The position numbers and the translations under genes were made by a program. Below are positions 1 through 64,000 of a DNA stretch of 64,000 bases, piece after piece (position 1 is the stretch's first letter; each line of letters starts with the position of its first letter). The notes beneath the pieces are model-generated. The model was given only the letters and a program-made list of their open reading frames with translations, had not been told where the DNA came from and searched no databases. The DNA comes from Psychrobacter glacincola (GTDB lineage Bacteria; Pseudomonadota; Gammaproteobacteria; Pseudomonadales; Moraxellaceae). The DNA is taken from positions 248,001 through 312,000 of the forward strand of contig LIQB01000001.1 of assembly GCA_001411745.2 (NCBI GenBank), given 5' to 3'.

Positions 1-167
1 CTGAAGGCGTTATCATCTTTGATCTTGACATGGAAGATGCTCACGACCGTACTATCGTTAACATGCAGCCACCAACGGTTGAAGAAGTTGACACAGACGC
101 TGAAGAAGTTGATGCTGCTGACGTACCTGCTACTGAGCAAGGCACTGAAGACAAAGACGGCGAATAA
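1..167 (+). CDS. rplY: 50S ribosomal protein L25, C-terminal end (partial)
   Basis: The gene enters from the left edge; only the last 54 codons are present, read in frame from base 3 to the TAA at 165-167. The fragment runs EGVIIFDLDMEDAHDRTIVN and ends in an acidic tail rich in E and D. This fits the C-terminal beta domain of the long, Ctc-type L25, which binds 5S rRNA in the large ribosomal subunit. The call rests mainly on the tail and on the neighbour pth, because rplY-pth is a common gammaproteobacterial order. A strong terminator follows at once. Confidence 0.75.
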   Translation, partial: EGVIIFDLDMEDAHDRTIVNMQPPTVEEVDTDAEEVDAADVPATEQGTEDKDGE

Positions 168-235
168 TAAACCACGGTTACATAGAGCACGCAATCTAGC
201 GTCCGCTATGTAATACAAGGTTTGTTTAGTCAAAA

Positions 236-268
236 AACAGCAGGTGATAAATATCTCCTGCTGTTTTT
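236..268 (+). terminator. Rho-independent terminator after rplY
   Basis: ACAGCAGG (237-244) pairs with CCTGCTGT (257-264), followed by a T run. It closes the rplY transcript, so pth must have its own promoter in the next 95 bases. Confidence 0.8.
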
Positions 269-294
269 GTAAGTAAGGTTTGAAAAATAACAGA

Positions 295-316
295 TATGCT
301 ATGAATAAATAGCATA
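295..316. promoter_or_regulatory. 8-bp perfect inverted repeat upstream of pth
   Basis: TATGCTAT (295-302), a 6-base spacer and ATAGCATA (309-316) lie about 48 bases before the pth start. There is no T run, so this is a possible operator or 5' leader hairpin rather than a terminator. Function is inferred only from position. Confidence 0.3.
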
Positions 317-363
317 ATCGCAAACCTTATGCCTCATTTATTCAATTTAAGCAGGGTATTTTT

Positions 364-945
364 ATGGCCATAAAGCTTATTGTCGGTCTTGGTAATCCTG
401 GTCAGCAGTATATGTTTACACGTCATAATGCAGGGTTTTGGTTTGTCCATCACTTGGCTCAGCAGTTCAACATTACCCTCTCTCATGATAAAAAGTTTCA
501 TGGAATCACAGGACGTGGGCAGATTCATGGGCATGACGTACGTCTATTGATGCCGCTCACCTTTATGAATAAGTCTGGTCAGTCAGTGGTGCCGATGGTG
601 AAATTTTATGGCATTGAAAATGATGAGTTACTGATTGCTCATGATGAGCTCGATATTCCAGCTGGCAGCATCAAACTTAAGACGAATGGCGGTCATGGCG
701 GTCATAATGGTCTGCGTGATATCACCCCTCATATCGGCAACGACTTCCATCGTTTGCGTATTGGTATTGGTCATCCTGGTCATAAGTCTAAAGTTAGTGG
801 TCATGTGCTCTCAAAAGCTGCGCCCGATGAACAGATTGCCATTGATAGCGCTCTGACAGCAGCGTTTGAGGCGCTACCATTATTACTAAATGGCGATATT
901 GAAAAAGCACGTTCACAAATTAATGGCTTCAAACTACCAGAATAA
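364..945 (+). CDS. pth: Peptidyl-tRNA hydrolase
   Basis: This cytosolic esterase cleaves peptidyl-tRNAs that drop off ribosomes and so recycles tRNA. The 193-residue length is typical. The N-terminus LIVGLGNPGQQYMFTRHNAGF carries the family signature, with the catalytic His in TRHNAG at about residue 22. LMPLTFMNKSGQSV and the AHDELDIPAGSIKLK stretch, which carries the catalytic Asp, follow, then GGHGGHNGLRD. The ATG is preceded by a modest AGGG ribosome site. It follows rplY, a common pairing, and panD lies 100 bases downstream. Confidence 0.97.
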   Translation: MAIKLIVGLGNPGQQYMFTRHNAGFWFVHHLAQQFNITLSHDKKFHGITGRGQIHGHDVRLLMPLTFMNKSGQSVVPMVKFYGIENDELLIAHDELDIPAGSIKLKTNGGHGGHNGLRDITPHIGNDFHRLRIGIGHPGHKSKVSGHVLSKAAPDEQIAIDSALTAAFEALPLLLNGDIEKARSQINGFKLPE

Positions 946-1045
946 AATCATGCTTTAACTATAATAGCCTTTTATTTTAGCAAGTTATCCCCCATTAACC
1001 TTTTGATTTGAATCATTAATCTCAGTTACGCTAAGGAAGCAACCT

Positions 1046-1426
1046 ATGCTACTTAATATGCTTAAATGCAAATTACACCGTGCTCGTGTCACCCATGCCG
1101 AACTTCATTACGAAGGCTCATGCGGTATCGATGGTGATTTATTGGATCTTGCTGGTCTGCGCGAAAATGAGTCTATCGATATCTACAATGTGACCAATGG
1201 CAAGCGCTTTCGCACCTACGCTATCCGCGCTGAAGCGGGTTCTGGTATCATCTCGCTAAATGGTGCGGCGGCTCACATGGCAGATTTAGGCGACATCGTT
1301 ATCATCTGTGCCTATGCTCATTTTGATGAAGAAGAAGCGGCAACTTACCAGCCAAAACTGGTGTATTGCAACGAAGATAACACCGTAAAAGACACAGCAA
1401 ACATCATTCCGGTACAAGTGGCTTAA
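1046..1426 (+). CDS. panD: Aspartate 1-decarboxylase (pyruvoyl-dependent)
   Basis: The enzyme converts L-aspartate to beta-alanine for pantothenate and coenzyme A synthesis. The 126-residue proenzyme aligns well with E. coli PanD. It has the self-cleavage site Gly24-Ser25 in HYEGSCGID, which generates the pyruvoyl group, Lys9 in [11 protein letters not shown], the NVTNGKRF stretch with Tyr just after it, and the closing IPVQVA. This start puts the cleavage Ser at residue 25 as in E. coli, and AAGGAAG lies upstream. No other pan genes are nearby; the gene ends at a strong terminator. Confidence 0.97.
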
Positions 1427-1530
1427 AGCACCAGAACACCGAAGATTTTTGGATAAAGCAAGGATAAATAATCGACTAAGCTGTTGAAGTTATTCTTATT
1501 ATCCAACCAAAACCGCTATGCTAATATGAG

Positions 1531-1563
1531 AGCTGAATCTCCATTCTGATTCAGCTTTTTTTA
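1531..1563 (+). terminator. Rho-independent terminator after panD
   Basis: AGCTGAATC (1531-1539), an 8-base loop and GATTCAGCT (1548-1556) are followed by a run of T to 1561. Confidence 0.85.
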
Positions 1564-1720
1564 TGCCATTTTTATATGGCAAATTCACATTTTATACCAC
1601 TCTTAAAAGATGAAGTCGTCAGAAAAATAAATGTCAGCGCTATGTTTTTAAGCTAAATGAATTTGACACGGCTAAGCGTATTTTTAGGTTTGGTATTAAC
1701 ACTAATAAGGAAACAAACTG

Positions 1721-2701
1721 ATGTGGTTGGCAGTTATTGCAGTATTGATCGGACTAGCTATTCTTGTTTGGAGTGCAGACCTTTTTGTTGATGGCGCCAC
1801 TGCCTTAGCAAAAAAATTCAACGTTCCCAGTTTCTTAATAGGTGTGTTGATTTTGGGTGTCGGTACATCCGCCCCTGAGATGGTCGTGTCGGTATTGGCG
1901 GCACTAGAAGGCAGCCCTGATTTGGCATTAGGCAACGCTTATGGCTCAAATATCATCAATATTGCGCTGGTACTGGGCGCAACCGTATTGATTAGCCCTA
2001 TTATCATTCGTAAGGGCATCATCAAGCGTGATTTACCTCTATTGGTATTGATTACTATGGTCGCCGCATGGCAGCTGCGTGATGGGCAATTAGACCAAGC
2101 AGATGGTATTGTGTTGATAGCACTGCTGGTGGTGACTTTAGGCATTCAGATTGTACTAAGCTTACGTGAAGGCAACCATGAGCACGAAGGAGAACCCATA
2201 GCAGAAAGCGTTGATGCTGAACACATCGAGCAAACCTTAACACGGGGACTCATCAGCTTAGTTATCGGCATGCTTTTACTGGTCATTAGCTCGCGGGCTA
2301 TAGTTTGGGGTGCAGTAGAATTGGCAACGCTGTGGGGCGTTAGCGAACTGGTGATTGGATTGACGATTGTTGCTGTGGGGACATCGTTACCTGAGCTGGT
2401 ATCGAGCTTATCAGCTGCCCGTAAAGGCGAACACGACATGGCACTGGGTAATATTATTGGCTCTAATATATTTAACACCTTGGGCGTCGTTGGTCTCGCA
2501 GCGCTTATAGCGCCAATCACAGTCAGTCCAATCATCTTATCACGCGATATAGTGGCGATGGGATTGGTCACCTTATTACTCTTGGTATTGTGCGGGTTTG
2601 CCTTTATGAGTAAGCGTCCATTCGGTCGCACTTCTGGGTCAACTTTGGTCTTATTCTTTGTCGGCTATACTTTATGGCTAATACAAACTGTTAACCTGTA
2701 A
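1721..2701 (+). CDS. Calcium/sodium antiporter (CaCA family, YrbG type)
   Basis: This is an inner-membrane cation exchanger of 326 residues, with about ten hydrophobic segments. It has the two inverted alpha repeats of the CaCA superfamily. The first reads GTSAPEMVVSV followed by GNAYGSNIIN near residues 50-80. The second reads GTSLPELVSSL followed by GNIIGSNIFN near residues 220-250. The GTSxPE and GNxxGSN motifs form the ion-binding site, so exchange activity is expected, though ion preference cannot be read from sequence. An acidic loop with EHEGEPIAE separates the halves. AAGGAAA precedes the ATG. Confidence 0.9.
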   Translation: MWLAVIAVLIGLAILVWSADLFVDGATALAKKFNVPSFLIGVLILGVGTSAPEMVVSVLAALEGSPDLALGNAYGSNIINIALVLGATVLISPIIIRKGIIKRDLPLLVLITMVAAWQLRDGQLDQADGIVLIALLVVTLGIQIVLSLREGNHEHEGEPIAESVDAEHIEQTLTRGLISLVIGMLLLVISSRAIVWGAVELATLWGVSELVIGLTIVAVGTSLPELVSSLSAARKGEHDMALGNIIGSNIFNTLGVVGLAALIAPITVSPIILSRDIVAMGLVTLLLLVLCGFAFMSKRPFGRTSGSTLVLFFVGYTLWLIQTVNL

Positions 2702-2763
2702 CGCTCAGAGTGTATTAACAGACCTCAAAATGTATGAACAGACTATGGCGATGATAATGTGGT

Positions 2764-3417
2764 TTATTTTCCTTGCTTGCGATTTCTAATCACCCGCCAT
2801 AGTCCTTCATTCTCTGTTTTTGGCATTTTTAAGGTAATGGTATTCGATAGCATATCTTGCACTGCGAGACCACGTGGGTTAAAGAGGCAAAAAGCATAGT
2901 TAAAGACAAAGCCCAAAAAGGCACTGGTCAATAAAACAGCACGCGAGCCATCGATGACACTACCAATGATACCAAATATAACTGGCATGATACTGGCCGC
3001 TAAAATCCGCTTAAATGACTGTCCCCACGTTAGCAAATGACCATTACTATTGACCGTCTTTAACCGCCAAGTCTGCATACCTAATGTCTGTCCACCGCGA
3101 CGCCAAAATATCCCATAGAATCCTACTAACGTCAGTATAAAAGACGGCGTCATAATCACGTTTTGATACCACGTTGGCAGCGACTGCGCTTGTGACGACT
3201 CGCTACCCGTCTCCATCGTGATAAGTGTACCAATCACGGTTAGCAGGGTACCGACCAAAAACAACAACGCTAAAATTAACATACCATCATAGAGAATGGC
3301 TGCCATACGGGTGCCAGGTTTAGCAATCGTTAGCTCTTCAACGTCAGAGGCATGGTGTGCTGATGCTTTAGTTTTAGCAGCAGATTTGGTAGGTCGTTTA
3401 GGTAAACTCTTTGACAT
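2764..3417 (-). CDS. RDD family membrane protein
   Basis: This 217-residue protein has a charged cytosolic N-terminus rich in K, A and T, followed by four hydrophobic segments. The RDD signature is visible: Arg and Asp in GTRMAAILYDGMLILAL at about residues 37-53, and GQTLGMQTWRLKTV in the middle. RDD proteins are inner-membrane proteins of mostly unknown role; some have been linked to ion transport. It is convergent with the antiporter upstream and has no obvious operon partner. No strong ribosome site precedes the ATG, so the start is less certain than the family. Confidence 0.8.
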   Translation of the reverse strand: MSKSLPKRPTKSAAKTKASAHHASDVEELTIAKPGTRMAAILYDGMLILALLFLVGTLLTVIGTLITMETGSESSQAQSLPTWYQNVIMTPSFILTLVGFYGIFWRRGGQTLGMQTWRLKTVNSNGHLLTWGQSFKRILAASIMPVIFGIIGSVIDGSRAVLLTSAFLGFVFNYAFCLFNPRGLAVQDMLSNTITLKMPKTENEGLWRVIRNRKQGK

Positions 3418-3579
3418 GGTACAAGCTCATAGCAAGCAGTGAATAGTGACTCTATTGTACCGTAATTCACTGTCTTATCGTACATTATCCTAAGATGCCG
3501 TAAGTCATATAACAATGTGGTATAACCATGTCGTATGACTCATCAACTCATCAGACTATCACACAGAAATTGCAGACAT

Positions 3580-3613
3580 AAAAAAATCGCCAAATTGTCA
3601 TAAGACAGGCGAT
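3580..3613 (-). terminator. Terminator of tRNA-Arg
   Basis: On the minus strand ATCGCC pairs with GGCGAT, with an inner TGTC/GACA pairing, and seven T residues follow. It lies 45 bases past the tRNA 3' end. Confidence 0.7.
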
Positions 3614-3658
3614 TATTTTAAGATTTCTTCAACTGGGTTAAAGAAGTGATGATGCAAA

Positions 3659-3735
3659 TGGTGCGCTTGGAGAGATTCGAACTCCCGACCCCTTAGTTCG
3701 TAGCCAAGTGCTCTATCCAACTGAGCTACAAGCGC
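3659..3735 (-). tRNA. tRNA-Arg (anticodon ACG)
   Basis: On the minus strand the sequence begins GCGCTTGTAGCTCAGTTGG and ends GCGC-A-CCA. The acceptor arms pair fully, the anticodon loop reads CTACGAA, and the T arm carries GTTCGAATC. The CCA end is encoded. The ACG anticodon is normally edited to ICG and reads CGU, CGC and CGA codons. Confidence 0.97.
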
Positions 3736-3794
3736 GTACTTTGCACATCATTTACTGCGTTGTTAAGAAACAATTGCAGCAAATTAGGTTGGTT

Positions 3795-3822
3795 ATTATA
3801 TAGATAATTTCGCTTATGTCAA
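3795..3822 (-). promoter_or_regulatory. Sigma-70 promoter of tRNA-Arg
   Basis: The minus strand has perfect consensus boxes: TTGACA (3817-3822), a 16-base spacer and TATAAT (3795-3800), about 60 bases before the tRNA. Confidence 0.85.
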
Positions 3823-3922
3823 CATCTTTTTTTATTAAAATCAAATTATTTTTTGCTTTAATAAAACAGAAGATTATTAACGCTTTTATATCGCGTCACT
3901 ACTCTACTAAAAACCGAATAAA

Positions 3923-4012
3923 TGGAGGTGAAGGAGGGATTCGAACCCTCGATACGCGCAAACGTATGGTTCCTTAGCAGGGAACTGGTTTCAGCCACTC
4001 ACCCACTTCACC
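3923..4012 (-). tRNA. tRNA-Ser (anticodon GCT)
   Basis: The minus strand begins GGTGAAGTGGGTGAGTGGCT, has the anticodon stem-loop TTCCCTGCTAAGGAA and a long class II variable arm, and ends CTTCACC-T-CCA. It reads AGC and AGU codons. The encoded discriminator base is U73; the E. coli serine tRNAs carry G73. Confidence 0.96.
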
Positions 4013-5175
<1,163 letters not shown>

Positions 5176-5184
5176 ATAATCAAT

Positions 5185-5225
5185 AAAAAAAGGGCGCTCT
5201 ATATCTCGTAGAGCGCCCTTTTTTA
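5185..5225. terminator. Bidirectional terminator between thiD and yggT
   Basis: GGGCGCTCTA (5192-5201), a 7-base loop and TAGAGCGCCC (5209-5218) are flanked by A and T runs, so it serves both converging genes. Confidence 0.92.
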
Positions 5226-5277
5226 GATAGCTACTGGTAATTTTAGATAATAGCTTTCAAGTGATTATTAATCCAGC

Positions 5278-5847
5278 TCAACCCAACATCGGCATAAAGC
5301 TTGCGGCAAAGCCACCAATAAACATCTCAAGCAAAATAAAAGCAATGAATGCGACCATTGGTGATAAATCAATCATACCCAAGTTTGGCGTGATTCGACG
5401 AAATGGTGCCAAGATTGGCTCCGCTAAATCGACAATAATACCAATAATAGGATGCTGAGATTGGGTAAATACCACAATCCAGCTGACAATGATGGAACCA
5501 ATGACGAGATAGCGACACATACGTAAAAAGTCTAATACCAAGCTGATAGTACCAGTGAAAAATAACGGTACAGGAGCGATACCTTTATGGGTCAGTGCTG
5601 CTTTTCCAGAGATATCGATTAAACGAATCAAAAACATCAGGACAATAGCCGCAATACTGATACGCCCTTGCCCGACGGTTGGAAAAATACGCCCAAACAC
5701 GTCGACAATATGCGTTGCTTTATAGGCAGGCGCAATCATGGGATTACTGGCATCCATCCCTGCAAATTGCAGCATAAAGCGAATAAACACCAACATCATG
5801 GCGAAGGTGGTGACCAAATCAAAGATTTGAAATAACATGTTGTTCAT
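5278..5847 (-). CDS. YggT family membrane protein
   Basis: This 189-residue inner-membrane protein carries two copies of the YggT domain, each a pair of hydrophobic helices. The second repeat contains the typical SWIVVFTQSQHPI and LAEPILAPFRRITPNLG motif near residues 120-155. YggT proteins are implicated in osmotic tolerance and cell-shape or septum functions, but the molecular role is not settled. It lies 139 bases downstream of proC on the same strand, a frequent pairing (yggS-proC-yggT), although no yggS is adjacent here. Confidence 0.9.
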   Translation of the reverse strand: MNNMLFQIFDLVTTFAMMLVFIRFMLQFAGMDASNPMIAPAYKATHIVDVFGRIFPTVGQGRISIAAIVLMFLIRLIDISGKAALTHKGIAPVPLFFTGTISLVLDFLRMCRYLVIGSIIVSWIVVFTQSQHPIIGIIVDLAEPILAPFRRITPNLGMIDLSPMVAFIAFILLEMFIGGFAASFMPMLG

Positions 5848-5937
5848 GAAGTGCTACTCAATGTGACATTATTAACAGGTTTTGGGATGACGACTGTCAT
5901 TACTAGGTGCTTGGTATTGGTGCTTAGTATTACGGCT

Positions 5938-5974
5938 CAGGCGCGTCATGCGCTTTTAGCAAATAACGCGCCTG
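5938..5974. promoter_or_regulatory. Hairpin in the proC-yggT spacer
   Basis: CAGGCGCGT (5938-5946) and ACGCGCCTG (5966-5974) form a 9-bp GC-rich stem with a 19-base loop. There is no T run on the minus strand, so it is more likely an RNA stability or attenuation element than a full terminator. Confidence 0.4.
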
Positions 5975-5986
5975 ATATATGGATGA

Positions 5987-6820
5987 TTATTTACTCATCT
6001 CTTCACTCAAGGCTTGGCTACGGTCATAGCAAGCCTGCATAGCCTCAACGATTTGACCGCCGATATCATTGGCTTGCATTGACTCAACGGCGGCTTGGGT
6101 TGTCCCATTTGGCGAGGTGACCTTGCGACGCAATTCAGCAGGTGCATCCTCACTATTCATCGCCATTTTTGCCGCGCCTAGCATGGTTTGCATAGCGAGC
6201 GCTGAAGCCTGCTCTTTATCCAAACCTAAAGCCACTGCCCCATCGACCATCGATTCAATAAAGTAAAACATATATGCTGGTGCTGACCCTGATACGGCGG
6301 TTACCGCATGCATGTGTTCTTCATTATCGACCCACATGACCAAACCTGATGCTTCCATCACCACCGTTGCTAACTGCTTTTGTTCAGCAGAAATATTATC
6401 AGTACCGTACAGACCCGTTGCGCCCATTTGAATCATTGCAGGGGTATTTGGCATCGCCCGGACGATATTGTCATAGCCACCCAACATGTCAGATAAAAGC
6501 TCAGTCGACAAACCTGCTGCCACTGAAATCACCAGCTGCTTGTCTAAGACATCCGCAAAGCTACTGACTACCGCTTTCATCACTTGCGGTTTGACCGCCA
6601 GCACCACAATGTCAGCATCGATAACGGCAGCTTTTGCATCAGCAGTTGGATCAACCGTGTTCAATCCTTTAGCAGCCAATTGCGCGCGCGCTTCACTGCT
6701 AGGATCAGCAACGGTAATTAAACTCGGTTTGACACCGCAGCTGACAAGCCCGCTAATCAAAGCCTGCGCCATATTACCGCCACCGATAAAGCTGATTTTC
6801 TTATTATCTAATACTGACAT
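5987..6820 (-). CDS. proC: Pyrroline-5-carboxylate reductase
   Basis: The enzyme catalyses the last step of proline synthesis, NAD(P)H-dependent reduction of P5C. The 277-residue protein has the N-terminal Rossmann motif ISFIGGGNMAQALISGL (residues 9-25), VVLAVKPQVM in the middle, and the P5CR signature near the C-terminus, PAELRRKVTSPNGTTQAAVE. The MPNTPAMIQMGATGL stretch is also typical. The ATG is preceded by GGAGAC. It heads a likely two-gene unit with yggT. Confidence 0.97.
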   Translation of the reverse strand: MSVLDNKKISFIGGGNMAQALISGLVSCGVKPSLITVADPSSEARAQLAAKGLNTVDPTADAKAAVIDADIVVLAVKPQVMKAVVSSFADVLDKQLVISVAAGLSTELLSDMLGGYDNIVRAMPNTPAMIQMGATGLYGTDNISAEQKQLATVVMEASGLVMWVDNEEHMHAVTAVSGSAPAYMFYFIESMVDGAVALGLDKEQASALAMQTMLGAAKMAMNSEDAPAELRRKVTSPNGTTQAAVESMQANDIGGQIVEAMQACYDRSQALSEEMSK

Positions 6821-7038
6821 ACATGTCTCCTATTCAAAAATCCAAAGGTATTCAAACTAACATAATGATAGGTAAAATGACACTCAGTTTACCATACTGC
6901 TACTGGCATCGTTTGATAAATTGACGGTATCTAACCCCGTTGTAAGCTTCATCGAACCACTGAATTGCCATCGACTATGGCACAACCAAACGGTTAAATT
7001 AACAAGGGCATTATATAAAATCAGTGACGGAGAGTACT

Positions 7039-7551
7039 ATGTTTTTCATTCGTAAAGCCAACCCTGAGGATTATGCAGACATTGCTAACATTCACTTCAA
7101 AAGTTGGCATGCCGCCTATTTAGATTTGTTACCAGTGTCCTATATCCATGATAAAAACAACTTATGTAATAAGACAAAAATGTGGCAGGAGTTAATGGCG
7201 CATCCTGATGTTATTGTCTGGATAGCATATGCTGATCATCATCATAATTTGGGGTTTATTGGGTACTTCATTAATAATAAAAATTATGAAATTACCACGT
7301 TGTATGTTTTGCCCGACTATCAAGGATTGGGTATAGGCACTCAATTAATGACAGTATCATTGAAAGCTCTCTTAGAATCTCATATCCATGCCCATTTTTA
7401 TTTATGGGTATTAGAAAATAATGTGGCTGCTATTGATTTCTATCAAAAATTTGGCTTTGTAGGTAATGGCGAAAAGAGTGAAGAATGCTACAAAAGCACG
7501 CAAATAATAGATATCAAAATGGTTAGAAAACTTGATGTCTTGATGACTTGA
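7039..7551 (+). CDS. GNAT family N-acetyltransferase
   Basis: This 170-residue protein has one acetyltransferase fold. IRKANPEDYADIANIHFKSW gives the first strand and helix, and TTLYVLPDYQGLGIGTQLM is motif A, binding the acetyl-CoA pyrophosphate with Q/RxxGxG/A spacing. LWVLENNVAAIDFYQKFGF is motif B. The substrate cannot be told from sequence. I start at the ATG at 7039 because ACGGAGAG lies just ahead; a GTG five codons upstream overlaps that site. A telomere-like hexamer repeat lies directly past the stop. Confidence 0.85.
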   Translation: MFFIRKANPEDYADIANIHFKSWHAAYLDLLPVSYIHDKNNLCNKTKMWQELMAHPDVIVWIAYADHHHNLGFIGYFINNKNYEITTLYVLPDYQGLGIGTQLMTVSLKALLESHIHAHFYLWVLENNVAAIDFYQKFGFVGNGEKSEECYKSTQIIDIKMVRKLDVLMT

Positions 7552-7554
7552 TGG

Positions 7555-7601
7555 CCTAGCCCTAGCCCTAGCCCTAGCCCTAGCCCTAGCCCTAGCCCTA
7601 G
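7555..7601. repeat. Hexanucleotide tandem repeat (CCTAGC)7.8
   Basis: Seven exact copies of CCTAGC and a five-base eighth fill 7555-7601, four bases past the acetyltransferase stop, between it and the converging tilS. The unit is non-coding here, so slippage would not affect a protein. Confidence 0.95.
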
Positions 7602-7637
7602 ATAACCTGACCTCCTAAAAGGCTTAGGTTACAAATA

Positions 7638-9227
7638 TTAAAAAGCGTTATTGATGCTTAGACTGTTTCTAATAACACTATTTCTAATAACATTGCTTCT
7701 AATAGCACTGTTTAAAACGCCAATATTTTCTGTCGTGTCTGTTAGCGATCTACTCGTCCCTAATACCCAGCTCTCAAAAGGTGAAACCAGCAATAATGGC
7801 CACTCTTTATCCTGCTGTACGGATACGGCACTGACCACCACCAAACTCTCGCGCAACCATACAGGTACACCAAGCGTTTGGTATAGTTTCTTGCCCGCTT
7901 GTGGACGTGATGCCAATGCAGTTTGCACACGCTGCTGACGGCCTAATGGCGCAAAGGTAATCTCAAGACTGTCATCATCATCTTGATAGCTGTCTAATAG
8001 TTCTGCCAAGATATCTGGCATCATCTGCACCTGCCAAGTAAATTTGTTATCCCTGCGTAAGGTAACTGACACAGGCTCGGCAGACATCGTATCAATATCA
8101 GCCACAACAATATTAAATAAGGGCTGCATCTGTTTGGCAAGCGGCAATGCTAACCACTTGAGCCACTCAGTGCTTAAACGGTAAAGCTGCTGACGGTAGC
8201 GGCAAATCGTATAGGACTGCTTGCGACCTTGCCAAAAAAGCGCCGTTTGGTGATCAGGATCATCACGTTGGCTTAGCATAAATACATCATCGACCAGCTG
8301 CTTAGCAGGCGGTAATGGTTCATCTTGACCCAACCAATGATGCAATAGTTGGCGCTGACGATAAATGGGTAATGCTTGTAGCTTGTCTATATTTAGCACA
8401 CGCTGGGCAGACGATAGCTGTAATGATGCTACCTCTATCTGCTGTAAATCTTCTGCCGCTTGTGCATTGATTATCAATTGGGCATCACGCAATAGCTGTG
8501 CGCTACGGGCAATATTGTCAATGACATTAGAATTATAGGTCGCCAATACTGGCATGATGTCGAGGCGTAGCCCACTACGTACATTATCGCCAGCATCATT
8601 GGTTGGGTCATCGATATAAGGGAGCTTTAGGCGCTGAGCATAACTGCTGATATTGCCGCGTTTGACCGTCAGCCAAGGTCGCCATAATGCCATACGCTGT
8701 GCGCCCTGCGTTTGGATACGCCACGGCTGCATACCCGACAGACCATTCACCCCAGCGCCTTGAATCAGCCGCATCAGCACCGTCTCTGCTTGGTCATCGG
8801 CATGATGCGCTAAGAGCAATACATCATCTTGATTGAGTTGCGCTCGCATGACATCATAACGAGCTTGCCTTGCGGCTTGCTCATCATGACCATTCACTTG
8901 CGCACGTAAAATCCGACACGGTATCTGCTGCACTGCTGCCCAGTTAGCAACATGTGTCGCCCAAGTGTCACTATCTGCTTGCAAACCATGATTCACATGC
9001 AGCAATTGCGGCAAAAATGGCAACTTACCTTGGCGATAGAGCTGCACACACAGCGCAGCCAATGCCAATGAATCACGACCACCACTACACGCCAGCCAAA
9101 GCCGTCGACCGTGCAGATGTTCACCATATTCAGCCATACTGCTCAATAATGCTTGTGCCAGATCGGCATCGACAGGCAAGTCTGCGATTGGATTCATAGG
9201 ATGCGGGAGGATTGCACTGCTGGTCAT
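7638..9227 (-). CDS. tilS: tRNA(Ile)-lysidine synthase
   Basis: TilS modifies C34 of tRNA-Ile(CAU) to lysidine using ATP and lysine, so the tRNA reads AUA and is charged with isoleucine; it is essential. The 529-residue length matches the long proteobacterial type. The ATP pyrophosphatase loop SGGRDS sits at residues 48-53, followed by HVNHGLQ, HHADDQAETVLMRL and GLSGM. The TilS C-terminal substrate-binding domain extends through FAPLGR and WLRESLVVV. AAGG precedes the ATG. The C-terminus is repetitive (NSVIRNS-like) and probably disordered. It lies downstream of accA, a frequent gene order. Confidence 0.96.
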   Translation of the reverse strand: MTSSAILPHPMNPIADLPVDADLAQALLSSMAEYGEHLHGRRLWLACSGGRDSLALAALCVQLYRQGKLPFLPQLLHVNHGLQADSDTWATHVANWAAVQQIPCRILRAQVNGHDEQAARQARYDVMRAQLNQDDVLLLAHHADDQAETVLMRLIQGAGVNGLSGMQPWRIQTQGAQRMALWRPWLTVKRGNISSYAQRLKLPYIDDPTNDAGDNVRSGLRLDIMPVLATYNSNVIDNIARSAQLLRDAQLIINAQAAEDLQQIEVASLQLSSAQRVLNIDKLQALPIYRQRQLLHHWLGQDEPLPPAKQLVDDVFMLSQRDDPDHQTALFWQGRKQSYTICRYRQQLYRLSTEWLKWLALPLAKQMQPLFNIVVADIDTMSAEPVSVTLRRDNKFTWQVQMMPDILAELLDSYQDDDDSLEITFAPLGRQQRVQTALASRPQAGKKLYQTLGVPVWLRESLVVVSAVSVQQDKEWPLLLVSPFESWVLGTSRSLTDTTENIGVLNSAIRSNVIRNSVIRNSLSINNAF

Positions 9228-9340
9228 AATCAGCCTTATTTATTTAGCATGCATATATGAATTGACATATAAATGAATCTGTTTATACGTCAGCTACGAC
9301 ATCAGTTACAGCGTCAGTTAGTACCTATATTAACAGCCAC

Positions 9341-9371
9341 AAAAAAACGCGCCATAAAATGACACGTTTTT
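9341..9371 (-). terminator. Terminator after accA
   Basis: Minus-strand arms of 13 bases pair fully (two G-U pairs) around a 3-base loop, and a T run follows. This separates accA from tilS. Confidence 0.8.
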
Positions 9372-9456
9372 ATTTTAGCATTAAGAATCAGTCTCTAATA
9401 TGAAAAGCTTTGTGTACATGCATAGAGGCTTAGTAACAGAGGTGTCATAGCGACCA

Positions 9457-10260
9457 TTAAGCAGGCAACATCACTTCTGAGTTAAAAGTTTTCAGCTTCT
9501 CATAACGCAGCTCACAACGCGCGTGTGCGTCTAAATCTTTAATCTCATCTAACTGCTCAGCAATAAGTGCTTTCAAGGCAATCATGACTGGTTGCGGCTT
9601 GATATGTGCGCCTTCACCTTCTTCAATGACGGCATCAATCAGCCCCATCTGATATAAATTAATCGCATTTAATTTCAAGGCTTCACTAGCATCTTGTGCT
9701 TTTTCAGCTGTTTTCCACAGGATAGAAGCACAACCTTCCGGAGAGATAACCGAATAAATACTATTTTGTAGCATATTGACTTTGTCACCAACGCCAATAG
9801 CCAACGCCCCACCTGAGCCGCCTTCACCGATAATGGTCACGATAATAGGCACTTTTAGGCTAGAAAAAACGGCGATACTTTCGGCAATGGCTTGCGCTTG
9901 TCCGCGCTCTTCAGCGCCGATACCCGGATAAGCGCCTTGAGTATCGACAAAGGTCATCACAGGGATATTAAAGCGCTCAGCCATTTTGACCAAACGAATC
10001 ACTTTGCGGTAGCCTTCGGGATTGGCCATGCCAAAGTTATGGGCAATACGCTCACGGGTACTGCGACCGCGATGTTGACCAATTACCATCACAGGCTGAC
10101 CATCAAAACGCGCCAGACCACCAAGAATGGCTTTGTCATCGGCAAAAGCACGGTCACCGTGCAGCTCATCGAATTCGGTAAACAACTGATTAACATAGTC
10201 CATAAATAATGGACGCTTGGCGTGCCGTGCAAGCTGCACACTATCCCAGACAGTGCTCAT
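9457..10260 (-). CDS. accA: Acetyl-CoA carboxylase carboxyltransferase subunit alpha (short form)
   Basis: AccA pairs with AccD to transfer the carboxyl group from biotin to acetyl-CoA, the first committed step of fatty acid synthesis. Recognisable motifs are [67 protein letters not shown] and [15 protein letters not shown]. At 267 residues it lacks about 50 N-terminal residues of the E. coli protein, as in Acinetobacter, so this is a lineage trait rather than truncation. A GGGAAG ribosome site precedes the ATG. AccD is not in the window. Confidence 0.96.
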
Positions 10261-10496
10261 AGACGCTTCCCTTTAATAATTATACTTAATGTATTTATGT
10301 TTAAGAATAATATCGTTATCGATTTTTAGATAATGAAAGTACAGTTGTAAACTCAATAGAGGCTATAGTAGCACATCTTAAATGGCATGACATTACTGAC
10401 AAAGCCGCTTTTGTTACGTTAATCTATAGCATACTCATTACAATAGTAACGGCATCATGTTGATCGTCAGTGCAAATCAGTGCAAAGCAGCGCTGC

Positions 10497-12023
10497 CTAG
10501 CCCTCAACCACGCTCAGCGTCACGCCCCATTTGGCAAACTGCTCAATCTCAGTATGTAGATCCGGCAATAAGAAAGCATAATGCTCACTGCTATCGGCAA
10601 CGGTGATTTGCCAGCAATGATCATCCATGGCTTGTAACTGTAATGCTGGTAATTCATAATCGCTGCGGCTGTGATGCGCCAGTACAGCCAAACGTAGCAG
10701 CAGACAAAGATAAACGAGCTGATTACCACCGATAGTACAGGTCTGCTCTAACATATCAGCCTTGAGCTTACGACGATGATTGAGCATCAGCTGTGCCATG
10801 CGCTTTTGATCGACTTGCGAGAATCCTGGAATATCAGAATACTCAAGCAAATACGCGCTGTGCTTATGATAACTACTATGACTGATGGCCAATCCTATCT
10901 CATGCAAGAAAGCCGCCCGTCTGAGTAAATCACAATCATCATTGGTAAGGGCGAGCTTCTCCTTCACTTGCTCAAATAAATGACGACTGGTTTTCACCAC
11001 TTGTTTGGCTTGTTTTTTATCCCCTGAATAACGCTTAATCAGCGCCAGCACACTGCGGTCACGAACATCTTCGCTAGCAAAGCGTCCAAGCATGTCGTAC
11101 ATCACACCTTCACGTAGTGCACCATCTGAGTAAGTAATGGTATCTACACCCAGCACTTTCATGACTGCACGCAGCACCGCCACGCCTGCTGGGAAGACGG
11201 CTTTGCGATGTTCCTTAACGCCTTCTAAATCGATGTCATCGACATTGCCAATTTTAAGCAACAGTTTCTCTAACTTTTTGACACCTTTATAAGTGATGCG
11301 CTCTTGCTCATCAGCCCAGCCCTTAGATACCAGCACATTACGTACCGCTTTAATCGTCCCACTCGAGCCAACCACACTACTCCAACCCAATTTTTGATAA
11401 CGACCCTGAATCGCTAACACTTCTTTGCGAGCGGCTGATATCGCATTATTAAAGGCTTCTTTCGTGATTTGACCATCAGCAAAGTACTTCTGGGTAAAGG
11501 CGACACAGCCCATCTGCAAACTCTCGGTCAATAGCGGATCGAACTCTTGACCAATGATAAACTCTGTCGAACCGCCACCAATATCGATGACCAAACGCTT
11601 GTCACTACTGGCATTGGTGTGTGAGACGCCCAAATAAATCAAGCGCGCCTCTTCTCGTCCCGCGATAATCTCAATGGGTTTCGGCAATATTTTATTGGCA
11701 CGGGCAATAAAGTCATTGGCGTTTTTGGCTTGACGTAAAGCGTTGGTCGCAACCACGCGAATGCGTTCGGGTGGTACCGAATCCAAACGCGCCACAAATC
11801 GGCTCAAACAGTCGAGACCTCGCTGTGCAGCTGCCGCACTTAAGATATTATTCTCATCCAAACCTGCGGCGAGCTGTACTTTTTCAGACATAGAAACGAC
11901 TTTTCGCACCTCACCATGGTCAAGACGCGCAATGGCCAGATGAAAACTATTGGAACCGATATCAATGGCTGCCATCATTTCATCATCAGCAAGCGGCGGA
12001 TTTGTAAGGTAGTCAATAGGCAT
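10497..12023 (-). CDS. ppx: Exopolyphosphatase (Ppx/GppA family)
   Basis: This enzyme hydrolyses terminal phosphates from polyphosphate or, in GppA, pppGpp to ppGpp. The 508-residue protein has the ASKHA phosphate-binding motifs AAIDIGSNSFHLAIARL (residues about 18-34) and LVIDIGGGSTEFIIG, plus VVGSSGTIKAVRN. A C-terminal HD-like domain begins with RRAAFLHEIGLAISHSSYHKH. Length and the C-terminal domain fit Ppx better than short GppA forms, but sequence alone does not exclude GppA activity. No clear ribosome site precedes the chosen ATG; an internal Met-Met at residue 16 is an alternative start. Confidence 0.88.
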   Translation of the reverse strand: MPIDYLTNPPLADDEMMAAIDIGSNSFHLAIARLDHGEVRKVVSMSEKVQLAAGLDENNILSAAAAQRGLDCLSRFVARLDSVPPERIRVVATNALRQAKNANDFIARANKILPKPIEIIAGREEARLIYLGVSHTNASSDKRLVIDIGGGSTEFIIGQEFDPLLTESLQMGCVAFTQKYFADGQITKEAFNNAISAARKEVLAIQGRYQKLGWSSVVGSSGTIKAVRNVLVSKGWADEQERITYKGVKKLEKLLLKIGNVDDIDLEGVKEHRKAVFPAGVAVLRAVMKVLGVDTITYSDGALREGVMYDMLGRFASEDVRDRSVLALIKRYSGDKKQAKQVVKTSRHLFEQVKEKLALTNDDCDLLRRAAFLHEIGLAISHSSYHKHSAYLLEYSDIPGFSQVDQKRMAQLMLNHRRKLKADMLEQTCTIGGNQLVYLCLLLRLAVLAHHSRSDYELPALQLQAMDDHCWQITVADSSEHYAFLLPDLHTEIEQFAKWGVTLSVVEG

Positions 12024-12423
12024 AAGAGGAATCGTTACCTTGTTGGATAAAAGGGAGAGGATATGGGTTAAAAATCAGATGATTAAGTCATATAAACATC
12101 ATAGCTGCACCAAATAGAGCCATTTACGCAAAGCGGCTCACGTATTTGATGCAATTTTCGCCATTAAAGCATTTATGCCAAACACTGGCAAGTGACCCAA
12201 ATGCTAATTAAGCAGCAAGCGCATCATTCACAAAATAACGAATGCGCCATAAACATCCATTGCTTGTGTTAAGGATAGCGTTTTGCTACATTAAAAACGA
12301 CCAATATTATAATAAATAACAGTTACTTAATGACCTCCTAGCCGCTTTATTAAAACAGAAAGCACTCTAATGACTCGCCCTAATATCTATACTCAAGAAA
12401 CGATTAGCAAGGAAGCTAAACAA
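12024..12423. other. Intergenic stretch between ppx and the Mpo1-like gene
   Basis: This AT-rich stretch of about 400 bases should hold the divergent promoters of both genes. I see no RNA gene, terminator or mobile element in it. An in-frame ATG at 12370 lies inside it but has no ribosome site. Confidence 0.4.
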
Positions 12424-12834
12424 ATGAATCAAACGACCACACAAAACACTACCAAAAACGCCGATGCTCAAGCGGTCAGCAATGCTAAAAAAAACATGAT
12501 GGCAACCGTCAGCCCAACAAAGCAAAAATTTTATGACTTCTATTTAGCTGAACATCAAAACATGGCTTGCCGCCGCTTACATTTTTCTGGTAGTAGCTTT
12601 GGCTTATTGGGACTCGCAAAGTCGGTCAAAACCGCTTCACCAAAACCATTACTTAAAGGCATCGCTGCTGGATATGCTTGCGCTTGGGTCGGTCATTTTT
12701 TCTTTGAAAAAAACGAACCTGCCTCGTTCAAATTCCCTCTAAAAAGCTTTGCTAGCGACTTTCGTATGTACAGTGATGTCCTACGCGGTAGACTCAGCTT
12801 AAAAGACCGTAAATTTGATAAAATCGGACGATGA
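12424..12834 (+). CDS. Mpo1-like (DUF962) family protein
   Basis: The core resembles the Mpo1-like/DUF962 family: YLAEHQNMACRRLHFSGSS, then AAGYACAWVGHFFFEKNEPA and SFASDFRMYSDVL. The conserved His in HxxCRRLHF and GHFFFEKN match the metal-binding pattern of yeast Mpo1, an Fe-dependent dioxygenase of 2-hydroxy fatty acids. Whether the bacterial protein does this is inference. Two short hydrophobic segments suggest membrane association. I start at 12424 because GGAAG lies eight bases ahead; a longer reading from 12370 is possible. The first 45 residues are polar and low in complexity. Confidence 0.78.
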   Translation: MNQTTTQNTTKNADAQAVSNAKKNMMATVSPTKQKFYDFYLAEHQNMACRRLHFSGSSFGLLGLAKSVKTASPKPLLKGIAAGYACAWVGHFFFEKNEPASFKFPLKSFASDFRMYSDVLRGRLSLKDRKFDKIGR

Positions 12835-12853
12835 TAACTCGCCCCTAGCTCAA

Positions 12854-14593
12854 CTAACGTAAAGACTTACGTAATATTTTGCCTACCGCAGTTTTGGGCA
12901 ATTCATCGATAAACTCGTATGACTGCGGGCGTTTATAACCTGTTAAACGCTCGCTTGCGAAGCTTTGTAACTCTTCTACATTTAGGCTCAAATCCTTTTT
13001 AACCACAAACGCTTTGGGTACCTCGCCGCTGTGCTCATCTGCAATACCAACCACCGCGACTTCAAGTACTTTCGGATGCTCTGTCAATGCCGCTTCCACT
13101 TCGTTTGGATAGACGTTAAATCCTGAAACCAGTATCATGTCTTTTTTGCGATCCACCAGCGTCAAAAATCCATGTTCATCTAGCACACCAATATCACCTG
13201 ATTTAAAGTAGCCATCCTTTGTAAAAGTATCTTCATTGTCTCGTTGCCAGTAACCACGCATGACCTGCGGGCCTTTAATACAAACCTCGCCCCGTGTACC
13301 TATTGCACAAGTTGCACCCTGTTCATCAATGATTTTAATATCCATCATCGCAAGTGGCAGACCAACGCTACCGTTGAAACGATCTATACCAGGTGGATTA
13401 AAAGAGATAACTGGTGCAGTTTCGGACATGCCGTAACCTTCATTGATAATCATACCAGTGACTTGTTGCCACTGATCAGATACGGCTTTGATGATGGCGG
13501 TGCCGCCACCTATAGATAGTGCCAAGCGACTAAAATCAAGGTTGGCAAACTTTGGATGATGCAGCATACCAATAAATAAGGTATTAACCGAAGGAATGAC
13601 ATGCGGACGATGCTGCTCGATGGTAGTGACTAGTCCATCGATATCACGCGGATTGGTGACCAATATATCTTCCCAACCACCATAAATACCTAGTAAGCCG
13701 CAAACGGTAAATGAGAAGATATGATAGAGCGGCAACGGATTGAGTATTTTAATCTGCTCGCTACGACCCGCTTCAATCGCATGACCAAACATCGCATAAC
13801 ACTGACAGACATTGGCCATGACATTGTAATGCGTGAGCATCGCACCTTTTGGCTTGCCGGTCGTGCCACCCGTATATTGCAATAAAGCTAAATCTTCACG
13901 CCCGATAGTAACAGGCTGATATTGCTCAGCGTGGTATGCACTCATAATATGGGCAAAGCTTACACTCTGCTCTGAGATATTTTTTGCAGCATTATCGGCT
14001 GTGGTTTGATTGAATTGACGAGTAGTATCGGTCGACGGCTCAAGTTGGGTAGGCAAGGCAATATCGTTGTCAGCAGGTGCAGCATTCGGATTGACGGAAC
14101 AATGTACAACCAATGACAGTTGCGCTTTGACTGCATCATCTAACTGATCGTAAGCAGAGGTCATCCCATCGAGGACAATCAGCACACTAGCTTGAGCATC
14201 CGTCAGCTGATGCGCCAATTCATAATGGGTATACATCGGATTGACATTCACCAATACCGCGCCTGCTCGCAGACAACCAAGTAACACCACGGCATACTGC
14301 AATATATTGGGTAATTGCACAGCGACACGGTCGCCTTTACTGATTCCTTGTGCTTGCAAAAAAGCAGCAAAGCGGCGGCTGGCAATATCCAATTGTGCAA
14401 AGGTAAGGGTGGCAGGCCCCATACTAAAAGCTACAGAATCACTATGCTGATCTATCTTAGGTTGCAACAAATCTAGCAGGTTGTGCTTGTTATCTAATAC
14501 ATCTAAATTATTTCTTATTCCATATTTCTCATATGAGGCTTGCCATAACGGTGGCGTATTACTGCTAGGTATATCATTAGTGCTTGTAGTCAT
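12854..14593 (-). CDS. Long-chain acyl-CoA synthetase (FadD-like)
   Basis: This adenylate-forming enzyme activates fatty acids to acyl-CoA with ATP. The 579-residue protein has the AMP-binding P-loop YTGGTTGKPKG at residues 240-250, LPLYHIFSF, GYGMSETAPVISFNP, the YFKSGDIGVLDEHGFL hinge region, DRKKDMILVSGFNVYPNEVE and the C-terminal PKTAVGKILRKSLR with the catalytic Lys. A Q/N/A/T-rich insertion around residues 165-225 makes the N-domain slightly longer than usual. AAGGA lies before the ATG. Chain-length preference cannot be read. It stands alone between the Mpo1-like gene (convergent) and hemL. Confidence 0.9.
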   Translation of the reverse strand: MTTSTNDIPSSNTPPLWQASYEKYGIRNNLDVLDNKHNLLDLLQPKIDQHSDSVAFSMGPATLTFAQLDIASRRFAAFLQAQGISKGDRVAVQLPNILQYAVVLLGCLRAGAVLVNVNPMYTHYELAHQLTDAQASVLIVLDGMTSAYDQLDDAVKAQLSLVVHCSVNPNAAPADNDIALPTQLEPSTDTTRQFNQTTADNAAKNISEQSVSFAHIMSAYHAEQYQPVTIGREDLALLQYTGGTTGKPKGAMLTHYNVMANVCQCYAMFGHAIEAGRSEQIKILNPLPLYHIFSFTVCGLLGIYGGWEDILVTNPRDIDGLVTTIEQHRPHVIPSVNTLFIGMLHHPKFANLDFSRLALSIGGGTAIIKAVSDQWQQVTGMIINEGYGMSETAPVISFNPPGIDRFNGSVGLPLAMMDIKIIDEQGATCAIGTRGEVCIKGPQVMRGYWQRDNEDTFTKDGYFKSGDIGVLDEHGFLTLVDRKKDMILVSGFNVYPNEVEAALTEHPKVLEVAVVGIADEHSGEVPKAFVVKKDLSLNVEELQSFASERLTGYKRPQSYEFIDELPKTAVGKILRKSLR

Positions 14594-14769
14594 CAGTTGG
14601 CGTCCTTGCTCAATTGTCTTGATTCATCTCAGAATAGCATAATTTATTGTTTATTTTGCAATCACCCAAAGAAGGAATTGTCTTCGTCCTAGTTTTTTAA
14701 TTTATGCAATCATCGTCAGAAAATCTTTATCTTTTATAGTAAAAATCACAAAAGGATAAATATTGGGCA

Positions 14770-14801
14770 CAAAAAAACCAGCATGATCTCTCATACTGGT
14801 T
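14770..14801 (-). terminator. Terminator after hemL
   Basis: Minus-strand AACCAGTATGA and TCATGCTGGTT pair around a 4-base loop with one mismatch, and seven T residues follow. Confidence 0.8.
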
Positions 14802-14875
14802 CTTGTAAGTACATACATTTTAAACAAGGTCTTAAATAAACAAGGTTCTGAATAAATAATATCCTGAATAAACAG

Positions 14876-16177
14876 TTACGCTTTTGCCATTTCTGCAAAA
14901 ATCTCGTCAGCAGCTTTAATCGACGCATCAATATCTTCATCGCTATGCTTGATAGACATAAAGCCTGCTTCATAAGCAGAGGGTGCCAAATAAATTCCGC
15001 GATCTAGCATGCCGTGAAAGAACGTATTAAACACTGTCATATCGCACTCTGTCACGTCATCGAAGTTCTTTGGCGTGTCAGTCTCATTGTCTTTCACAAA
15101 GAACATGCCAAACATGCCGCCCAATTTATTGGTACGCATGTTGATGCCGTGTTTGTCAGCCGCCGCTTGAAAACCGTCTACTAGACGATCAACTTTCGCT
15201 GCTAACTCAGCATAAAAACCATCTACGGTTAAGTCTTCAAACATCGCGATACCCGCACGCATCGCCAGTGGGTTTCCTGATAACGTACCAGCTTGGTAGA
15301 CACCGCCGAGTGGTGCGATACAAGACATCACTTCTTTTTTACCACCGAAAGCGCCAACTGGCAGACCTGCACCGATGATTTTACCAAAGCACGTCAAATC
15401 AGGATCAATGCCGAAATGTGCTTGTGCGCCGCCCAGACCAACACGGAAGCCCGTCATCACTTCATCAAAGATCAGCACTGAACCGTTGGCAGTACATTCT
15501 GCACGCAAGGTATCATGGAATTCTTGGGTCGGAATGACCATATTCATGTTGCCAGCGATCGGCTCTAAGATAATGCAGGCGACTTCTTCGCCCCATTTCT
15601 CAAAGCAATCTTTAATCGCTTGCGGATCATTATAAGGAATGGTAATGGTGTGCTTAGCAAAATCCGCTGGCACACCTTTTGAGGTTGGCTCGCCAATATC
15701 TAGCATGCCCGAACCTGCTTTTACTAATAAGCTGTCTGAATGCCCATGATAGCAACCTTCAAATTTAACGATTTTGTCACGTTGGGTATAGCCACGAGCC
15801 AAACGAATTGCACTCATGGTCGCTTCTGTACCGGAGCTAGTCATGCGAATCATCTCAACGCTTGGGACAATTTCGCAAATTTTATCGGCAACAGTGGTTT
15901 CAAACGGCGTTGGCGTACCAAAGCTTAAACCATCATCAGCCGCTTTTTTAACTGCATCAATCACTTTAGGGTGCGCATGACCCAAAATCATTGGACCCCA
16001 AGAGCCGACATAATCGATGTAAGCATTGTCTTCGGTGTCATAAATTTTGCTGCCGTTAGCACGGTGCATAAAAATAGGCGTGCCACCAACACCAGCAAAG
16101 GCACGGACGGGCGAGTTTACGCCGCCAGGAATATGTTTGCGGGCTTGCGCAAATAGCTGTTCGTTTTTAGTGCTCAT
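14876..16177 (-). CDS. hemL: Glutamate-1-semialdehyde 2,1-aminomutase
   Basis: This PLP enzyme forms 5-aminolevulinate in the C5 pathway of haem synthesis. The 433-residue protein opens with [20 protein letters not shown], the family signature. It also has the PLP motifs [32 protein letters not shown] and [16 protein letters not shown], with the Schiff-base Lys at 266. GTAGAGA precedes the ATG. It is transcribed alone and ends at a clear terminator. Confidence 0.97.
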
Positions 16178-16288
16178 AATTATTCTCTACTTATTATTTC
16201 TTTAATATTGATTCTGTCTTATTTTATTAAAAATAACCTTGCGGCTTGTTGTTAATGCTTAGCAGATTTTTAAAGCACATTTAATAAT

Positions 16289-16642
16289 TTATGCTTTTTT
16301 AACAACAGATGATTTAAGCTTCATTGGCCCAAAGCCATCAAGTTTACAGTCAATATCATGACCATCAGAGGCATCGGGCAGCAGGCGAATACCTTTTGCT
16401 TTGGTACCAACTTTAATAACAATCGATGAGCCTTTGACTTTTAAGTCTTTAATCACGGTGACGGTATCGCCATCTTGCAGCTCATTACCGACCGCATCAC
16501 GAATGACCGCGTCTTGCTCTTCAGCTTGTGCCGCATCGGTTTCAGCCGCAGTCCATTCATGAGCACACATGGGACATACCAGTAACGCACCATCTTCGTA
16601 CGTATATTCAGCATCGCATTTTGGGCAATTGGGTAAGCTCAT
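16289..16642 (-). CDS. PhnA/YjdM family zinc-ribbon protein
   Basis: The 117-residue protein begins [18 protein letters not shown] and has a second CPMC pair, forming an N-terminal zinc ribbon. The C-terminal PhnA domain follows ([19 protein letters not shown] and GTKAKGIRL). In E. coli the homologue was named after the phosphonate operon but is not needed for phosphonate use; its role is unclear. I start at 16642, where GAGGA lies seven bases ahead; an in-frame ATG 16 codons upstream would add a non-conserved extension. Confidence 0.88.
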
Positions 16643-16966
16643 AATTTCCTCGTCAGCCGTGATAAATTGGGTGTATTCTAGAGCTAACATTGTACCGTAA
16701 GTCGCCAGCTTTAACCAATCGCTTCGCTCGTAAATGCGGTTCTGTGACTAATTGATAGATTCGCTCATGTCTTACAGCGGACGTTTTTTATCACGCAGTG
16801 TTTTGTGGTACTCTGCTTTAACTAAATTTGGTTTGATGACCATGTATCTTTAGATGGTAAAACCTCAATATTTACTTTAGCAATTACTTTAACAACTCAG
16901 TATTCACCACAATATCTGAGGCTATGGCTACTAATAACGAAGCGATTCATAAATAGGATAATAATA
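16643..16966. other. Divergent promoter region between the PhnA-like gene and ygfZ
   Basis: This region of 324 AT-rich bases separates two divergently read genes. I see no gene or strong hairpin here. Confidence 0.4.
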
Positions 16967-17740
16967 ATGACTCAATCAAACGTATCGACCCTCCCATCAA
17001 CATTGCCACAATTTGTTCAACTAACGATTCAAGGTGAAGATGCAGAAAAATTCTTGCAGGGTCAGCTAACCTCTGATGTCACCAAGCTCGGACTCAGTTA
17101 TCAAGCAACGGCGCTTAGCAATCTAAAAGGTCGCATTGATTTTGGTCTTTGGATAAAAAAACAAGCCGAAAAGCATTATGATGTGGTTATCAGTGCCGAT
17201 TGTGCTGAGGCTTTTCAAGCCCATTTAAAAAAGTTCGGTGCCTTTTCAAAATTTGATACCAGTGCGCCCGCGCCCATTTATCCTTGCGTGTTTGATGACG
17301 TTCCAACCTTTAGCCATCAAGAAAACCACAATACACCAGCCGATACCCAAGCGTGGATGCAAGCGAGTCTTGCCATTGGTAACTATTGGATAGTTGCTGC
17401 AACCCAAGGTCTGTTTCAGCCACAAGAGCTGCGTCTGCATCAGCGCGGCGGTATGGACTATGATAAAGGCTGCTATCTTGGTCAAGAAGTGATTGCCCGT
17501 ATTTATTTTAAAGCAGCACCAAAAGCTTTTTTACATTATGTTAGCGGCACAGGCGACGTGCCAGCAGCAGGTGACAAGCTCGATAAAATCCAAGTGGTTA
17601 ATGCGATTGCCGATGACACTATTAATGGTAATGGTTTTAAAGCATTGGTCATTGCCCGTCCAGAGCATTTAGCCGACAGTGAGCTTACGATATTAGACTT
17701 ACCGCCAGCGCTGCAAGCCGATGTTGCGCGTCAGAAATAG
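16967..17740 (+). CDS. ygfZ: tRNA-modifying protein YgfZ (folate-dependent Fe-S repair)
   Basis: YgfZ/IBA57 proteins bind tetrahydrofolate and support assembly or repair of Fe-S enzymes such as MiaB. The 257-residue protein has the aminomethyltransferase-like fold start (IQGEDAEKFLQGQLTSDV) and the diagnostic KGCYLGQEVIAR motif at residues 167-178 with its conserved Cys. It is somewhat shorter than the E. coli protein (326). AGGATA precedes the ATG. dadA follows in the same direction after 74 bases, which may be simple adjacency. Confidence 0.9.
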   Translation: MTQSNVSTLPSTLPQFVQLTIQGEDAEKFLQGQLTSDVTKLGLSYQATALSNLKGRIDFGLWIKKQAEKHYDVVISADCAEAFQAHLKKFGAFSKFDTSAPAPIYPCVFDDVPTFSHQENHNTPADTQAWMQASLAIGNYWIVAATQGLFQPQELRLHQRGGMDYDKGCYLGQEVIARIYFKAAPKAFLHYVSGTGDVPAAGDKLDKIQVVNAIADDTINGNGFKALVIARPEHLADSELTILDLPPALQADVARQK

Positions 17741-17814
17741 TACGACATGATGAATGACGCGTAATAAGCAGCACTCGTAAAAACATTTTTACTAAAACAG
17801 CAGCAGAGCAATCT

Positions 17815-19140
17815 ATGACCCATATTGCGGTACTCGGAGCGGGTGTGGTGGGCGTGACCACCGCATGGTATCTTCGCCAAGCAGGCTACGATGTGACCGT
17901 CATTGAGCGTGAGCCAGCGGCCGGTATGCAGACCTCATTTGCCAATGGTGGGCAAATATCTGTCTCGCACGCAACCCCTTGGGCCAATCCAGCGGCTCCA
18001 ATGAAAGCCCTTAAATGGCTGTTTCGCGAGGATGCACCGCTGTTGTATCGCTTGCGTGCTGATAAGGCGCAGCTTAAGTGGGCGATGCAGTTTTTGCAAG
18101 AGTGCCGTGCCGATAGAGCCGATGCCAATCTGGTACAAATGGTACGTTTGGGCTTGTATTCACGAGATGCCCTACAACAGCTGCGTGCTGATATTGGTAT
18201 TGATTACGAGCAGCAAACGCGCGGCATTATGCATTTTTATACCAATCAAGCGGAATTTGATGCCGCGATTGCGCCAACGGAGCGCATGCAAGAGTTAGGC
18301 TGTGAGCGTCATGTCATCGATATCAATAATGCCGTAAACCTAGAGCCTGCACTTTACCCTATTGCTCATAAGCTAAAAGGTGCGACTTATACCAGCCGTG
18401 ATGAATCGGGTAATGCCCATTTATTTACCCAGCGCTTAGCCGAGCGCTGCATCGAGGCTGGCGTTAAGTTTTTATACGATACCGAGATTCTAGCGTTAAA
18501 CGCAGACGCCCATTCTGCTAGCCCGCATATCCATAGTATTACCATTCAACCCAAGGGCGAAAACGCGCAAACCTTTAGTGCAGACAGCCATGTACTGGCA
18601 TTGGGCAGCTATAGCGTATCGCTCATGAAACCGCTGCATATTCATCTACCTATTTTCCCTGCTAAAGGCTACTCGGCCACTTATCAAATCAACCCCCGCG
18701 CCCCGCATCTAGCACCCTTTGTCAGTCTCATTGATGATGAGTTTAAGCTGGTGACATCACGCCTTGGTGACAAATTGCGGGTTGCCGGCACGGCAGAGTT
18801 TAACGGCTACAATTTGGATTTGAATGTCACCCGCTGTGAAGCTATCACGCGCCGTGTGCAGCAGTTATTCCCGAAAGGTATCATTGCAAATTCTGTGCAA
18901 TATTGGACAGGACTGCGACCGATGACCCCATCAAATGTACCGTTAATTGGGCGCGCGCATAGGGGTCAAGTCCGTCATGGCAGTCATAATGTGGATGCTA
19001 GTTTTGATAATTTATGGCTCAATACGGGTCATGGTACGCTTGGTTGGACCCATGCTTGTGGTTCGGCAAAGGCGATCAGTTTATTAATACAGGGTGAGAC
19101 ACCGCCAGTCTATTTTGATTTTGTTGGCTTAGGATCGTAA
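17815..19140 (+). CDS. dadA: D-amino acid dehydrogenase, FAD-dependent
   Basis: DadA oxidises D-amino acids, chiefly D-alanine, to 2-oxo acids at the inner membrane face and feeds electrons to the respiratory chain. The 441-residue protein has the N-terminal FAD Rossmann motif VLGAGVVGVTTAWYL (residues 6-20), the DadA-typical SFANGGQISVSHATPWANPAAP, and the C-terminal WTGLRPMTPSNVPLIGRA and LNTGHGTLGWTHACGSA motifs. No alanine racemase (dadX) is next to it. A strong terminator follows. Confidence 0.95.
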   Translation: MTHIAVLGAGVVGVTTAWYLRQAGYDVTVIEREPAAGMQTSFANGGQISVSHATPWANPAAPMKALKWLFREDAPLLYRLRADKAQLKWAMQFLQECRADRADANLVQMVRLGLYSRDALQQLRADIGIDYEQQTRGIMHFYTNQAEFDAAIAPTERMQELGCERHVIDINNAVNLEPALYPIAHKLKGATYTSRDESGNAHLFTQRLAERCIEAGVKFLYDTEILALNADAHSASPHIHSITIQPKGENAQTFSADSHVLALGSYSVSLMKPLHIHLPIFPAKGYSATYQINPRAPHLAPFVSLIDDEFKLVTSRLGDKLRVAGTAEFNGYNLDLNVTRCEAITRRVQQLFPKGIIANSVQYWTGLRPMTPSNVPLIGRAHRGQVRHGSHNVDASFDNLWLNTGHGTLGWTHACGSAKAISLLIQGETPPVYFDFVGLGS

Positions 19141-19170
19141 AAATAAGAAACGTAAGAATAGGAAACGTAA

Positions 19171-19206
19171 AAAAGGCGCTACCAATATAAGTCAGCGCCT
19201 TTTTTC
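19171..19206. terminator. Bidirectional terminator between dadA and the molybdoenzyme gene
   Basis: GGCGCT (19175-19180) and AGCGCC (19194-19199) are flanked by A and T runs and lie between two convergent genes. Confidence 0.75.
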
Positions 19207-19238
19207 TTTATATGAAAGACTTTTATTCTAGAACTATT

Positions 19239-26850: not shown

Positions 26851-29016
26851 GTGATTCTGCCTATTGATCCGCCACCATATGTGCCACCAGTAGTGAAACC
26901 AGAAATTATTTTTCCAATTCCTAAACCAGAAATTGTTCCGCCCTCAGTTATTCTGCCAGCACCTGAGCAACGTGAACTGCTGCAGAATTTGCGTTTTGCA
27001 GATGGTGCAACTGAACTTGATAAAAAGCAGTTTGGCTTAGAGAGTTGGAATCCTAGAGCGATCGCTGCTAGAAACGGTCTTTTATATATTGCCAACGATA
27101 CTGGAACGGCTAATATTTTGCGTTATGACTTAAATACTAAAAATGTTTTGGCACCTATTCAACCAGAAACTATAAGTGGTATTGGGCAGTCTTGGAATCG
27201 GTTGACGGATATTAGTATTTATAAAGATCGTTTATATACTTCTTCTTTGTCCTCAAATCGAGTCGATATCTTTGATATTGCTACCGGTGAAGCACAGTTG
27301 GTGATGTCTCTAGGTACAGGTTCATGGTCAGGTGACCAAGAAAATCTTGCGGTGGTTCATCCAATTTCTGTCGCTGCAAACGATCAGTATGTTTTTGCGG
27401 CGGATACACACAATCGTATTAACGTCTGGAAACAAAGCGATGTTGTACCTGGTAATACACTAAAAGCTAAGAAGCATGCGCGTTTGTCTTTACCAAACTG
27501 CGGTAATATTTATTGTAATGTACGTTTAGAAGCGGTTGGTGATTTACTATATGCAAGCTTCGATAATGGTCAAGTGTATGTATATGATGTCTCGACGATT
27601 CAACAAGAGGCAACCGGAAACGATATTGTCCCTTTAAAACAAACCAATCCGGGTATCAACATCTTTAATACCGCCGATGATGGTTTATTCTATGGCTCAC
27701 GTAACAGTGGACATGTAGAAAGCTTCAAACCAGAAGAGCTAAGAGGCGCAGTAAACTTCCTCCCTAAGGCACAAGACAGTTTTAAAGCCTACCGTTTAGA
27801 AGGCAGTAGCACTAATGCCAACCTAAACAAAGCCACGGATATGGTAGTCAATAAAGAGAAGGTTTTACAGTTAAGTAACGGCAAAGTAACGATATTACCG
27901 ATACAAACTATTCAACAATATCGGTCGAATCAAACCGGTTATGTTACCCAATTGCAGCAGGCTGCGGCGTTGAGCCAAACCTATATGTTACAAGATGGCG
28001 AAGATTGGGATACTTTAACCAACTCTAACTTACGCTATTTTAAAATCAGTAATATTTTATCAGCGACTGTTAATAGAAATAATATTCAGCTTCAGAGTTA
28101 CAGTGCTGCTGCCGTCAGTAATTTAGACATCCAAGCCAAATTAAAAGGTACTGATCAATGGTTCACTATCGCGCATTTGGATCAATTAGCGCCATTTAGT
28201 CAGACCAAGCTTACTTTGGAGATCAGTGATCAAAATCGTTATCCATTAGTAGACGATAAAGGCTCTATTCAATTAGCAGGCTTAAACCAATTTAAGCAGC
28301 TGCCGCTTGATTTATTAGACATTAAAGTGGCATCGAAGACAGATGCGCTTGTACAAAAGCTGGCTACGATCAAACCTAAATGGGGTATCTCCTTCGGTAA
28401 ATATTCTCGCAATGATGGGCAGTGGGAGAAAATTAATCCCGTCTATGCACGTGAGTGGGTCATTATGATGACCAATTTTTCTTACCTTGTCAGCAGCCCT
28501 GAATTTGAAAAAGTTTGGTTTGACCAGAAAAAAGCCATAGGCAGTGATTTCTTTGGCAATGCAGGTCCAATTGTTGGTGAGGGTGGCTATTATACGCCAC
28601 AACAATATACCCAGTATTTTAATCAAATAATGAATCGTGGTGATATTCGCTTAGGGATTACTACCATCGGTGGCGGTTTAGGCGGTGGAGATATATTAGG
28701 TATCGATACTTGGTATTTCTATTCACATTATTTCAATGCTGACATCGGTGTGATTGGTCATGAGTTTGGTCATCATTGGGGCAGTCATGATAGTGCTTGG
28801 GCAAACTATAACGTCGGTATGCAAGCTATCACCTTGCAATTACATCAATATTTCCAACGTAAACAGCAGCTGCCGTATATGGATCCTGAACTCAATAAAT
28901 TCCATAACGCACCGAAAGACCAACTTTATAACGGCATTGTTGAAAACATGCGTCAGCCACGTCCTAGCTCTGATGTGAATAATCTAGAACGATACTTTGC
29001 ACAAAATCCTCTGTAA
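26851..29016 (+). CDS. Metzincin-like putative metalloprotease, C-terminal part of the frameshifted lipoprotein
   Basis: The 721 residues from the GTG at 26851 begin with more proline-rich linker (PPPYVPPVVKPEI). A beta-propeller-like region follows, with repeated LYIAND, LYTSS, VFAAD, LYASF strands over about residues 70-300. A putative catalytic domain carries HEFGHHWGSHD at residues 637-647. This fits HExxHxxGxxD, the metzincin zinc site with Asp as third ligand. A Met about ten residues on (VGMQA) could serve as a Met-turn. Sequence to the stop is intact, so loss of function depends only on the upstream frameshift. I do not recognise a named family. Confidence 0.65.
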   Translation: MILPIDPPPYVPPVVKPEIIFPIPKPEIVPPSVILPAPEQRELLQNLRFADGATELDKKQFGLESWNPRAIAARNGLLYIANDTGTANILRYDLNTKNVLAPIQPETISGIGQSWNRLTDISIYKDRLYTSSLSSNRVDIFDIATGEAQLVMSLGTGSWSGDQENLAVVHPISVAANDQYVFAADTHNRINVWKQSDVVPGNTLKAKKHARLSLPNCGNIYCNVRLEAVGDLLYASFDNGQVYVYDVSTIQQEATGNDIVPLKQTNPGINIFNTADDGLFYGSRNSGHVESFKPEELRGAVNFLPKAQDSFKAYRLEGSSTNANLNKATDMVVNKEKVLQLSNGKVTILPIQTIQQYRSNQTGYVTQLQQAAALSQTYMLQDGEDWDTLTNSNLRYFKISNILSATVNRNNIQLQSYSAAAVSNLDIQAKLKGTDQWFTIAHLDQLAPFSQTKLTLEISDQNRYPLVDDKGSIQLAGLNQFKQLPLDLLDIKVASKTDALVQKLATIKPKWGISFGKYSRNDGQWEKINPVYAREWVIMMTNFSYLVSSPEFEKVWFDQKKAIGSDFFGNAGPIVGEGGYYTPQQYTQYFNQIMNRGDIRLGITTIGGGLGGGDILGIDTWYFYSHYFNADIGVIGHEFGHHWGSHDSAWANYNVGMQAITLQLHQYFQRKQQLPYMDPELNKFHNAPKDQLYNGIVENMRQPRPSSDVNNLERYFAQNPL

Positions 29017-29038
29017 TTAAATAAATTAAAAAATGAGT

Positions 29039-29070
29039 CAATACTTGCGTAAGCGAGTGTTGGCTTTTTT
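29039..29070 (+). terminator. Terminator after the metalloprotease gene
   Basis: CAATACTTGC pairs with GCGAGTGTTG (including G-U pairs) around GTAA, with six T residues after GGC. Confidence 0.75.
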
Positions 29071-29098
29071 ATAATCGAATAGGTAGAAAATTTAAGCC

Positions 29099-29128
29099 AA
29101 AAAAACTGAGCACATGGCTCAGTTTTTT
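29099..29128. terminator. Bidirectional terminator downstream of purC
   Basis: ACTGAGC (29105-29111), a 5-base loop and GCTCAGT (29117-29123) have A and T runs on both sides. Confidence 0.85.
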
Positions 29129-29173
29129 GTTTTACGCTAAAGATTGACCTGCAATGCAGTGCCAATCAAATAT

Positions 29174-29887
29174 CTAGCTTAATGGCACACCAATACGGTT
29201 AGCCACTTCTTCATAAGCTTCAATGACATCGCCTAATGATTGACGGAAGCGGTCTTTATCCAGCTTCTTCTTAGTCGTCTTATCCCAAATACGGCAGCCA
29301 TCTGGTGAAAACTCATCCCCTAAGACGATACGGTCATGGAACACACCAAATTCTAGTTTGAAATCAACTAGTATCAAATCACCTGCTTCGAATAACGCCT
29401 TTAACACCTCATTTACTTGATGAGTCAACTCTTCCATTCTGGCAAGTTGTGCTTCGGTTGCCCAGCCAAGAGACACAGCAAGTGACTCATTGACCATTGG
29501 ATCACCCAGTGCATCATCTTTATAAAACAATTCATAAGTAGGCGGCGTCAATGCTTGCCCTTCTTCTAAGCCCAAACGACGAACCAAGCTGCCCGCAGCA
29601 AAGTTACGAACCACGCACTCAACTGGAATCATCTCTAAACGCTTGACCAATACTTCATCTTCAGACAATTGCTTTTCAAAATGCGTTTCGATACCAGCAT
29701 CAGCCAGTTTTTGCATGATGAAAGCGTTAAAACGATTATTAACGACACCTTTGCGTGCTAATTGCTCAATACGCTTGCCATCAAGCGCTGAAGTATCATC
29801 ACGGAAATGTAGAATCAAAAGATCATTATCTTCAGTCTCATAGACAGATTTGGCTTTGCCTTTATACAGCAGTTGTTGCTTTTGCAT
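29174..29887 (-). CDS. purC: Phosphoribosylaminoimidazole-succinocarboxamide synthase
   Basis: PurC ligates CAIR with aspartate using ATP to give SAICAR in purine synthesis. The 237-residue length is typical. Visible motifs are [15 protein letters not shown] at the N-terminus, [29 protein letters not shown] and [15 protein letters not shown]. It is the last gene of the minus-strand series dapA, BamC-like lipoprotein, purC, an order kept from E. coli. Confidence 0.97.
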
Positions 29888-30017
29888 TATGGGAGTTCCT
29901 GTTCGTTCAAGCTTATGTGGTAAAAACGCGCAGCGACCGCTGATTTTTGTATGACAGAATGAATAATATTTACATTAATCACTGTAAAATGTCAGCGGTA
30001 TAAATAAGGAAATAGCT

Positions 30018-30332
30018 TTAATTCGAAGGACTATTGACAGCGCGCTCAGGCTTCGGTAGCTGGTACTGATTACCTGATTCGTTCTGTAATTTCAGCGTAT
30101 TTGCACCAGCATTAGGAGTTGCGTACAAAGGTACAAAAGGAGCTGGTTCTTTGTTAGCAGGCAGCTCTATTGGCACAAGCTTTTTGCTTTGCTGATATTC
30201 TAAGCTACCATTGTCACGCTTACCAAGTAAGTTTTTAGCACTTTGGCAACCGCTCAATATTAAGGTACTTCCCAATATTAAGGTCAGCAGCGCAGGGAAT
30301 ATTTTTGCAGTCGGTGATGATATTTTCATCAT
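30018..30332 (-). CDS. bamC: Short lipoprotein in the position of BamC
   Basis: A lipoprotein of about 104 residues has a signal peptide ending LILSGC. The mature part is mostly unstructured: GSLEYQQSKKLVPIELP, then PFVPLYATPN and a QLPKPERAV-like tail. In E. coli the gene between dapA and purC is bamC (nlpB), whose unstructured N-terminus binds BamD in the outer-membrane assembly complex. This protein would correspond to that N-terminus without the two helix-grip domains. The symbol rests on position and general style, so it is tentative. I start at the Met-Met at 30332 behind AGAGAGA; a longer reading begins at 30353. Confidence 0.6.
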   Translation of the reverse strand: MMKISSPTAKIFPALLTLILGSTLILSGCQSAKNLLGKRDNGSLEYQQSKKLVPIELPANKEPAPFVPLYATPNAGANTLKLQNESGNQYQLPKPERAVNSPSN

Positions 30333-30367
30333 ATTATCTCTCTGAGTTAGCATTTACACGCATCATT

Positions 30368-31273
30368 TTATAATAAGTTCGCACGCACCAAGGCTTCATC
30401 AATAGTGGCATGATGTTGTTCAGCCAACCATACCAAAGGCAGACGAATACCAGTATCTATCATACCCATTTTATGAAGCGCATATTTGGCTGGGATAGGA
30501 CTTGACTCAATGAACAAGTCACGGTGTAAATGCTTGACCACATTATGTGCTTTATGAGCCGCATCAAAATCACCACGAAGCGCCGCTGTAAAAGTCTCGC
30601 TCATCGCTTTTGGGGCGACGTTGGCAGTGACTGAGATATTACCTTTACCACCAAATGTCATCAAATCAAGCGCCGTACCGTCATCACCAGATAGCACGAC
30701 GATTCTATCGCCCACTGCTTTGATCAATTGCTCACCGCGAGCGATAGAGCCTGTGGCATCTTTAATCGCGACGATATTATCGATATCAGCCAGACGTTCT
30801 ACGGTCTCTTGTGCAATATCAACGACCGTACGTCCTGGCACATTATAAAGCATCTGCGGGATATTCACCGCGCGCGCGATAGCCTTATAATGTTGGTATA
30901 AGCCTTCTTGTGGCGGCTTGTTATAATAAGGCGCAACCAATAACGCACAATCTGCACCAGCGTCGGCAGCATCTTGGGTCAGCTTAATGGCTTCCATCGT
31001 ATTATTGGCACCTGTTCCAGCAATCACTGGTACACGACCTTTGACATGCTGAACAAAGTAGCGAATGACATCGCTGTGCTCTTGCATAGATAATGTCGCT
31101 GACTCGCCAGTAGTACCAACGGCAACGAGACAATGCGTGCCTTGCTCAATCTGCCAATCTATGAGATCCGCCAGACGTTTATAATCAACCGTGCCGTCAG
31201 GATGCATGGGCGTTACCAAGGCTACCATTGAGCCTTGTAGTCGGGTTTTGATCTCGTCGTATGCTGTGCTCAT
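30368..31273 (-). CDS. dapA: 4-hydroxy-tetrahydrodipicolinate synthase
   Basis: DapA condenses pyruvate and aspartate semialdehyde in lysine and diaminopimelate synthesis. The 301-residue TIM barrel has GSMVALVTPM, VAVGTTGESATLS, LLVAPYYNKPPQEGLYQH, Tyr143 in MLYNVPGRT and the Schiff-base Lys171 in VAIKDATGS. No lysine riboswitch is evident upstream. A 35-base gap separates it from the BamC-like gene, consistent with one operon. Confidence 0.97.
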   Translation of the reverse strand: MSTAYDEIKTRLQGSMVALVTPMHPDGTVDYKRLADLIDWQIEQGTHCLVAVGTTGESATLSMQEHSDVIRYFVQHVKGRVPVIAGTGANNTMEAIKLTQDAADAGADCALLVAPYYNKPPQEGLYQHYKAIARAVNIPQMLYNVPGRTVVDIAQETVERLADIDNIVAIKDATGSIARGEQLIKAVGDRIVVLSGDDGTALDLMTFGGKGNISVTANVAPKAMSETFTAALRGDFDAAHKAHNVVKHLHRDLFIESSPIPAKYALHKMGMIDTGIRLPLVWLAEQHHATIDEALVRANLL

Positions 31274-31711
31274 AACCGTGCCTTACTGTATTATCCTAGC
31301 TTTTTTCAAAGCTGTCACATGATAGGTCGTTGGCAAGTGTCAATGATTACGTCTACGCCTGCACTCATATTGTGTACATTCATAGGCAACATTGGCAATA
31401 TCTTGCTTGATATTAATGCTAAGTATTTTTTATTATCAATCTTTTTCTATGATAAAAGCGTTAGCAATATAGATGCTAAAAATCGTCTTAGCCTTATTTT
31501 TGCCAATGACCGACAACGCTTATTTAATACTAAAAATAAAATAATAAAAACGCCTGCTAGTGTAGCATATTTTGATTTGACCGCTATCAATCAATTAACG
31601 TTCAATCAATTGAATTGCTGACATGCCATTACAACCTACAAACCAGTAGCCTTATTATTCAACTCTCAGTTTAGCGCAATGAATCAGCGCTGATAAGTCT
31701 TTTGAGTCATG
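31274..31711. other. Intergenic stretch upstream of dapA
   Basis: AT-rich region of 438 bases holding the presumed dapA promoter. A 100-codon plus-strand frame (31319-31621) has no convincing ribosome site and ordinary AT-rich composition, so I do not count it as a gene. Confidence 0.4.
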
Positions 31712-32920
31712 TTAACGAATCGTCAACACATCGATAGTGGGGCGATACAAGCGAAAAGGCAGCCCTCGTGTGCCAATACCGCTACTGACAAATATCTGCG
31801 CACTGCCATGTTGATATAAACCTCGCTGCTTGCCCATGCGGCTATTATTCAACAGGGTTGACTGCTCGCTACTACGTGCGATATATTTTTGTTTTTGTGC
31901 CAACCATATATTTTTTTGAATCGCTTTTGCTGCACCAGTAATCAATAGTGGTCGTGGTTGTAAGGATTTTGGCAAATCGCTAATACTATCAAATCGTGAA
32001 GCCAATATGATGACGGGCTTCGTGGTATTAGCAATTTCAGCACCAAGCGCGGCTTTATCAGACGCATTTGCACTTTCAATATCAGCAAATTGTTTAGGAA
32101 CATCTTGCCAGCCGCAAAGCACGGCGACGGTTGGACTATTTTCCAAATTTTGCTGTCTAAAACCCTCTTTATTATTTTTAGAATAGCTCGCACTGGGCAT
32201 TACTGGAAGCGCATTAGTAGCCCCAGTACATTTAAGTGGCAGCGAGGTACACTGTTGACCAATATAGCTGATATCAAGCACATCAAAGGCACTGGACAAC
32301 GTATCTTCTAATAACGGCTGTCCTTGCTTAGTCGTATTAATCGATTGATAACGCAAGTCTGAGGTACTCATCACTGTATAAATAGGCTTATTAACCCCTT
32401 TAAACAACATGAGCTGACCCACTAAATCAGCACTTGGGTAATACAACCAGTCGCCCGTAATCAGCACCGCATCTGCTGGTAACGCATTGATGGTAGCAAC
32501 CAGTTTACGAATATGACGCGGCTTGCCGCTATACAAGCCTATGCGTAAATCAGCCAATACGGCAACCGTCAGCGGTGTGGATAAATCTAAGTCGATTGCA
32601 TGATGATCTAAACGTAAACGATTGGGTTGTATCACCACGGTATAAAAATAGAACCCCATTGCAAATACGGCCACTAGCACGAGTGTCAGTGATAGCTGCG
32701 GCAGTATCGGCAACATGTCTTGCGACCAACCTATCACCAACAGCAAAGCCCAAACGGGCATAGTATAGGCAGCATAATATAGTGCCAACTTCAACCAAAT
32801 ACGCATAAAACGTTTGGTAGGATTGGCATTGAACGTTTGTAATCCTGACCACAGTATAATATACGCAAGCAATACTGCTACCGTAGAGATACTTAGGATA
32901 TAAAGAGCATGGTCAGTCAT
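31712..32920 (-). CDS. Degenerate YkuE-like metallophosphoesterase, membrane-anchored
   Basis: The 402-residue protein has about three hydrophobic N-terminal segments and then a calcineurin-like phosphoesterase fold. Strand motifs survive: LADLRIG (normally SDLHLG), VLITGDWLYYP (GD motif intact) and the C-terminal VSSGIGTRGLPFRLYRP. Key metal ligands are gone: the His of DxH is Arg, the GNHD motif reads STSDL, and the GHTHGGQ motif reads TGAAKA. Extra insertions fill the middle. The frame is fully open and AT/GC content is ordinary, so it looks like a maintained pseudoenzyme rather than a decaying gene. CAGG precedes the ATG. Confidence 0.72.
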   Translation of the reverse strand: MTDHALYILSISTVAVLLAYIILWSGLQTFNANPTKRFMRIWLKLALYYAAYTMPVWALLLVIGWSQDMLPILPQLSLTLVLVAVFAMGFYFYTVVIQPNRLRLDHHAIDLDLSTPLTVAVLADLRIGLYSGKPRHIRKLVATINALPADAVLITGDWLYYPSADLVGQLMLFKGVNKPIYTVMSTSDLRYQSINTTKQGQPLLEDTLSSAFDVLDISYIGQQCTSLPLKCTGATNALPVMPSASYSKNNKEGFRQQNLENSPTVAVLCGWQDVPKQFADIESANASDKAALGAEIANTTKPVIILASRFDSISDLPKSLQPRPLLITGAAKAIQKNIWLAQKQKYIARSSEQSTLLNNSRMGKQRGLYQHGSAQIFVSSGIGTRGLPFRLYRPTIDVLTIR

Positions 32921-33161
32921 AATTACCTGATGGTTACGAGAGAGTATGAGCCTAGCAACTGGCTTACCCTATATTAGAACGTATAGAGCGATAAATAAAT
33001 CGCTCCATGAATAAGTTAGTGACAATGTTAGATTATTTTAAGTCATGGGTAAAAAAATCAGCCATTATAGGGGTCGAGCTCTATCATAGACAAGTAGAAT
33101 TATTGACGCGCCTGTTATGCCATGCTCAATTGCTGCCCCGACTACCCATTACCCCTACCAA

Positions 33162-33188
33162 GCTATCAAAGCTATCAAAGCTATCAAA
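33162..33188. repeat. 9-bp tandem repeat AGCTATCAA x3
   Basis: Three copies of AGCTATCAA and part of a fourth lie directly past the stop codon of the protease gene read from the minus strand. Confidence 0.8.
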
Positions 33189-33190
33189 GC

Positions 33191-34645
33191 TTATTCAATA
33201 CGTAAACCAATAATCGCGGGAATACCTTGGCGAATAATTTCAATGGTCACTACGCCTTTTTTGGGCAATGATGAAATCGCGCTTGAAAAATCCGTGACCT
33301 TTTTAATTGGCTTTTGGTGAAAATTGGTAATCACATCACCTGCCAATAGACCTGAACGCGCCGCCAATCCCGTTGGGTCAACTGTGGTGACCAAAATACC
33401 CGTCTTATTATCCACTGCGATTTCTGCTTGCTCATCAGCGGTCAAGTTACGTAAACGCAAGCCTAACTGCACCTCATCATTCTGCTGATCGCCGCCTTGT
33501 GCTCTCACATCATTGGGCGCATAAGTGAGTTTGCCGCTGATGGTCATCTGCTTACCATTACGCTGAATCTGTGCGCGGAAGCTATCGCTCGGTTTGGCAC
33601 GATTGAGCAAGTTTAATAAATCTGAGGCGCGCATAATTTGCACTTCATTATATTGCAAAATGATATCGCCAGGTTTTAGACCAGCTTTTTGTGCAGGTGA
33701 GTCTGGTGATACTCTTGTCAGTAGCGCACCTTGAGGACGATCTAGATTATAAGCTTCTGCTAAATTGCGATCGATGTCTTGCGGATAAATACCTAAATAA
33801 GCACGCACCACTTCGCCATCGGTTTTTAGCTGCTCGTAAATATCCATCGCCGCATCAATCGGAATGGAAAACGACAGACCCATGTAACCACCTGTACCAC
33901 TAAAGATACGCGAATTAATACCAATCACTTCACCGCGCTGATTAAATAGTGGACCGCCTGAGTTACCCGGGTTCAATGCCACGTCTGTTTGGATAAATGG
34001 CACGCTGGTATCGCGTGAAAAGCTGCGTGATTTAGCACTGACAATGCCCGCCGATGCTGAGTAATCAAAACCAAATGGCGAACCAATAGCTAGTACTGGC
34101 TCCCCTACTTTCAGAGCATTCGAGTCGCCGATAGGCAAAGCGGGAAATTGGTTGCCCGAGACTTTTAGCACTGCCACATCAGAGCGCTCATCACTACCAA
34201 CCAAGGTTGCATCAAGCTCCGTTCTATCGTTAAGAGTAACAGTGATTTTATCAGCGCCCTCCACCACATGATGGTTGGTTAGCATATAACCATCGGCTGT
34301 GACAAAAAAAGCCGTGCCATAAGCATGCTCAATTGCTGGCGTGGCAGCCTGATCAGGAATACGTAAACGATCACCAAAGAACTGCCGCAACAATTCGGCT
34401 GTTTGGGCTTGGGCAAGCTCAGCCTCGCTGACGGTCTTGGTGACATTTACGCGGGCAACGGCTGGGGTAACTTGCTGCACTAAGTCAGAAAAATCTGCCG
34501 TGGTGACGACAGCTTGGGCGCTCGCCATGGCGGTGGCAGTGACGCCAGTAACCATCGAGGTACTGACAGCAAGCACCAGCGCACTACGTTTTAACCAATG
34601 CGGCACATAAAACTTAGATTGCGCTGTAAGCATATTGATAGGCAT
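33191..34645 (-). CDS. degP: DegP/HtrA-type periplasmic serine protease
   Basis: This periplasmic protease-chaperone degrades or refolds damaged envelope proteins. After a signal peptide (cleavage near AMASA), the trypsin-like domain carries His126 in TNHHVVEG, Asp156 in RSDVAVLKV and Ser229 in NPGNSGGPLF. Two PDZ domains follow: YLGIYPQDIDR...GALLTRVSPDSPAQKAGLKPGDII, and ILVTTVDPTGLAARSGLLAGDVI. The length (484) fits DegP/DegQ/MucD. I start at 34645 because GGAGGA sits seven bases ahead and would overlap the ATG four codons upstream. Confidence 0.93.
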   Translation of the reverse strand: MPINMLTAQSKFYVPHWLKRSALVLAVSTSMVTGVTATAMASAQAVVTTADFSDLVQQVTPAVARVNVTKTVSEAELAQAQTAELLRQFFGDRLRIPDQAATPAIEHAYGTAFFVTADGYMLTNHHVVEGADKITVTLNDRTELDATLVGSDERSDVAVLKVSGNQFPALPIGDSNALKVGEPVLAIGSPFGFDYSASAGIVSAKSRSFSRDTSVPFIQTDVALNPGNSGGPLFNQRGEVIGINSRIFSGTGGYMGLSFSIPIDAAMDIYEQLKTDGEVVRAYLGIYPQDIDRNLAEAYNLDRPQGALLTRVSPDSPAQKAGLKPGDIILQYNEVQIMRASDLLNLLNRAKPSDSFRAQIQRNGKQMTISGKLTYAPNDVRAQGGDQQNDEVQLGLRLRNLTADEQAEIAVDNKTGILVTTVDPTGLAARSGLLAGDVITNFHQKPIKKVTDFSSAISSLPKKGVVTIEIIRQGIPAIIGLRIE

Positions 34646-35527
34646 GTTGTCCTCCATATAAGTAATCGTTGTTATTTTTAATGGTTATGTTTTGGCTACT
34701 ATCGCTAGTGACGTGTATACGATGTTTTAATTTTAACCAAATCCGTATATGACAAACGTTGCATCGGCACTTAATGTTATAACGGCCAACCTTTTTAGTC
34801 GCTATCTAGTCGTTTATTAGATTACTGTTTTTTATACCCTTATGCCATCGACCATTCACCTTTCCTTATATAAACACCCCAAAACAATGATAATCCTCGC
34901 TAGGTGCATGATAAAGACGGCTACTGTATGATAAGTCATCGTGCTATTTTGTCATTATTCCGATCATGTAGGATAACCCAAGGCGCAATTATTTGACCCA
35001 GTTATTGTATATTTTTACCGCTGCCTACTGATATCGTGCTAGATATGGCCTTGCTCAGCATGAAATAAAAGCATGTTATGATAGCAAGCCAAATAACTTT
35101 TCAAGCAAACTAAAGTCTATAAATAATCATTATTGACTATTGTTTTATAAAGCTGGCTATTATCACCCTTATTTTTCATCTTTTGCATCACTAGAATAAT
35201 TCGATGCTCAATTCAAGATAAATGGATAAAAAAAGTCGCGTGACAGTACTATCCATAATAGACTGAGCGAGCTTGATGCCATATACGATTTATATGAGAT
35301 TAACGATTTTTTCTAGCAATGCTTTTGTCTTTACTACTCTATAGTAGTTATATCATATCTAGCTCATGTTGTGATTCATGATGGATACCATTGTCGTCGC
35401 TTACGTTTTATAGAGATGTGTCTCTATAGCGAGTAGCGTCAACTTATTACTATACTACTGGCAGCCGCGACTCTAAAAAAGCGGTTGATAGCTATAAAAT
35501 ACGACAAGATTATAAAAGGATCAATTT
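34646..35527. other. 882-base intergenic region upstream of the antiporter gene
   Basis: The longest gene-free stretch of the window, AT-rich, between divergent genes. A hairpin TATAGAGA-TGTG-TCTCTATA lies at 35409-35428, about 100 bases before the antiporter start. I see no tRNA, known small RNA motif or gene remnant. Its length leaves room for complex regulation or a small RNA. Confidence 0.4.
35409..35428. promoter_or_regulatory. Perfect 8-bp hairpin upstream of the antiporter
   Basis: TATAGAGA, a TGTG loop and TCTCTATA pair fully. No T run follows. It could be an operator or leader element. Confidence 0.3.
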
Positions 35528-37885
35528 ATGGATACCGCCCTATTATTATCTGGCGTGGTTGGGATTGGCATTGCTGCCCAATGGTTGGCTTGGTATTTAA
35601 AGCAACCGTCCATTTTATTTTTATTACTGATTGGCATTATCGTGGGCCCAGTGCTGGGAGTCTTCGATCCTGACTTGGTGCTGGGAGAGCTGATGTTCCC
35701 CTTCATCTCTTTGGGCGTGGCGATTATCCTATTTGAAGGCTCGCTGACGTTAGAGTTTGACGAGATTAAACAGCATGGCACCGTGGTGCAAATGCTGGTG
35801 TCGGTCGGTGTACTTATCACCATTGCTATCGTGGCGTTATCGACTTATCTCTTATTCGATGTCGATCCACTGATTGCTTTGCTGTTCGGTGCGCTCGTGT
35901 GCGTCACGGGTCCAACGGTGATTATGCCGCTATTACGTAGTGTGCGTCCCAATAAGACCATCTCTAATATCCTTAAATGGGAAGGTATCATCATTGACCC
36001 AATCGGCGCTATTGCCGTGGTTTTGGTCTATGAATACATTATCTCAGGCGGCGAAGCCAGCAGTATCTTATTGTTTGCCAAAATCGTGGTATTAGCGACA
36101 GCGATGGGTATGGCAGGCGCTTGGCTGCTTGCCTTCTTGATGCGTCGGCATATGATTCCTGAATTTTTACGCAATGTCTTTACGCTCGCCTTTGTCTTGG
36201 TGTTATTTTCAGTATCGAACCATTTAGAGCATGAATCTGGGCTATTGACAGTCACCGTATTGGGCGTGGCATTGGCGAATTGGCCAAAATTCCCACGCGA
36301 TACGATTTTAGAGTTCAATGAATCTTTAACCATCCTTCTTATCTCTGTGCTGTTTATTATCCTTGCAGCACGTGTAGAGCTGGAAAGCTTACTTAGCGTT
36401 GGTTTCGCAGGTCTGGTGTTACTTGCTATCGTGATGTTTGTGGCGCGACCATTATCCGTTTGGGCATCGTCTATTGGCTCAAACTTAAAGACCAATGAAA
36501 AGCTGATGATTAGTTGGATTGGGCCACGTGGTATCGTCGCTGCAGCTATCTCATCACTGTTTGCTATTCGTCTGCAAGAGTATGATATCCAAGGTGTGGA
36601 GCTGCTTGTGCCTTTAGTATTCATGGTCATTATTGGCACGGTTATGATTCAGGGCTTGGGGGCGAAAATAGTCGGCAACTTGCTGGGTGTCCGTGAGCCT
36701 GAGACCAATGGTATTCTTATCGTCGGCTCAAATCCCATTGCGCTTTTGGTAGCAACTTCTCTAAAAGATCAGGGCTTTGATGTCATCGTCGCACACAACA
36801 ACTATACCAATATTGCCCGCGCACGCATGAGTGGTCTGCGTACTTATTTTGGCAATCCCATCTCTGATCATGCCGATCATCATCTTGACCTGATCGGTAT
36901 CGGTCGGCTGTTTGCCATGAGTATGGACAAAGAGATGAATACCTTGTCTGAGATTCATTATCGTCATGAATTTGGTGAGCGCAAATTGTACCGTCTCAAG
37001 TTCAGCGACGAAAAGGTCAAAAGCGAGCGCGATGATAAGCAAGGCAATTTCCACTCGCAGTGGCTGTTTGGCAAAGACGTCACCTATACCAAACTTGCCA
37101 GCATGCTGTCAAAAAAAGCCCGTATCAAGATTACCAACATCACTGACAGCTACAGCTTTGAGCAATACAAAGCCGACAATAAGCAATTCGTGCCGCTGTA
37201 TACAATCGACAAAGAAGGCAAGCTACACGTCATTACCGATAAGTTTGATGGCATCGTGCCACGCGATCGCAAGCTCATCTCACTGGTAGTGGAAGATGAA
37301 GTACAGCCAAAACCTGTCGACGTGACACCTAAACAAGAGCAGGCGCGACTGGCAGCTGATGCTAACTTTGAGTCCAGCTCAAAAGCGCCTGAAAAGCGTA
37401 AAGAAAAAGAGCTGAGCGATGATAGTGTTGATGCAACAGAACAATCCACTGCCACTGATAGCGACAGCGCTAAAGAAATAATCGCTGAGCAGGCAATCAC
37501 TGAGCAAAATGCACATACTGAGGTATCAAACCATTCGAGCAGCAGTGCTGGAACTAAAACCACGCCAGACACCTTGAATGACAAAGTAATAACGTCAAAA
37601 GATGAGTCTATTGACGTCGTTAATAAAGGCGTCATGTCAGCCAACTCGACAGCGACTTCGAAGGCAATTCCTAAAAATAAAGTGTCTAGCAACAGTAATA
37701 CGAATGGTAATGGCAACGCACCTAAAACCAAGAAGGGCGCGCTTGATCCAAATCGTCTACCCGACTCTGGTCAAGATAATACAACCAATGCAAGCTCTGA
37801 TGGCGATATTACTAAAGACAACATTAACAAAGACAATGTTCAAGAAATTTCAGATAATAAAGCGGTGAATAAACAGGATAAATAA
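35528..37885 (+). CDS. Cation:proton antiporter with RCK/TrkA-N domain and disordered tail
   Basis: This 785-residue protein begins with about 12 transmembrane segments of the CPA superfamily (residues 1-385), including VCVTGPTVIMPLLRS and EGIIIDPIGAIAVVL with the charged membrane Asp. A TrkA-N-like nucleotide-binding domain follows (ILIVGSNPIALLVATSLKDQG, about 395-415). A further RCK-like region extends to about 595. The last 180 residues are polar, rich in S, K, N, D and T, and surely disordered; this tail is not part of the usual family. Substrate (Na+ or K+) is not decidable. GGA precedes the ATG. Confidence 0.88.
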   Translation: MDTALLLSGVVGIGIAAQWLAWYLKQPSILFLLLIGIIVGPVLGVFDPDLVLGELMFPFISLGVAIILFEGSLTLEFDEIKQHGTVVQMLVSVGVLITIAIVALSTYLLFDVDPLIALLFGALVCVTGPTVIMPLLRSVRPNKTISNILKWEGIIIDPIGAIAVVLVYEYIISGGEASSILLFAKIVVLATAMGMAGAWLLAFLMRRHMIPEFLRNVFTLAFVLVLFSVSNHLEHESGLLTVTVLGVALANWPKFPRDTILEFNESLTILLISVLFIILAARVELESLLSVGFAGLVLLAIVMFVARPLSVWASSIGSNLKTNEKLMISWIGPRGIVAAAISSLFAIRLQEYDIQGVELLVPLVFMVIIGTVMIQGLGAKIVGNLLGVREPETNGILIVGSNPIALLVATSLKDQGFDVIVAHNNYTNIARARMSGLRTYFGNPISDHADHHLDLIGIGRLFAMSMDKEMNTLSEIHYRHEFGERKLYRLKFSDEKVKSERDDKQGNFHSQWLFGKDVTYTKLASMLSKKARIKITNITDSYSFEQYKADNKQFVPLYTIDKEGKLHVITDKFDGIVPRDRKLISLVVEDEVQPKPVDVTPKQEQARLAADANFESSSKAPEKRKEKELSDDSVDATEQSTATDSDSAKEIIAEQAITEQNAHTEVSNHSSSSAGTKTTPDTLNDKVITSKDESIDVVNKGVMSANSTATSKAIPKNKVSSNSNTNGNGNAPKTKKGALDPNRLPDSGQDNTTNASSDGDITKDNINKDNVQEISDNKAVNKQDK

Positions 37886-37974
37886 TCGTTGCCACAGCTT
37901 TGTTTTAACACAGTTTTGACAATATCTTGATGACTGTTTTGATACTTTATAGAATATAACAGTTTATAAAACAC

Positions 37975-38004
37975 AAAAGCCCCAACGCAATGTTGGGGCT
38001 TTTT
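37975..38004. terminator. Bidirectional terminator between the antiporter gene and tmk
   Basis: AGCCCCAAC (37978-37986), a 5-base loop and GTTGGGGCT (37992-38000) with flanking A and T runs. Confidence 0.9.
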
Positions 38005-38035
38005 ATTTGGCTAGGTGATGGCTGTATAAAATCCG

Positions 38036-38776
38036 TTACGAAACATCAAATCTGCCTTGTACCGCCTGCCATACTCGCGCGCTCACCTCATCGGCTGTGC
38101 CTGATGCGTCAATGCGCTGTATCCGTTCGGGATGCTGAGTCGCCAGCGTGTTAAAGCCTTTATGCACCCAAGTAAAAAATTCGGTCGCTTGCTGCTCAAA
38201 TCTATCAGCGGCGCTACGTTTATTAGCGCGTGCCATGCCTTCTAATACGGGCAAATCCAGCCACAATGTCAGCTCAGGTAGTTGCGGCACAAACTGCTCG
38301 ATAAGTGATTCAATTTTGGCTCGTACCACCGCATCGCCATGTGCGCGCCCAAAGCCTTGATAAGCAATAGTAGAATCGGTAAAACGATCGCATATTACCC
38401 ACGTCCCACGTTGTAGCGCTGGCAAAATCACTTGCTGCATATGATCGCAGCGCGCCGCAAATAGTAGCAATAGCTCTGTATCATCATTGATGTCGGTCGC
38501 AGGGTCCAATAATATAGCGCGCAAACGTTCTGCAAACGGGCTACCACCCGGCTCACGGGTACGCAGATACGCAATATTGTTATCGTCTAAGCGTGTGCAC
38601 AGCTGCTCAATGGCAGTCGTTTTGCCTACGCCCTCAGTACCTTCAAAACTGATAAAGCGCCCTTGATTGAGTGCGATATCATTGATGTCATTGCTTGTTT
38701 TGGGCTGACTTGTTTTGAGCTGCTTTGCTTGCGACTGGACTGTTTGAGATACGCGGTCTTGTATAGATGCTGACAT
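38036..38776 (-). CDS. tmk: Thymidylate kinase
   Basis: Tmk phosphorylates dTMP to dTDP. The nucleotide-binding P-loop is GTEGVGKT at residues 46-53, followed by RTREPGGSPFAE with the DRY-like region (VICDRFTDSTIAYQGFGR) and the LID arginines in KRSAADRFEQ. The 246-residue protein carries about 38 extra N-terminal residues, polar and Gln/Lys-rich, before the fold starts at GRFISFEG. AAGG lies before the ATG. It follows mltG on the minus strand; the spacer carries short TTATGTC repeats. Confidence 0.95.
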   Translation of the reverse strand: MSASIQDRVSQTVQSQAKQLKTSQPKTSNDINDIALNQGRFISFEGTEGVGKTTAIEQLCTRLDDNNIAYLRTREPGGSPFAERLRAILLDPATDINDDTELLLLFAARCDHMQQVILPALQRGTWVICDRFTDSTIAYQGFGRAHGDAVVRAKIESLIEQFVPQLPELTLWLDLPVLEGMARANKRSAADRFEQQATEFFTWVHKGFNTLATQHPERIQRIDASGTADEVSARVWQAVQGRFDVS

Positions 38777-38890
38777 GATATGACCTTATGTCATTGATGA
38801 GCGTTATGTCTTTATGTCTTTATGTCGTTATGTAGACAGTTGCATAACGCTCAGTTCACGATAGGTTTTGAGAAAAGATAGAAGATTAAA

Positions 38891-40183
38891 TTACTGCGGC
38901 GGGGTTTGTGATTTTTTCTCACGCATGACGCCGAGATATTCTTTTACCGCTTGATTGTGCGCCGCCAAGCTATTGGTAAATTTGTGCCCGCCATTACCCG
39001 TCGCTACAAAGTACAATGCGTCACTATCTGCTGGGTGCAAGGTCGCTTCGATAGAGGCAGCCGATGGTAGCGCGATAGGTGTTGGCGGTAGGCCGTCAAT
39101 TTGATAAGTGTTATAAGACGTTTTTTCATCAATGTCTTTACGGCGAATGTTACCTTCATAGCGACTGCCCATACCATAGATGATGGTCGGATCGGTCTGC
39201 ATTCGCATGCCTTTATCTAAACGATTTCTAAACACCGCAGAGACCAAAGGACGCTCTTCTGCCACACTGGTTTCTTTTTCGATAATAGAGGCCATCACTA
39301 ACGCCTCATAAGGCGTCTTATAAGGTAAATTGGGCGCACGATTTTCCCACGCTTCAGTCAATACTTGCTGCTGACGCTTATATAAATCGGTCAATACCTG
39401 CTTATCAGTGCTGCCTTCACCATAGTAATAAGTATCGGGGGCAAACCAACCTTCAAGATTGTGATTGACGATAGGGTCGTTACTATTGATCACTTCATTT
39501 GGCAATATACCGACCAAATCCAACGCTTGAGCAATACCAGCATTGTCTCTATCATTGCCACTATCGTCAGTCAGCACCTCTTTTTTGATGCCTTTATTGT
39601 CTCTTAATGTTTGATACAAGTCTTTAGAGGTTTTGCCTTCGATGATTTGCACTTTTACCATCGATGCTTTTACCCCTTGCCCAAGTATATGTAGCGTTTC
39701 AGCAAAGGTAGGGTTTTCTGGTAATTGATAAATACCAGCATGTAAGGGGCCATCGACTTGTGTTTTCATATAGAGCTTGGCAATCGTGGCAGAAAACAGC
39801 GGGATTTGCTGTTGCCACTGCGGCAGTAGGCCGTAATAGCTCTGACCCTGCTCAATGGTGACCATTTGCTTTGGCTGCTCAATCCGCCCAAACAATGTCT
39901 GATAGACCATCACTAAGAAAAACGCAGCGATAAGCCCCAACACTAGCAACACTTGATAACCACGCTGCATAAAGAACGATTGATTATCCGCTTTATATTC
40001 GCGTGGCTTAGCCGCTCCACTGATGAGTGACACATCTGTCGCTGGCGTTTCCTCTACCCCATCAACTGCTGGTTGCGTGTCCGGTAGTGTGGTATCGACA
40101 CGCTCCTCAACACTGCTATCTGGTTTATTCGATGGCGTTTCATTAGGACGTTCAGGAGGCGTTTCAGATGTAGGCTTGCTCAT
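38891..40183 (-). CDS. mltG: Endolytic murein transglycosylase MltG
   Basis: This inner-membrane enzyme cuts nascent glycan strands and sets their length. The 430-residue protein has a long cytosolic N-terminus rich in P, E, T and S (about 85 residues), one transmembrane helix (VLLVLGLIAAFFLVMVY), and the periplasmic YceG/LysM-like domain with VQIIEGKTSKDLYQTL. The catalytic stretch ALVMASIIEKETSVAEERPL carries the conserved Glu, followed by MRMQTDPTIIYG and YNTYQIDGLPPTPIALP. It normally lies between pabC and tmk; here a defence cassette separates it from pabC. Confidence 0.95.
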   Translation of the reverse strand: MSKPTSETPPERPNETPSNKPDSSVEERVDTTLPDTQPAVDGVEETPATDVSLISGAAKPREYKADNQSFFMQRGYQVLLVLGLIAAFFLVMVYQTLFGRIEQPKQMVTIEQGQSYYGLLPQWQQQIPLFSATIAKLYMKTQVDGPLHAGIYQLPENPTFAETLHILGQGVKASMVKVQIIEGKTSKDLYQTLRDNKGIKKEVLTDDSGNDRDNAGIAQALDLVGILPNEVINSNDPIVNHNLEGWFAPDTYYYGEGSTDKQVLTDLYKRQQQVLTEAWENRAPNLPYKTPYEALVMASIIEKETSVAEERPLVSAVFRNRLDKGMRMQTDPTIIYGMGSRYEGNIRRKDIDEKTSYNTYQIDGLPPTPIALPSAASIEATLHPADSDALYFVATGNGGHKFTNSLAAHNQAVKEYLGVMREKKSQTPPQ

Positions 40184-40350
40184 GGCAACTCGCGAGGCAG
40201 AAGTTTGCTAGAATTTAGCACTGAACCGTGCGATTTTCAATGGTATTTGCTTAGCTTATCAATTATCTTGGTATTTACGTCTGCTGATATGGGCTAATAT
40301 TTCTACCTTCTTTTGTTGTTTTTCCTTTTCTTTAATAACGAAAACTGGTT

Positions 40351-41115
40351 ATGAACCTACATTTTAATCAAAGTCTCGCTGCAAACTACAAATCCGAACC
40401 TCAAAAAATTCGTGTATTAAGCGAGGATTGGGTTGCCAACCAAAGTTACTGCCCTAATTGCGATGCTGAACCATTGGCGGAATTTACTAACAATAAGCCT
40501 GTCGCTGACTTTTATTGTGCAAATTGTAATGAGCAATATGAGCTGAAAAGTAAGCAAGCAAAATTAAGCAACATTATCAATGACGGTGCTTATGACACCA
40601 TGATTGAGCGTATCAATAGTGACAATAATCCAAGCTTTTTCTTTTTAACCTATTCTCAAGAATATAGCGTTAACAACTTCCTGATTATTCCTAAGCATTT
40701 TTTTAAGCCTGATATGATTATCAAACGTAAGCCTTTATCAGTCACTGCTAAACGTGCCGGTTGGGTTGGTTGCAATATTGATTTACGACAAGTGCCCGAA
40801 TCAGGGAAAGTATTTTTGGTCAAAGACCAGCAAGTCATACCACGCGATAATGTCACCGAGCAATTTCAAAAAACCTTGTTTTTACGCGAGCAATCTACAG
40901 CTTCACGTGGTTGGACACTGGATGTTTGGCAATGTATTGATAGACTGGATGCTAATTTCTCTCTCAATCAGGTTTATGCTTTTGCTGATGAATTACAGCG
41001 TAAACATCCTGAAAATAATCACATTAAAGATAAAATCCGTCAGCAATTACAAGTGTTGCGTGATAGAGGTATTATTGAATTTACTGGTCGTGGGCGTTAT
41101 TGCAAATTATATTAA
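40351..41115 (+). CDS. dpnC: DpnI-type restriction endonuclease (cuts methylated GATC)
   Basis: The 254-residue protein is a clear full-length DpnI homologue, recalled from the Streptococcus enzyme. The type IIM nuclease cuts Gm6ATC. The PD-(D/E)XK site is intact with Asp53, Glu64 and Lys66 (PVADFY...YELKSK). The zinc site CPNC (34-37) and CANC (56-59) is present, as are FFLTYSQEYSVNNFLIIPK, RAGWVGCNIDLRQVP and the C-terminal winged-helix region NNHIKDKIRQQLQVLRDRGI that reads methylated DNA. Such enzymes need no protecting methylase but demand a host without Dam methylation. It is read opposite to the flanking pabC and mltG and is rather AT-rich. Its ribosome site is weak. Confidence 0.95.
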   Translation: MNLHFNQSLAANYKSEPQKIRVLSEDWVANQSYCPNCDAEPLAEFTNNKPVADFYCANCNEQYELKSKQAKLSNIINDGAYDTMIERINSDNNPSFFFLTYSQEYSVNNFLIIPKHFFKPDMIIKRKPLSVTAKRAGWVGCNIDLRQVPESGKVFLVKDQQVIPRDNVTEQFQKTLFLREQSTASRGWTLDVWQCIDRLDANFSLNQVYAFADELQRKHPENNHIKDKIRQQLQVLRDRGIIEFTGRGRYCKLY

Positions 41116-41673
41116 ACGTTTCTCATTGAATCGCTCAGGCCTTGGTTTTCCCTCATTATCACGGTACACGTCTGCAATTAACTCCTCTCTATCGTCCCAT
41201 AAAGGTAAACGTGCCGTTGCAACGAGACGGTCATGAAACTTATGCGGTGGATACTCTCCATCAATTTCATCATTGATTTTAAAAAAGTGCTCTTCTCGAT
41301 AATCGACGTAAGCATGCATTCTATTTTTAACATAGTTATTCCAATACCAGACCAGCTGGATAGCTGTGCGCGTAGGTATAGTAAACTGCTTTAAATTGAC
41401 TGTCAGCGCACGTGTGACTGGTTCATCATTAGGAAAAACTCTAATGCGTTGCTCGATAACTTCTTCTCTTGTTTCTGCATACTCAAACACGCCGCCAAAC
41501 GCGATAAATTTTTTAAAGTCTCTCAAATACATAACACCGAGCGACAATTCAGTAAATCTTGATAAATGAATAATTTCATCAGGTTGTTTTTTTGCTAATT
41601 TGCAAATCTCATCAAAAATTAATAGTCGACGGATTTGTAAAGGTATTCGTTCATCTTCGTAGATGTAGTCCAT
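41107..41673 (-). CDS. Unrecognised protein of the DpnI cassette
   Basis: This 188-residue soluble, charged protein matches no family I know. It begins MDYIYEDERIPLQIRRLLIF, has no signal peptide or membrane segment, and is rich in Glu, Arg, Tyr and Phe. AAGGAGA precedes the ATG with good spacing, which supports real translation. It converges on the DpnI-like gene and their 3' ends overlap by 9 bases. On the other side it is divergent from the DpnD-like gene with 155 bases between. Its place inside the inserted cassette suggests a role in defence or in control of the nuclease, but that is inference. Confidence 0.75.
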   Translation of the reverse strand: MDYIYEDERIPLQIRRLLIFDEICKLAKKQPDEIIHLSRFTELSLGVMYLRDFKKFIAFGGVFEYAETREEVIEQRIRVFPNDEPVTRALTVNLKQFTIPTRTAIQLVWYWNNYVKNRMHAYVDYREEHFFKINDEIDGEYPPHKFHDRLVATARLPLWDDREELIADVYRDNEGKPRPERFNEKRLI

Positions 41674-41828
41674 GGATATCTCTCCTTATCAAAACACTAT
41701 CATTGATCGATTTTCCTTATCGCACAAGTCTACGTAACAAAAGACGATCACTTCTTTTTAAGCGCCTTTGCTAACCTAGAATATATAAATACTCAAGAAA
41801 TTTTGATAAGCGTATATCGGGGATAGTA

Positions 41829-42026
41829 ATGATGAAAGTAGATAAAAAACTGAAGAGAGCCTTTCAGATAGAGATTGTCGAGACGTTGAATAATATCGTG
41901 GAGGTTAACGCAGAGAACGAGCAAGAAGCACTATTAAAAGCGCAAGATATGTATCACAATGAGGAAGTTATTTTGTACCCAGATGACTTTATTGATACCA
42001 AGTTTAATATTTTTAAATACGATTAG
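41829..42026 (+). CDS. DpnD/PcfM-like small protein
   Basis: This 65-residue protein reads RAFQIEIVETLNNIVEVNAE, then QEALLKAQDMYHNEEVILYPDDFIDTKF. The pattern of a beta strand with F-x-I-x-I-x-E-x-L, an EA-rich helix and a closing Y..EE(V/I)(V/I)L..DDF motif matches my memory of the DpnD/PcfM domain. DpnD is encoded next to DpnI in Streptococcus with unknown function. GGGGAT precedes the paired ATGs (41829 and 41832). The stop is 7 bases from the end of pabC read from the other strand, so the cassette fits tightly. Confidence 0.7.
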   Translation: MMKVDKKLKRAFQIEIVETLNNIVEVNAENEQEALLKAQDMYHNEEVILYPDDFIDTKFNIFKYD

Positions 42027-42032
42027 AATCGC

Positions 42033-43019
42033 TCAAAATCTCACCATTTCACCCGATAATAACGTCAGGCTACTCATTGGCATCACACCGCGCAGCGCAT
42101 TACAAAAGAATAGCTGGCTTAGTCGTGGCAAATCCTCATCTTTTAATGATCTGACAATGACGGGCTGCTCCGTACCAGACAAAGCATCAATAATGACTTG
42201 CCGCATCACGCCAGCGACGCCAGATTTCGCCATGGATGGTGTATACCATTGACCAGTGGTTAGATAGTTTGCATTATTTTGATAAAGCGGCGGCGTAGAC
42301 AATTTTTCTAATGACGTTTTTTCTGATGATAGTGTTACTAAAGGCGCGTCTGATAATTGATAAAAGACATTGCTCATCGTACCTTCAACCCAACGACCAC
42401 TCATATCTCGTAGCAGACCTTCGCCGATGCTGGGTTTGATATTGTCTTCCGATACTTGGGCTTTGATGCCTTGTAACTCACCACTTGCCAGCACATTGTC
42501 GAGGCGATTGAGGCTTTTGAGTCCTGCTAATGGTGGCGGTAAGCAAGCAAGCTGCGAAGATAGGCAAATGGCAGAACTGATAGGCTGCATCGGGATTGAG
42601 CACCCATCAGGTAAGCGTAATTGCTCGGTCGTAGTGACAGTCATCGCAGAGGATTTTAGCCAAATCTCACAAGCACTACCAGATATGGTTGGCACATAGC
42701 CATAACCACGGACATCTTGCACGGCGCGAGTCACCATCAGTTTCAGCATGCCTTGTTGTAGTTGCTCGGCATGCGTCCGTATTATAGCCAATACAGAGTG
42801 ACTGTCTAATTCAAGTTGTAAAGCTTCAGCATGGGAAATAAGGCGCTGCTGATGATGAGCCAACCACAGTATTTGCCCATCGATGACCCCCATCGTGGTA
42901 AAAAATCCATCGCCATATGCCAACCCACGATTGTCTAGCGATACTGTGTCTGAGATATCCGTCGTAGCACTTGATGGATGTATGCATAGCCAATTATTGA
43001 GCGGCATGATAGCGAGCAC
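42033..43019 (-). CDS. pabC: Aminodeoxychorismate lyase
   Basis: This PLP enzyme of fold type IV releases pyruvate from aminodeoxychorismate to give 4-aminobenzoate for folate. The 328-residue protein has LDNRGLAYGDGFFTTMGVID, LKLMVTRAVQDVRGYGY, the catalytic-Lys stretch GLKSLNRLDNVLASGE and RWVEGTMSNVFY. It is longer than E. coli PabC (269). An insertion near residues 225-245 (SSEKTSLEKLSTPPLY) interrupts the fold's usual spacing. The longest reading starts at GTG 43019; an ATG at 43007 is also possible. It is coupled to the upstream lipoprotein gene (3-base gap). Confidence 0.92.
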   Translation of the reverse strand: MLAIMPLNNWLCIHPSSATTDISDTVSLDNRGLAYGDGFFTTMGVIDGQILWLAHHQQRLISHAEALQLELDSHSVLAIIRTHAEQLQQGMLKLMVTRAVQDVRGYGYVPTISGSACEIWLKSSAMTVTTTEQLRLPDGCSIPMQPISSAICLSSQLACLPPPLAGLKSLNRLDNVLASGELQGIKAQVSEDNIKPSIGEGLLRDMSGRWVEGTMSNVFYQLSDAPLVTLSSEKTSLEKLSTPPLYQNNANYLTTGQWYTPSMAKSGVAGVMRQVIIDALSGTEQPVIVRSLKDEDLPRLSQLFFCNALRGVMPMSSLTLLSGEMVRF

Positions 43020-43022
43020 AGC

Positions 43023-43703
43023 TTACTTCTTATCTGTTTGGGCAGCAGATTTATTGATGACCAGCATACAACTATAAAACTCACATTTTGCCAGTTCTAT
43101 TTTTTGACCACCGATGACTTTATTTTTGATAATTTGACCATTAAGCATATCAGAAATCAGTTGTCCGCCCTCATCACCCATCAGTTGGCGGGCAAGCTTA
43201 TGCGCTTTTTCAGCATGGTTTTGACTTATCTCTTTTTCTTTATCAGAGTCAGTAGGATTGGCAAAGTACCAGCCCAGTTCGAGATACTTTTCAGAATCAA
43301 TCAAATCCAAATACGGCGCATCGGTATCCATAAAGCGATATTTGGCGGCTGGATTACTGGCATAGTCGAGGCTGTTCTCATCAGTGCTCATGACCTTACC
43401 AAAAGTCGCCTTGATCTCATCTAAATTATCGACATTCAGTGACGCTACATTTTTAGTGCCCCATCCCGCAACGTCATATTTCACTTGTGTACCTTGCTGA
43501 GCAGTAGCGCCGTCTAAATCGGCGTTCGGCGCAGCATTGTCCTGTACTAGCGCATCGTCAGCGACGGTTTGCTCGCTCATATCGGCATCTTTTTGGGCGT
43601 CGTCTTTACTGCTATCACAGCCACTGAGCGACACGCCGACTGCCATTATCGTACCGACCAAGAGGGTCTGTAGGCTATTATTCCACATGGGCAATTTACT
43701 CAC
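43023..43703 (-). CDS. Putative lipoprotein of unknown function
   Basis: This protein has 226 residues with a signal peptide ending VSLSGC, giving a diacylated lipoprotein. After the Cys comes an acidic, disordered stretch of about 45 residues (SSKDDAQKDADMSEQTVADD-like). A folded region follows with YRFMDTDAPYLDLIDSEKYLELGW and a C-terminal pair of Cys (AKCEFYSCML) that could form a disulfide. I do not recognise the fold. It is read just ahead of pabC, 3 bases apart, so the two are probably co-transcribed. Translation probably begins at a GTG; an ATG five codons in is possible. Confidence 0.65.
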   Translation of the reverse strand: MSKLPMWNNSLQTLLVGTIMAVGVSLSGCDSSKDDAQKDADMSEQTVADDALVQDNAAPNADLDGATAQQGTQVKYDVAGWGTKNVASLNVDNLDEIKATFGKVMSTDENSLDYASNPAAKYRFMDTDAPYLDLIDSEKYLELGWYFANPTDSDKEKEISQNHAEKAHKLARQLMGDEGGQLISDMLNGQIIKNKVIGGQKIELAKCEFYSCMLVINKSAAQTDKK

Positions 43704-44132
43704 ACTTTTAGATGATTCTCAAAATAGTATTAACGAGCAGGCAGATAGGCCGCTGATAATGGACATTATGTTTTATAAACAAGGGTTCTTATACTTGGTA
43801 TTTTATGACTCAGTTTGTCATGTCAGTTTCTTATGGCTTGATTTTTGACAGTTCAGTTACTGATAGTTATGCAACTGCCAAAATATCAATATAAAATTTT
43901 CATGCTCTCTAGTTTACCCAACTGCTTAACACTTGACCACCCTTTACGTTACGGATAACGCTCCCAGACAGTACAGATTTGTTAAAGACCTACCCTGTCA
44001 AAAAACCTACCTATTCAAGTGTTTACTCGTTAGACCACCGATTTGTCAAATATCGCGTTATCCCTTATGATGATTGTATATCAATACCCTTCTACTGATT
44101 AATTTTTGCCTCTTATCGCAAGCAGACCTATT
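43704..44132. other. Divergent promoter region upstream of aroE
   Basis: About 430 AT-rich bases between divergent genes. No gene, RNA or strong hairpin is seen. Confidence 0.4.
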
Positions 44133-44993
44133 ATGACCCAGCATTTTATCGTTATCGGCAATCCCATTGCCCACAGCAAATCCCCTGAAATTCATACGTT
44201 ATTTGCAGCGCAGACGGGTATTGAGATTAGCTATCAACGCCAATATTGCCCCGATGATGCAGCCAGTTTTACCGCGGTGCTTGAGGCGTTTTTTCAGGGC
44301 GGCGGCGTTGGAGCCAACGTGACTGTACCTTTTAAACAAATCGCTTATGACTGCTGCGCGGCGCGCGGTGGTTTATCGGAACATGCCAAAGTTGCAGGCG
44401 CAGTCAATACAATACTACTAAATAAAGCGCTGGTAAAAAGTGGCGTGCCGATCACCGAGGCATTGTATGGCGATAATACCGATGGACAAGGACTGGTCAA
44501 TCACATCGTAAGTTTGGGTTGGCCACTAAAAGAGGCTCGCGTGGCACTCATTGGTGCAGGCGGCGCAGCACGTGGGGTGATATTACCATTGATTGAAGCT
44601 GGTATCGCACATCTTACGATTGCCAATCGTACGCTGAGCAAGGCAACAGCGTTAGTCACTGAGCTTAGCGCGGCAAGCACGGCTATTCATGAGCAGCAGA
44701 TTGAAACTTGTCGCACGGCGGATTTAAATGGACAGTTTGATATTATCATCAATGCGACTTCTATTGGTTTATCAGCAGATACGCTACCACTAAGCGACAC
44801 GCTAAACGGTGACTATGCTTATGACATGATGTACGGACGCACGCTGCCGTTTTTGCAGCATTTTTCTGCGCGTGGCGCACAGATTTCTGATGGTTATGGC
44901 ATGCTCATCGGACAAGCAGCGCTAAGCTTTGAGCGTTGGACAGGTCATACGATCGATGTTGCGCAAGCGACCGAAACGCTACACAGTCGTTAA
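44133..44993 (+). CDS. aroE: Shikimate dehydrogenase (NADP+)
   Basis: AroE reduces 3-dehydroshikimate to shikimate in aromatic amino acid synthesis. The 286-residue protein begins FIVIGNPIAHSKSPEIHTLF, with the substrate-binding SKS. It has Lys68 in ANVTVPFKQIAYD, YGDNTDGQGLVNH with the catalytic Asp, the NADP loop ALIGAGGAARGVILPL and NRTLSKA. C-terminal DGYGMLIGQAALSFERWTG is typical. I start at 44133 (ATG); a TTG nine codons earlier would only add a non-conserved leader. A strong terminator follows. Confidence 0.96.
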   Translation: MTQHFIVIGNPIAHSKSPEIHTLFAAQTGIEISYQRQYCPDDAASFTAVLEAFFQGGGVGANVTVPFKQIAYDCCAARGGLSEHAKVAGAVNTILLNKALVKSGVPITEALYGDNTDGQGLVNHIVSLGWPLKEARVALIGAGGAARGVILPLIEAGIAHLTIANRTLSKATALVTELSAASTAIHEQQIETCRTADLNGQFDIIINATSIGLSADTLPLSDTLNGDYAYDMMYGRTLPFLQHFSARGAQISDGYGMLIGQAALSFERWTGHTIDVAQATETLHSR

Positions 44994-45008
44994 TCGAAAA
45001 TTGACATA

Positions 45009-45046
45009 AAAAAAGTCGCATGAACTCAGCTCATGCGACTTTTTTA
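45009..45046. terminator. Bidirectional terminator between aroE and the FUSC gene
   Basis: AAGTCGCATGA and TCATGCGACTT pair around a 7-base loop, with A and T runs on the two sides. Confidence 0.9.
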
Positions 45047-45087
45047 ATACTTTATTTCAAACGTACTGGTGGTTTGACACTCATCAA

Positions 45088-46215
45088 TTAGCCAAAGCGC
45101 GCCAGTAGCCAGTTTTCGATACGCCGTAGCGGTATGCGTAAGTTGGTCGAATGCATTACTACTCCGCCGCTCAGACCCACCAAGCAGCCAATCACAGTAT
45201 CAAAAAGGCGCGTGCGAATCACTTCTTGATAGGCGGACTCAGAAAGCGGTAGACCACTGCCGTATTCTGCAATAAATATCGTCAGCGGCGTGATAAATAT
45301 GACTGCCAAGCCATAATGTCGATCCACTAACGTCTCGATACAAAGCATCATCGTCAGTATCGCCAGTGCGACACCCCATATTGATAATCCCCAAGACAAC
45401 ATCCAACTCGCCAAAACCACACCCAATACTGTACCGAGTAAACGATGTATTTGCTTAATCCACATGGTACGCAAATGAATACCTTGGATAATTAAAAAGC
45501 AGCTAACTGCTGCCCAATAGGGATTAGACAGCTGTAAAGTGACGGCGATGAGCAAGGCTAAACTGACAAAACTGGCGACAATCACACTTTCAGTAATGGT
45601 ATCTGGCTCGTAGCTATAAATAGGCGTCGGCGTCGCTGGGCGCGTCGCCAGTAAAAATAACGAATACAGCAATGCCATCACTAAAGCAAAGCTACTGCCA
45701 AGCATCACCAGTCCAGTTGCACGTAAGATGTCTTCCAAAGGCAGCGGTATAAATAGCGCAATAGCGCCTGCCATCATCACAAACAGTCCCGCTGGCGGTG
45801 GCTGACGATAATAACGTCCAAAAATCACAATACCAAACGCCATGAGCGTAAATATCGGCAGTTTTAATAGCGGGATTTGCTGAGCAATTAGACCGAGCGC
45901 AAAGCACAGCGACATGGCAAAACCCCAAGCCATCACCGTCACCAATCGATACGGCAGCTTGCCCACTAACGGTATATTCAAAATAACCATCGCCCCCAAA
46001 GACGCTTTGATACCTGACGATAAAGCATCAAAATAAGCGCCCACAAACACAGGGAAACTGATGGCAATCGCCGCGATAATCGGCATATGCCACGGTCTCT
46101 TACTACGGTTCAGTGTCAGCAGATGACTCAACTCGCCATCAATTAAAGCCTTTATGCGAGCAAATAACGCTGTCAGCCAAGATGCTCGCTTTGCCTCGCG
46201 CTTGGATGCGCTCAT
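45088..46215 (-). CDS. FUSC family inner-membrane protein
   Basis: This 375-residue protein carries about nine hydrophobic segments arranged as the FUSC module: AIAISFPVFVGAYFDALSSGI early, and the later SNPYWAAVSCFLIIQGIHLRTM with the conserved RTLGT-like motif HRLLGTVLGVVLA. FUSC proteins are thought to export aromatic acids and similar compounds (AaeB, YccS), but substrate cannot be read here. It lacks the long soluble C-terminal domain of AaeB. It stands alone, convergent with aroE. Confidence 0.82.
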   Translation of the reverse strand: MSASKREAKRASWLTALFARIKALIDGELSHLLTLNRSKRPWHMPIIAAIAISFPVFVGAYFDALSSGIKASLGAMVILNIPLVGKLPYRLVTVMAWGFAMSLCFALGLIAQQIPLLKLPIFTLMAFGIVIFGRYYRQPPPAGLFVMMAGAIALFIPLPLEDILRATGLVMLGSSFALVMALLYSLFLLATRPATPTPIYSYEPDTITESVIVASFVSLALLIAVTLQLSNPYWAAVSCFLIIQGIHLRTMWIKQIHRLLGTVLGVVLASWMLSWGLSIWGVALAILTMMLCIETLVDRHYGLAVIFITPLTIFIAEYGSGLPLSESAYQEVIRTRLFDTVIGCLVGLSGGVVMHSTNLRIPLRRIENWLLARFG

Positions 46216-46613
46216 AATTGGCTTTCCTTATATCGTAAATGCAGTTAAAAAATGTTTTTTTGATACGGTTACATCTATCATAAATAGGTACTTAACCACA
46301 GACAGTAATAAAAACTGAATCCATCAACCCATAAATTAATGTTTTGATTTAAAATATTAATTATGAATATTAGTTATTAGTTATATATTTGTCGCTATAG
46401 AAGATTTATACTGACAGTAACGCCGCGACAGCTGTTTTTTATCAAGGATGCCTTAACGGCAATCAAAATGGATGAGCTGTTTTTGATAAATCTGAATGAC
46501 GAGCCGTGATATCGTCTATTCTTACCCCAAATAATTAAACACCCTTTTACATGAAACGTGGCTCAAATACCGAGCTAGCCATTTATGATAGCGAATAACT
46601 AAAGAGAGCGACT
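46216..46613. other. Intergenic stretch upstream of the acyl-CoA dehydrogenase
   Basis: About 400 AT-rich bases between divergent genes. The piece GCTGTTTTTTATCAAGGATG (46429-46451 region) recurs imperfectly as GAGCTGTTTTTGATAAATCTG some 45 bases later; otherwise nothing stands out. Confidence 0.4.
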
Positions 46614-48434
46614 ATGTTAACTTACAAAGCACCTTTACGTGATATCAAGTTTTTAATAAATGATGTTTTCGACTTTCAAACTCATTATAAAGATTTGGAT
46701 AATGGCGAAAATGCCGATCCTGAAACCGTTGATATGATTCTTCAAGGGATGGCAGATTTTGCTGAAAATGTCTTAGCGCCTTTATATCAACCAGCAGATG
46801 CTGAAGGTTGTCATTTTGAAAATGGTGTGGTCACAACCCCTAAAGGCTTTAAAGAAGCTTATGATCAATTTGTAGAAGGCGGCTGGCAAGGTATTTCTTA
46901 CCCTGAAGAGTACGGCGGTATGAACTTACCGACCTCATTGAACTTAATTAAAGCTGAAATGATCGGTACGGCGAACTGGCCATGGGCAATGTATCCTGGT
47001 CTATCAACTGGCTGTATCAATACCATTATGCAATATGGTACCGATGAGCAAAAAGAAACCTACTTGCATAAATTGGTCGAAGGCTCTTGGGCTGGTACCA
47101 TGTGCTTGACTGAACCACAATGTGGTACGGATTTGGGTCAAGTTAAGTCTAAAGCCATTCCACAAGATGACGGCTCTTATAAGCTTAGCGGTACTAAGAT
47201 TTTCATCTCAAGTGGTGAGCATGATTTGACGGAAAACATCGTTCATATTGTTTTAGCACGTTTGCCAAATGCACCAGAAGGCACACGCGGTATCTCATTA
47301 TTTATCGTACCAAAATTCTTACCAACTACTGAAGGTGAAATTGGCGAGCGTAATGGCGTGACTTGTGGATCGATCGAACACAAAATGGGCATTAGCTCAT
47401 CGGCTACTTGTGTCCTAAACTTTGATGATGCCGTTGGTTACTTAATTGGTGAGCCGAACAAAGGTCTAAAAGCTATGTTCACCTTTATGAACACAGCCCG
47501 TATTGGCACTGGTATCCAAGGTTTGGCGCATACTGAATTGTCATTCCAAAACGCGCTGCCGTATGCAAAAGATCGCCGTTCTATGCGCACCTTATCAGGC
47601 ACAAAAGAGCCTGAAAAAGTTGCTGATGCCATCATCAACCATGCTGACGTACGTCGTATGCTATTGACCCAAAAAGCCTTTGCCGAAGGCGGTCGTTCGA
47701 TGATTTATCATTCTGCGCGCTATGCCGATAAAATGGCACAGGGTATCATCAATGGCGATGATGAAGAGTTTGAAAAATGGGATGATAAATTGGGTTTCTA
47801 CACACCAATCCTAAAAGGCTTCCTAACTGAGCTAGGTATCGAAGCGGCCAAACACGGTCAGCAAGTCTATGGCGGTCATGGTTATATCAAAGAATGGGGC
47901 ATGGAGCTAATCGCTCGTGATGCTCGTATCGCCACCATGTACGAAGGTACAACTGGTATTCAAGCATTGGATTTACTCGGTCGTAAAGTGATCTTGCAGT
48001 CTAAAGGCAAAATCATCCGTGATTACACTTCAAGCATCATGAAATGGTGTGGCGAGTATGCACTTGACAAAGACATGCGTAAATTCGTTTGGGCGCTCAC
48101 CAAACTATGTGCTGAGTGGAACACACTAACTGTCCGCTTAATGCTAATGGCACGTAAAGATCGTGAAATCATCTCTGCTGCATCAGACGATTTCTTGATG
48201 TACTCAGGCTATGTCATGATGGGTTATCATTGGGCGCGTATGGCAGCGGTCGCTTATGACAAGCTAGAAGCTGGTGGTACTGAATCACCAGAATTCTACA
48301 AAGCTAAGATCCAAACGGCTGAATTCTACTTTGATAAGTTGTTACCACGTACCTCGGGGCATGCCGAAGCCATGGTTGCACCAAGTGACAGCATGACAGC
48401 AATGAAGATTGAGAACTTTGCTTTTCTAGACTAA
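46614..48434 (+). CDS. Acyl-CoA dehydrogenase, large (about 600-residue) type
   Basis: This FAD enzyme introduces the double bond in fatty acyl-CoA during beta-oxidation. The 606-residue protein has the small N-terminal domain (about 1-40), GGWQGISYPEEYGGMNLP, the FAD/substrate motif MCLTEPQCGTDLGQVKSKA, KIFISSGEHDLTEN and the C-terminal YGGHGYIKEWGMELIARDARI with TMYEGTTGIQALDLLGRK. A C-terminal extra helical domain is present, as in the DmdC/FadE-like group. Chain length is not decidable. A good ribosome site (AAGAGAG) precedes the ATG. Confidence 0.93.
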   Translation: MLTYKAPLRDIKFLINDVFDFQTHYKDLDNGENADPETVDMILQGMADFAENVLAPLYQPADAEGCHFENGVVTTPKGFKEAYDQFVEGGWQGISYPEEYGGMNLPTSLNLIKAEMIGTANWPWAMYPGLSTGCINTIMQYGTDEQKETYLHKLVEGSWAGTMCLTEPQCGTDLGQVKSKAIPQDDGSYKLSGTKIFISSGEHDLTENIVHIVLARLPNAPEGTRGISLFIVPKFLPTTEGEIGERNGVTCGSIEHKMGISSSATCVLNFDDAVGYLIGEPNKGLKAMFTFMNTARIGTGIQGLAHTELSFQNALPYAKDRRSMRTLSGTKEPEKVADAIINHADVRRMLLTQKAFAEGGRSMIYHSARYADKMAQGIINGDDEEFEKWDDKLGFYTPILKGFLTELGIEAAKHGQQVYGGHGYIKEWGMELIARDARIATMYEGTTGIQALDLLGRKVILQSKGKIIRDYTSSIMKWCGEYALDKDMRKFVWALTKLCAEWNTLTVRLMLMARKDREIISAASDDFLMYSGYVMMGYHWARMAAVAYDKLEAGGTESPEFYKAKIQTAEFYFDKLLPRTSGHAEAMVAPSDSMTAMKIENFAFLD

Positions 48435-48479
48435 GTTTTTTAGACTAAGATAGCATCACAATTAAGCAATAACTAATAA

Positions 48480-48509
48480 AAAAAGCGCCTAGCATGTAGG
48501 CGCTTTTTT
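48480..48509 (+). terminator. Terminator after the acyl-CoA dehydrogenase gene
   Basis: AAGCGCCTA, a 5-base loop and TAGGCGCTT are followed by a run of T. Confidence 0.88.
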
Positions 48510-48625
48510 ATGCTTAACTAAAAGTACAGACGTTCTCATTAAAGCCTATCGAGAATAAATATACATCATAGATGAGAGATAACGAGTAACTCATTATAGA
48601 TAAACGGCCATTTTAGGAGCCAATC

Positions 48626-49108
48626 ATGTTACCCACTTATTATCAAAAAACTTCTTTAGCCTCATCAGTTATACGAGTGCTACTGCTCAGTACGGCACTG
48701 ATCAGTGTTAGCGCAACTAGTGCTACGGAGCTGGCTAAAAACCCTGACATTCCTATTAAATTTGCCCAAGGCGCGATCAGTAGTACGGTCACTGGCAAAT
48801 TAAGCCCCAATGAAGATGAGCGCTGGTATCGCTTTGATGCCACCAGCTGGCAATATGCCATTATTAATATTTCGCCACTTACTGGTACGCCTGAGACAGC
48901 CAATGTCGGCGTATTACATATGCCAAACGGTACGCAAGATGGCAGCAAAGGCGGTATCGTGTATCAAGGCTGCCTACCCACAACCGGAGAATATCGCTTA
49001 CGTATTGCCCGCAATTTGATGGCGACTGAAGGCAAAACGGCTGGTTATAAGGTTGAGATAATGATATTACCCACGTATGCCAGTAAATCGCTATGTGAGT
49101 ACTTATAA
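48626..49108 (+). CDS. Secreted beta-rich protein of unknown function
   Basis: This 160-residue protein has an N-terminal signal peptide (cleavage near SATSATE). The mature part looks like the beta-sandwich of pre-peptidase-like domains: ISSTVTGKLSPNEDERWYRF, then GCLPTTGEYRLRIARNL and AGYKVEIMILPTY. Similar small periplasmic proteins in proteobacteria are annotated as inhibitors of g-type lysozyme, but I cannot confirm that here. AGGAG precedes the ATG. It is followed by a convergent gene 37 bases away. Confidence 0.6.
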   Translation: MLPTYYQKTSLASSVIRVLLLSTALISVSATSATELAKNPDIPIKFAQGAISSTVTGKLSPNEDERWYRFDATSWQYAIINISPLTGTPETANVGVLHMPNGTQDGSKGGIVYQGCLPTTGEYRLRIARNLMATEGKTAGYKVEIMILPTYASKSLCEYL

Positions 49109-49145
49109 CAATTGATGAATCGTTGTTTCGGACGATATCAGCATT

Positions 49146-49520
49146 TTAGCTACCCAGCATTTTTTTATGATACACCGCGCTAATTTCTTCAACTTCCACA
49201 CATATCTGTAAGGCTGCTCGCCCTGATTGCTCTGCGCCTATCTCCTGCTCTATCGCTGTCACCAGCACCCCTGCTAGCTGATTACGAATAACCATGTCAC
49301 GACCAGTCATTAGTTTTAGATGCGCATAAATAAAGCCATACGCCTGCTCATCATCTTCAACGCCTACCAAAAATGTCTCAATGGGTACGATCCGTGCTTT
49401 AATATCAGTCGGCGTGCCAAAGTGCCCACTGTCCCATAGTGCTTTATTTAACGCTTTAAGCAATGATTCTTCATGAGCAATACTGACATTGGGCGTCATT
49501 TGAATGGTTAGATGTGGCAT
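49146..49520 (-). CDS. 5-carboxymethyl-2-hydroxymuconate isomerase (CHMI) family protein
   Basis: This 124-residue protein begins MPHLTIQMTPNV, so that after removal of Met the catalytic-type Pro1 is exposed, as in tautomerases and CHMI. ALWDSGHFGTPTDIKARIVP, YGFIYAHLKLMTGRD and ALQICVEVEEISAVYHKK match CHMI (HpaF), which isomerises CHM in homoprotocatechuate degradation. No other hpa gene is nearby, so its real substrate may be different. AAGGA precedes the ATG. Confidence 0.85.
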   Translation of the reverse strand: MPHLTIQMTPNVSIAHEESLLKALNKALWDSGHFGTPTDIKARIVPIETFLVGVEDDEQAYGFIYAHLKLMTGRDMVIRNQLAGVLVTAIEQEIGAEQSGRAALQICVEVEEISAVYHKKMLGS

Positions 49521-49609
49521 GAATATGTCCTTATAAAATATGAGTGAGGGAGTAAAATATTAGCCATCGTTTCAGGATTGATTGAACAGCCCGTTAGCGG
49601 CAACGATTT

Positions 49610-50098
49610 TTAGTCATCAATAATAGTACTAAAGCAAGCAGCAAGGGTCTCAGCTAATTGTGCTGGTGGCAGCTCAATTTCTAAACCACGGCGACCACCG
49701 CTGACATAAATCGTTGTCTGCTCTGCAGCCGAGCTGTCTATGATAGTCGGCAAGCGCTTTTTTTGTCCCAATGGGCTGACGCCGCCTAGCACATAGCCCG
49801 TACTACGCTCTACCTGCTTAGGATCCGCCATTTGCACTTTTTTGCAGGTCAGCAATTTATTTGAAGATAGCGCCTTAGCCATTTTTTTAAAGTTTAACGT
49901 TTTATCCACGGGTAAGATAGCAACAGCAAGCGCACCAGTCTCTGTCGACACCACCAAGGTTTTGAACACTTGTGACACATCCACGCCTAGCTTTTCTGCC
50001 GCCTCTAAGCCAAAAGAGGCGGCATTACTGTCATGGACATAGTCGTGTAATTGATAGTTCAGAGCGCGTTGTTTGGCAAGATTAATCGCTGGTGTCAT
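49610..50098 (-). CDS. ybaK: Cys-tRNA(Pro)/Cys-tRNA(Cys) deacylase YbaK
   Basis: This trans-editing enzyme hydrolyses Cys-tRNA(Pro) and so prevents Cys misincorporation at Pro codons. The 162-residue protein matches YbaK/EbsC: AAEKLGVDVSQVFKTLVV, AVAILPVDKTLNFKKMAKAL with the key Lys, KKVQMADPKQVERSTGYVLGGVSPLGQKKRLPT and IYVSGGRRGLEIELPPAQL. It forms a minus-strand pair with the CHMI-like gene. Confidence 0.93.
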   Translation of the reverse strand: MTPAINLAKQRALNYQLHDYVHDSNAASFGLEAAEKLGVDVSQVFKTLVVSTETGALAVAILPVDKTLNFKKMAKALSSNKLLTCKKVQMADPKQVERSTGYVLGGVSPLGQKKRLPTIIDSSAAEQTTIYVSGGRRGLEIELPPAQLAETLAACFSTIIDD

Positions 50099-50356
50099 AA
50101 TATTTCAGCTTATATCAATGATATTAATGGGTAGATTTAAACATAATTACTCTATAGTGACTCTTGGTTGTCGCCGAACTATTATTGCGCTAAATACATT
50201 AACTTTCAATTATTTGAGCTTATTAAGAGCGGCTTAACTCACTATATAGTAACCAGACCGTATTAATATTAGCAGTATATACAGACACTATATATCGCTT
50301 TGATGGCTTTTATGGCATCATAAGCGCAACATATTTGACTATTTTTGATACTGATT

Positions 50357-53170
50357 ATGATACCGAAGTTCTTAAAAAAACGGATTTTTAAAGCGCCAGT
50401 CACAACCGACAGCGCTTCTAATACTGACGTCAATCCAATCGCCCCCAAGCCTTATTCCAATGCGCCGATTAATCAAATTTATCGCAAGCTATCGGGGCAG
50501 CTACTCGATGTCGCTGTTAAACCTAAGTTATTGGGTGAATTACCTGAGTTCGATACAGACGATCAAACGCTAAGATTTTATGTGTTGCAAGATTATTCGC
50601 GCTCCAACAGTATTTTGATTGACCTGCAGACGCAAGAGCACAACCTACCACCAGCATTGGTTGGGGTACATGATGCCGCCCATAATATCAAAGAAAACGC
50701 AGCCATCATATTTTTGAACCATCCAAGCGCCAAAGACAGTCAGCTATCGCCGCGCCTGTCACGTTTGGTGTCTGCTGTTTTGCAACATCCAGAGCTAAAA
50801 GTACGTTTGGTGCCCGTCTCTATTTTATGGGGACGTGCCCCAGAAAAAGAGGATTCACTGTTTAAACTGCTGACCGCTGACAACTGGCAAGACCCTAGCA
50901 TCACCAAGCAGCTCTTTAATATCGGAGTAATGGGGCGTGACACCTTTGTACAGTTCCATCCACCTCAAGATCTACGTACCCTTATCAATGATAGCCTTAA
51001 AGGTGATGAAGAAGGGTTTTCTATTTTTGATTCACTAGCCGTTGATTCAAAAGAGAACTCTATAAAAGAAGATGATGTAAAAGAAGGCAATGTAAAAGAA
51101 AGCTCTGCAAAAGACAGCAATTTAGACATCACCAGTAGCGTGGGCGATACTGACGAAGCACCAAACTATGCTTTGGTAGCGACCGCTGATAGCAATCGTG
51201 AGCTGGTACGTATGCTACAGCAGCGGCTTACGGTTTATTTAGACAAGCAGCGTGCCAGTATGCTCGGTCCTGATTTATCAGACAGACGCAACTTAGTAGA
51301 CAAGTTAGTGTATTCACCAGCTATAAAACATGCGATAGAGGCAGAAGCCGTAGAATCCGGTATCAGTGTACGTGAAGCCCGTGTCTTGGCTAAAGGTTAT
51401 GCCAATGAGATGGTCAATGACTATTCACATTCCATCGTGCGCGGTTTTTATAAGTTTTTAACGTGGCTATGGACGCAACTCTATGATGGCGTAGAAGTCC
51501 ATCATTTTGAGCGCGTACGCGAGCTTGCGACTGATTATGAGCTAGTTTATGTGCCTTGTCATCGTAGCCATGTCGATTATCTATTGCTATCTTACGTCAT
51601 CTACAAGCGTGGTCTGAGCATTCCTTATGTTGCTGCTGGTGACAACCTAGATGTACCCGTATTAGGGCCATTATTACGCGGCGCGGTTGCCTTTTATATA
51701 CGTCGTAGCTTTCGTGGCAATGCACTTTATACTGCCGTCCTCCGCGAATATATGCACACCCTTATTACGCGTAACACACCGATTGAATACTTTATCGAGG
51801 GTGGTCGCTCGCGTTCAGGACGTTTATTACCACCGAAAATGGGCATGCTAGCAATGACAGTGCACAGTCAATTACGTCATTCTGAGAAGCCAGTGGTTTT
51901 CATTCCGACTTATATCGGTTATGAGCGTATTATGGAAGGTGGCACCTATGTTGGTGAGCTAAAAGGCAAGCCAAAAGAATCTGAATCTTTACTAGGCTTA
52001 CTCAAGGTTGGTCGTAAAATTGAGCGTATCTTTGGTAATGTACATCTAAGCTTTGGCACACCGCTGCATCTTAGCGACTTTATGACAAAATTCGATGTGC
52101 CCGCCAATAGCTTGCCGACGGATCGCACCGATACCCCGCTCGATGATAAAGCCAGCGCGATGGTCGATAACATCGGCGTCAAAATCATGCAGCACATCAA
52201 TAAGGCGGCGGTTGTGACGCCTGTTTCGTTATTATCATTGGTATTATTATCAGCGCCTAAAGCGGCTTTAGATGAAGAAATCTGCCGTGAGCAAATTGCC
52301 CTCTATCAAGGTCTTGCTCAGCAGTTGTCCTACTCAGATGATACCGTCATTACAGATATGAGTCCGCAGCAAATCATTGATTATGGTATCAAACTAAAGC
52401 TCATTGAACGTACGCCGCATATCTTAGGCGACATCATTCAAATTGCCGGTAAACAAGCGGCATTGCTCAGCTATTTCCGTAATAACATCCTTCATGTCTT
52501 TATTCTACTGTCTTTTTTAGCCGCCTTAGTAGCGCGTAACGGCCGTATCGAACGCAGTCGTTTGGACAATATTGCTAAGCAACTCTATCCATTCTTACAA
52601 AGTGAGCTGTTCTTATATTACCCAGCACATGGCTTGGCTGATACCTTGAACAAAAAAGTCGACAGCCTACTCTCGCATGGTCTGATTGTCGAATTGAGCG
52701 ATGGCGTACTTAGCGTCCCTGAATCAAATAGCAAATGCTATCAGCAGCTGCAAGTGCTAGCGACGCCTGTCGGACAGAGCCTTGAGCGTTACTTTATGAC
52801 ACTTGCCCTACTCGCCCAGCAAGGCTCAGGCAATCTAACCGAAAGCGAAGTCGTTGATCTGTGTCATCTGCTGGGTCAGCGCTTATCTGTACTATATGCA
52901 GACGATATTCCTGATTTCTTTGACCGCGCCTTATTCACCAGCTTCATCAGCGCCTTGACTCGTCTTGATTACTTGCAAAAAGATGATGAAACTGGCGTAT
53001 TGACTTTTGATCATCGTATTAATGATATTGCTCGTCATGCTAAGTACGTGCTAACGCCTGACATGATGCAGATTTTGCAGCAAGTCGCCAGCTTAGATGA
53101 AGAAGAAATTACTCATGCGATTACTGAGATTAGTAATAAAAAGCAGCGTAAATTTGGCCGTAAGCGTTAA
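50357..53170 (+). CDS. plsB: Glycerol-3-phosphate 1-O-acyltransferase
   Basis: PlsB acylates glycerol-3-phosphate at sn-1 from acyl-ACP or acyl-CoA at the inner membrane, the first step of phospholipid synthesis. The protein of about 937 residues carries the acyltransferase motif I CHRSHVDYLLLSY (H-x4-D), then GDNLDVPVLGPLLRGAVAFYIRR, FIEGGRSRSGRLLPPKMGML and VFIPTYIGYERIMEG. It is longer than E. coli PlsB (807), partly from a hydrophilic insertion with KE[DGS]-type repeats around residues 230-275. I start at 50357 (ATG); a TTG four codons earlier is possible. Confidence 0.95.
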   Translation: MIPKFLKKRIFKAPVTTDSASNTDVNPIAPKPYSNAPINQIYRKLSGQLLDVAVKPKLLGELPEFDTDDQTLRFYVLQDYSRSNSILIDLQTQEHNLPPALVGVHDAAHNIKENAAIIFLNHPSAKDSQLSPRLSRLVSAVLQHPELKVRLVPVSILWGRAPEKEDSLFKLLTADNWQDPSITKQLFNIGVMGRDTFVQFHPPQDLRTLINDSLKGDEEGFSIFDSLAVDSKENSIKEDDVKEGNVKESSAKDSNLDITSSVGDTDEAPNYALVATADSNRELVRMLQQRLTVYLDKQRASMLGPDLSDRRNLVDKLVYSPAIKHAIEAEAVESGISVREARVLAKGYANEMVNDYSHSIVRGFYKFLTWLWTQLYDGVEVHHFERVRELATDYELVYVPCHRSHVDYLLLSYVIYKRGLSIPYVAAGDNLDVPVLGPLLRGAVAFYIRRSFRGNALYTAVLREYMHTLITRNTPIEYFIEGGRSRSGRLLPPKMGMLAMTVHSQLRHSEKPVVFIPTYIGYERIMEGGTYVGELKGKPKESESLLGLLKVGRKIERIFGNVHLSFGTPLHLSDFMTKFDVPANSLPTDRTDTPLDDKASAMVDNIGVKIMQHINKAAVVTPVSLLSLVLLSAPKAALDEEICREQIALYQGLAQQLSYSDDTVITDMSPQQIIDYGIKLKLIERTPHILGDIIQIAGKQAALLSYFRNNILHVFILLSFLAALVARNGRIERSRLDNIAKQLYPFLQSELFLYYPAHGLADTLNKKVDSLLSHGLIVELSDGVLSVPESNSKCYQQLQVLATPVGQSLERYFMTLALLAQQGSGNLTESEVVDLCHLLGQRLSVLYADDIPDFFDRALFTSFISALTRLDYLQKDDETGVLTFDHRINDIARHAKYVLTPDMMQILQQVASLDEEEITHAITEISNKKQRKFGRKR

Positions 53171-53191
53171 GCTTTGCGATTATCGTAAAAA

Positions 53192-53220
53192 AGAGTCAAG
53201 CTTCTGTGCTTGGCTCTTTC
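53192..53220 (+). terminator. Terminator after plsB, overlapping the convergent gene's end
   Basis: AGAGTCAAGC pairs fully with GCTTGGCTCT (one G-U pair) around a 6-base loop, then TTTC. It covers the stop codon of the minus-strand EF-hand gene (53196). Confidence 0.75.
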
Positions 53221-53609
53221 TTTATGAAAAAACCTATTAACTTAAAAAATAGAATAAGTATCGACATATAGCCAAAGGCAAATATGGCACCAGTAACAGG
53301 AGCAAATGACCTACCTGTGTCTGAAGTCACTTTCATCATAGCCTGTTGCTGAGCCTCGCTTCTTTCATCCGACGTAAAAAAGCCATTGCCATCTAGATCA
53401 AAAACATCAAGCTTAGCTTGTAGATAGGCATCGGTAAAGTAAACACCGATTTGAGCCAGCAACCACACCACAACGATACCAATAAAAAATATTTGCCAAG
53501 AAGCCAGATGAGATTTCTGTGCAAACTGATGCTTATAGACCATCACAATAGGTAATACTATCATTGCAAATATAGATAATAGTTGTGATATTTCGAGTGT
53601 TTTCCCCAT
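53196..53609 (-). CDS. Membrane protein with a single EF-hand-like motif
   Basis: This 137-residue protein has three hydrophobic segments (about residues 8-25, 40-60 and 105-125). Between the second and third lies LDVFDLDGNGFFTSDERSEA, an EF-hand loop with Asp/Asp/Asn and a closing acidic residue, so calcium binding is possible. Two segments and the loop are probably on one side of the membrane. I do not recognise the family. It lies 20 bases past the terminator that closes the upstream ettA transcript, leaving little room for its own promoter. Confidence 0.6.
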   Translation of the reverse strand: MGKTLEISQLLSIFAMIVLPIVMVYKHQFAQKSHLASWQIFFIGIVVVWLLAQIGVYFTDAYLQAKLDVFDLDGNGFFTSDERSEAQQQAMMKVTSDTGRSFAPVTGAIFAFGYMSILILFFKLIGFFIKKEPSTEA

Positions 53610-53626
53610 GATTTATCTCTTATACA

Positions 53627-53661
53627 ATAAAAAAGGCATAACCTAAGTTATGCCTTTTGTT
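53627..53661 (-). terminator. Terminator after ettA
   Basis: AAAAGGCATAAC and GTTATGCCTTTT form a 12-bp stem with a 4-base loop. Read from the minus strand a T run follows. Confidence 0.85.
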
Positions 53662-53704
53662 TGCAAAAATAATGGACTATCTATAGTTTTTTATTGGATT
53701 TACT

Positions 53705-55366
53705 CTAAGTCGAAATCTTTTTATATTTCATGCGCTTAGGAGTGGCAGCATCACCCATCGTCTTTTTGCGATACGTTTCAAACTCAGAATAGTTACCATC
53801 AAACCAAACAGGACCTTCATCTTCGAACGCCAAGATATGAGTCGCGATACGGTCAAGGAACCAGCGATCATGCGAGACGACCATGACCGTACCTGGGAAG
53901 ACCTGAATCGCATCCTCTAGCGCACGTAAGGTCTCAATATCCAAATCGTTTGACGGTTCATCAAGGAGCAAGACGTTCGCGCCCTGCTTCAATGTCTTAG
54001 CAAGCTGCAAGCGGTTACGCTCACCACCTGACAATTGACCGACGTGCTTTTGCTGATCTGAGCCTTTGAAGTTAAAGCGACCGATATAAGCGCGGCTTGG
54101 CGTGGTGTAATCGCCAACCGTAATGATATCAAGACCGTCAGACACTTCTTCCCAAACGGTTTTGCTGTCATCTAAGTTGTCACGTACCTGACCAACATAA
54201 GCGACTTTGACACTTTCGCCCAAATCGACTGAACCCGTATCTGGCGTATCACGCTCGGTAATCATGTTAAATAGCGTGGTTTTACCCGCACCATTTGGTC
54301 CGATGATACCAACGATCGCACCAGCTGGCACGTTAAAGCTTAGGTTTTCATAAAGCAGACGATCACCAAATGATTTGGAGATGTTATTCACTTCAATGAC
54401 TTTATTACCTAAACGTGGACCGGGCGGAATATAAATTTCAGCGGTCTCATTACGCTGCTGGAACTCTGTTGAGTTCAACTCTTCAAAGCGCTGTACACGA
54501 GATTTAGACTTGGCTTGTTGACCTTTTTGATTTTTGCGAATCCAATCCAGCTCTTTTTTCAGTGCTTTAGCAAATGATTCTTCTTGCTTATTCTGCTGCT
54601 CTAAACGCGTGTTCTTTTGCTCGAGCCACTCAGTATAGTTGCCTTCATACGGATAACCATGGCCACGATCCAGCTCCAAAATCCACTGAGCGACGTTGTC
54701 TAGGAAATATCTATCATGGGTAATGGCAACGATTGTACCGCTGTAGTTCTGCAAGAACTGCTCTAGCCATGCAACAGATTCGGCGTCCAAATGGTTGGTT
54801 GGTTCGTCAAGTAACAGCATGTCAGGGCGTGACAATAGCAAACGGCATAGTGCCACACGGCGTTTTTCACCACCAGACAGCTTACTAACATCCGCATCCC
54901 AAGGTGGCAGACGTAAGGCATCAGCCGCTTTTTCGAGTTGGGTATTTAAATTATGGGCATCCCATGCTTGGATGATGTCTTCCATCTTGCCTTGTTCTTC
55001 AGCAAGCTTATCAAAGTCAGCATCAGGCTCAGCGTATTCTGCATAAATGGCATCTAAACGTGCGAGCGCATCTAAGGCTTCACGCATACCGTCTTCGACG
55101 TTACCGCGTACGTCTTTGCTGTCATCAAGCTGTGGTTCCTGCGGCAGATAACCAATTTTGGTGCCAGTTTGCGCGCGTGCTTCACCACTAAATTCAGTAT
55201 CCACGCCCGCCATAATGCGTAGCAAGGTTGATTTACCTGAACCATTGATACCCAAGACACCAATTTTGGCACCTGGGAAAAATGATAAGTTAATATTTTT
55301 TAAGATTTCACGCTTAGGCGGAACAAGTTTTGACACGTTGTTCATCGTGTAAATATATTGAGCCAT
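53705..55366 (-). CDS. ettA: Energy-dependent translational throttle protein EttA
   Basis: This ABC-F protein binds the ribosomal E site and gates elongation by ATP/ADP ratio. The 553-residue protein begins MAQYIYTMNNVSKLVPPKRE, as in E. coli EttA. It has two ATPase domains: Walker A GINGSGKST with LSGGEKRRVALCRLL, and GPNGAGKTT with LSGGERNRLQLAKTL. The arm and P-site interaction motif regions lie between, with the Lys/Arg-rich linker RKNQKGQQAKSKSRVQRFEEL. I start at 55366 because GGAG lies six bases ahead and the extra 25 codons upstream are not conserved. Confidence 0.97.
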   Translation of the reverse strand: MAQYIYTMNNVSKLVPPKREILKNINLSFFPGAKIGVLGINGSGKSTLLRIMAGVDTEFSGEARAQTGTKIGYLPQEPQLDDSKDVRGNVEDGMREALDALARLDAIYAEYAEPDADFDKLAEEQGKMEDIIQAWDAHNLNTQLEKAADALRLPPWDADVSKLSGGEKRRVALCRLLLSRPDMLLLDEPTNHLDAESVAWLEQFLQNYSGTIVAITHDRYFLDNVAQWILELDRGHGYPYEGNYTEWLEQKNTRLEQQNKQEESFAKALKKELDWIRKNQKGQQAKSKSRVQRFEELNSTEFQQRNETAEIYIPPGPRLGNKVIEVNNISKSFGDRLLYENLSFNVPAGAIVGIIGPNGAGKTTLFNMITERDTPDTGSVDLGESVKVAYVGQVRDNLDDSKTVWEEVSDGLDIITVGDYTTPSRAYIGRFNFKGSDQQKHVGQLSGGERNRLQLAKTLKQGANVLLLDEPSNDLDIETLRALEDAIQVFPGTVMVVSHDRWFLDRIATHILAFEDEGPVWFDGNYSEFETYRKKTMGDAATPKRMKYKKIST

Positions 55367-55803
55367 TAACACTCCGATAGACTGCATAAAAGAGGCGAGC
55401 AAATCATACTTAGCAATGATGCCAAGCGTGCTGCACCTCAAAATCAGGGTTACAAATTATAAGCCATTATCGCATTGTGGCGCATACCCTGCAAGCCAAC
55501 AGATTGTTTTAACGATTGTTTTACGGCTTTTGTCACAGAGTACTCAGCTTTCTAGCTAAAAGCGGTAACGAAACCTACTATTGAACCGTTTCGCTTAACA
55601 TTCTGACTTATAACTGTTTTATAAAGACCACAAAAAATAGCATCAAAACTTTCGCAAATTTAATCAATAGCCGTTAGCATGTTAGGATAGCTTAACAAAT
55701 TCGAGCGCCCTGACCTAAGTGATATCCGCTAAATTGGCGCACAGGTGAACACAATATTAATGATGTCAATCATTTTGATAGTATTAACAAAGGTACTGAT
55801 AAT
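55367..55803. other. Divergent promoter region between ettA and the desaturase operon
   Basis: About 440 AT-rich bases. A perfect 6-4-6 palindrome lies at 55759-55774, close before the ferredoxin reductase start. No gene or RNA is seen. Confidence 0.4.
55759..55774. promoter_or_regulatory. Candidate operator AATGAT-N4-ATCATT
   Basis: A perfect inverted repeat 30 bases before the reductase start codon. It has the form of a TetR- or HTH-type regulator site; no regulator is encoded next to it. Confidence 0.35.
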
Positions 55804-57027
55804 ATGACCAACGGCTATCGCCCTGAAATGATTCAACATGCATTTATCGATTTTATTGGATCACACTTACAGCCGTTTTGGTCTTTCACTGTTCCAAAGC
55901 TGCGCCTTGTTGCGCGATATACCCTTAGCGATGACTTAATAGCGCTCAGATTTGAGACCAATCATGCTTTTCGACGGCAATTAGTGGGTTCGCAACTTGG
56001 TTGGCAGGGTGGGCAACATCTTAACTTAAGCGTTCTTATTGAAGGTGTGTATCATCAGCGCAGCTATTCATTATTAGGTTTGGCGCACCAACCGCTCTGG
56101 TGGCACGACGTTACTACTGGCAACAGTATTAATAGTGGCGATAGCAAAAAGAAACCCCCTTATCTTGCGGTTACTATTGCTATTAAGCCACAAGGCTTGG
56201 TTTCGGATTATTTAACCAAACATATGGCACTTGGCAGTGTCATCAACAGTAGTGTTCCCAGTGGCTCTTTCACTTTGGCACAAACATCTATAACGGTACA
56301 GACAAAATCTGCTGCTGAAAAATCTGCTTCTTTATTATTTATCGCGGGTGGCAGCGGTATTACGCCCATGTTAGGACTCATCACGCAAGCACTGGACAAC
56401 GGACATCAGGTGACGTTGCTATATTACAGTCGCACTGAAATGCTCCCGTTCAAAAACCAATGGCAACAACTGAGCATAGCTTATCCAGCTTTCACCTATC
56501 ATCTGATCAATACCGAGAAATCTGATACTTATTTGGCTGGCAAGCGACACTTGAGCGTAGACAGTTTGTTGGCATTAAACCTGCCACTGGCAGATACGCA
56601 AATATTTGCATGCGGGTCACAGGCTCTGTTGACTGGCTTATATAAAGCAGCGGCAAAGGTAACCTTACCGCACAATAAAAACCTGCGCGATAATATCATT
56701 GTAGAAAACTTTGGTCATGCGTTGCCTGATTTCGATTTTGATAACAAACAAGCGCTCGATAGAAAAAAACACGCAGCACAACACACTGTTTATTTACGGG
56801 CGAGGCAACGGCAGTTTGACAGTAGCACGACAATATTGAATGCCGCAGAGGACGCAGGAATTCGCTTAGCACATGGTTGCAGACAAGGTATCTGTCAGTT
56901 GTGTCGCTGCAATAAAATCAGCGGCGTGGTCAAAAATATCCACACAGGAAAAATGAGCAGTGATGGTTATGAATCTATTCAAACTTGCATCAACATTGCC
57001 ATGACTGATGTGGTGCTAGATATTTAG
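55804..57027 (+). CDS. Ferredoxin-NADP-type reductase with C-terminal 2Fe-2S domain
   Basis: This 407-residue electron-transfer protein has three parts. An FAD domain carries YHQRSYSLLG (RxYS motif). An NAD(P)H domain carries SLLFIAGGSGITPMLGLI and IFACGSQALL. The C-terminal plant-type ferredoxin domain has Cys in HGCRQGICQLCRCNKISG and CIN near the end (C-x4-C-x2-C and a distal C). Such proteins pass electrons from NADPH to a membrane desaturase or hydroxylase. The desaturase gene 150 bases downstream is the natural partner. Confidence 0.9.
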   Translation: MTNGYRPEMIQHAFIDFIGSHLQPFWSFTVPKLRLVARYTLSDDLIALRFETNHAFRRQLVGSQLGWQGGQHLNLSVLIEGVYHQRSYSLLGLAHQPLWWHDVTTGNSINSGDSKKKPPYLAVTIAIKPQGLVSDYLTKHMALGSVINSSVPSGSFTLAQTSITVQTKSAAEKSASLLFIAGGSGITPMLGLITQALDNGHQVTLLYYSRTEMLPFKNQWQQLSIAYPAFTYHLINTEKSDTYLAGKRHLSVDSLLALNLPLADTQIFACGSQALLTGLYKAAAKVTLPHNKNLRDNIIVENFGHALPDFDFDNKQALDRKKHAAQHTVYLRARQRQFDSSTTILNAAEDAGIRLAHGCRQGICQLCRCNKISGVVKNIHTGKMSSDGYESIQTCINIAMTDVVLDI

Positions 57028-57177
57028 CAACACGGTGATAAAAATAAATACTCATAACGGCTCGTAAGATAAAAACACAGCCTGCTGTTACCTTATAGCC
57101 TACGGTAAAAAACTTAAACAACTTATTGAACCGAACCCAGTACCGACTCTCCGTACCATTTCGGTTAAGGATTATTT

Positions 57178-58527
57178 ATGCGCTTGCTACCACCCGTCAC
57201 TACTGCACAATCTGCTGTACCAGTTTTGACCCAACTAACTGATGCAAAACAGCAGAAAGCAAAGCAGTTGACTCGCTACCCAACGTTGACAGGAGCGCCC
57301 TTACCGAAGGCGCAATCTGATGCCCTCGCTCATGAATTAAATGTGCTTTACCGAAGCGTGATGGATTCGTTAGGTAATGATGACGCACGATACATTAAAC
57401 GAGTGTATGCCGCAGTAGTCTATAGTGAAATGACAGCGCGTGGCTTACTGGCAGCGGCTGGATGCATGCAGTCAAAACGTAAAATAGTCGCGACTTGGTT
57501 ATTGGGCACCTCACTACTGAGTCTCAGCAAAATTCTAAATAATATGGAGCTTGGGCACAATGTCATGCATGGTCAGTATGACTGGATGCAGCACCCGTAT
57601 CTCAATAGCCAAAAGTTTGATTGGGACATTGTCTGTCCTGCCCCCTTGTGGCAACACTCTCATAATTACTTGCACCATACTTTTACCAATATCGTTGGTC
57701 GTGACCACGACGTTGGCTATCACTTAATTCGCGTAACTGATGAGCAACCTTGGACGCCAAGCGACCGCCATAATATGTTTAAGACAGCGATATTGGCTCT
57801 AGGTTTTGAGTGGGCGGTCGCCTTTCATGATATACAAATCAGTGTCGACGAATACGCGGACTCCCCTGATCGACACCAAACCATGCAGCAGAAATCTCGC
57901 GCATTATTTGCCAAAATTGCCCGGCAAGTGGGCAAAGATCATGTTGTGCTACCCACGTTAGCAGGGCTGACATTAGGTCGAGGTAGTGCTATGACGACAC
58001 TGAGCGGTAATGTTACTGCCAATATCGCTCGTAATCTGTGGACATGGGCGGTGATATTCTGTGGACACTTTACCGAACAAGCCCATATCTATACCCATCT
58101 CGATGCCGATGAGACTAAAGGCGACTGGTATGTGCGTCAAATTCTTGGCTCCAGCAATATTCAAGGCAGTAAGCTGTTTCACATTTTGACGGGTAATTTA
58201 TCGCATCAAATTGAACATCATATTTTCCCTGATATGCCAGCCAGTCACTATGCTCGTATCGCACCACAATTACAGGCGATATGCCGCAAGTACAATCTAC
58301 CCTATAATACTGGGCGCTTTGGTACACAATTCCGGCAAATGCTGGGACGTATCCGCCACTTTAGCAAGCCAAGTGCTGAAGAATGGCAGTCTTATTTACA
58401 CTCACAAACTACGTCAATCCCTGAAACAAATCATGCCGTAACAGAAAGACCAAAAGAGCTGCCCGCTATACGTGGATTGGGTAAGTACCTTCCCCCTGTC
58501 ATGCGCCAAGCCTTATTTTATGCTTGA
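57178..58527 (+). CDS. Membrane fatty acid desaturase (acyl-CoA/acyl-lipid type)
   Basis: This 449-residue di-iron membrane desaturase has the three His boxes: HNVMH (HxxxH), HSHNYLHH (HxxHH-like) and HQIEHH, with hydrophobic segments between the boxes, for example VATWLLGTSLLSLSKI. Regulation by temperature or fatty acid supply is likely for a cold-adapted genus, though no regulator is adjacent. The reaction is O2-dependent insertion of a cis double bond in an acyl chain; position is not decidable. AAGGA precedes the ATG. It forms a two-gene unit with the reductase. Confidence 0.9.
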   Translation: MRLLPPVTTAQSAVPVLTQLTDAKQQKAKQLTRYPTLTGAPLPKAQSDALAHELNVLYRSVMDSLGNDDARYIKRVYAAVVYSEMTARGLLAAAGCMQSKRKIVATWLLGTSLLSLSKILNNMELGHNVMHGQYDWMQHPYLNSQKFDWDIVCPAPLWQHSHNYLHHTFTNIVGRDHDVGYHLIRVTDEQPWTPSDRHNMFKTAILALGFEWAVAFHDIQISVDEYADSPDRHQTMQQKSRALFAKIARQVGKDHVVLPTLAGLTLGRGSAMTTLSGNVTANIARNLWTWAVIFCGHFTEQAHIYTHLDADETKGDWYVRQILGSSNIQGSKLFHILTGNLSHQIEHHIFPDMPASHYARIAPQLQAICRKYNLPYNTGRFGTQFRQMLGRIRHFSKPSAEEWQSYLHSQTTSIPETNHAVTERPKELPAIRGLGKYLPPVMRQALFYA

Positions 58528-58749
58528 TGTGCAGCTCATATGGAGATCACTGGTAAACCTCTTTAGTCTTAACATTTACTCTATCGACTCTTACGGTAAA
58601 GAACTATAAATGTGAATCGAAAGGACTCATACTTTAGTGAATAATCTATTTGGTCATTCAAGCTCTCTTCATTTAAAAATACGCTTGATCCATACTAAAA
58701 AAAACCAATAATATTTAATGATAATAATCAATAATAACGGAGAATATCC

Positions 58750-59043
58750 ATGAAAAATCAAGACTCTGAACAAAACCTAACCATCACCCATGATGAACAG
58801 GCTAAACGCTTTGAGACCTCTATTGACGGTCATACTGGCTATATTAGCTATCAAGAGCGTGACGATACATTAGTTTATGATCATACTATCGTACCTCAGG
58901 AGCTAGGCGGGCGCGGTATTGGTTCAGCATTGGTCAAGCATGCCCTCAACTATGCTCGTGAACAAAATAAAAAAGTGATACCACAGTGCTCATTTGTCTC
59001 GTCATATATCAGCAAACATCCTGATTACCAAGACTTGCTATAG
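58750..59043 (+). CDS. YjdJ-type GNAT acetyltransferase, small form
   Basis: This 97-residue minimal acetyltransferase has the core ITHDEQAKRFETSIDGHTGY, then IVPQELGGRGIGSALVKHAL (acetyl-CoA binding GxGxG/A) and VIPQCSFVSSYISKHPDYQDL. It matches the short YjdJ-like GNAT family (N-acetyltransferase domain of the Gcn5-related yjdj type). The substrate is unknown. GGAG precedes the ATG. Confidence 0.88.
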   Translation: MKNQDSEQNLTITHDEQAKRFETSIDGHTGYISYQERDDTLVYDHTIVPQELGGRGIGSALVKHALNYAREQNKKVIPQCSFVSSYISKHPDYQDLL

Positions 59044-59712
<669 letters not shown>

Positions 59713-59777
59713 TAATGTGTTTTTTTATAATGTTTATAAAAATTTTTCATTAGTAAATACATTATTAAATACCAAAA

Positions 59778-59803
59778 AAAAGTCCTCGATTGAGGACTTT
59801 TTT
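59778..59803. terminator. Bidirectional terminator between phhB and the YtjA gene
   Basis: AGTCCTC (59781-59787), a 4-base loop and GAGGACT (59792-59798), with A and T runs on both sides. Confidence 0.85.
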
Positions 59804-59826
59804 ATTTAACAATCTACAGGTATTAA

Positions 59827-59982
59827 TTACATCTTGCGGCTTACAAATGCCACAATAAATAAAATGACAGCGACTGCTAAGAAAATATATGCCAAATTAG
59901 CAGACAATCCTGCGACACCGCCAAAACCCAATAAACTTGCTAACAATGCGATTACGGCAAAAATAATAGCCCAGCGAAACAT
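59827..59982 (-). CDS. YtjA family (DUF1328) small membrane protein
   Basis: A 51-residue protein, read from the minus strand: [20 protein letters not shown], then [20 protein letters not shown] and [11 protein letters not shown]. It has two short hydrophobic helices with Gly-rich turn GFGGVAG, the YtjA/DUF1328 pattern. Its role is unknown; relatives are small inner-membrane proteins often seen with stress genes. The ribosome site AAGGAGAAGG is strong. A plus-strand frame over the same DNA is an antisense shadow. Confidence 0.9.
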
Positions 59983-60551
59983 AACCTTCTCCTTAAAAAT
60001 TATTATTAGAAAACCAGATATTTAGATTGATGCAATGGACAATTATTAATAAGAAATAACTACTATTATTAATGACTGCCTTGCTCTCTCTAAGATTCCT
60101 TTTTCTTTACTTTTTGTTTTTTTGATATTTATTAATTTTTTAACCATTAATACTGCTTACGACCATAGATTAGCAATATTTATCTTTAGAAAACGTTCAT
60201 TTTGGTAATGATATCGGTAGGTTATGTAACCTTTGTAGCAAATCTTAACATCGAACCTTTTTTTCATCTCTTTATGGGAGTTATGTGTATAGATGGTTAG
60301 TTATTACTTAGCCATCAACATTTTCATCATATAATCTGTTATAAACAGTAACTTACAAGTCATTTTTACTGGTCAAAAATACTTTAATATATCTTTTTCA
60401 GGCAGATATAAGTCATGACTCATTTAGTCATGACTTATATATAGTTAACCTGATTGCTATCAAAAAATCAGACCTCAAACTCTGACTGTTAAATGGCAAC
60501 AAATTTTAAACGTCACACGACTCATCAAAATAGCTATTAAGGATAATAAAT
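59983..60551. other. 569-base AT-rich intergenic region
   Basis: The stretch lies between divergent genes. Apart from the 15-bp inverted repeat at 60406-60440 no feature is recognised. Confidence 0.4.
60406..60440. promoter_or_regulatory. Perfect 15-bp inverted repeat
   Basis: ATATAAGTCATGACT (60406-60420), a 5-base loop and AGTCATGACTTATAT (60426-60440). Each arm contains the palindrome AGTCATGACT, so it could be a double operator site as well as a hairpin. It ends 111 bases before the next gene. No T run follows. Confidence 0.5.
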
Positions 60552-61844
60552 ATGGATACCAATACCAATACGGATACCTCAAACAATACACAACAGCATA
60601 GCGATGGAAAGCGTCCTTACGCGGTCGTCTTATATGGTGCAACCAGCTTTGTTGGTCAAATCACAGCACACTATTTAACAGAGTTTTTATCTAATACTAA
60701 AGACAAAGATGGCGCCGATGTCACGTGGGCGATTGCTGGGCGTGATGAAGCAAAACTGAACGAATTGCAATCTAAACTTGGCAGCACTGTCGATATTATT
60801 CTTGCTAATAGTGACGATGCGGATAGCCTTGATGAGATGACCAAACAAACCCAAGTCATCATTTCAACCGTCGGTCCTTATCTTAAATACGGTGAGCCGC
60901 TGATCAAATCTTGTACCACTCATGGGACAGATTATGTCGACCTCACCGGTGAAGCCATATTCATCAAAGACATGATGGACAAGTATCAGGACGCGGCAAA
61001 GCAAAGCGGCGCTCGTATTGTCAACTCGTGTGGCTTTGATTCGATTCCATCAGATTTGGGCGTCTACTTTACCCAAACCCAAGCAGAAGAGAAATTTGGT
61101 CGCGCTTGTGATGTGATTCATATGCGTGTCAAAGCGGCGAAAGGCGGTCTATCAGGTGGCACCATTGCCTCGATGGCGACTATTTTTGAAGAAGTTGGAA
61201 AGGACAAGTCACGTCGTAAGCAGGTAGCAAATCCTTATCTGCTCAACGATGATAAAGATGCGCCAAACGTGCGCCAAGCTAATGTCAGTAAGCCAGAATA
61301 CGATAGTGAGCACAAACGCTGGCTTGCGCCTTTTGTCATGGCCAGTATCAATACCCGTATCGTTCATCGCACCAACCAATTGCTTGGCTATGAATATGGT
61401 CGTGACTTTAAATATGACGAAGCAATGTGGATGCAAGATGGTGTAAAAGGTCAATTATCAAGCTATGCAATGAGCGCAGGCTTGTTTGGATTTGCCACTG
61501 CTATGATGGTCAAACCGAGCCGTGAATTATTAGCTAAGCACGTGCTACCCAAGTCAGGTTCTGGTCCGTCTGCAGAAGAGCAAGCAAACGGCTACTTTGA
61601 CATTCGCCTCTTTGGGGAAACAGCTAATAAAGACACCATCAATACGAAAGTAACGGGTGACAAAGATCCAGGTTACGGCAGTACCTCGCGTATGCTAGCG
61701 CAAGCAGCGTTATGCTTAGCACAAGATATCAGCAAAGAAGAAATTGGTGGTGGTTTTTGGACGCCAGCCTCTGCCATGGGTAATCATCTACTAGCGCGCT
61801 TAGAAGAGCATGCAGGTCTTAGTTTCGAAGTTGTCGATTCGTAA
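60552..61844 (+). CDS. Saccharopine dehydrogenase-like / trans-acting enoyl reductase family protein
   Basis: This 430-residue oxidoreductase has the N-terminal Rossmann motif VVLYGATSFVGQITAHYL (about 25-42), then the family pieces IISTVGPYLKYGEPLIKSCT, YVDLTGEAIFIKDMM and IVNSCGFDSIPSDLGVY. These fit the saccharopine-dehydrogenase-like group that includes mycobacterial trans-acting enoyl reductases for lipid synthesis. Whether it acts on lysine or lipid precursors here is not decidable. GGATAA precedes the ATG. A strong terminator follows. Confidence 0.85.
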   Translation: MDTNTNTDTSNNTQQHSDGKRPYAVVLYGATSFVGQITAHYLTEFLSNTKDKDGADVTWAIAGRDEAKLNELQSKLGSTVDIILANSDDADSLDEMTKQTQVIISTVGPYLKYGEPLIKSCTTHGTDYVDLTGEAIFIKDMMDKYQDAAKQSGARIVNSCGFDSIPSDLGVYFTQTQAEEKFGRACDVIHMRVKAAKGGLSGGTIASMATIFEEVGKDKSRRKQVANPYLLNDDKDAPNVRQANVSKPEYDSEHKRWLAPFVMASINTRIVHRTNQLLGYEYGRDFKYDEAMWMQDGVKGQLSSYAMSAGLFGFATAMMVKPSRELLAKHVLPKSGSGPSAEEQANGYFDIRLFGETANKDTINTKVTGDKDPGYGSTSRMLAQAALCLAQDISKEEIGGGFWTPASAMGNHLLARLEEHAGLSFEVVDS

Positions 61845-62332
61845 GATTACCCATTTATAAATCGAAGCAATCTACTTCTTAATATCTAATTAATGACCGT
61901 ATCTTAGCAACGAGATACGGTTTTTTATTGCCTATTTTTTCTCATTATTCAGATTGCAATCTTTTGAGCGATTGTTAATAAATAATAATAACGTGATTCT
62001 TTGGTAAATAATATTGCCACTTCTTGCCTTTTTAATACATTAAGCTACACATTTCTAGAGTAATGTCACAGCCATATTTCAGTGAATGACGTAGGATAAA
62101 AGACTTAGGATAAAAGAGGTTAGGCAATTTTTTATCTCATATTTTTTTATCCCATATTGTATAGCAGCTTTGAGAGGGATAATTGGCTCATTAATATTTC
62201 ATTTGTACCTTAGACACCTCAGAGTAATTTTCTAATGCAATAAAAATCATATTAATAAAAATTAAGTTTTACTTATCTATCATAAATTTGGAATAAATCA
62301 ATAGACCCTCATCTAATTAAAAGGACATAACA
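61845..62332. other. Intergenic region after the enoyl-reductase-like gene
   Basis: Contains a terminator (61896-61926), then AT-rich DNA with the short direct repeat GGATAAAAGA near 62093-62120. No gene is recognised. Confidence 0.4.
61896..61926 (+). terminator. Terminator after the enoyl-reductase-like gene
   Basis: ACCGTATCT, an 8-base loop and AGATACGGT are followed by a run of T. Confidence 0.88.
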
Positions 62333-63172
62333 ATGAAAATGAATATATTAACCGCTGCTGTGATGACATCTGGTCTTGCTATGTTTGCAAGCTCTGCTAA
62401 CGCCGCTATGACTACCGATAGCCACGGCAATGTTGGCTATGACAGTTATGAGGAATGTGTCACTGCTGTCAAAGACGGTTCGGCCAAATTTTATACCCCT
62501 TATACTTATCAAAACCCAAAGCGCCAAGCAGGTGAAGCGACTGTCAAAAAAATGCGCTTGTCTGAAGTAATGATTCCTCAAACAGTGGTCAATGCAAACA
62601 ACTTAACAGCCAGTGATTACTCAGCAGGTGCTTGTGATTTAGGGGTTGGGCAGTCAAATGGTCGCTATGGTGTTTCGGGTGCATTGGTTGGGAAATACGT
62701 CCCTATCGCCGCTGATATGCCTGTCAACGTCTATATGGATAAGGCTGGCAATCCAGTACGCTTAAGCATGCAGCAGTGCGATAACCACTTCGGTGCCAAG
62801 TTTCCAACGCCTATTATGAGCGAAACAAAAGAAGCTACAGCACCAGAAGCACAACTCGCGATTATCGAAGATCGCCGTGTAGAGCCTGTCATCGTTGAAA
62901 CCACACGTGTTATCCGCCCTACTAAATATAGTGTCAAAGAAGTCATCATCGTACCGAACGATCAAATCAAGCGAGTAAACACAGCGTCAGGTACAGCCAT
63001 TGCTATCGAAGACGAGGCTAATCGTACTGTAATCGTTGGTGAAGAAGCAGATGCGGAAGTCATTGACAATACTGAAATCAATCAAACCTTCCCAGTCATC
63101 CGTGTTCCTAGTAGCAGCACTCAACAACGCGTCGTTGATCCAAACACTGGCAAGTATATTGTTATTGAATAA
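62333..63172 (+). CDS. Secreted protein of unknown function
   Basis: This 279-residue protein has a typical signal peptide ending SSANA (cleavage near residue 24). The mature part has cysteines at about 42, 102 and 145. After a first domain (VGYDSYEECVTAVKDGSAK, FYTPYTY...MRLSEV, then QSNGRYGVSGALVG), the C-terminal half is rich in valine strands, RRVEPVIVETTRVIRPTKYS and later IVGEEADAEVIDN. This looks like a periplasmic or surface beta-rich protein, but I recognise no family. AAGGA lies before the ATG. It may pair with the gene at 63627. Confidence 0.62.
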   Translation: MKMNILTAAVMTSGLAMFASSANAAMTTDSHGNVGYDSYEECVTAVKDGSAKFYTPYTYQNPKRQAGEATVKKMRLSEVMIPQTVVNANNLTASDYSAGACDLGVGQSNGRYGVSGALVGKYVPIAADMPVNVYMDKAGNPVRLSMQQCDNHFGAKFPTPIMSETKEATAPEAQLAIIEDRRVEPVIVETTRVIRPTKYSVKEVIIVPNDQIKRVNTASGTAIAIEDEANRTVIVGEEADAEVIDNTEINQTFPVIRVPSSSTQQRVVDPNTGKYIVIE

Positions 63173-63626
63173 GACTTTAATGAAATACAGACGAACAAGA
63201 TTCGTTGAGACATCATTGTTATAAGAATTAGAGATAGGAAAGTAGAAAACAATGCTATTTTTCTATCTGACAATAACCATACAATAGTTGCACAAAGTCA
63301 CCTGCTAACATCCGTCTGTTAGAATTTTAATCTATGGACTACTGAACTAACGCTTGTTTAATTGGTATTCTCCCCTTTAGATTTTTATCACTGATTTAGG
63401 TCAGCTTGTAAAGCTCTTTATCCAAATCCATCATGATAGTCTCTTAATGGTTATCATGATTTTATTTTGTCTATCAATTAAATGTTAGATATATTAAATA
63501 TATAGATTTGAATTACTAAATGAATGTGTGATATGCAACTGCTGTATACAGCAGTTAGCAACATAAGCGTCAAGTTTGAAATTTTTTAAACTGACATTAT
63601 AAGATTGTAAATTAAGGAATTGATTA
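63173..63626. other. Intergenic region upstream of the last gene
   Basis: AT-rich DNA of 454 bases. A perfect 20-bp palindrome lies at 63537-63556. No gene is recognised. Confidence 0.4.
63537..63556. promoter_or_regulatory. 20-bp perfect palindrome
   Basis: AACTGCTGTATACAGCAGTT reads the same on both strands and lies 71 bases before the start at 63627. It has CTG-N10-CAG spacing like a LexA site, but the inner bases differ from the usual box, so the regulator is open. Confidence 0.4.
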
Positions 63627-64000
63627 ATGAAAAAAAATACTCTATCTTTATCGCTACTGATCGGCGCTGCGCTCACTATCCCAAGTTTGGCTATGGCAGC
63701 ACCTGCTGATACTGCGGCAGTAGATGTGCAAGCAGCGGCTACCGCCACCACACTTGAGATGGAAGGTGACAATACAAATAATGCTTCAACAGACAATCAG
63801 TCTAGCCCATTTCAGATTAGTGAGACACAGATTATCTCAAGAGCAAGCGTTAACAACAGTGCTGAGCAACAGCCGATGACTACTGAGCTTCAAGCTGAGC
63901 AAGAAGCAATGGCTGCCGAGCAAGAGCTGATTCAAGATTCTGAAGAAGCGATGCAAGAAGAAGACTCGTTAGACACACAAGAAGAATTACAAGAAGCTGA
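63627..64000 (+). CDS. Secreted acidic protein, N-terminal part (cut by window edge)
   Basis: The frame runs from the ATG at 63627 (AAGGAAT ahead) to the window end without a stop, 124 codons. A signal peptide MKKNTLSLSLLIGAALTIPSLAMA-like stretch is followed by an A/T/E/Q-rich segment. It becomes very rich in Glu and Gln (EQEAMAAEQELIQDSEEAMQ-like), suggesting coiled coil or disorder. The real C-terminus is outside, so a domain call is not possible. Confidence 0.7.
   Translation, partial: MKKNTLSLSLLIGAALTIPSLAMAAPADTAAVDVQAAATATTLEMEGDNTNNASTDNQSSPFQISETQIISRASVNNSAEQQPMTTELQAEQEAMAAEQELIQDSEEAMQEEDSLDTQEELQEA

Follow-up and report, generated by a model that had tools for sequence, protein, structure and literature searches.

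Alternative restriction genes directed at GATC have been described at single chromosomal sites in other bacteria. In the sections of the literature drawn on here, the dpn locus of Streptococcus pneumoniae is a single chromosomal position that is occupied by either DpnI or DpnII (PMC3573125, PMC4263131); a switch between the two 'should be lethal' (PMC3573125), and switches are described as rare, with one DpnI/DpnII switch within a sequence cluster (PMC4263131). The corresponding sections on Neisseria report that drg replaces dam at a site at leuS (PMC4269198, PMC516771), that Drg has been shown to cut only GmeATC (PMC4269198), and that the dam+/drg- and dam-/drg+ genotypes are mutually exclusive, according to earlier work cited in PMC4269198. 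The puzzle is by what route a cell that cuts methylated GATC can become one that methylates it while its own chromosome survives.

Here we describe a locus from Psychrobacter glacincola, contained in a stretch of 64,000 nucleotides (the window), and its counterparts in a survey of 105 Psychrobacter genomes. We consider it very probable that the junction between mltG and pabC in this genus serves as a site on the chromosome at which GATC restriction systems with opposite specificities are exchanged. The initial annotation, which considered the DpnI cassette of the window alone, was right about the identity of DpnI, but it could not have detected that an opposite system occupies the same site in 12 relatives.

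The DpnI cassette, its host and its spread

The window was initially said to contain a full-length DpnI homologue with its cited residues, a convergent gene of unknown family and a small DpnD/PcfM-like gene, placed between mltG and pabC, and all of this is borne out (Table 1). The predicted DpnI matches PF06044 (2.5e-82, 275.4 bits; curated cut-off 26.7) followed, in the expected order, by PF17726 (2.2e-33, 114.7 bits; curated cut-off 23), as well as the PADLOC model mREase_II (1.5e-119) and DpnI itself (PDB 4esj) at 1.9e-102 across 253 residues. It has C34, C37, D53, C56, C59, E64 and K66; D53, E64, K66 and the two CxxC pairs included here we take, from the DpnI literature, to have catalytic and zinc-binding roles. 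The profile search that had been recommended for the small gene product places it in the DpnD-PcfM family with 52.6 bits (cut-off 25), and dpnI and gene 2 overlap by 9 bp. The genes mltG, pabC and tmk all lie on the minus strand around the cassette, and the expectation that mltG and pabC are otherwise neighbours on one strand is confirmed by empty sites in the cassette-free genomes G033, G039, G076 and G101, where they stand 173-286 bp apart. Measured over 500 bp at a time, the GC content of the cassette is 34-41%, against 38-51% in the rest of the region from 36 to 46 kb. Median pairwise dN/dS, calculated from pairs that are not independent, is 0.087 for dpnI, 0.178 for gene 2 and 0.239 for dpnD.

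Table 1. Features of the mltG-pabC junction in the window
Feature	Coordinates	Strand	Evidence
dpnI (dpnC-type), predicted methyl-directed GATC endonuclease, 254 aa	40351..41115	+	PF06044, PF17726, PDB 4esj, seven residues
gene 2, convergent 188-aa protein, without fold or function assignment, only in Psychrobacter	41107..41673	-	no informative family match; dN/dS 0.178
dpnD, DpnD/PcfM-like acidic protein, 65 aa	41829..42026	+	PF14207 4.5e-14
mltG (YceG), left border gene	38891..40183	-	PF02618 4.7e-79; matched in 104/105 genomes
pabC (aminotransferase IV), right border gene	42033..43019	-	PF01063 6.2e-29
segment exchanged for a 3.04-kb DpnII-type cassette in G019	40265..42021		blastn alignment boundaries

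The genome from which the window comes (3.49 Mb, 99.99% complete) encodes a single DpnI, and a profile search that was positive for four of 14 control genomes, E. coli among them, found no Dam-family (PF02086) methylase gene in it; at the level of genes, this is in keeping with the proposed dam-negative host. The observed/expected ratio of GATC is 0.45 in the window, 0.33 in DpnI loci and 0.50 in DpnII loci, the loci including their flanks. This depletion is as expected after long exposure to GATC restriction, but the signal is not specific, because GGCC and CCGG are depleted as well, and in the window (0.24 and 0.30) even more strongly than GATC. The depletion of these two sites may itself mean other restriction pressures.

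Across the 105 genomes, DpnI or a relic of it is found in 84, gene 2 in 65 and DpnD in 74, with 61 genomes carrying the three together. Of the 84 DpnI copies, 70 are full length with all seven residues invariant; the remaining 14 have been truncated or deleted, carry a frameshift or a stop, or are cut by the end of a contig. DpnI or its remains accompany DpnD in 73 of 74 genomes and gene 2 in 64 of 65, the remaining gene-2 genome having DpnD; this is G046, the only genome in the survey with gene 2 and DpnD but not DpnI. Gene 2 is absent from 20 of the 84 DpnI genomes. When 348 genomes of the family were searched, DpnI exceeded the cut-off outside Psychrobacter in 11 genomes of five other genera, some as fragments, and an order-wide draw of 390 genomes returned only own-genus matches (10) over the cut-off. 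The cassette had been interpreted as a local acquisition, to be contradicted by the same three-gene order in all relatives; that order approaches such ubiquity without attaining it (61/105), and the notion of local acquisition itself is not sustained, DpnI or its remains being the commonest state of the junction. Nor is a DpnI so far from Streptococcus new, given that PF06044 is named for the Neisseria dam-replacing gene and matches in five other genera of the family.

Alternative occupants of the mltG-pabC junction

The junction was read in 103 of the 105 genomes, across contig breaks in four (G021, G036, G086, G095); G080 has no mltG match and in G087 the contig ends. It is occupied by DpnI or its remains in 84 genomes, by a DpnII-type cassette in 12, by neither system in five (the four empty sites, and G025, which retains a dpnI remnant), by other genes in two (G046, G104), and is unreadable in two. 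Two whole cassettes at one junction were seen in none of the 103 read, four of which are broken by contig ends. G046 has lost dpnI but retains gene 2 and dpnD. In its locus (L132), as in L171 (G038) and L199 (G073), the cassette is separated from mltG by three additional genes of 229-249, 228 and about 1020-1030 aa.

The DpnII-type cassette consists of a Dam-family methylase, a restriction endonuclease, an HTH regulator, a protein of 82-84 aa and a DpnA-like methylase. One methylase type is present in G019, G026, G044, G055, G065, G071, G074, G094 and G096, and a second type, in reverse orientation, in G043, G079 and G093. The cassette is followed by pabC in 11 of the 12 genomes; in G074 (L123) it comes after mltG and is succeeded by a 323-aa gene, with no pabC found in the 8 kb that remain of the contig. 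Domain scans were made for one representative of each kind of endonuclease and the other cassettes were typed by tblastn or by eye. Representative methylases score 280 and 315 bits against TIGR00571 dam (cut-off 114.85), with DpnM (2dpm) the closest PDB relative, and HTH_3 and PF01555 (DpnA-like) were likewise matched on representatives; tblastn recovers the DpnA-like protein, a predicted second methylase, from all 12 cassettes. The endonucleases are of four kinds: six MutH-like (226 aa, a weak match of 5e-7, below the cut-off), three with DUF6996/6997/7226 (460 aa), two PD-(D/E)XK-like (174 aa, PDDEXK_11 at 0.0003, below the cut-off) and one PF04556 DpnII (8.7e-92, in G096).

Replacement of one cassette by the other can be seen between close relatives. 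The flanks of the window align by blastn with those of G019 at 98.6% identity over 982 bp on the left (39283-40264) and 97.2% over 3986 bp on the right (42022-46000), and the segment between them has no blastn match in G019, where the DpnII-type cassette stands instead. Further close DpnI/DpnII pairs are G026/G027 (right flank 95.3%, left 98.2%) and G079/G041 (93.5% and 96.4%), and the DpnII-type genomes G065, G094 and G093 sit inside a cluster of DpnI species. A FastTree phylogeny of the right flank was built from 101 rows, leaving out G074 (which has no right flank), G080, G087 and two contig-end rows. On it the 11 DpnII rows need 11 changes, and starred branches force at least 11, a count that is only a guide because the tree uses the flank of the locus itself and has several long branches. 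Shuffled labels need 10.6 changes on average, and so the DpnII state is as scattered as chance.

Fragments left at the junction point to the direction of some replacements. In the DpnI loci of G041, G056, G063 and G069, the space between dpnD and pabC contains a truncated dpnA, from which the first 43-56 codons, and with them the DPPY part, are missing; the junction is seemingly shared by all four. This implies that a DpnI cassette took the place of a DpnII cassette there. Three genomes from another genus of the family (G532, G548 and G552; L326-L328) have a gene of 945-954 aa, valS by eye, followed by a dam fragment, DpnI, DpnD and a dpnA fragment. In G515, which belongs to a further genus, a relic of DpnI accompanied by DpnD lies between two neighbours that enclose a DpnII-type cassette in G486 and G507. 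As far as sequences can, the dpnA fossils and the combined dam-DpnI-dpnA fossils show DpnII-to-DpnI replacement. Other junctions point the opposite way: in G025 the start of dpnI is fused to the end of dpnD by a deletion, and three relatives of the window keep dpnI and lack gene 2 and dpnD, the dpnI frame being intact in G004 and G049 and interrupted in G075. Deletions, decayed dpnI and empty sites thus provide null states through which a switch could pass.

The model that we propose is as follows. The window DpnI would cut GATC only where the adenine is methylated, and would be safe in a host that has no GATC methylase; its presumed targets would be Dam-methylated phages and plasmids, including the Psychrobacter plasmids that carry a dam and DpnII pair. 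The DpnII-type relatives would do the reverse, methylating GATC and cutting unmethylated DNA. Alleles would be exchanged by recombination within the conserved flanks, at times incompletely, leaving fossils behind, and at times by way of a deleted or decayed DpnI.

Two other accounts of the locus have to be weighed against this model. A single old insertion of DpnI in the ancestor of the genus, followed by a few chance losses or replacements in which DpnII cassettes were unrelated later arrivals at a permissive gap, would dispense with reciprocal exchange and would fit the majority state of DpnI, the five sites with neither system and the 14 copies that are not intact. However, it has to accommodate 11 changes for 11 DpnII rows, dpnA fossils that put DpnII before DpnI in at least one lineage, and a corresponding alternation at a different site in another genus, and we regard it as improbable. 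The proposal, in the section of PMC4269198 drawn on here, that gonococcal Drg may modulate transcription besides cutting GmeATC could suggest that the DpnI homologue is now mainly a regulator or DNA-binding protein rather than a restriction enzyme; the invariance of seven residues in 70 full-length copies and the low dN/dS of dpnI argue otherwise, and a mere regulator would not be expected to share its site with a reciprocal methylase system, leaving this reading with very little credibility. Repeated exchange at the junction is the reading that we prefer. As Psychrobacter offers many alternations in one genus, even with flanks that are 97-99% identical, the question of the switch becomes testable. 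Intermediates can be seen, as fossils of dpnA and dam, as empty sites and as dpnI genes that have decayed or been deleted, and the safety device that is otherwise missing could be supplied by a small protein linked to the methylase.

Putative accessory proteins and the apparent coexistence of DpnI with Dam

Gene 2 matches neither a Pfam nor a PADLOC family up to E=1, its best NCBIfam (0.024) and PHROGs (0.14) matches are at chance level, there is no PDB sequence relative, and Foldseek searches of PDB and BFVD with a structural model (pLDDT 76, 29 rows) gave nothing at E<=0.001. A resemblance to YkuJ (best VIA-align Z 4.6 over 73-75 residues) is too weak to use, and the idea of a DNA mimic was dropped in view of net charges from -6 to +13. 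All 48 of the named loci that encode gene 2 in a search of genome contigs belong to Psychrobacter; none was found outside this genus (one of 16 genera positive), nor were there relatives in viral contigs. Judged by these comparisons, gene 2 is a new gene limited to Psychrobacter. Sixteen genomes have two tandem gene-2 matches, some decayed (hand count). Some gene-2 proteins, in L191 (G063) and L214 (G095), look by eye like chimeras of 164-aa and 188-aa forms, which may reflect recombination between tandem copies. In L152 (G016) and L215 (G097) another minus-strand gene, of 164-166 aa, stands between dpnI and dpnD in place of gene 2; the G016 copy of this other gene has no Pfam match.

Gene 2 is under selection, as its dN/dS indicates, but is dispensable for the persistence of DpnI. 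Most likely it encodes an accessory protein of the DpnI state, with either a second anti-invader function or a role as DpnI modulator. An immunity or inhibitor protein that restrains DpnI might be expected from a gene that is convergent to dpnI and overlaps it, that is confined to one genus, and whose carriers all have DpnI, its remains or, in one case, DpnD. We think this unlikely, however, when 20 of 84 DpnI genomes lack gene 2, when G004 and G049 keep an intact dpnI despite the deletion of gene 2 and dpnD, and when G007, G038 and G073 combine DpnI with dam but have no gene 2. In Streptococcus, dpnD lies beside DpnI. Since the two occur together in four genera, in several arrangements, a functional link is likely, and DpnD is probably a partner of DpnI. 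Its structural model (pLDDT 73) gave an unusable best match (VIA-align Z 4.3).

DpnI and Dam-family genes do not exclude one another genome-wide. Four of the 84 DpnI genomes (G007, G038, G063, G073) have an intact DpnI together with a strong Dam-family methylase and an endonuclease elsewhere; these lie on contigs of 5.8-8.7 kb (L222-L225), of which, by eye, two are plasmid-like and one phage-like. The plasmid-like contig L223 (G063) pairs the methylase with a PF04556 endonuclease. In addition, the DpnI genome G083 encodes, on a contig of 7 kb (L228, 5541-6620), a Dam-family methylase that is divergent and contains an insertion; at 161 bits this methylase is over the TIGR00571 cut-off. DpnI and Dam acting together should be lethal, so that some of these genes should be silent or inhibited, or the assemblies mixed. 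Private mutations or a broken upstream region, which might have explained the coexistence, were not seen in G063, which has 0 private DpnI residues and an upstream region like that of its relatives; G007 has 2 private residues, G038 9 and G073 12, against a baseline median of 1 and maximum of 28. Mixed cultures or mis-binned assemblies could account for the four genomes, all of them drafts with dam on short contigs. Contamination estimates of 0-1% speak against this, and the elements must be real, whatever the DpnI state of their hosts, as two complete Psychrobacter plasmids carry the same genes; we would call it a tentative explanation, less probable than not.

The protein of 82-84 aa, with its invariant C-terminus FLADMLE, occurs in 16 of the 105 genomes: the 12 of DpnII type and the four just described. 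These are also the genomes with a PF02086 match of 3e-57 or better; the probability of such co-occurrence (16/16 against 0/89) by chance is 3e-19, for a threshold set after the data were seen and a gene already observed beside dam. Six more genomes, with PF02086 matches of 5e-25 or worse, lack the protein. They include G083, and because its methylase exceeds the TIGR00571 cut-off, the linkage to the methylase is broken in one case. The two public Psychrobacter plasmids that have this dam, pA17P1 and pYP14d, likewise encode the protein, and among the elements the position of its gene relative to dam varies, as do the Dam subtype, endonuclease type and replicon. The DpnII-type cassettes of G486 and G507 encode a homologue of 71 aa. 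Searches of Pfam and NCBIfam returned nothing at 0.01, the best PHROGs and PDB values were 0.16 and 0.08, and none was found in phages or viral contigs. G096 has a second copy (contig C5, L325 6273-6521) among the YqaJ and Gp3-like genes of a prophage-like region, in which no Dam-family gene was found.

It is conceivable, though we would not expect it, that this protein is a DpnI antidote that blocks DpnI on Gm6ATC DNA. An antidote would be useful because an incoming GATC methylase turns the host chromosome into a DpnI target, and four in five species have DpnI or its remains; were it true, methylase plasmids could live in DpnI cells and a DpnI-to-DpnII switch would be survivable. Such an antidote would account for these observations; if the protein instead regulated the methylase or acted as its partner, the linkage would be accounted for, but the coexistence would not.

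Comparison with known systems

Among the openly accessible papers listed in our literature searches, which extended to inhibitors of DpnI, none concerned this Psychrobacter locus or the 82-84 aa protein, and the section of PMC11037411 (on winged-helix 6mA enzymes) drawn on here makes no mention of Psychrobacter. The alternation of the two states in the genus also means that the GATC state of a strain cannot be taken for granted from its relatives, which matters for the transformation of these bacteria and for the reading of methylomes. Psychrobacter immobilis is capable of natural transformation.

Like the pneumococcal dpn locus, the junction holds alternative cassettes of predicted opposite GATC specificity at one site, and its DpnII side likewise combines a Dam-type methylase, an endonuclease and a DpnA-like second methylase. 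It differs in belonging to a Gammaproteobacterium, in its position between mltG and pabC and in its four kinds of endonuclease, as well as in the HTH regulator and 82-84 aa protein of the DpnII-type cassette and the presence of gene 2 in most DpnI cassettes. Moreover, in contrast to the one switch within a pneumococcal sequence cluster given in the section of PMC4263131 drawn on here, the 11 Psychrobacter DpnII rows are all separate on the flank tree. With the DpnII/MboI-type restriction-modification systems it shares the pairing of a Dam-family methylase with a PF04556 endonuclease, in the G096 cassette and on contig L223, whereas six of the 12 endonucleases are MutH-like (weakly, below the cut-off), two PD-(D/E)XK-like and three of the DUF6996/6997/7226 kind. 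As in the drg/dam system of Neisseria, a DpnI homologue alternates with dam at one site, but the site is different, the alternative in Psychrobacter is a whole DpnII-type system, and gene 2 and the 82-84 aa protein are absent from the Neisseria descriptions in the sections of PMC4269198 and PMC516771 drawn on here. The locus is a variant that resembles the pneumococcal DpnI/DpnII and neisserial dam/drg loci, and gene 2 and the 82-84 aa protein are new in it.
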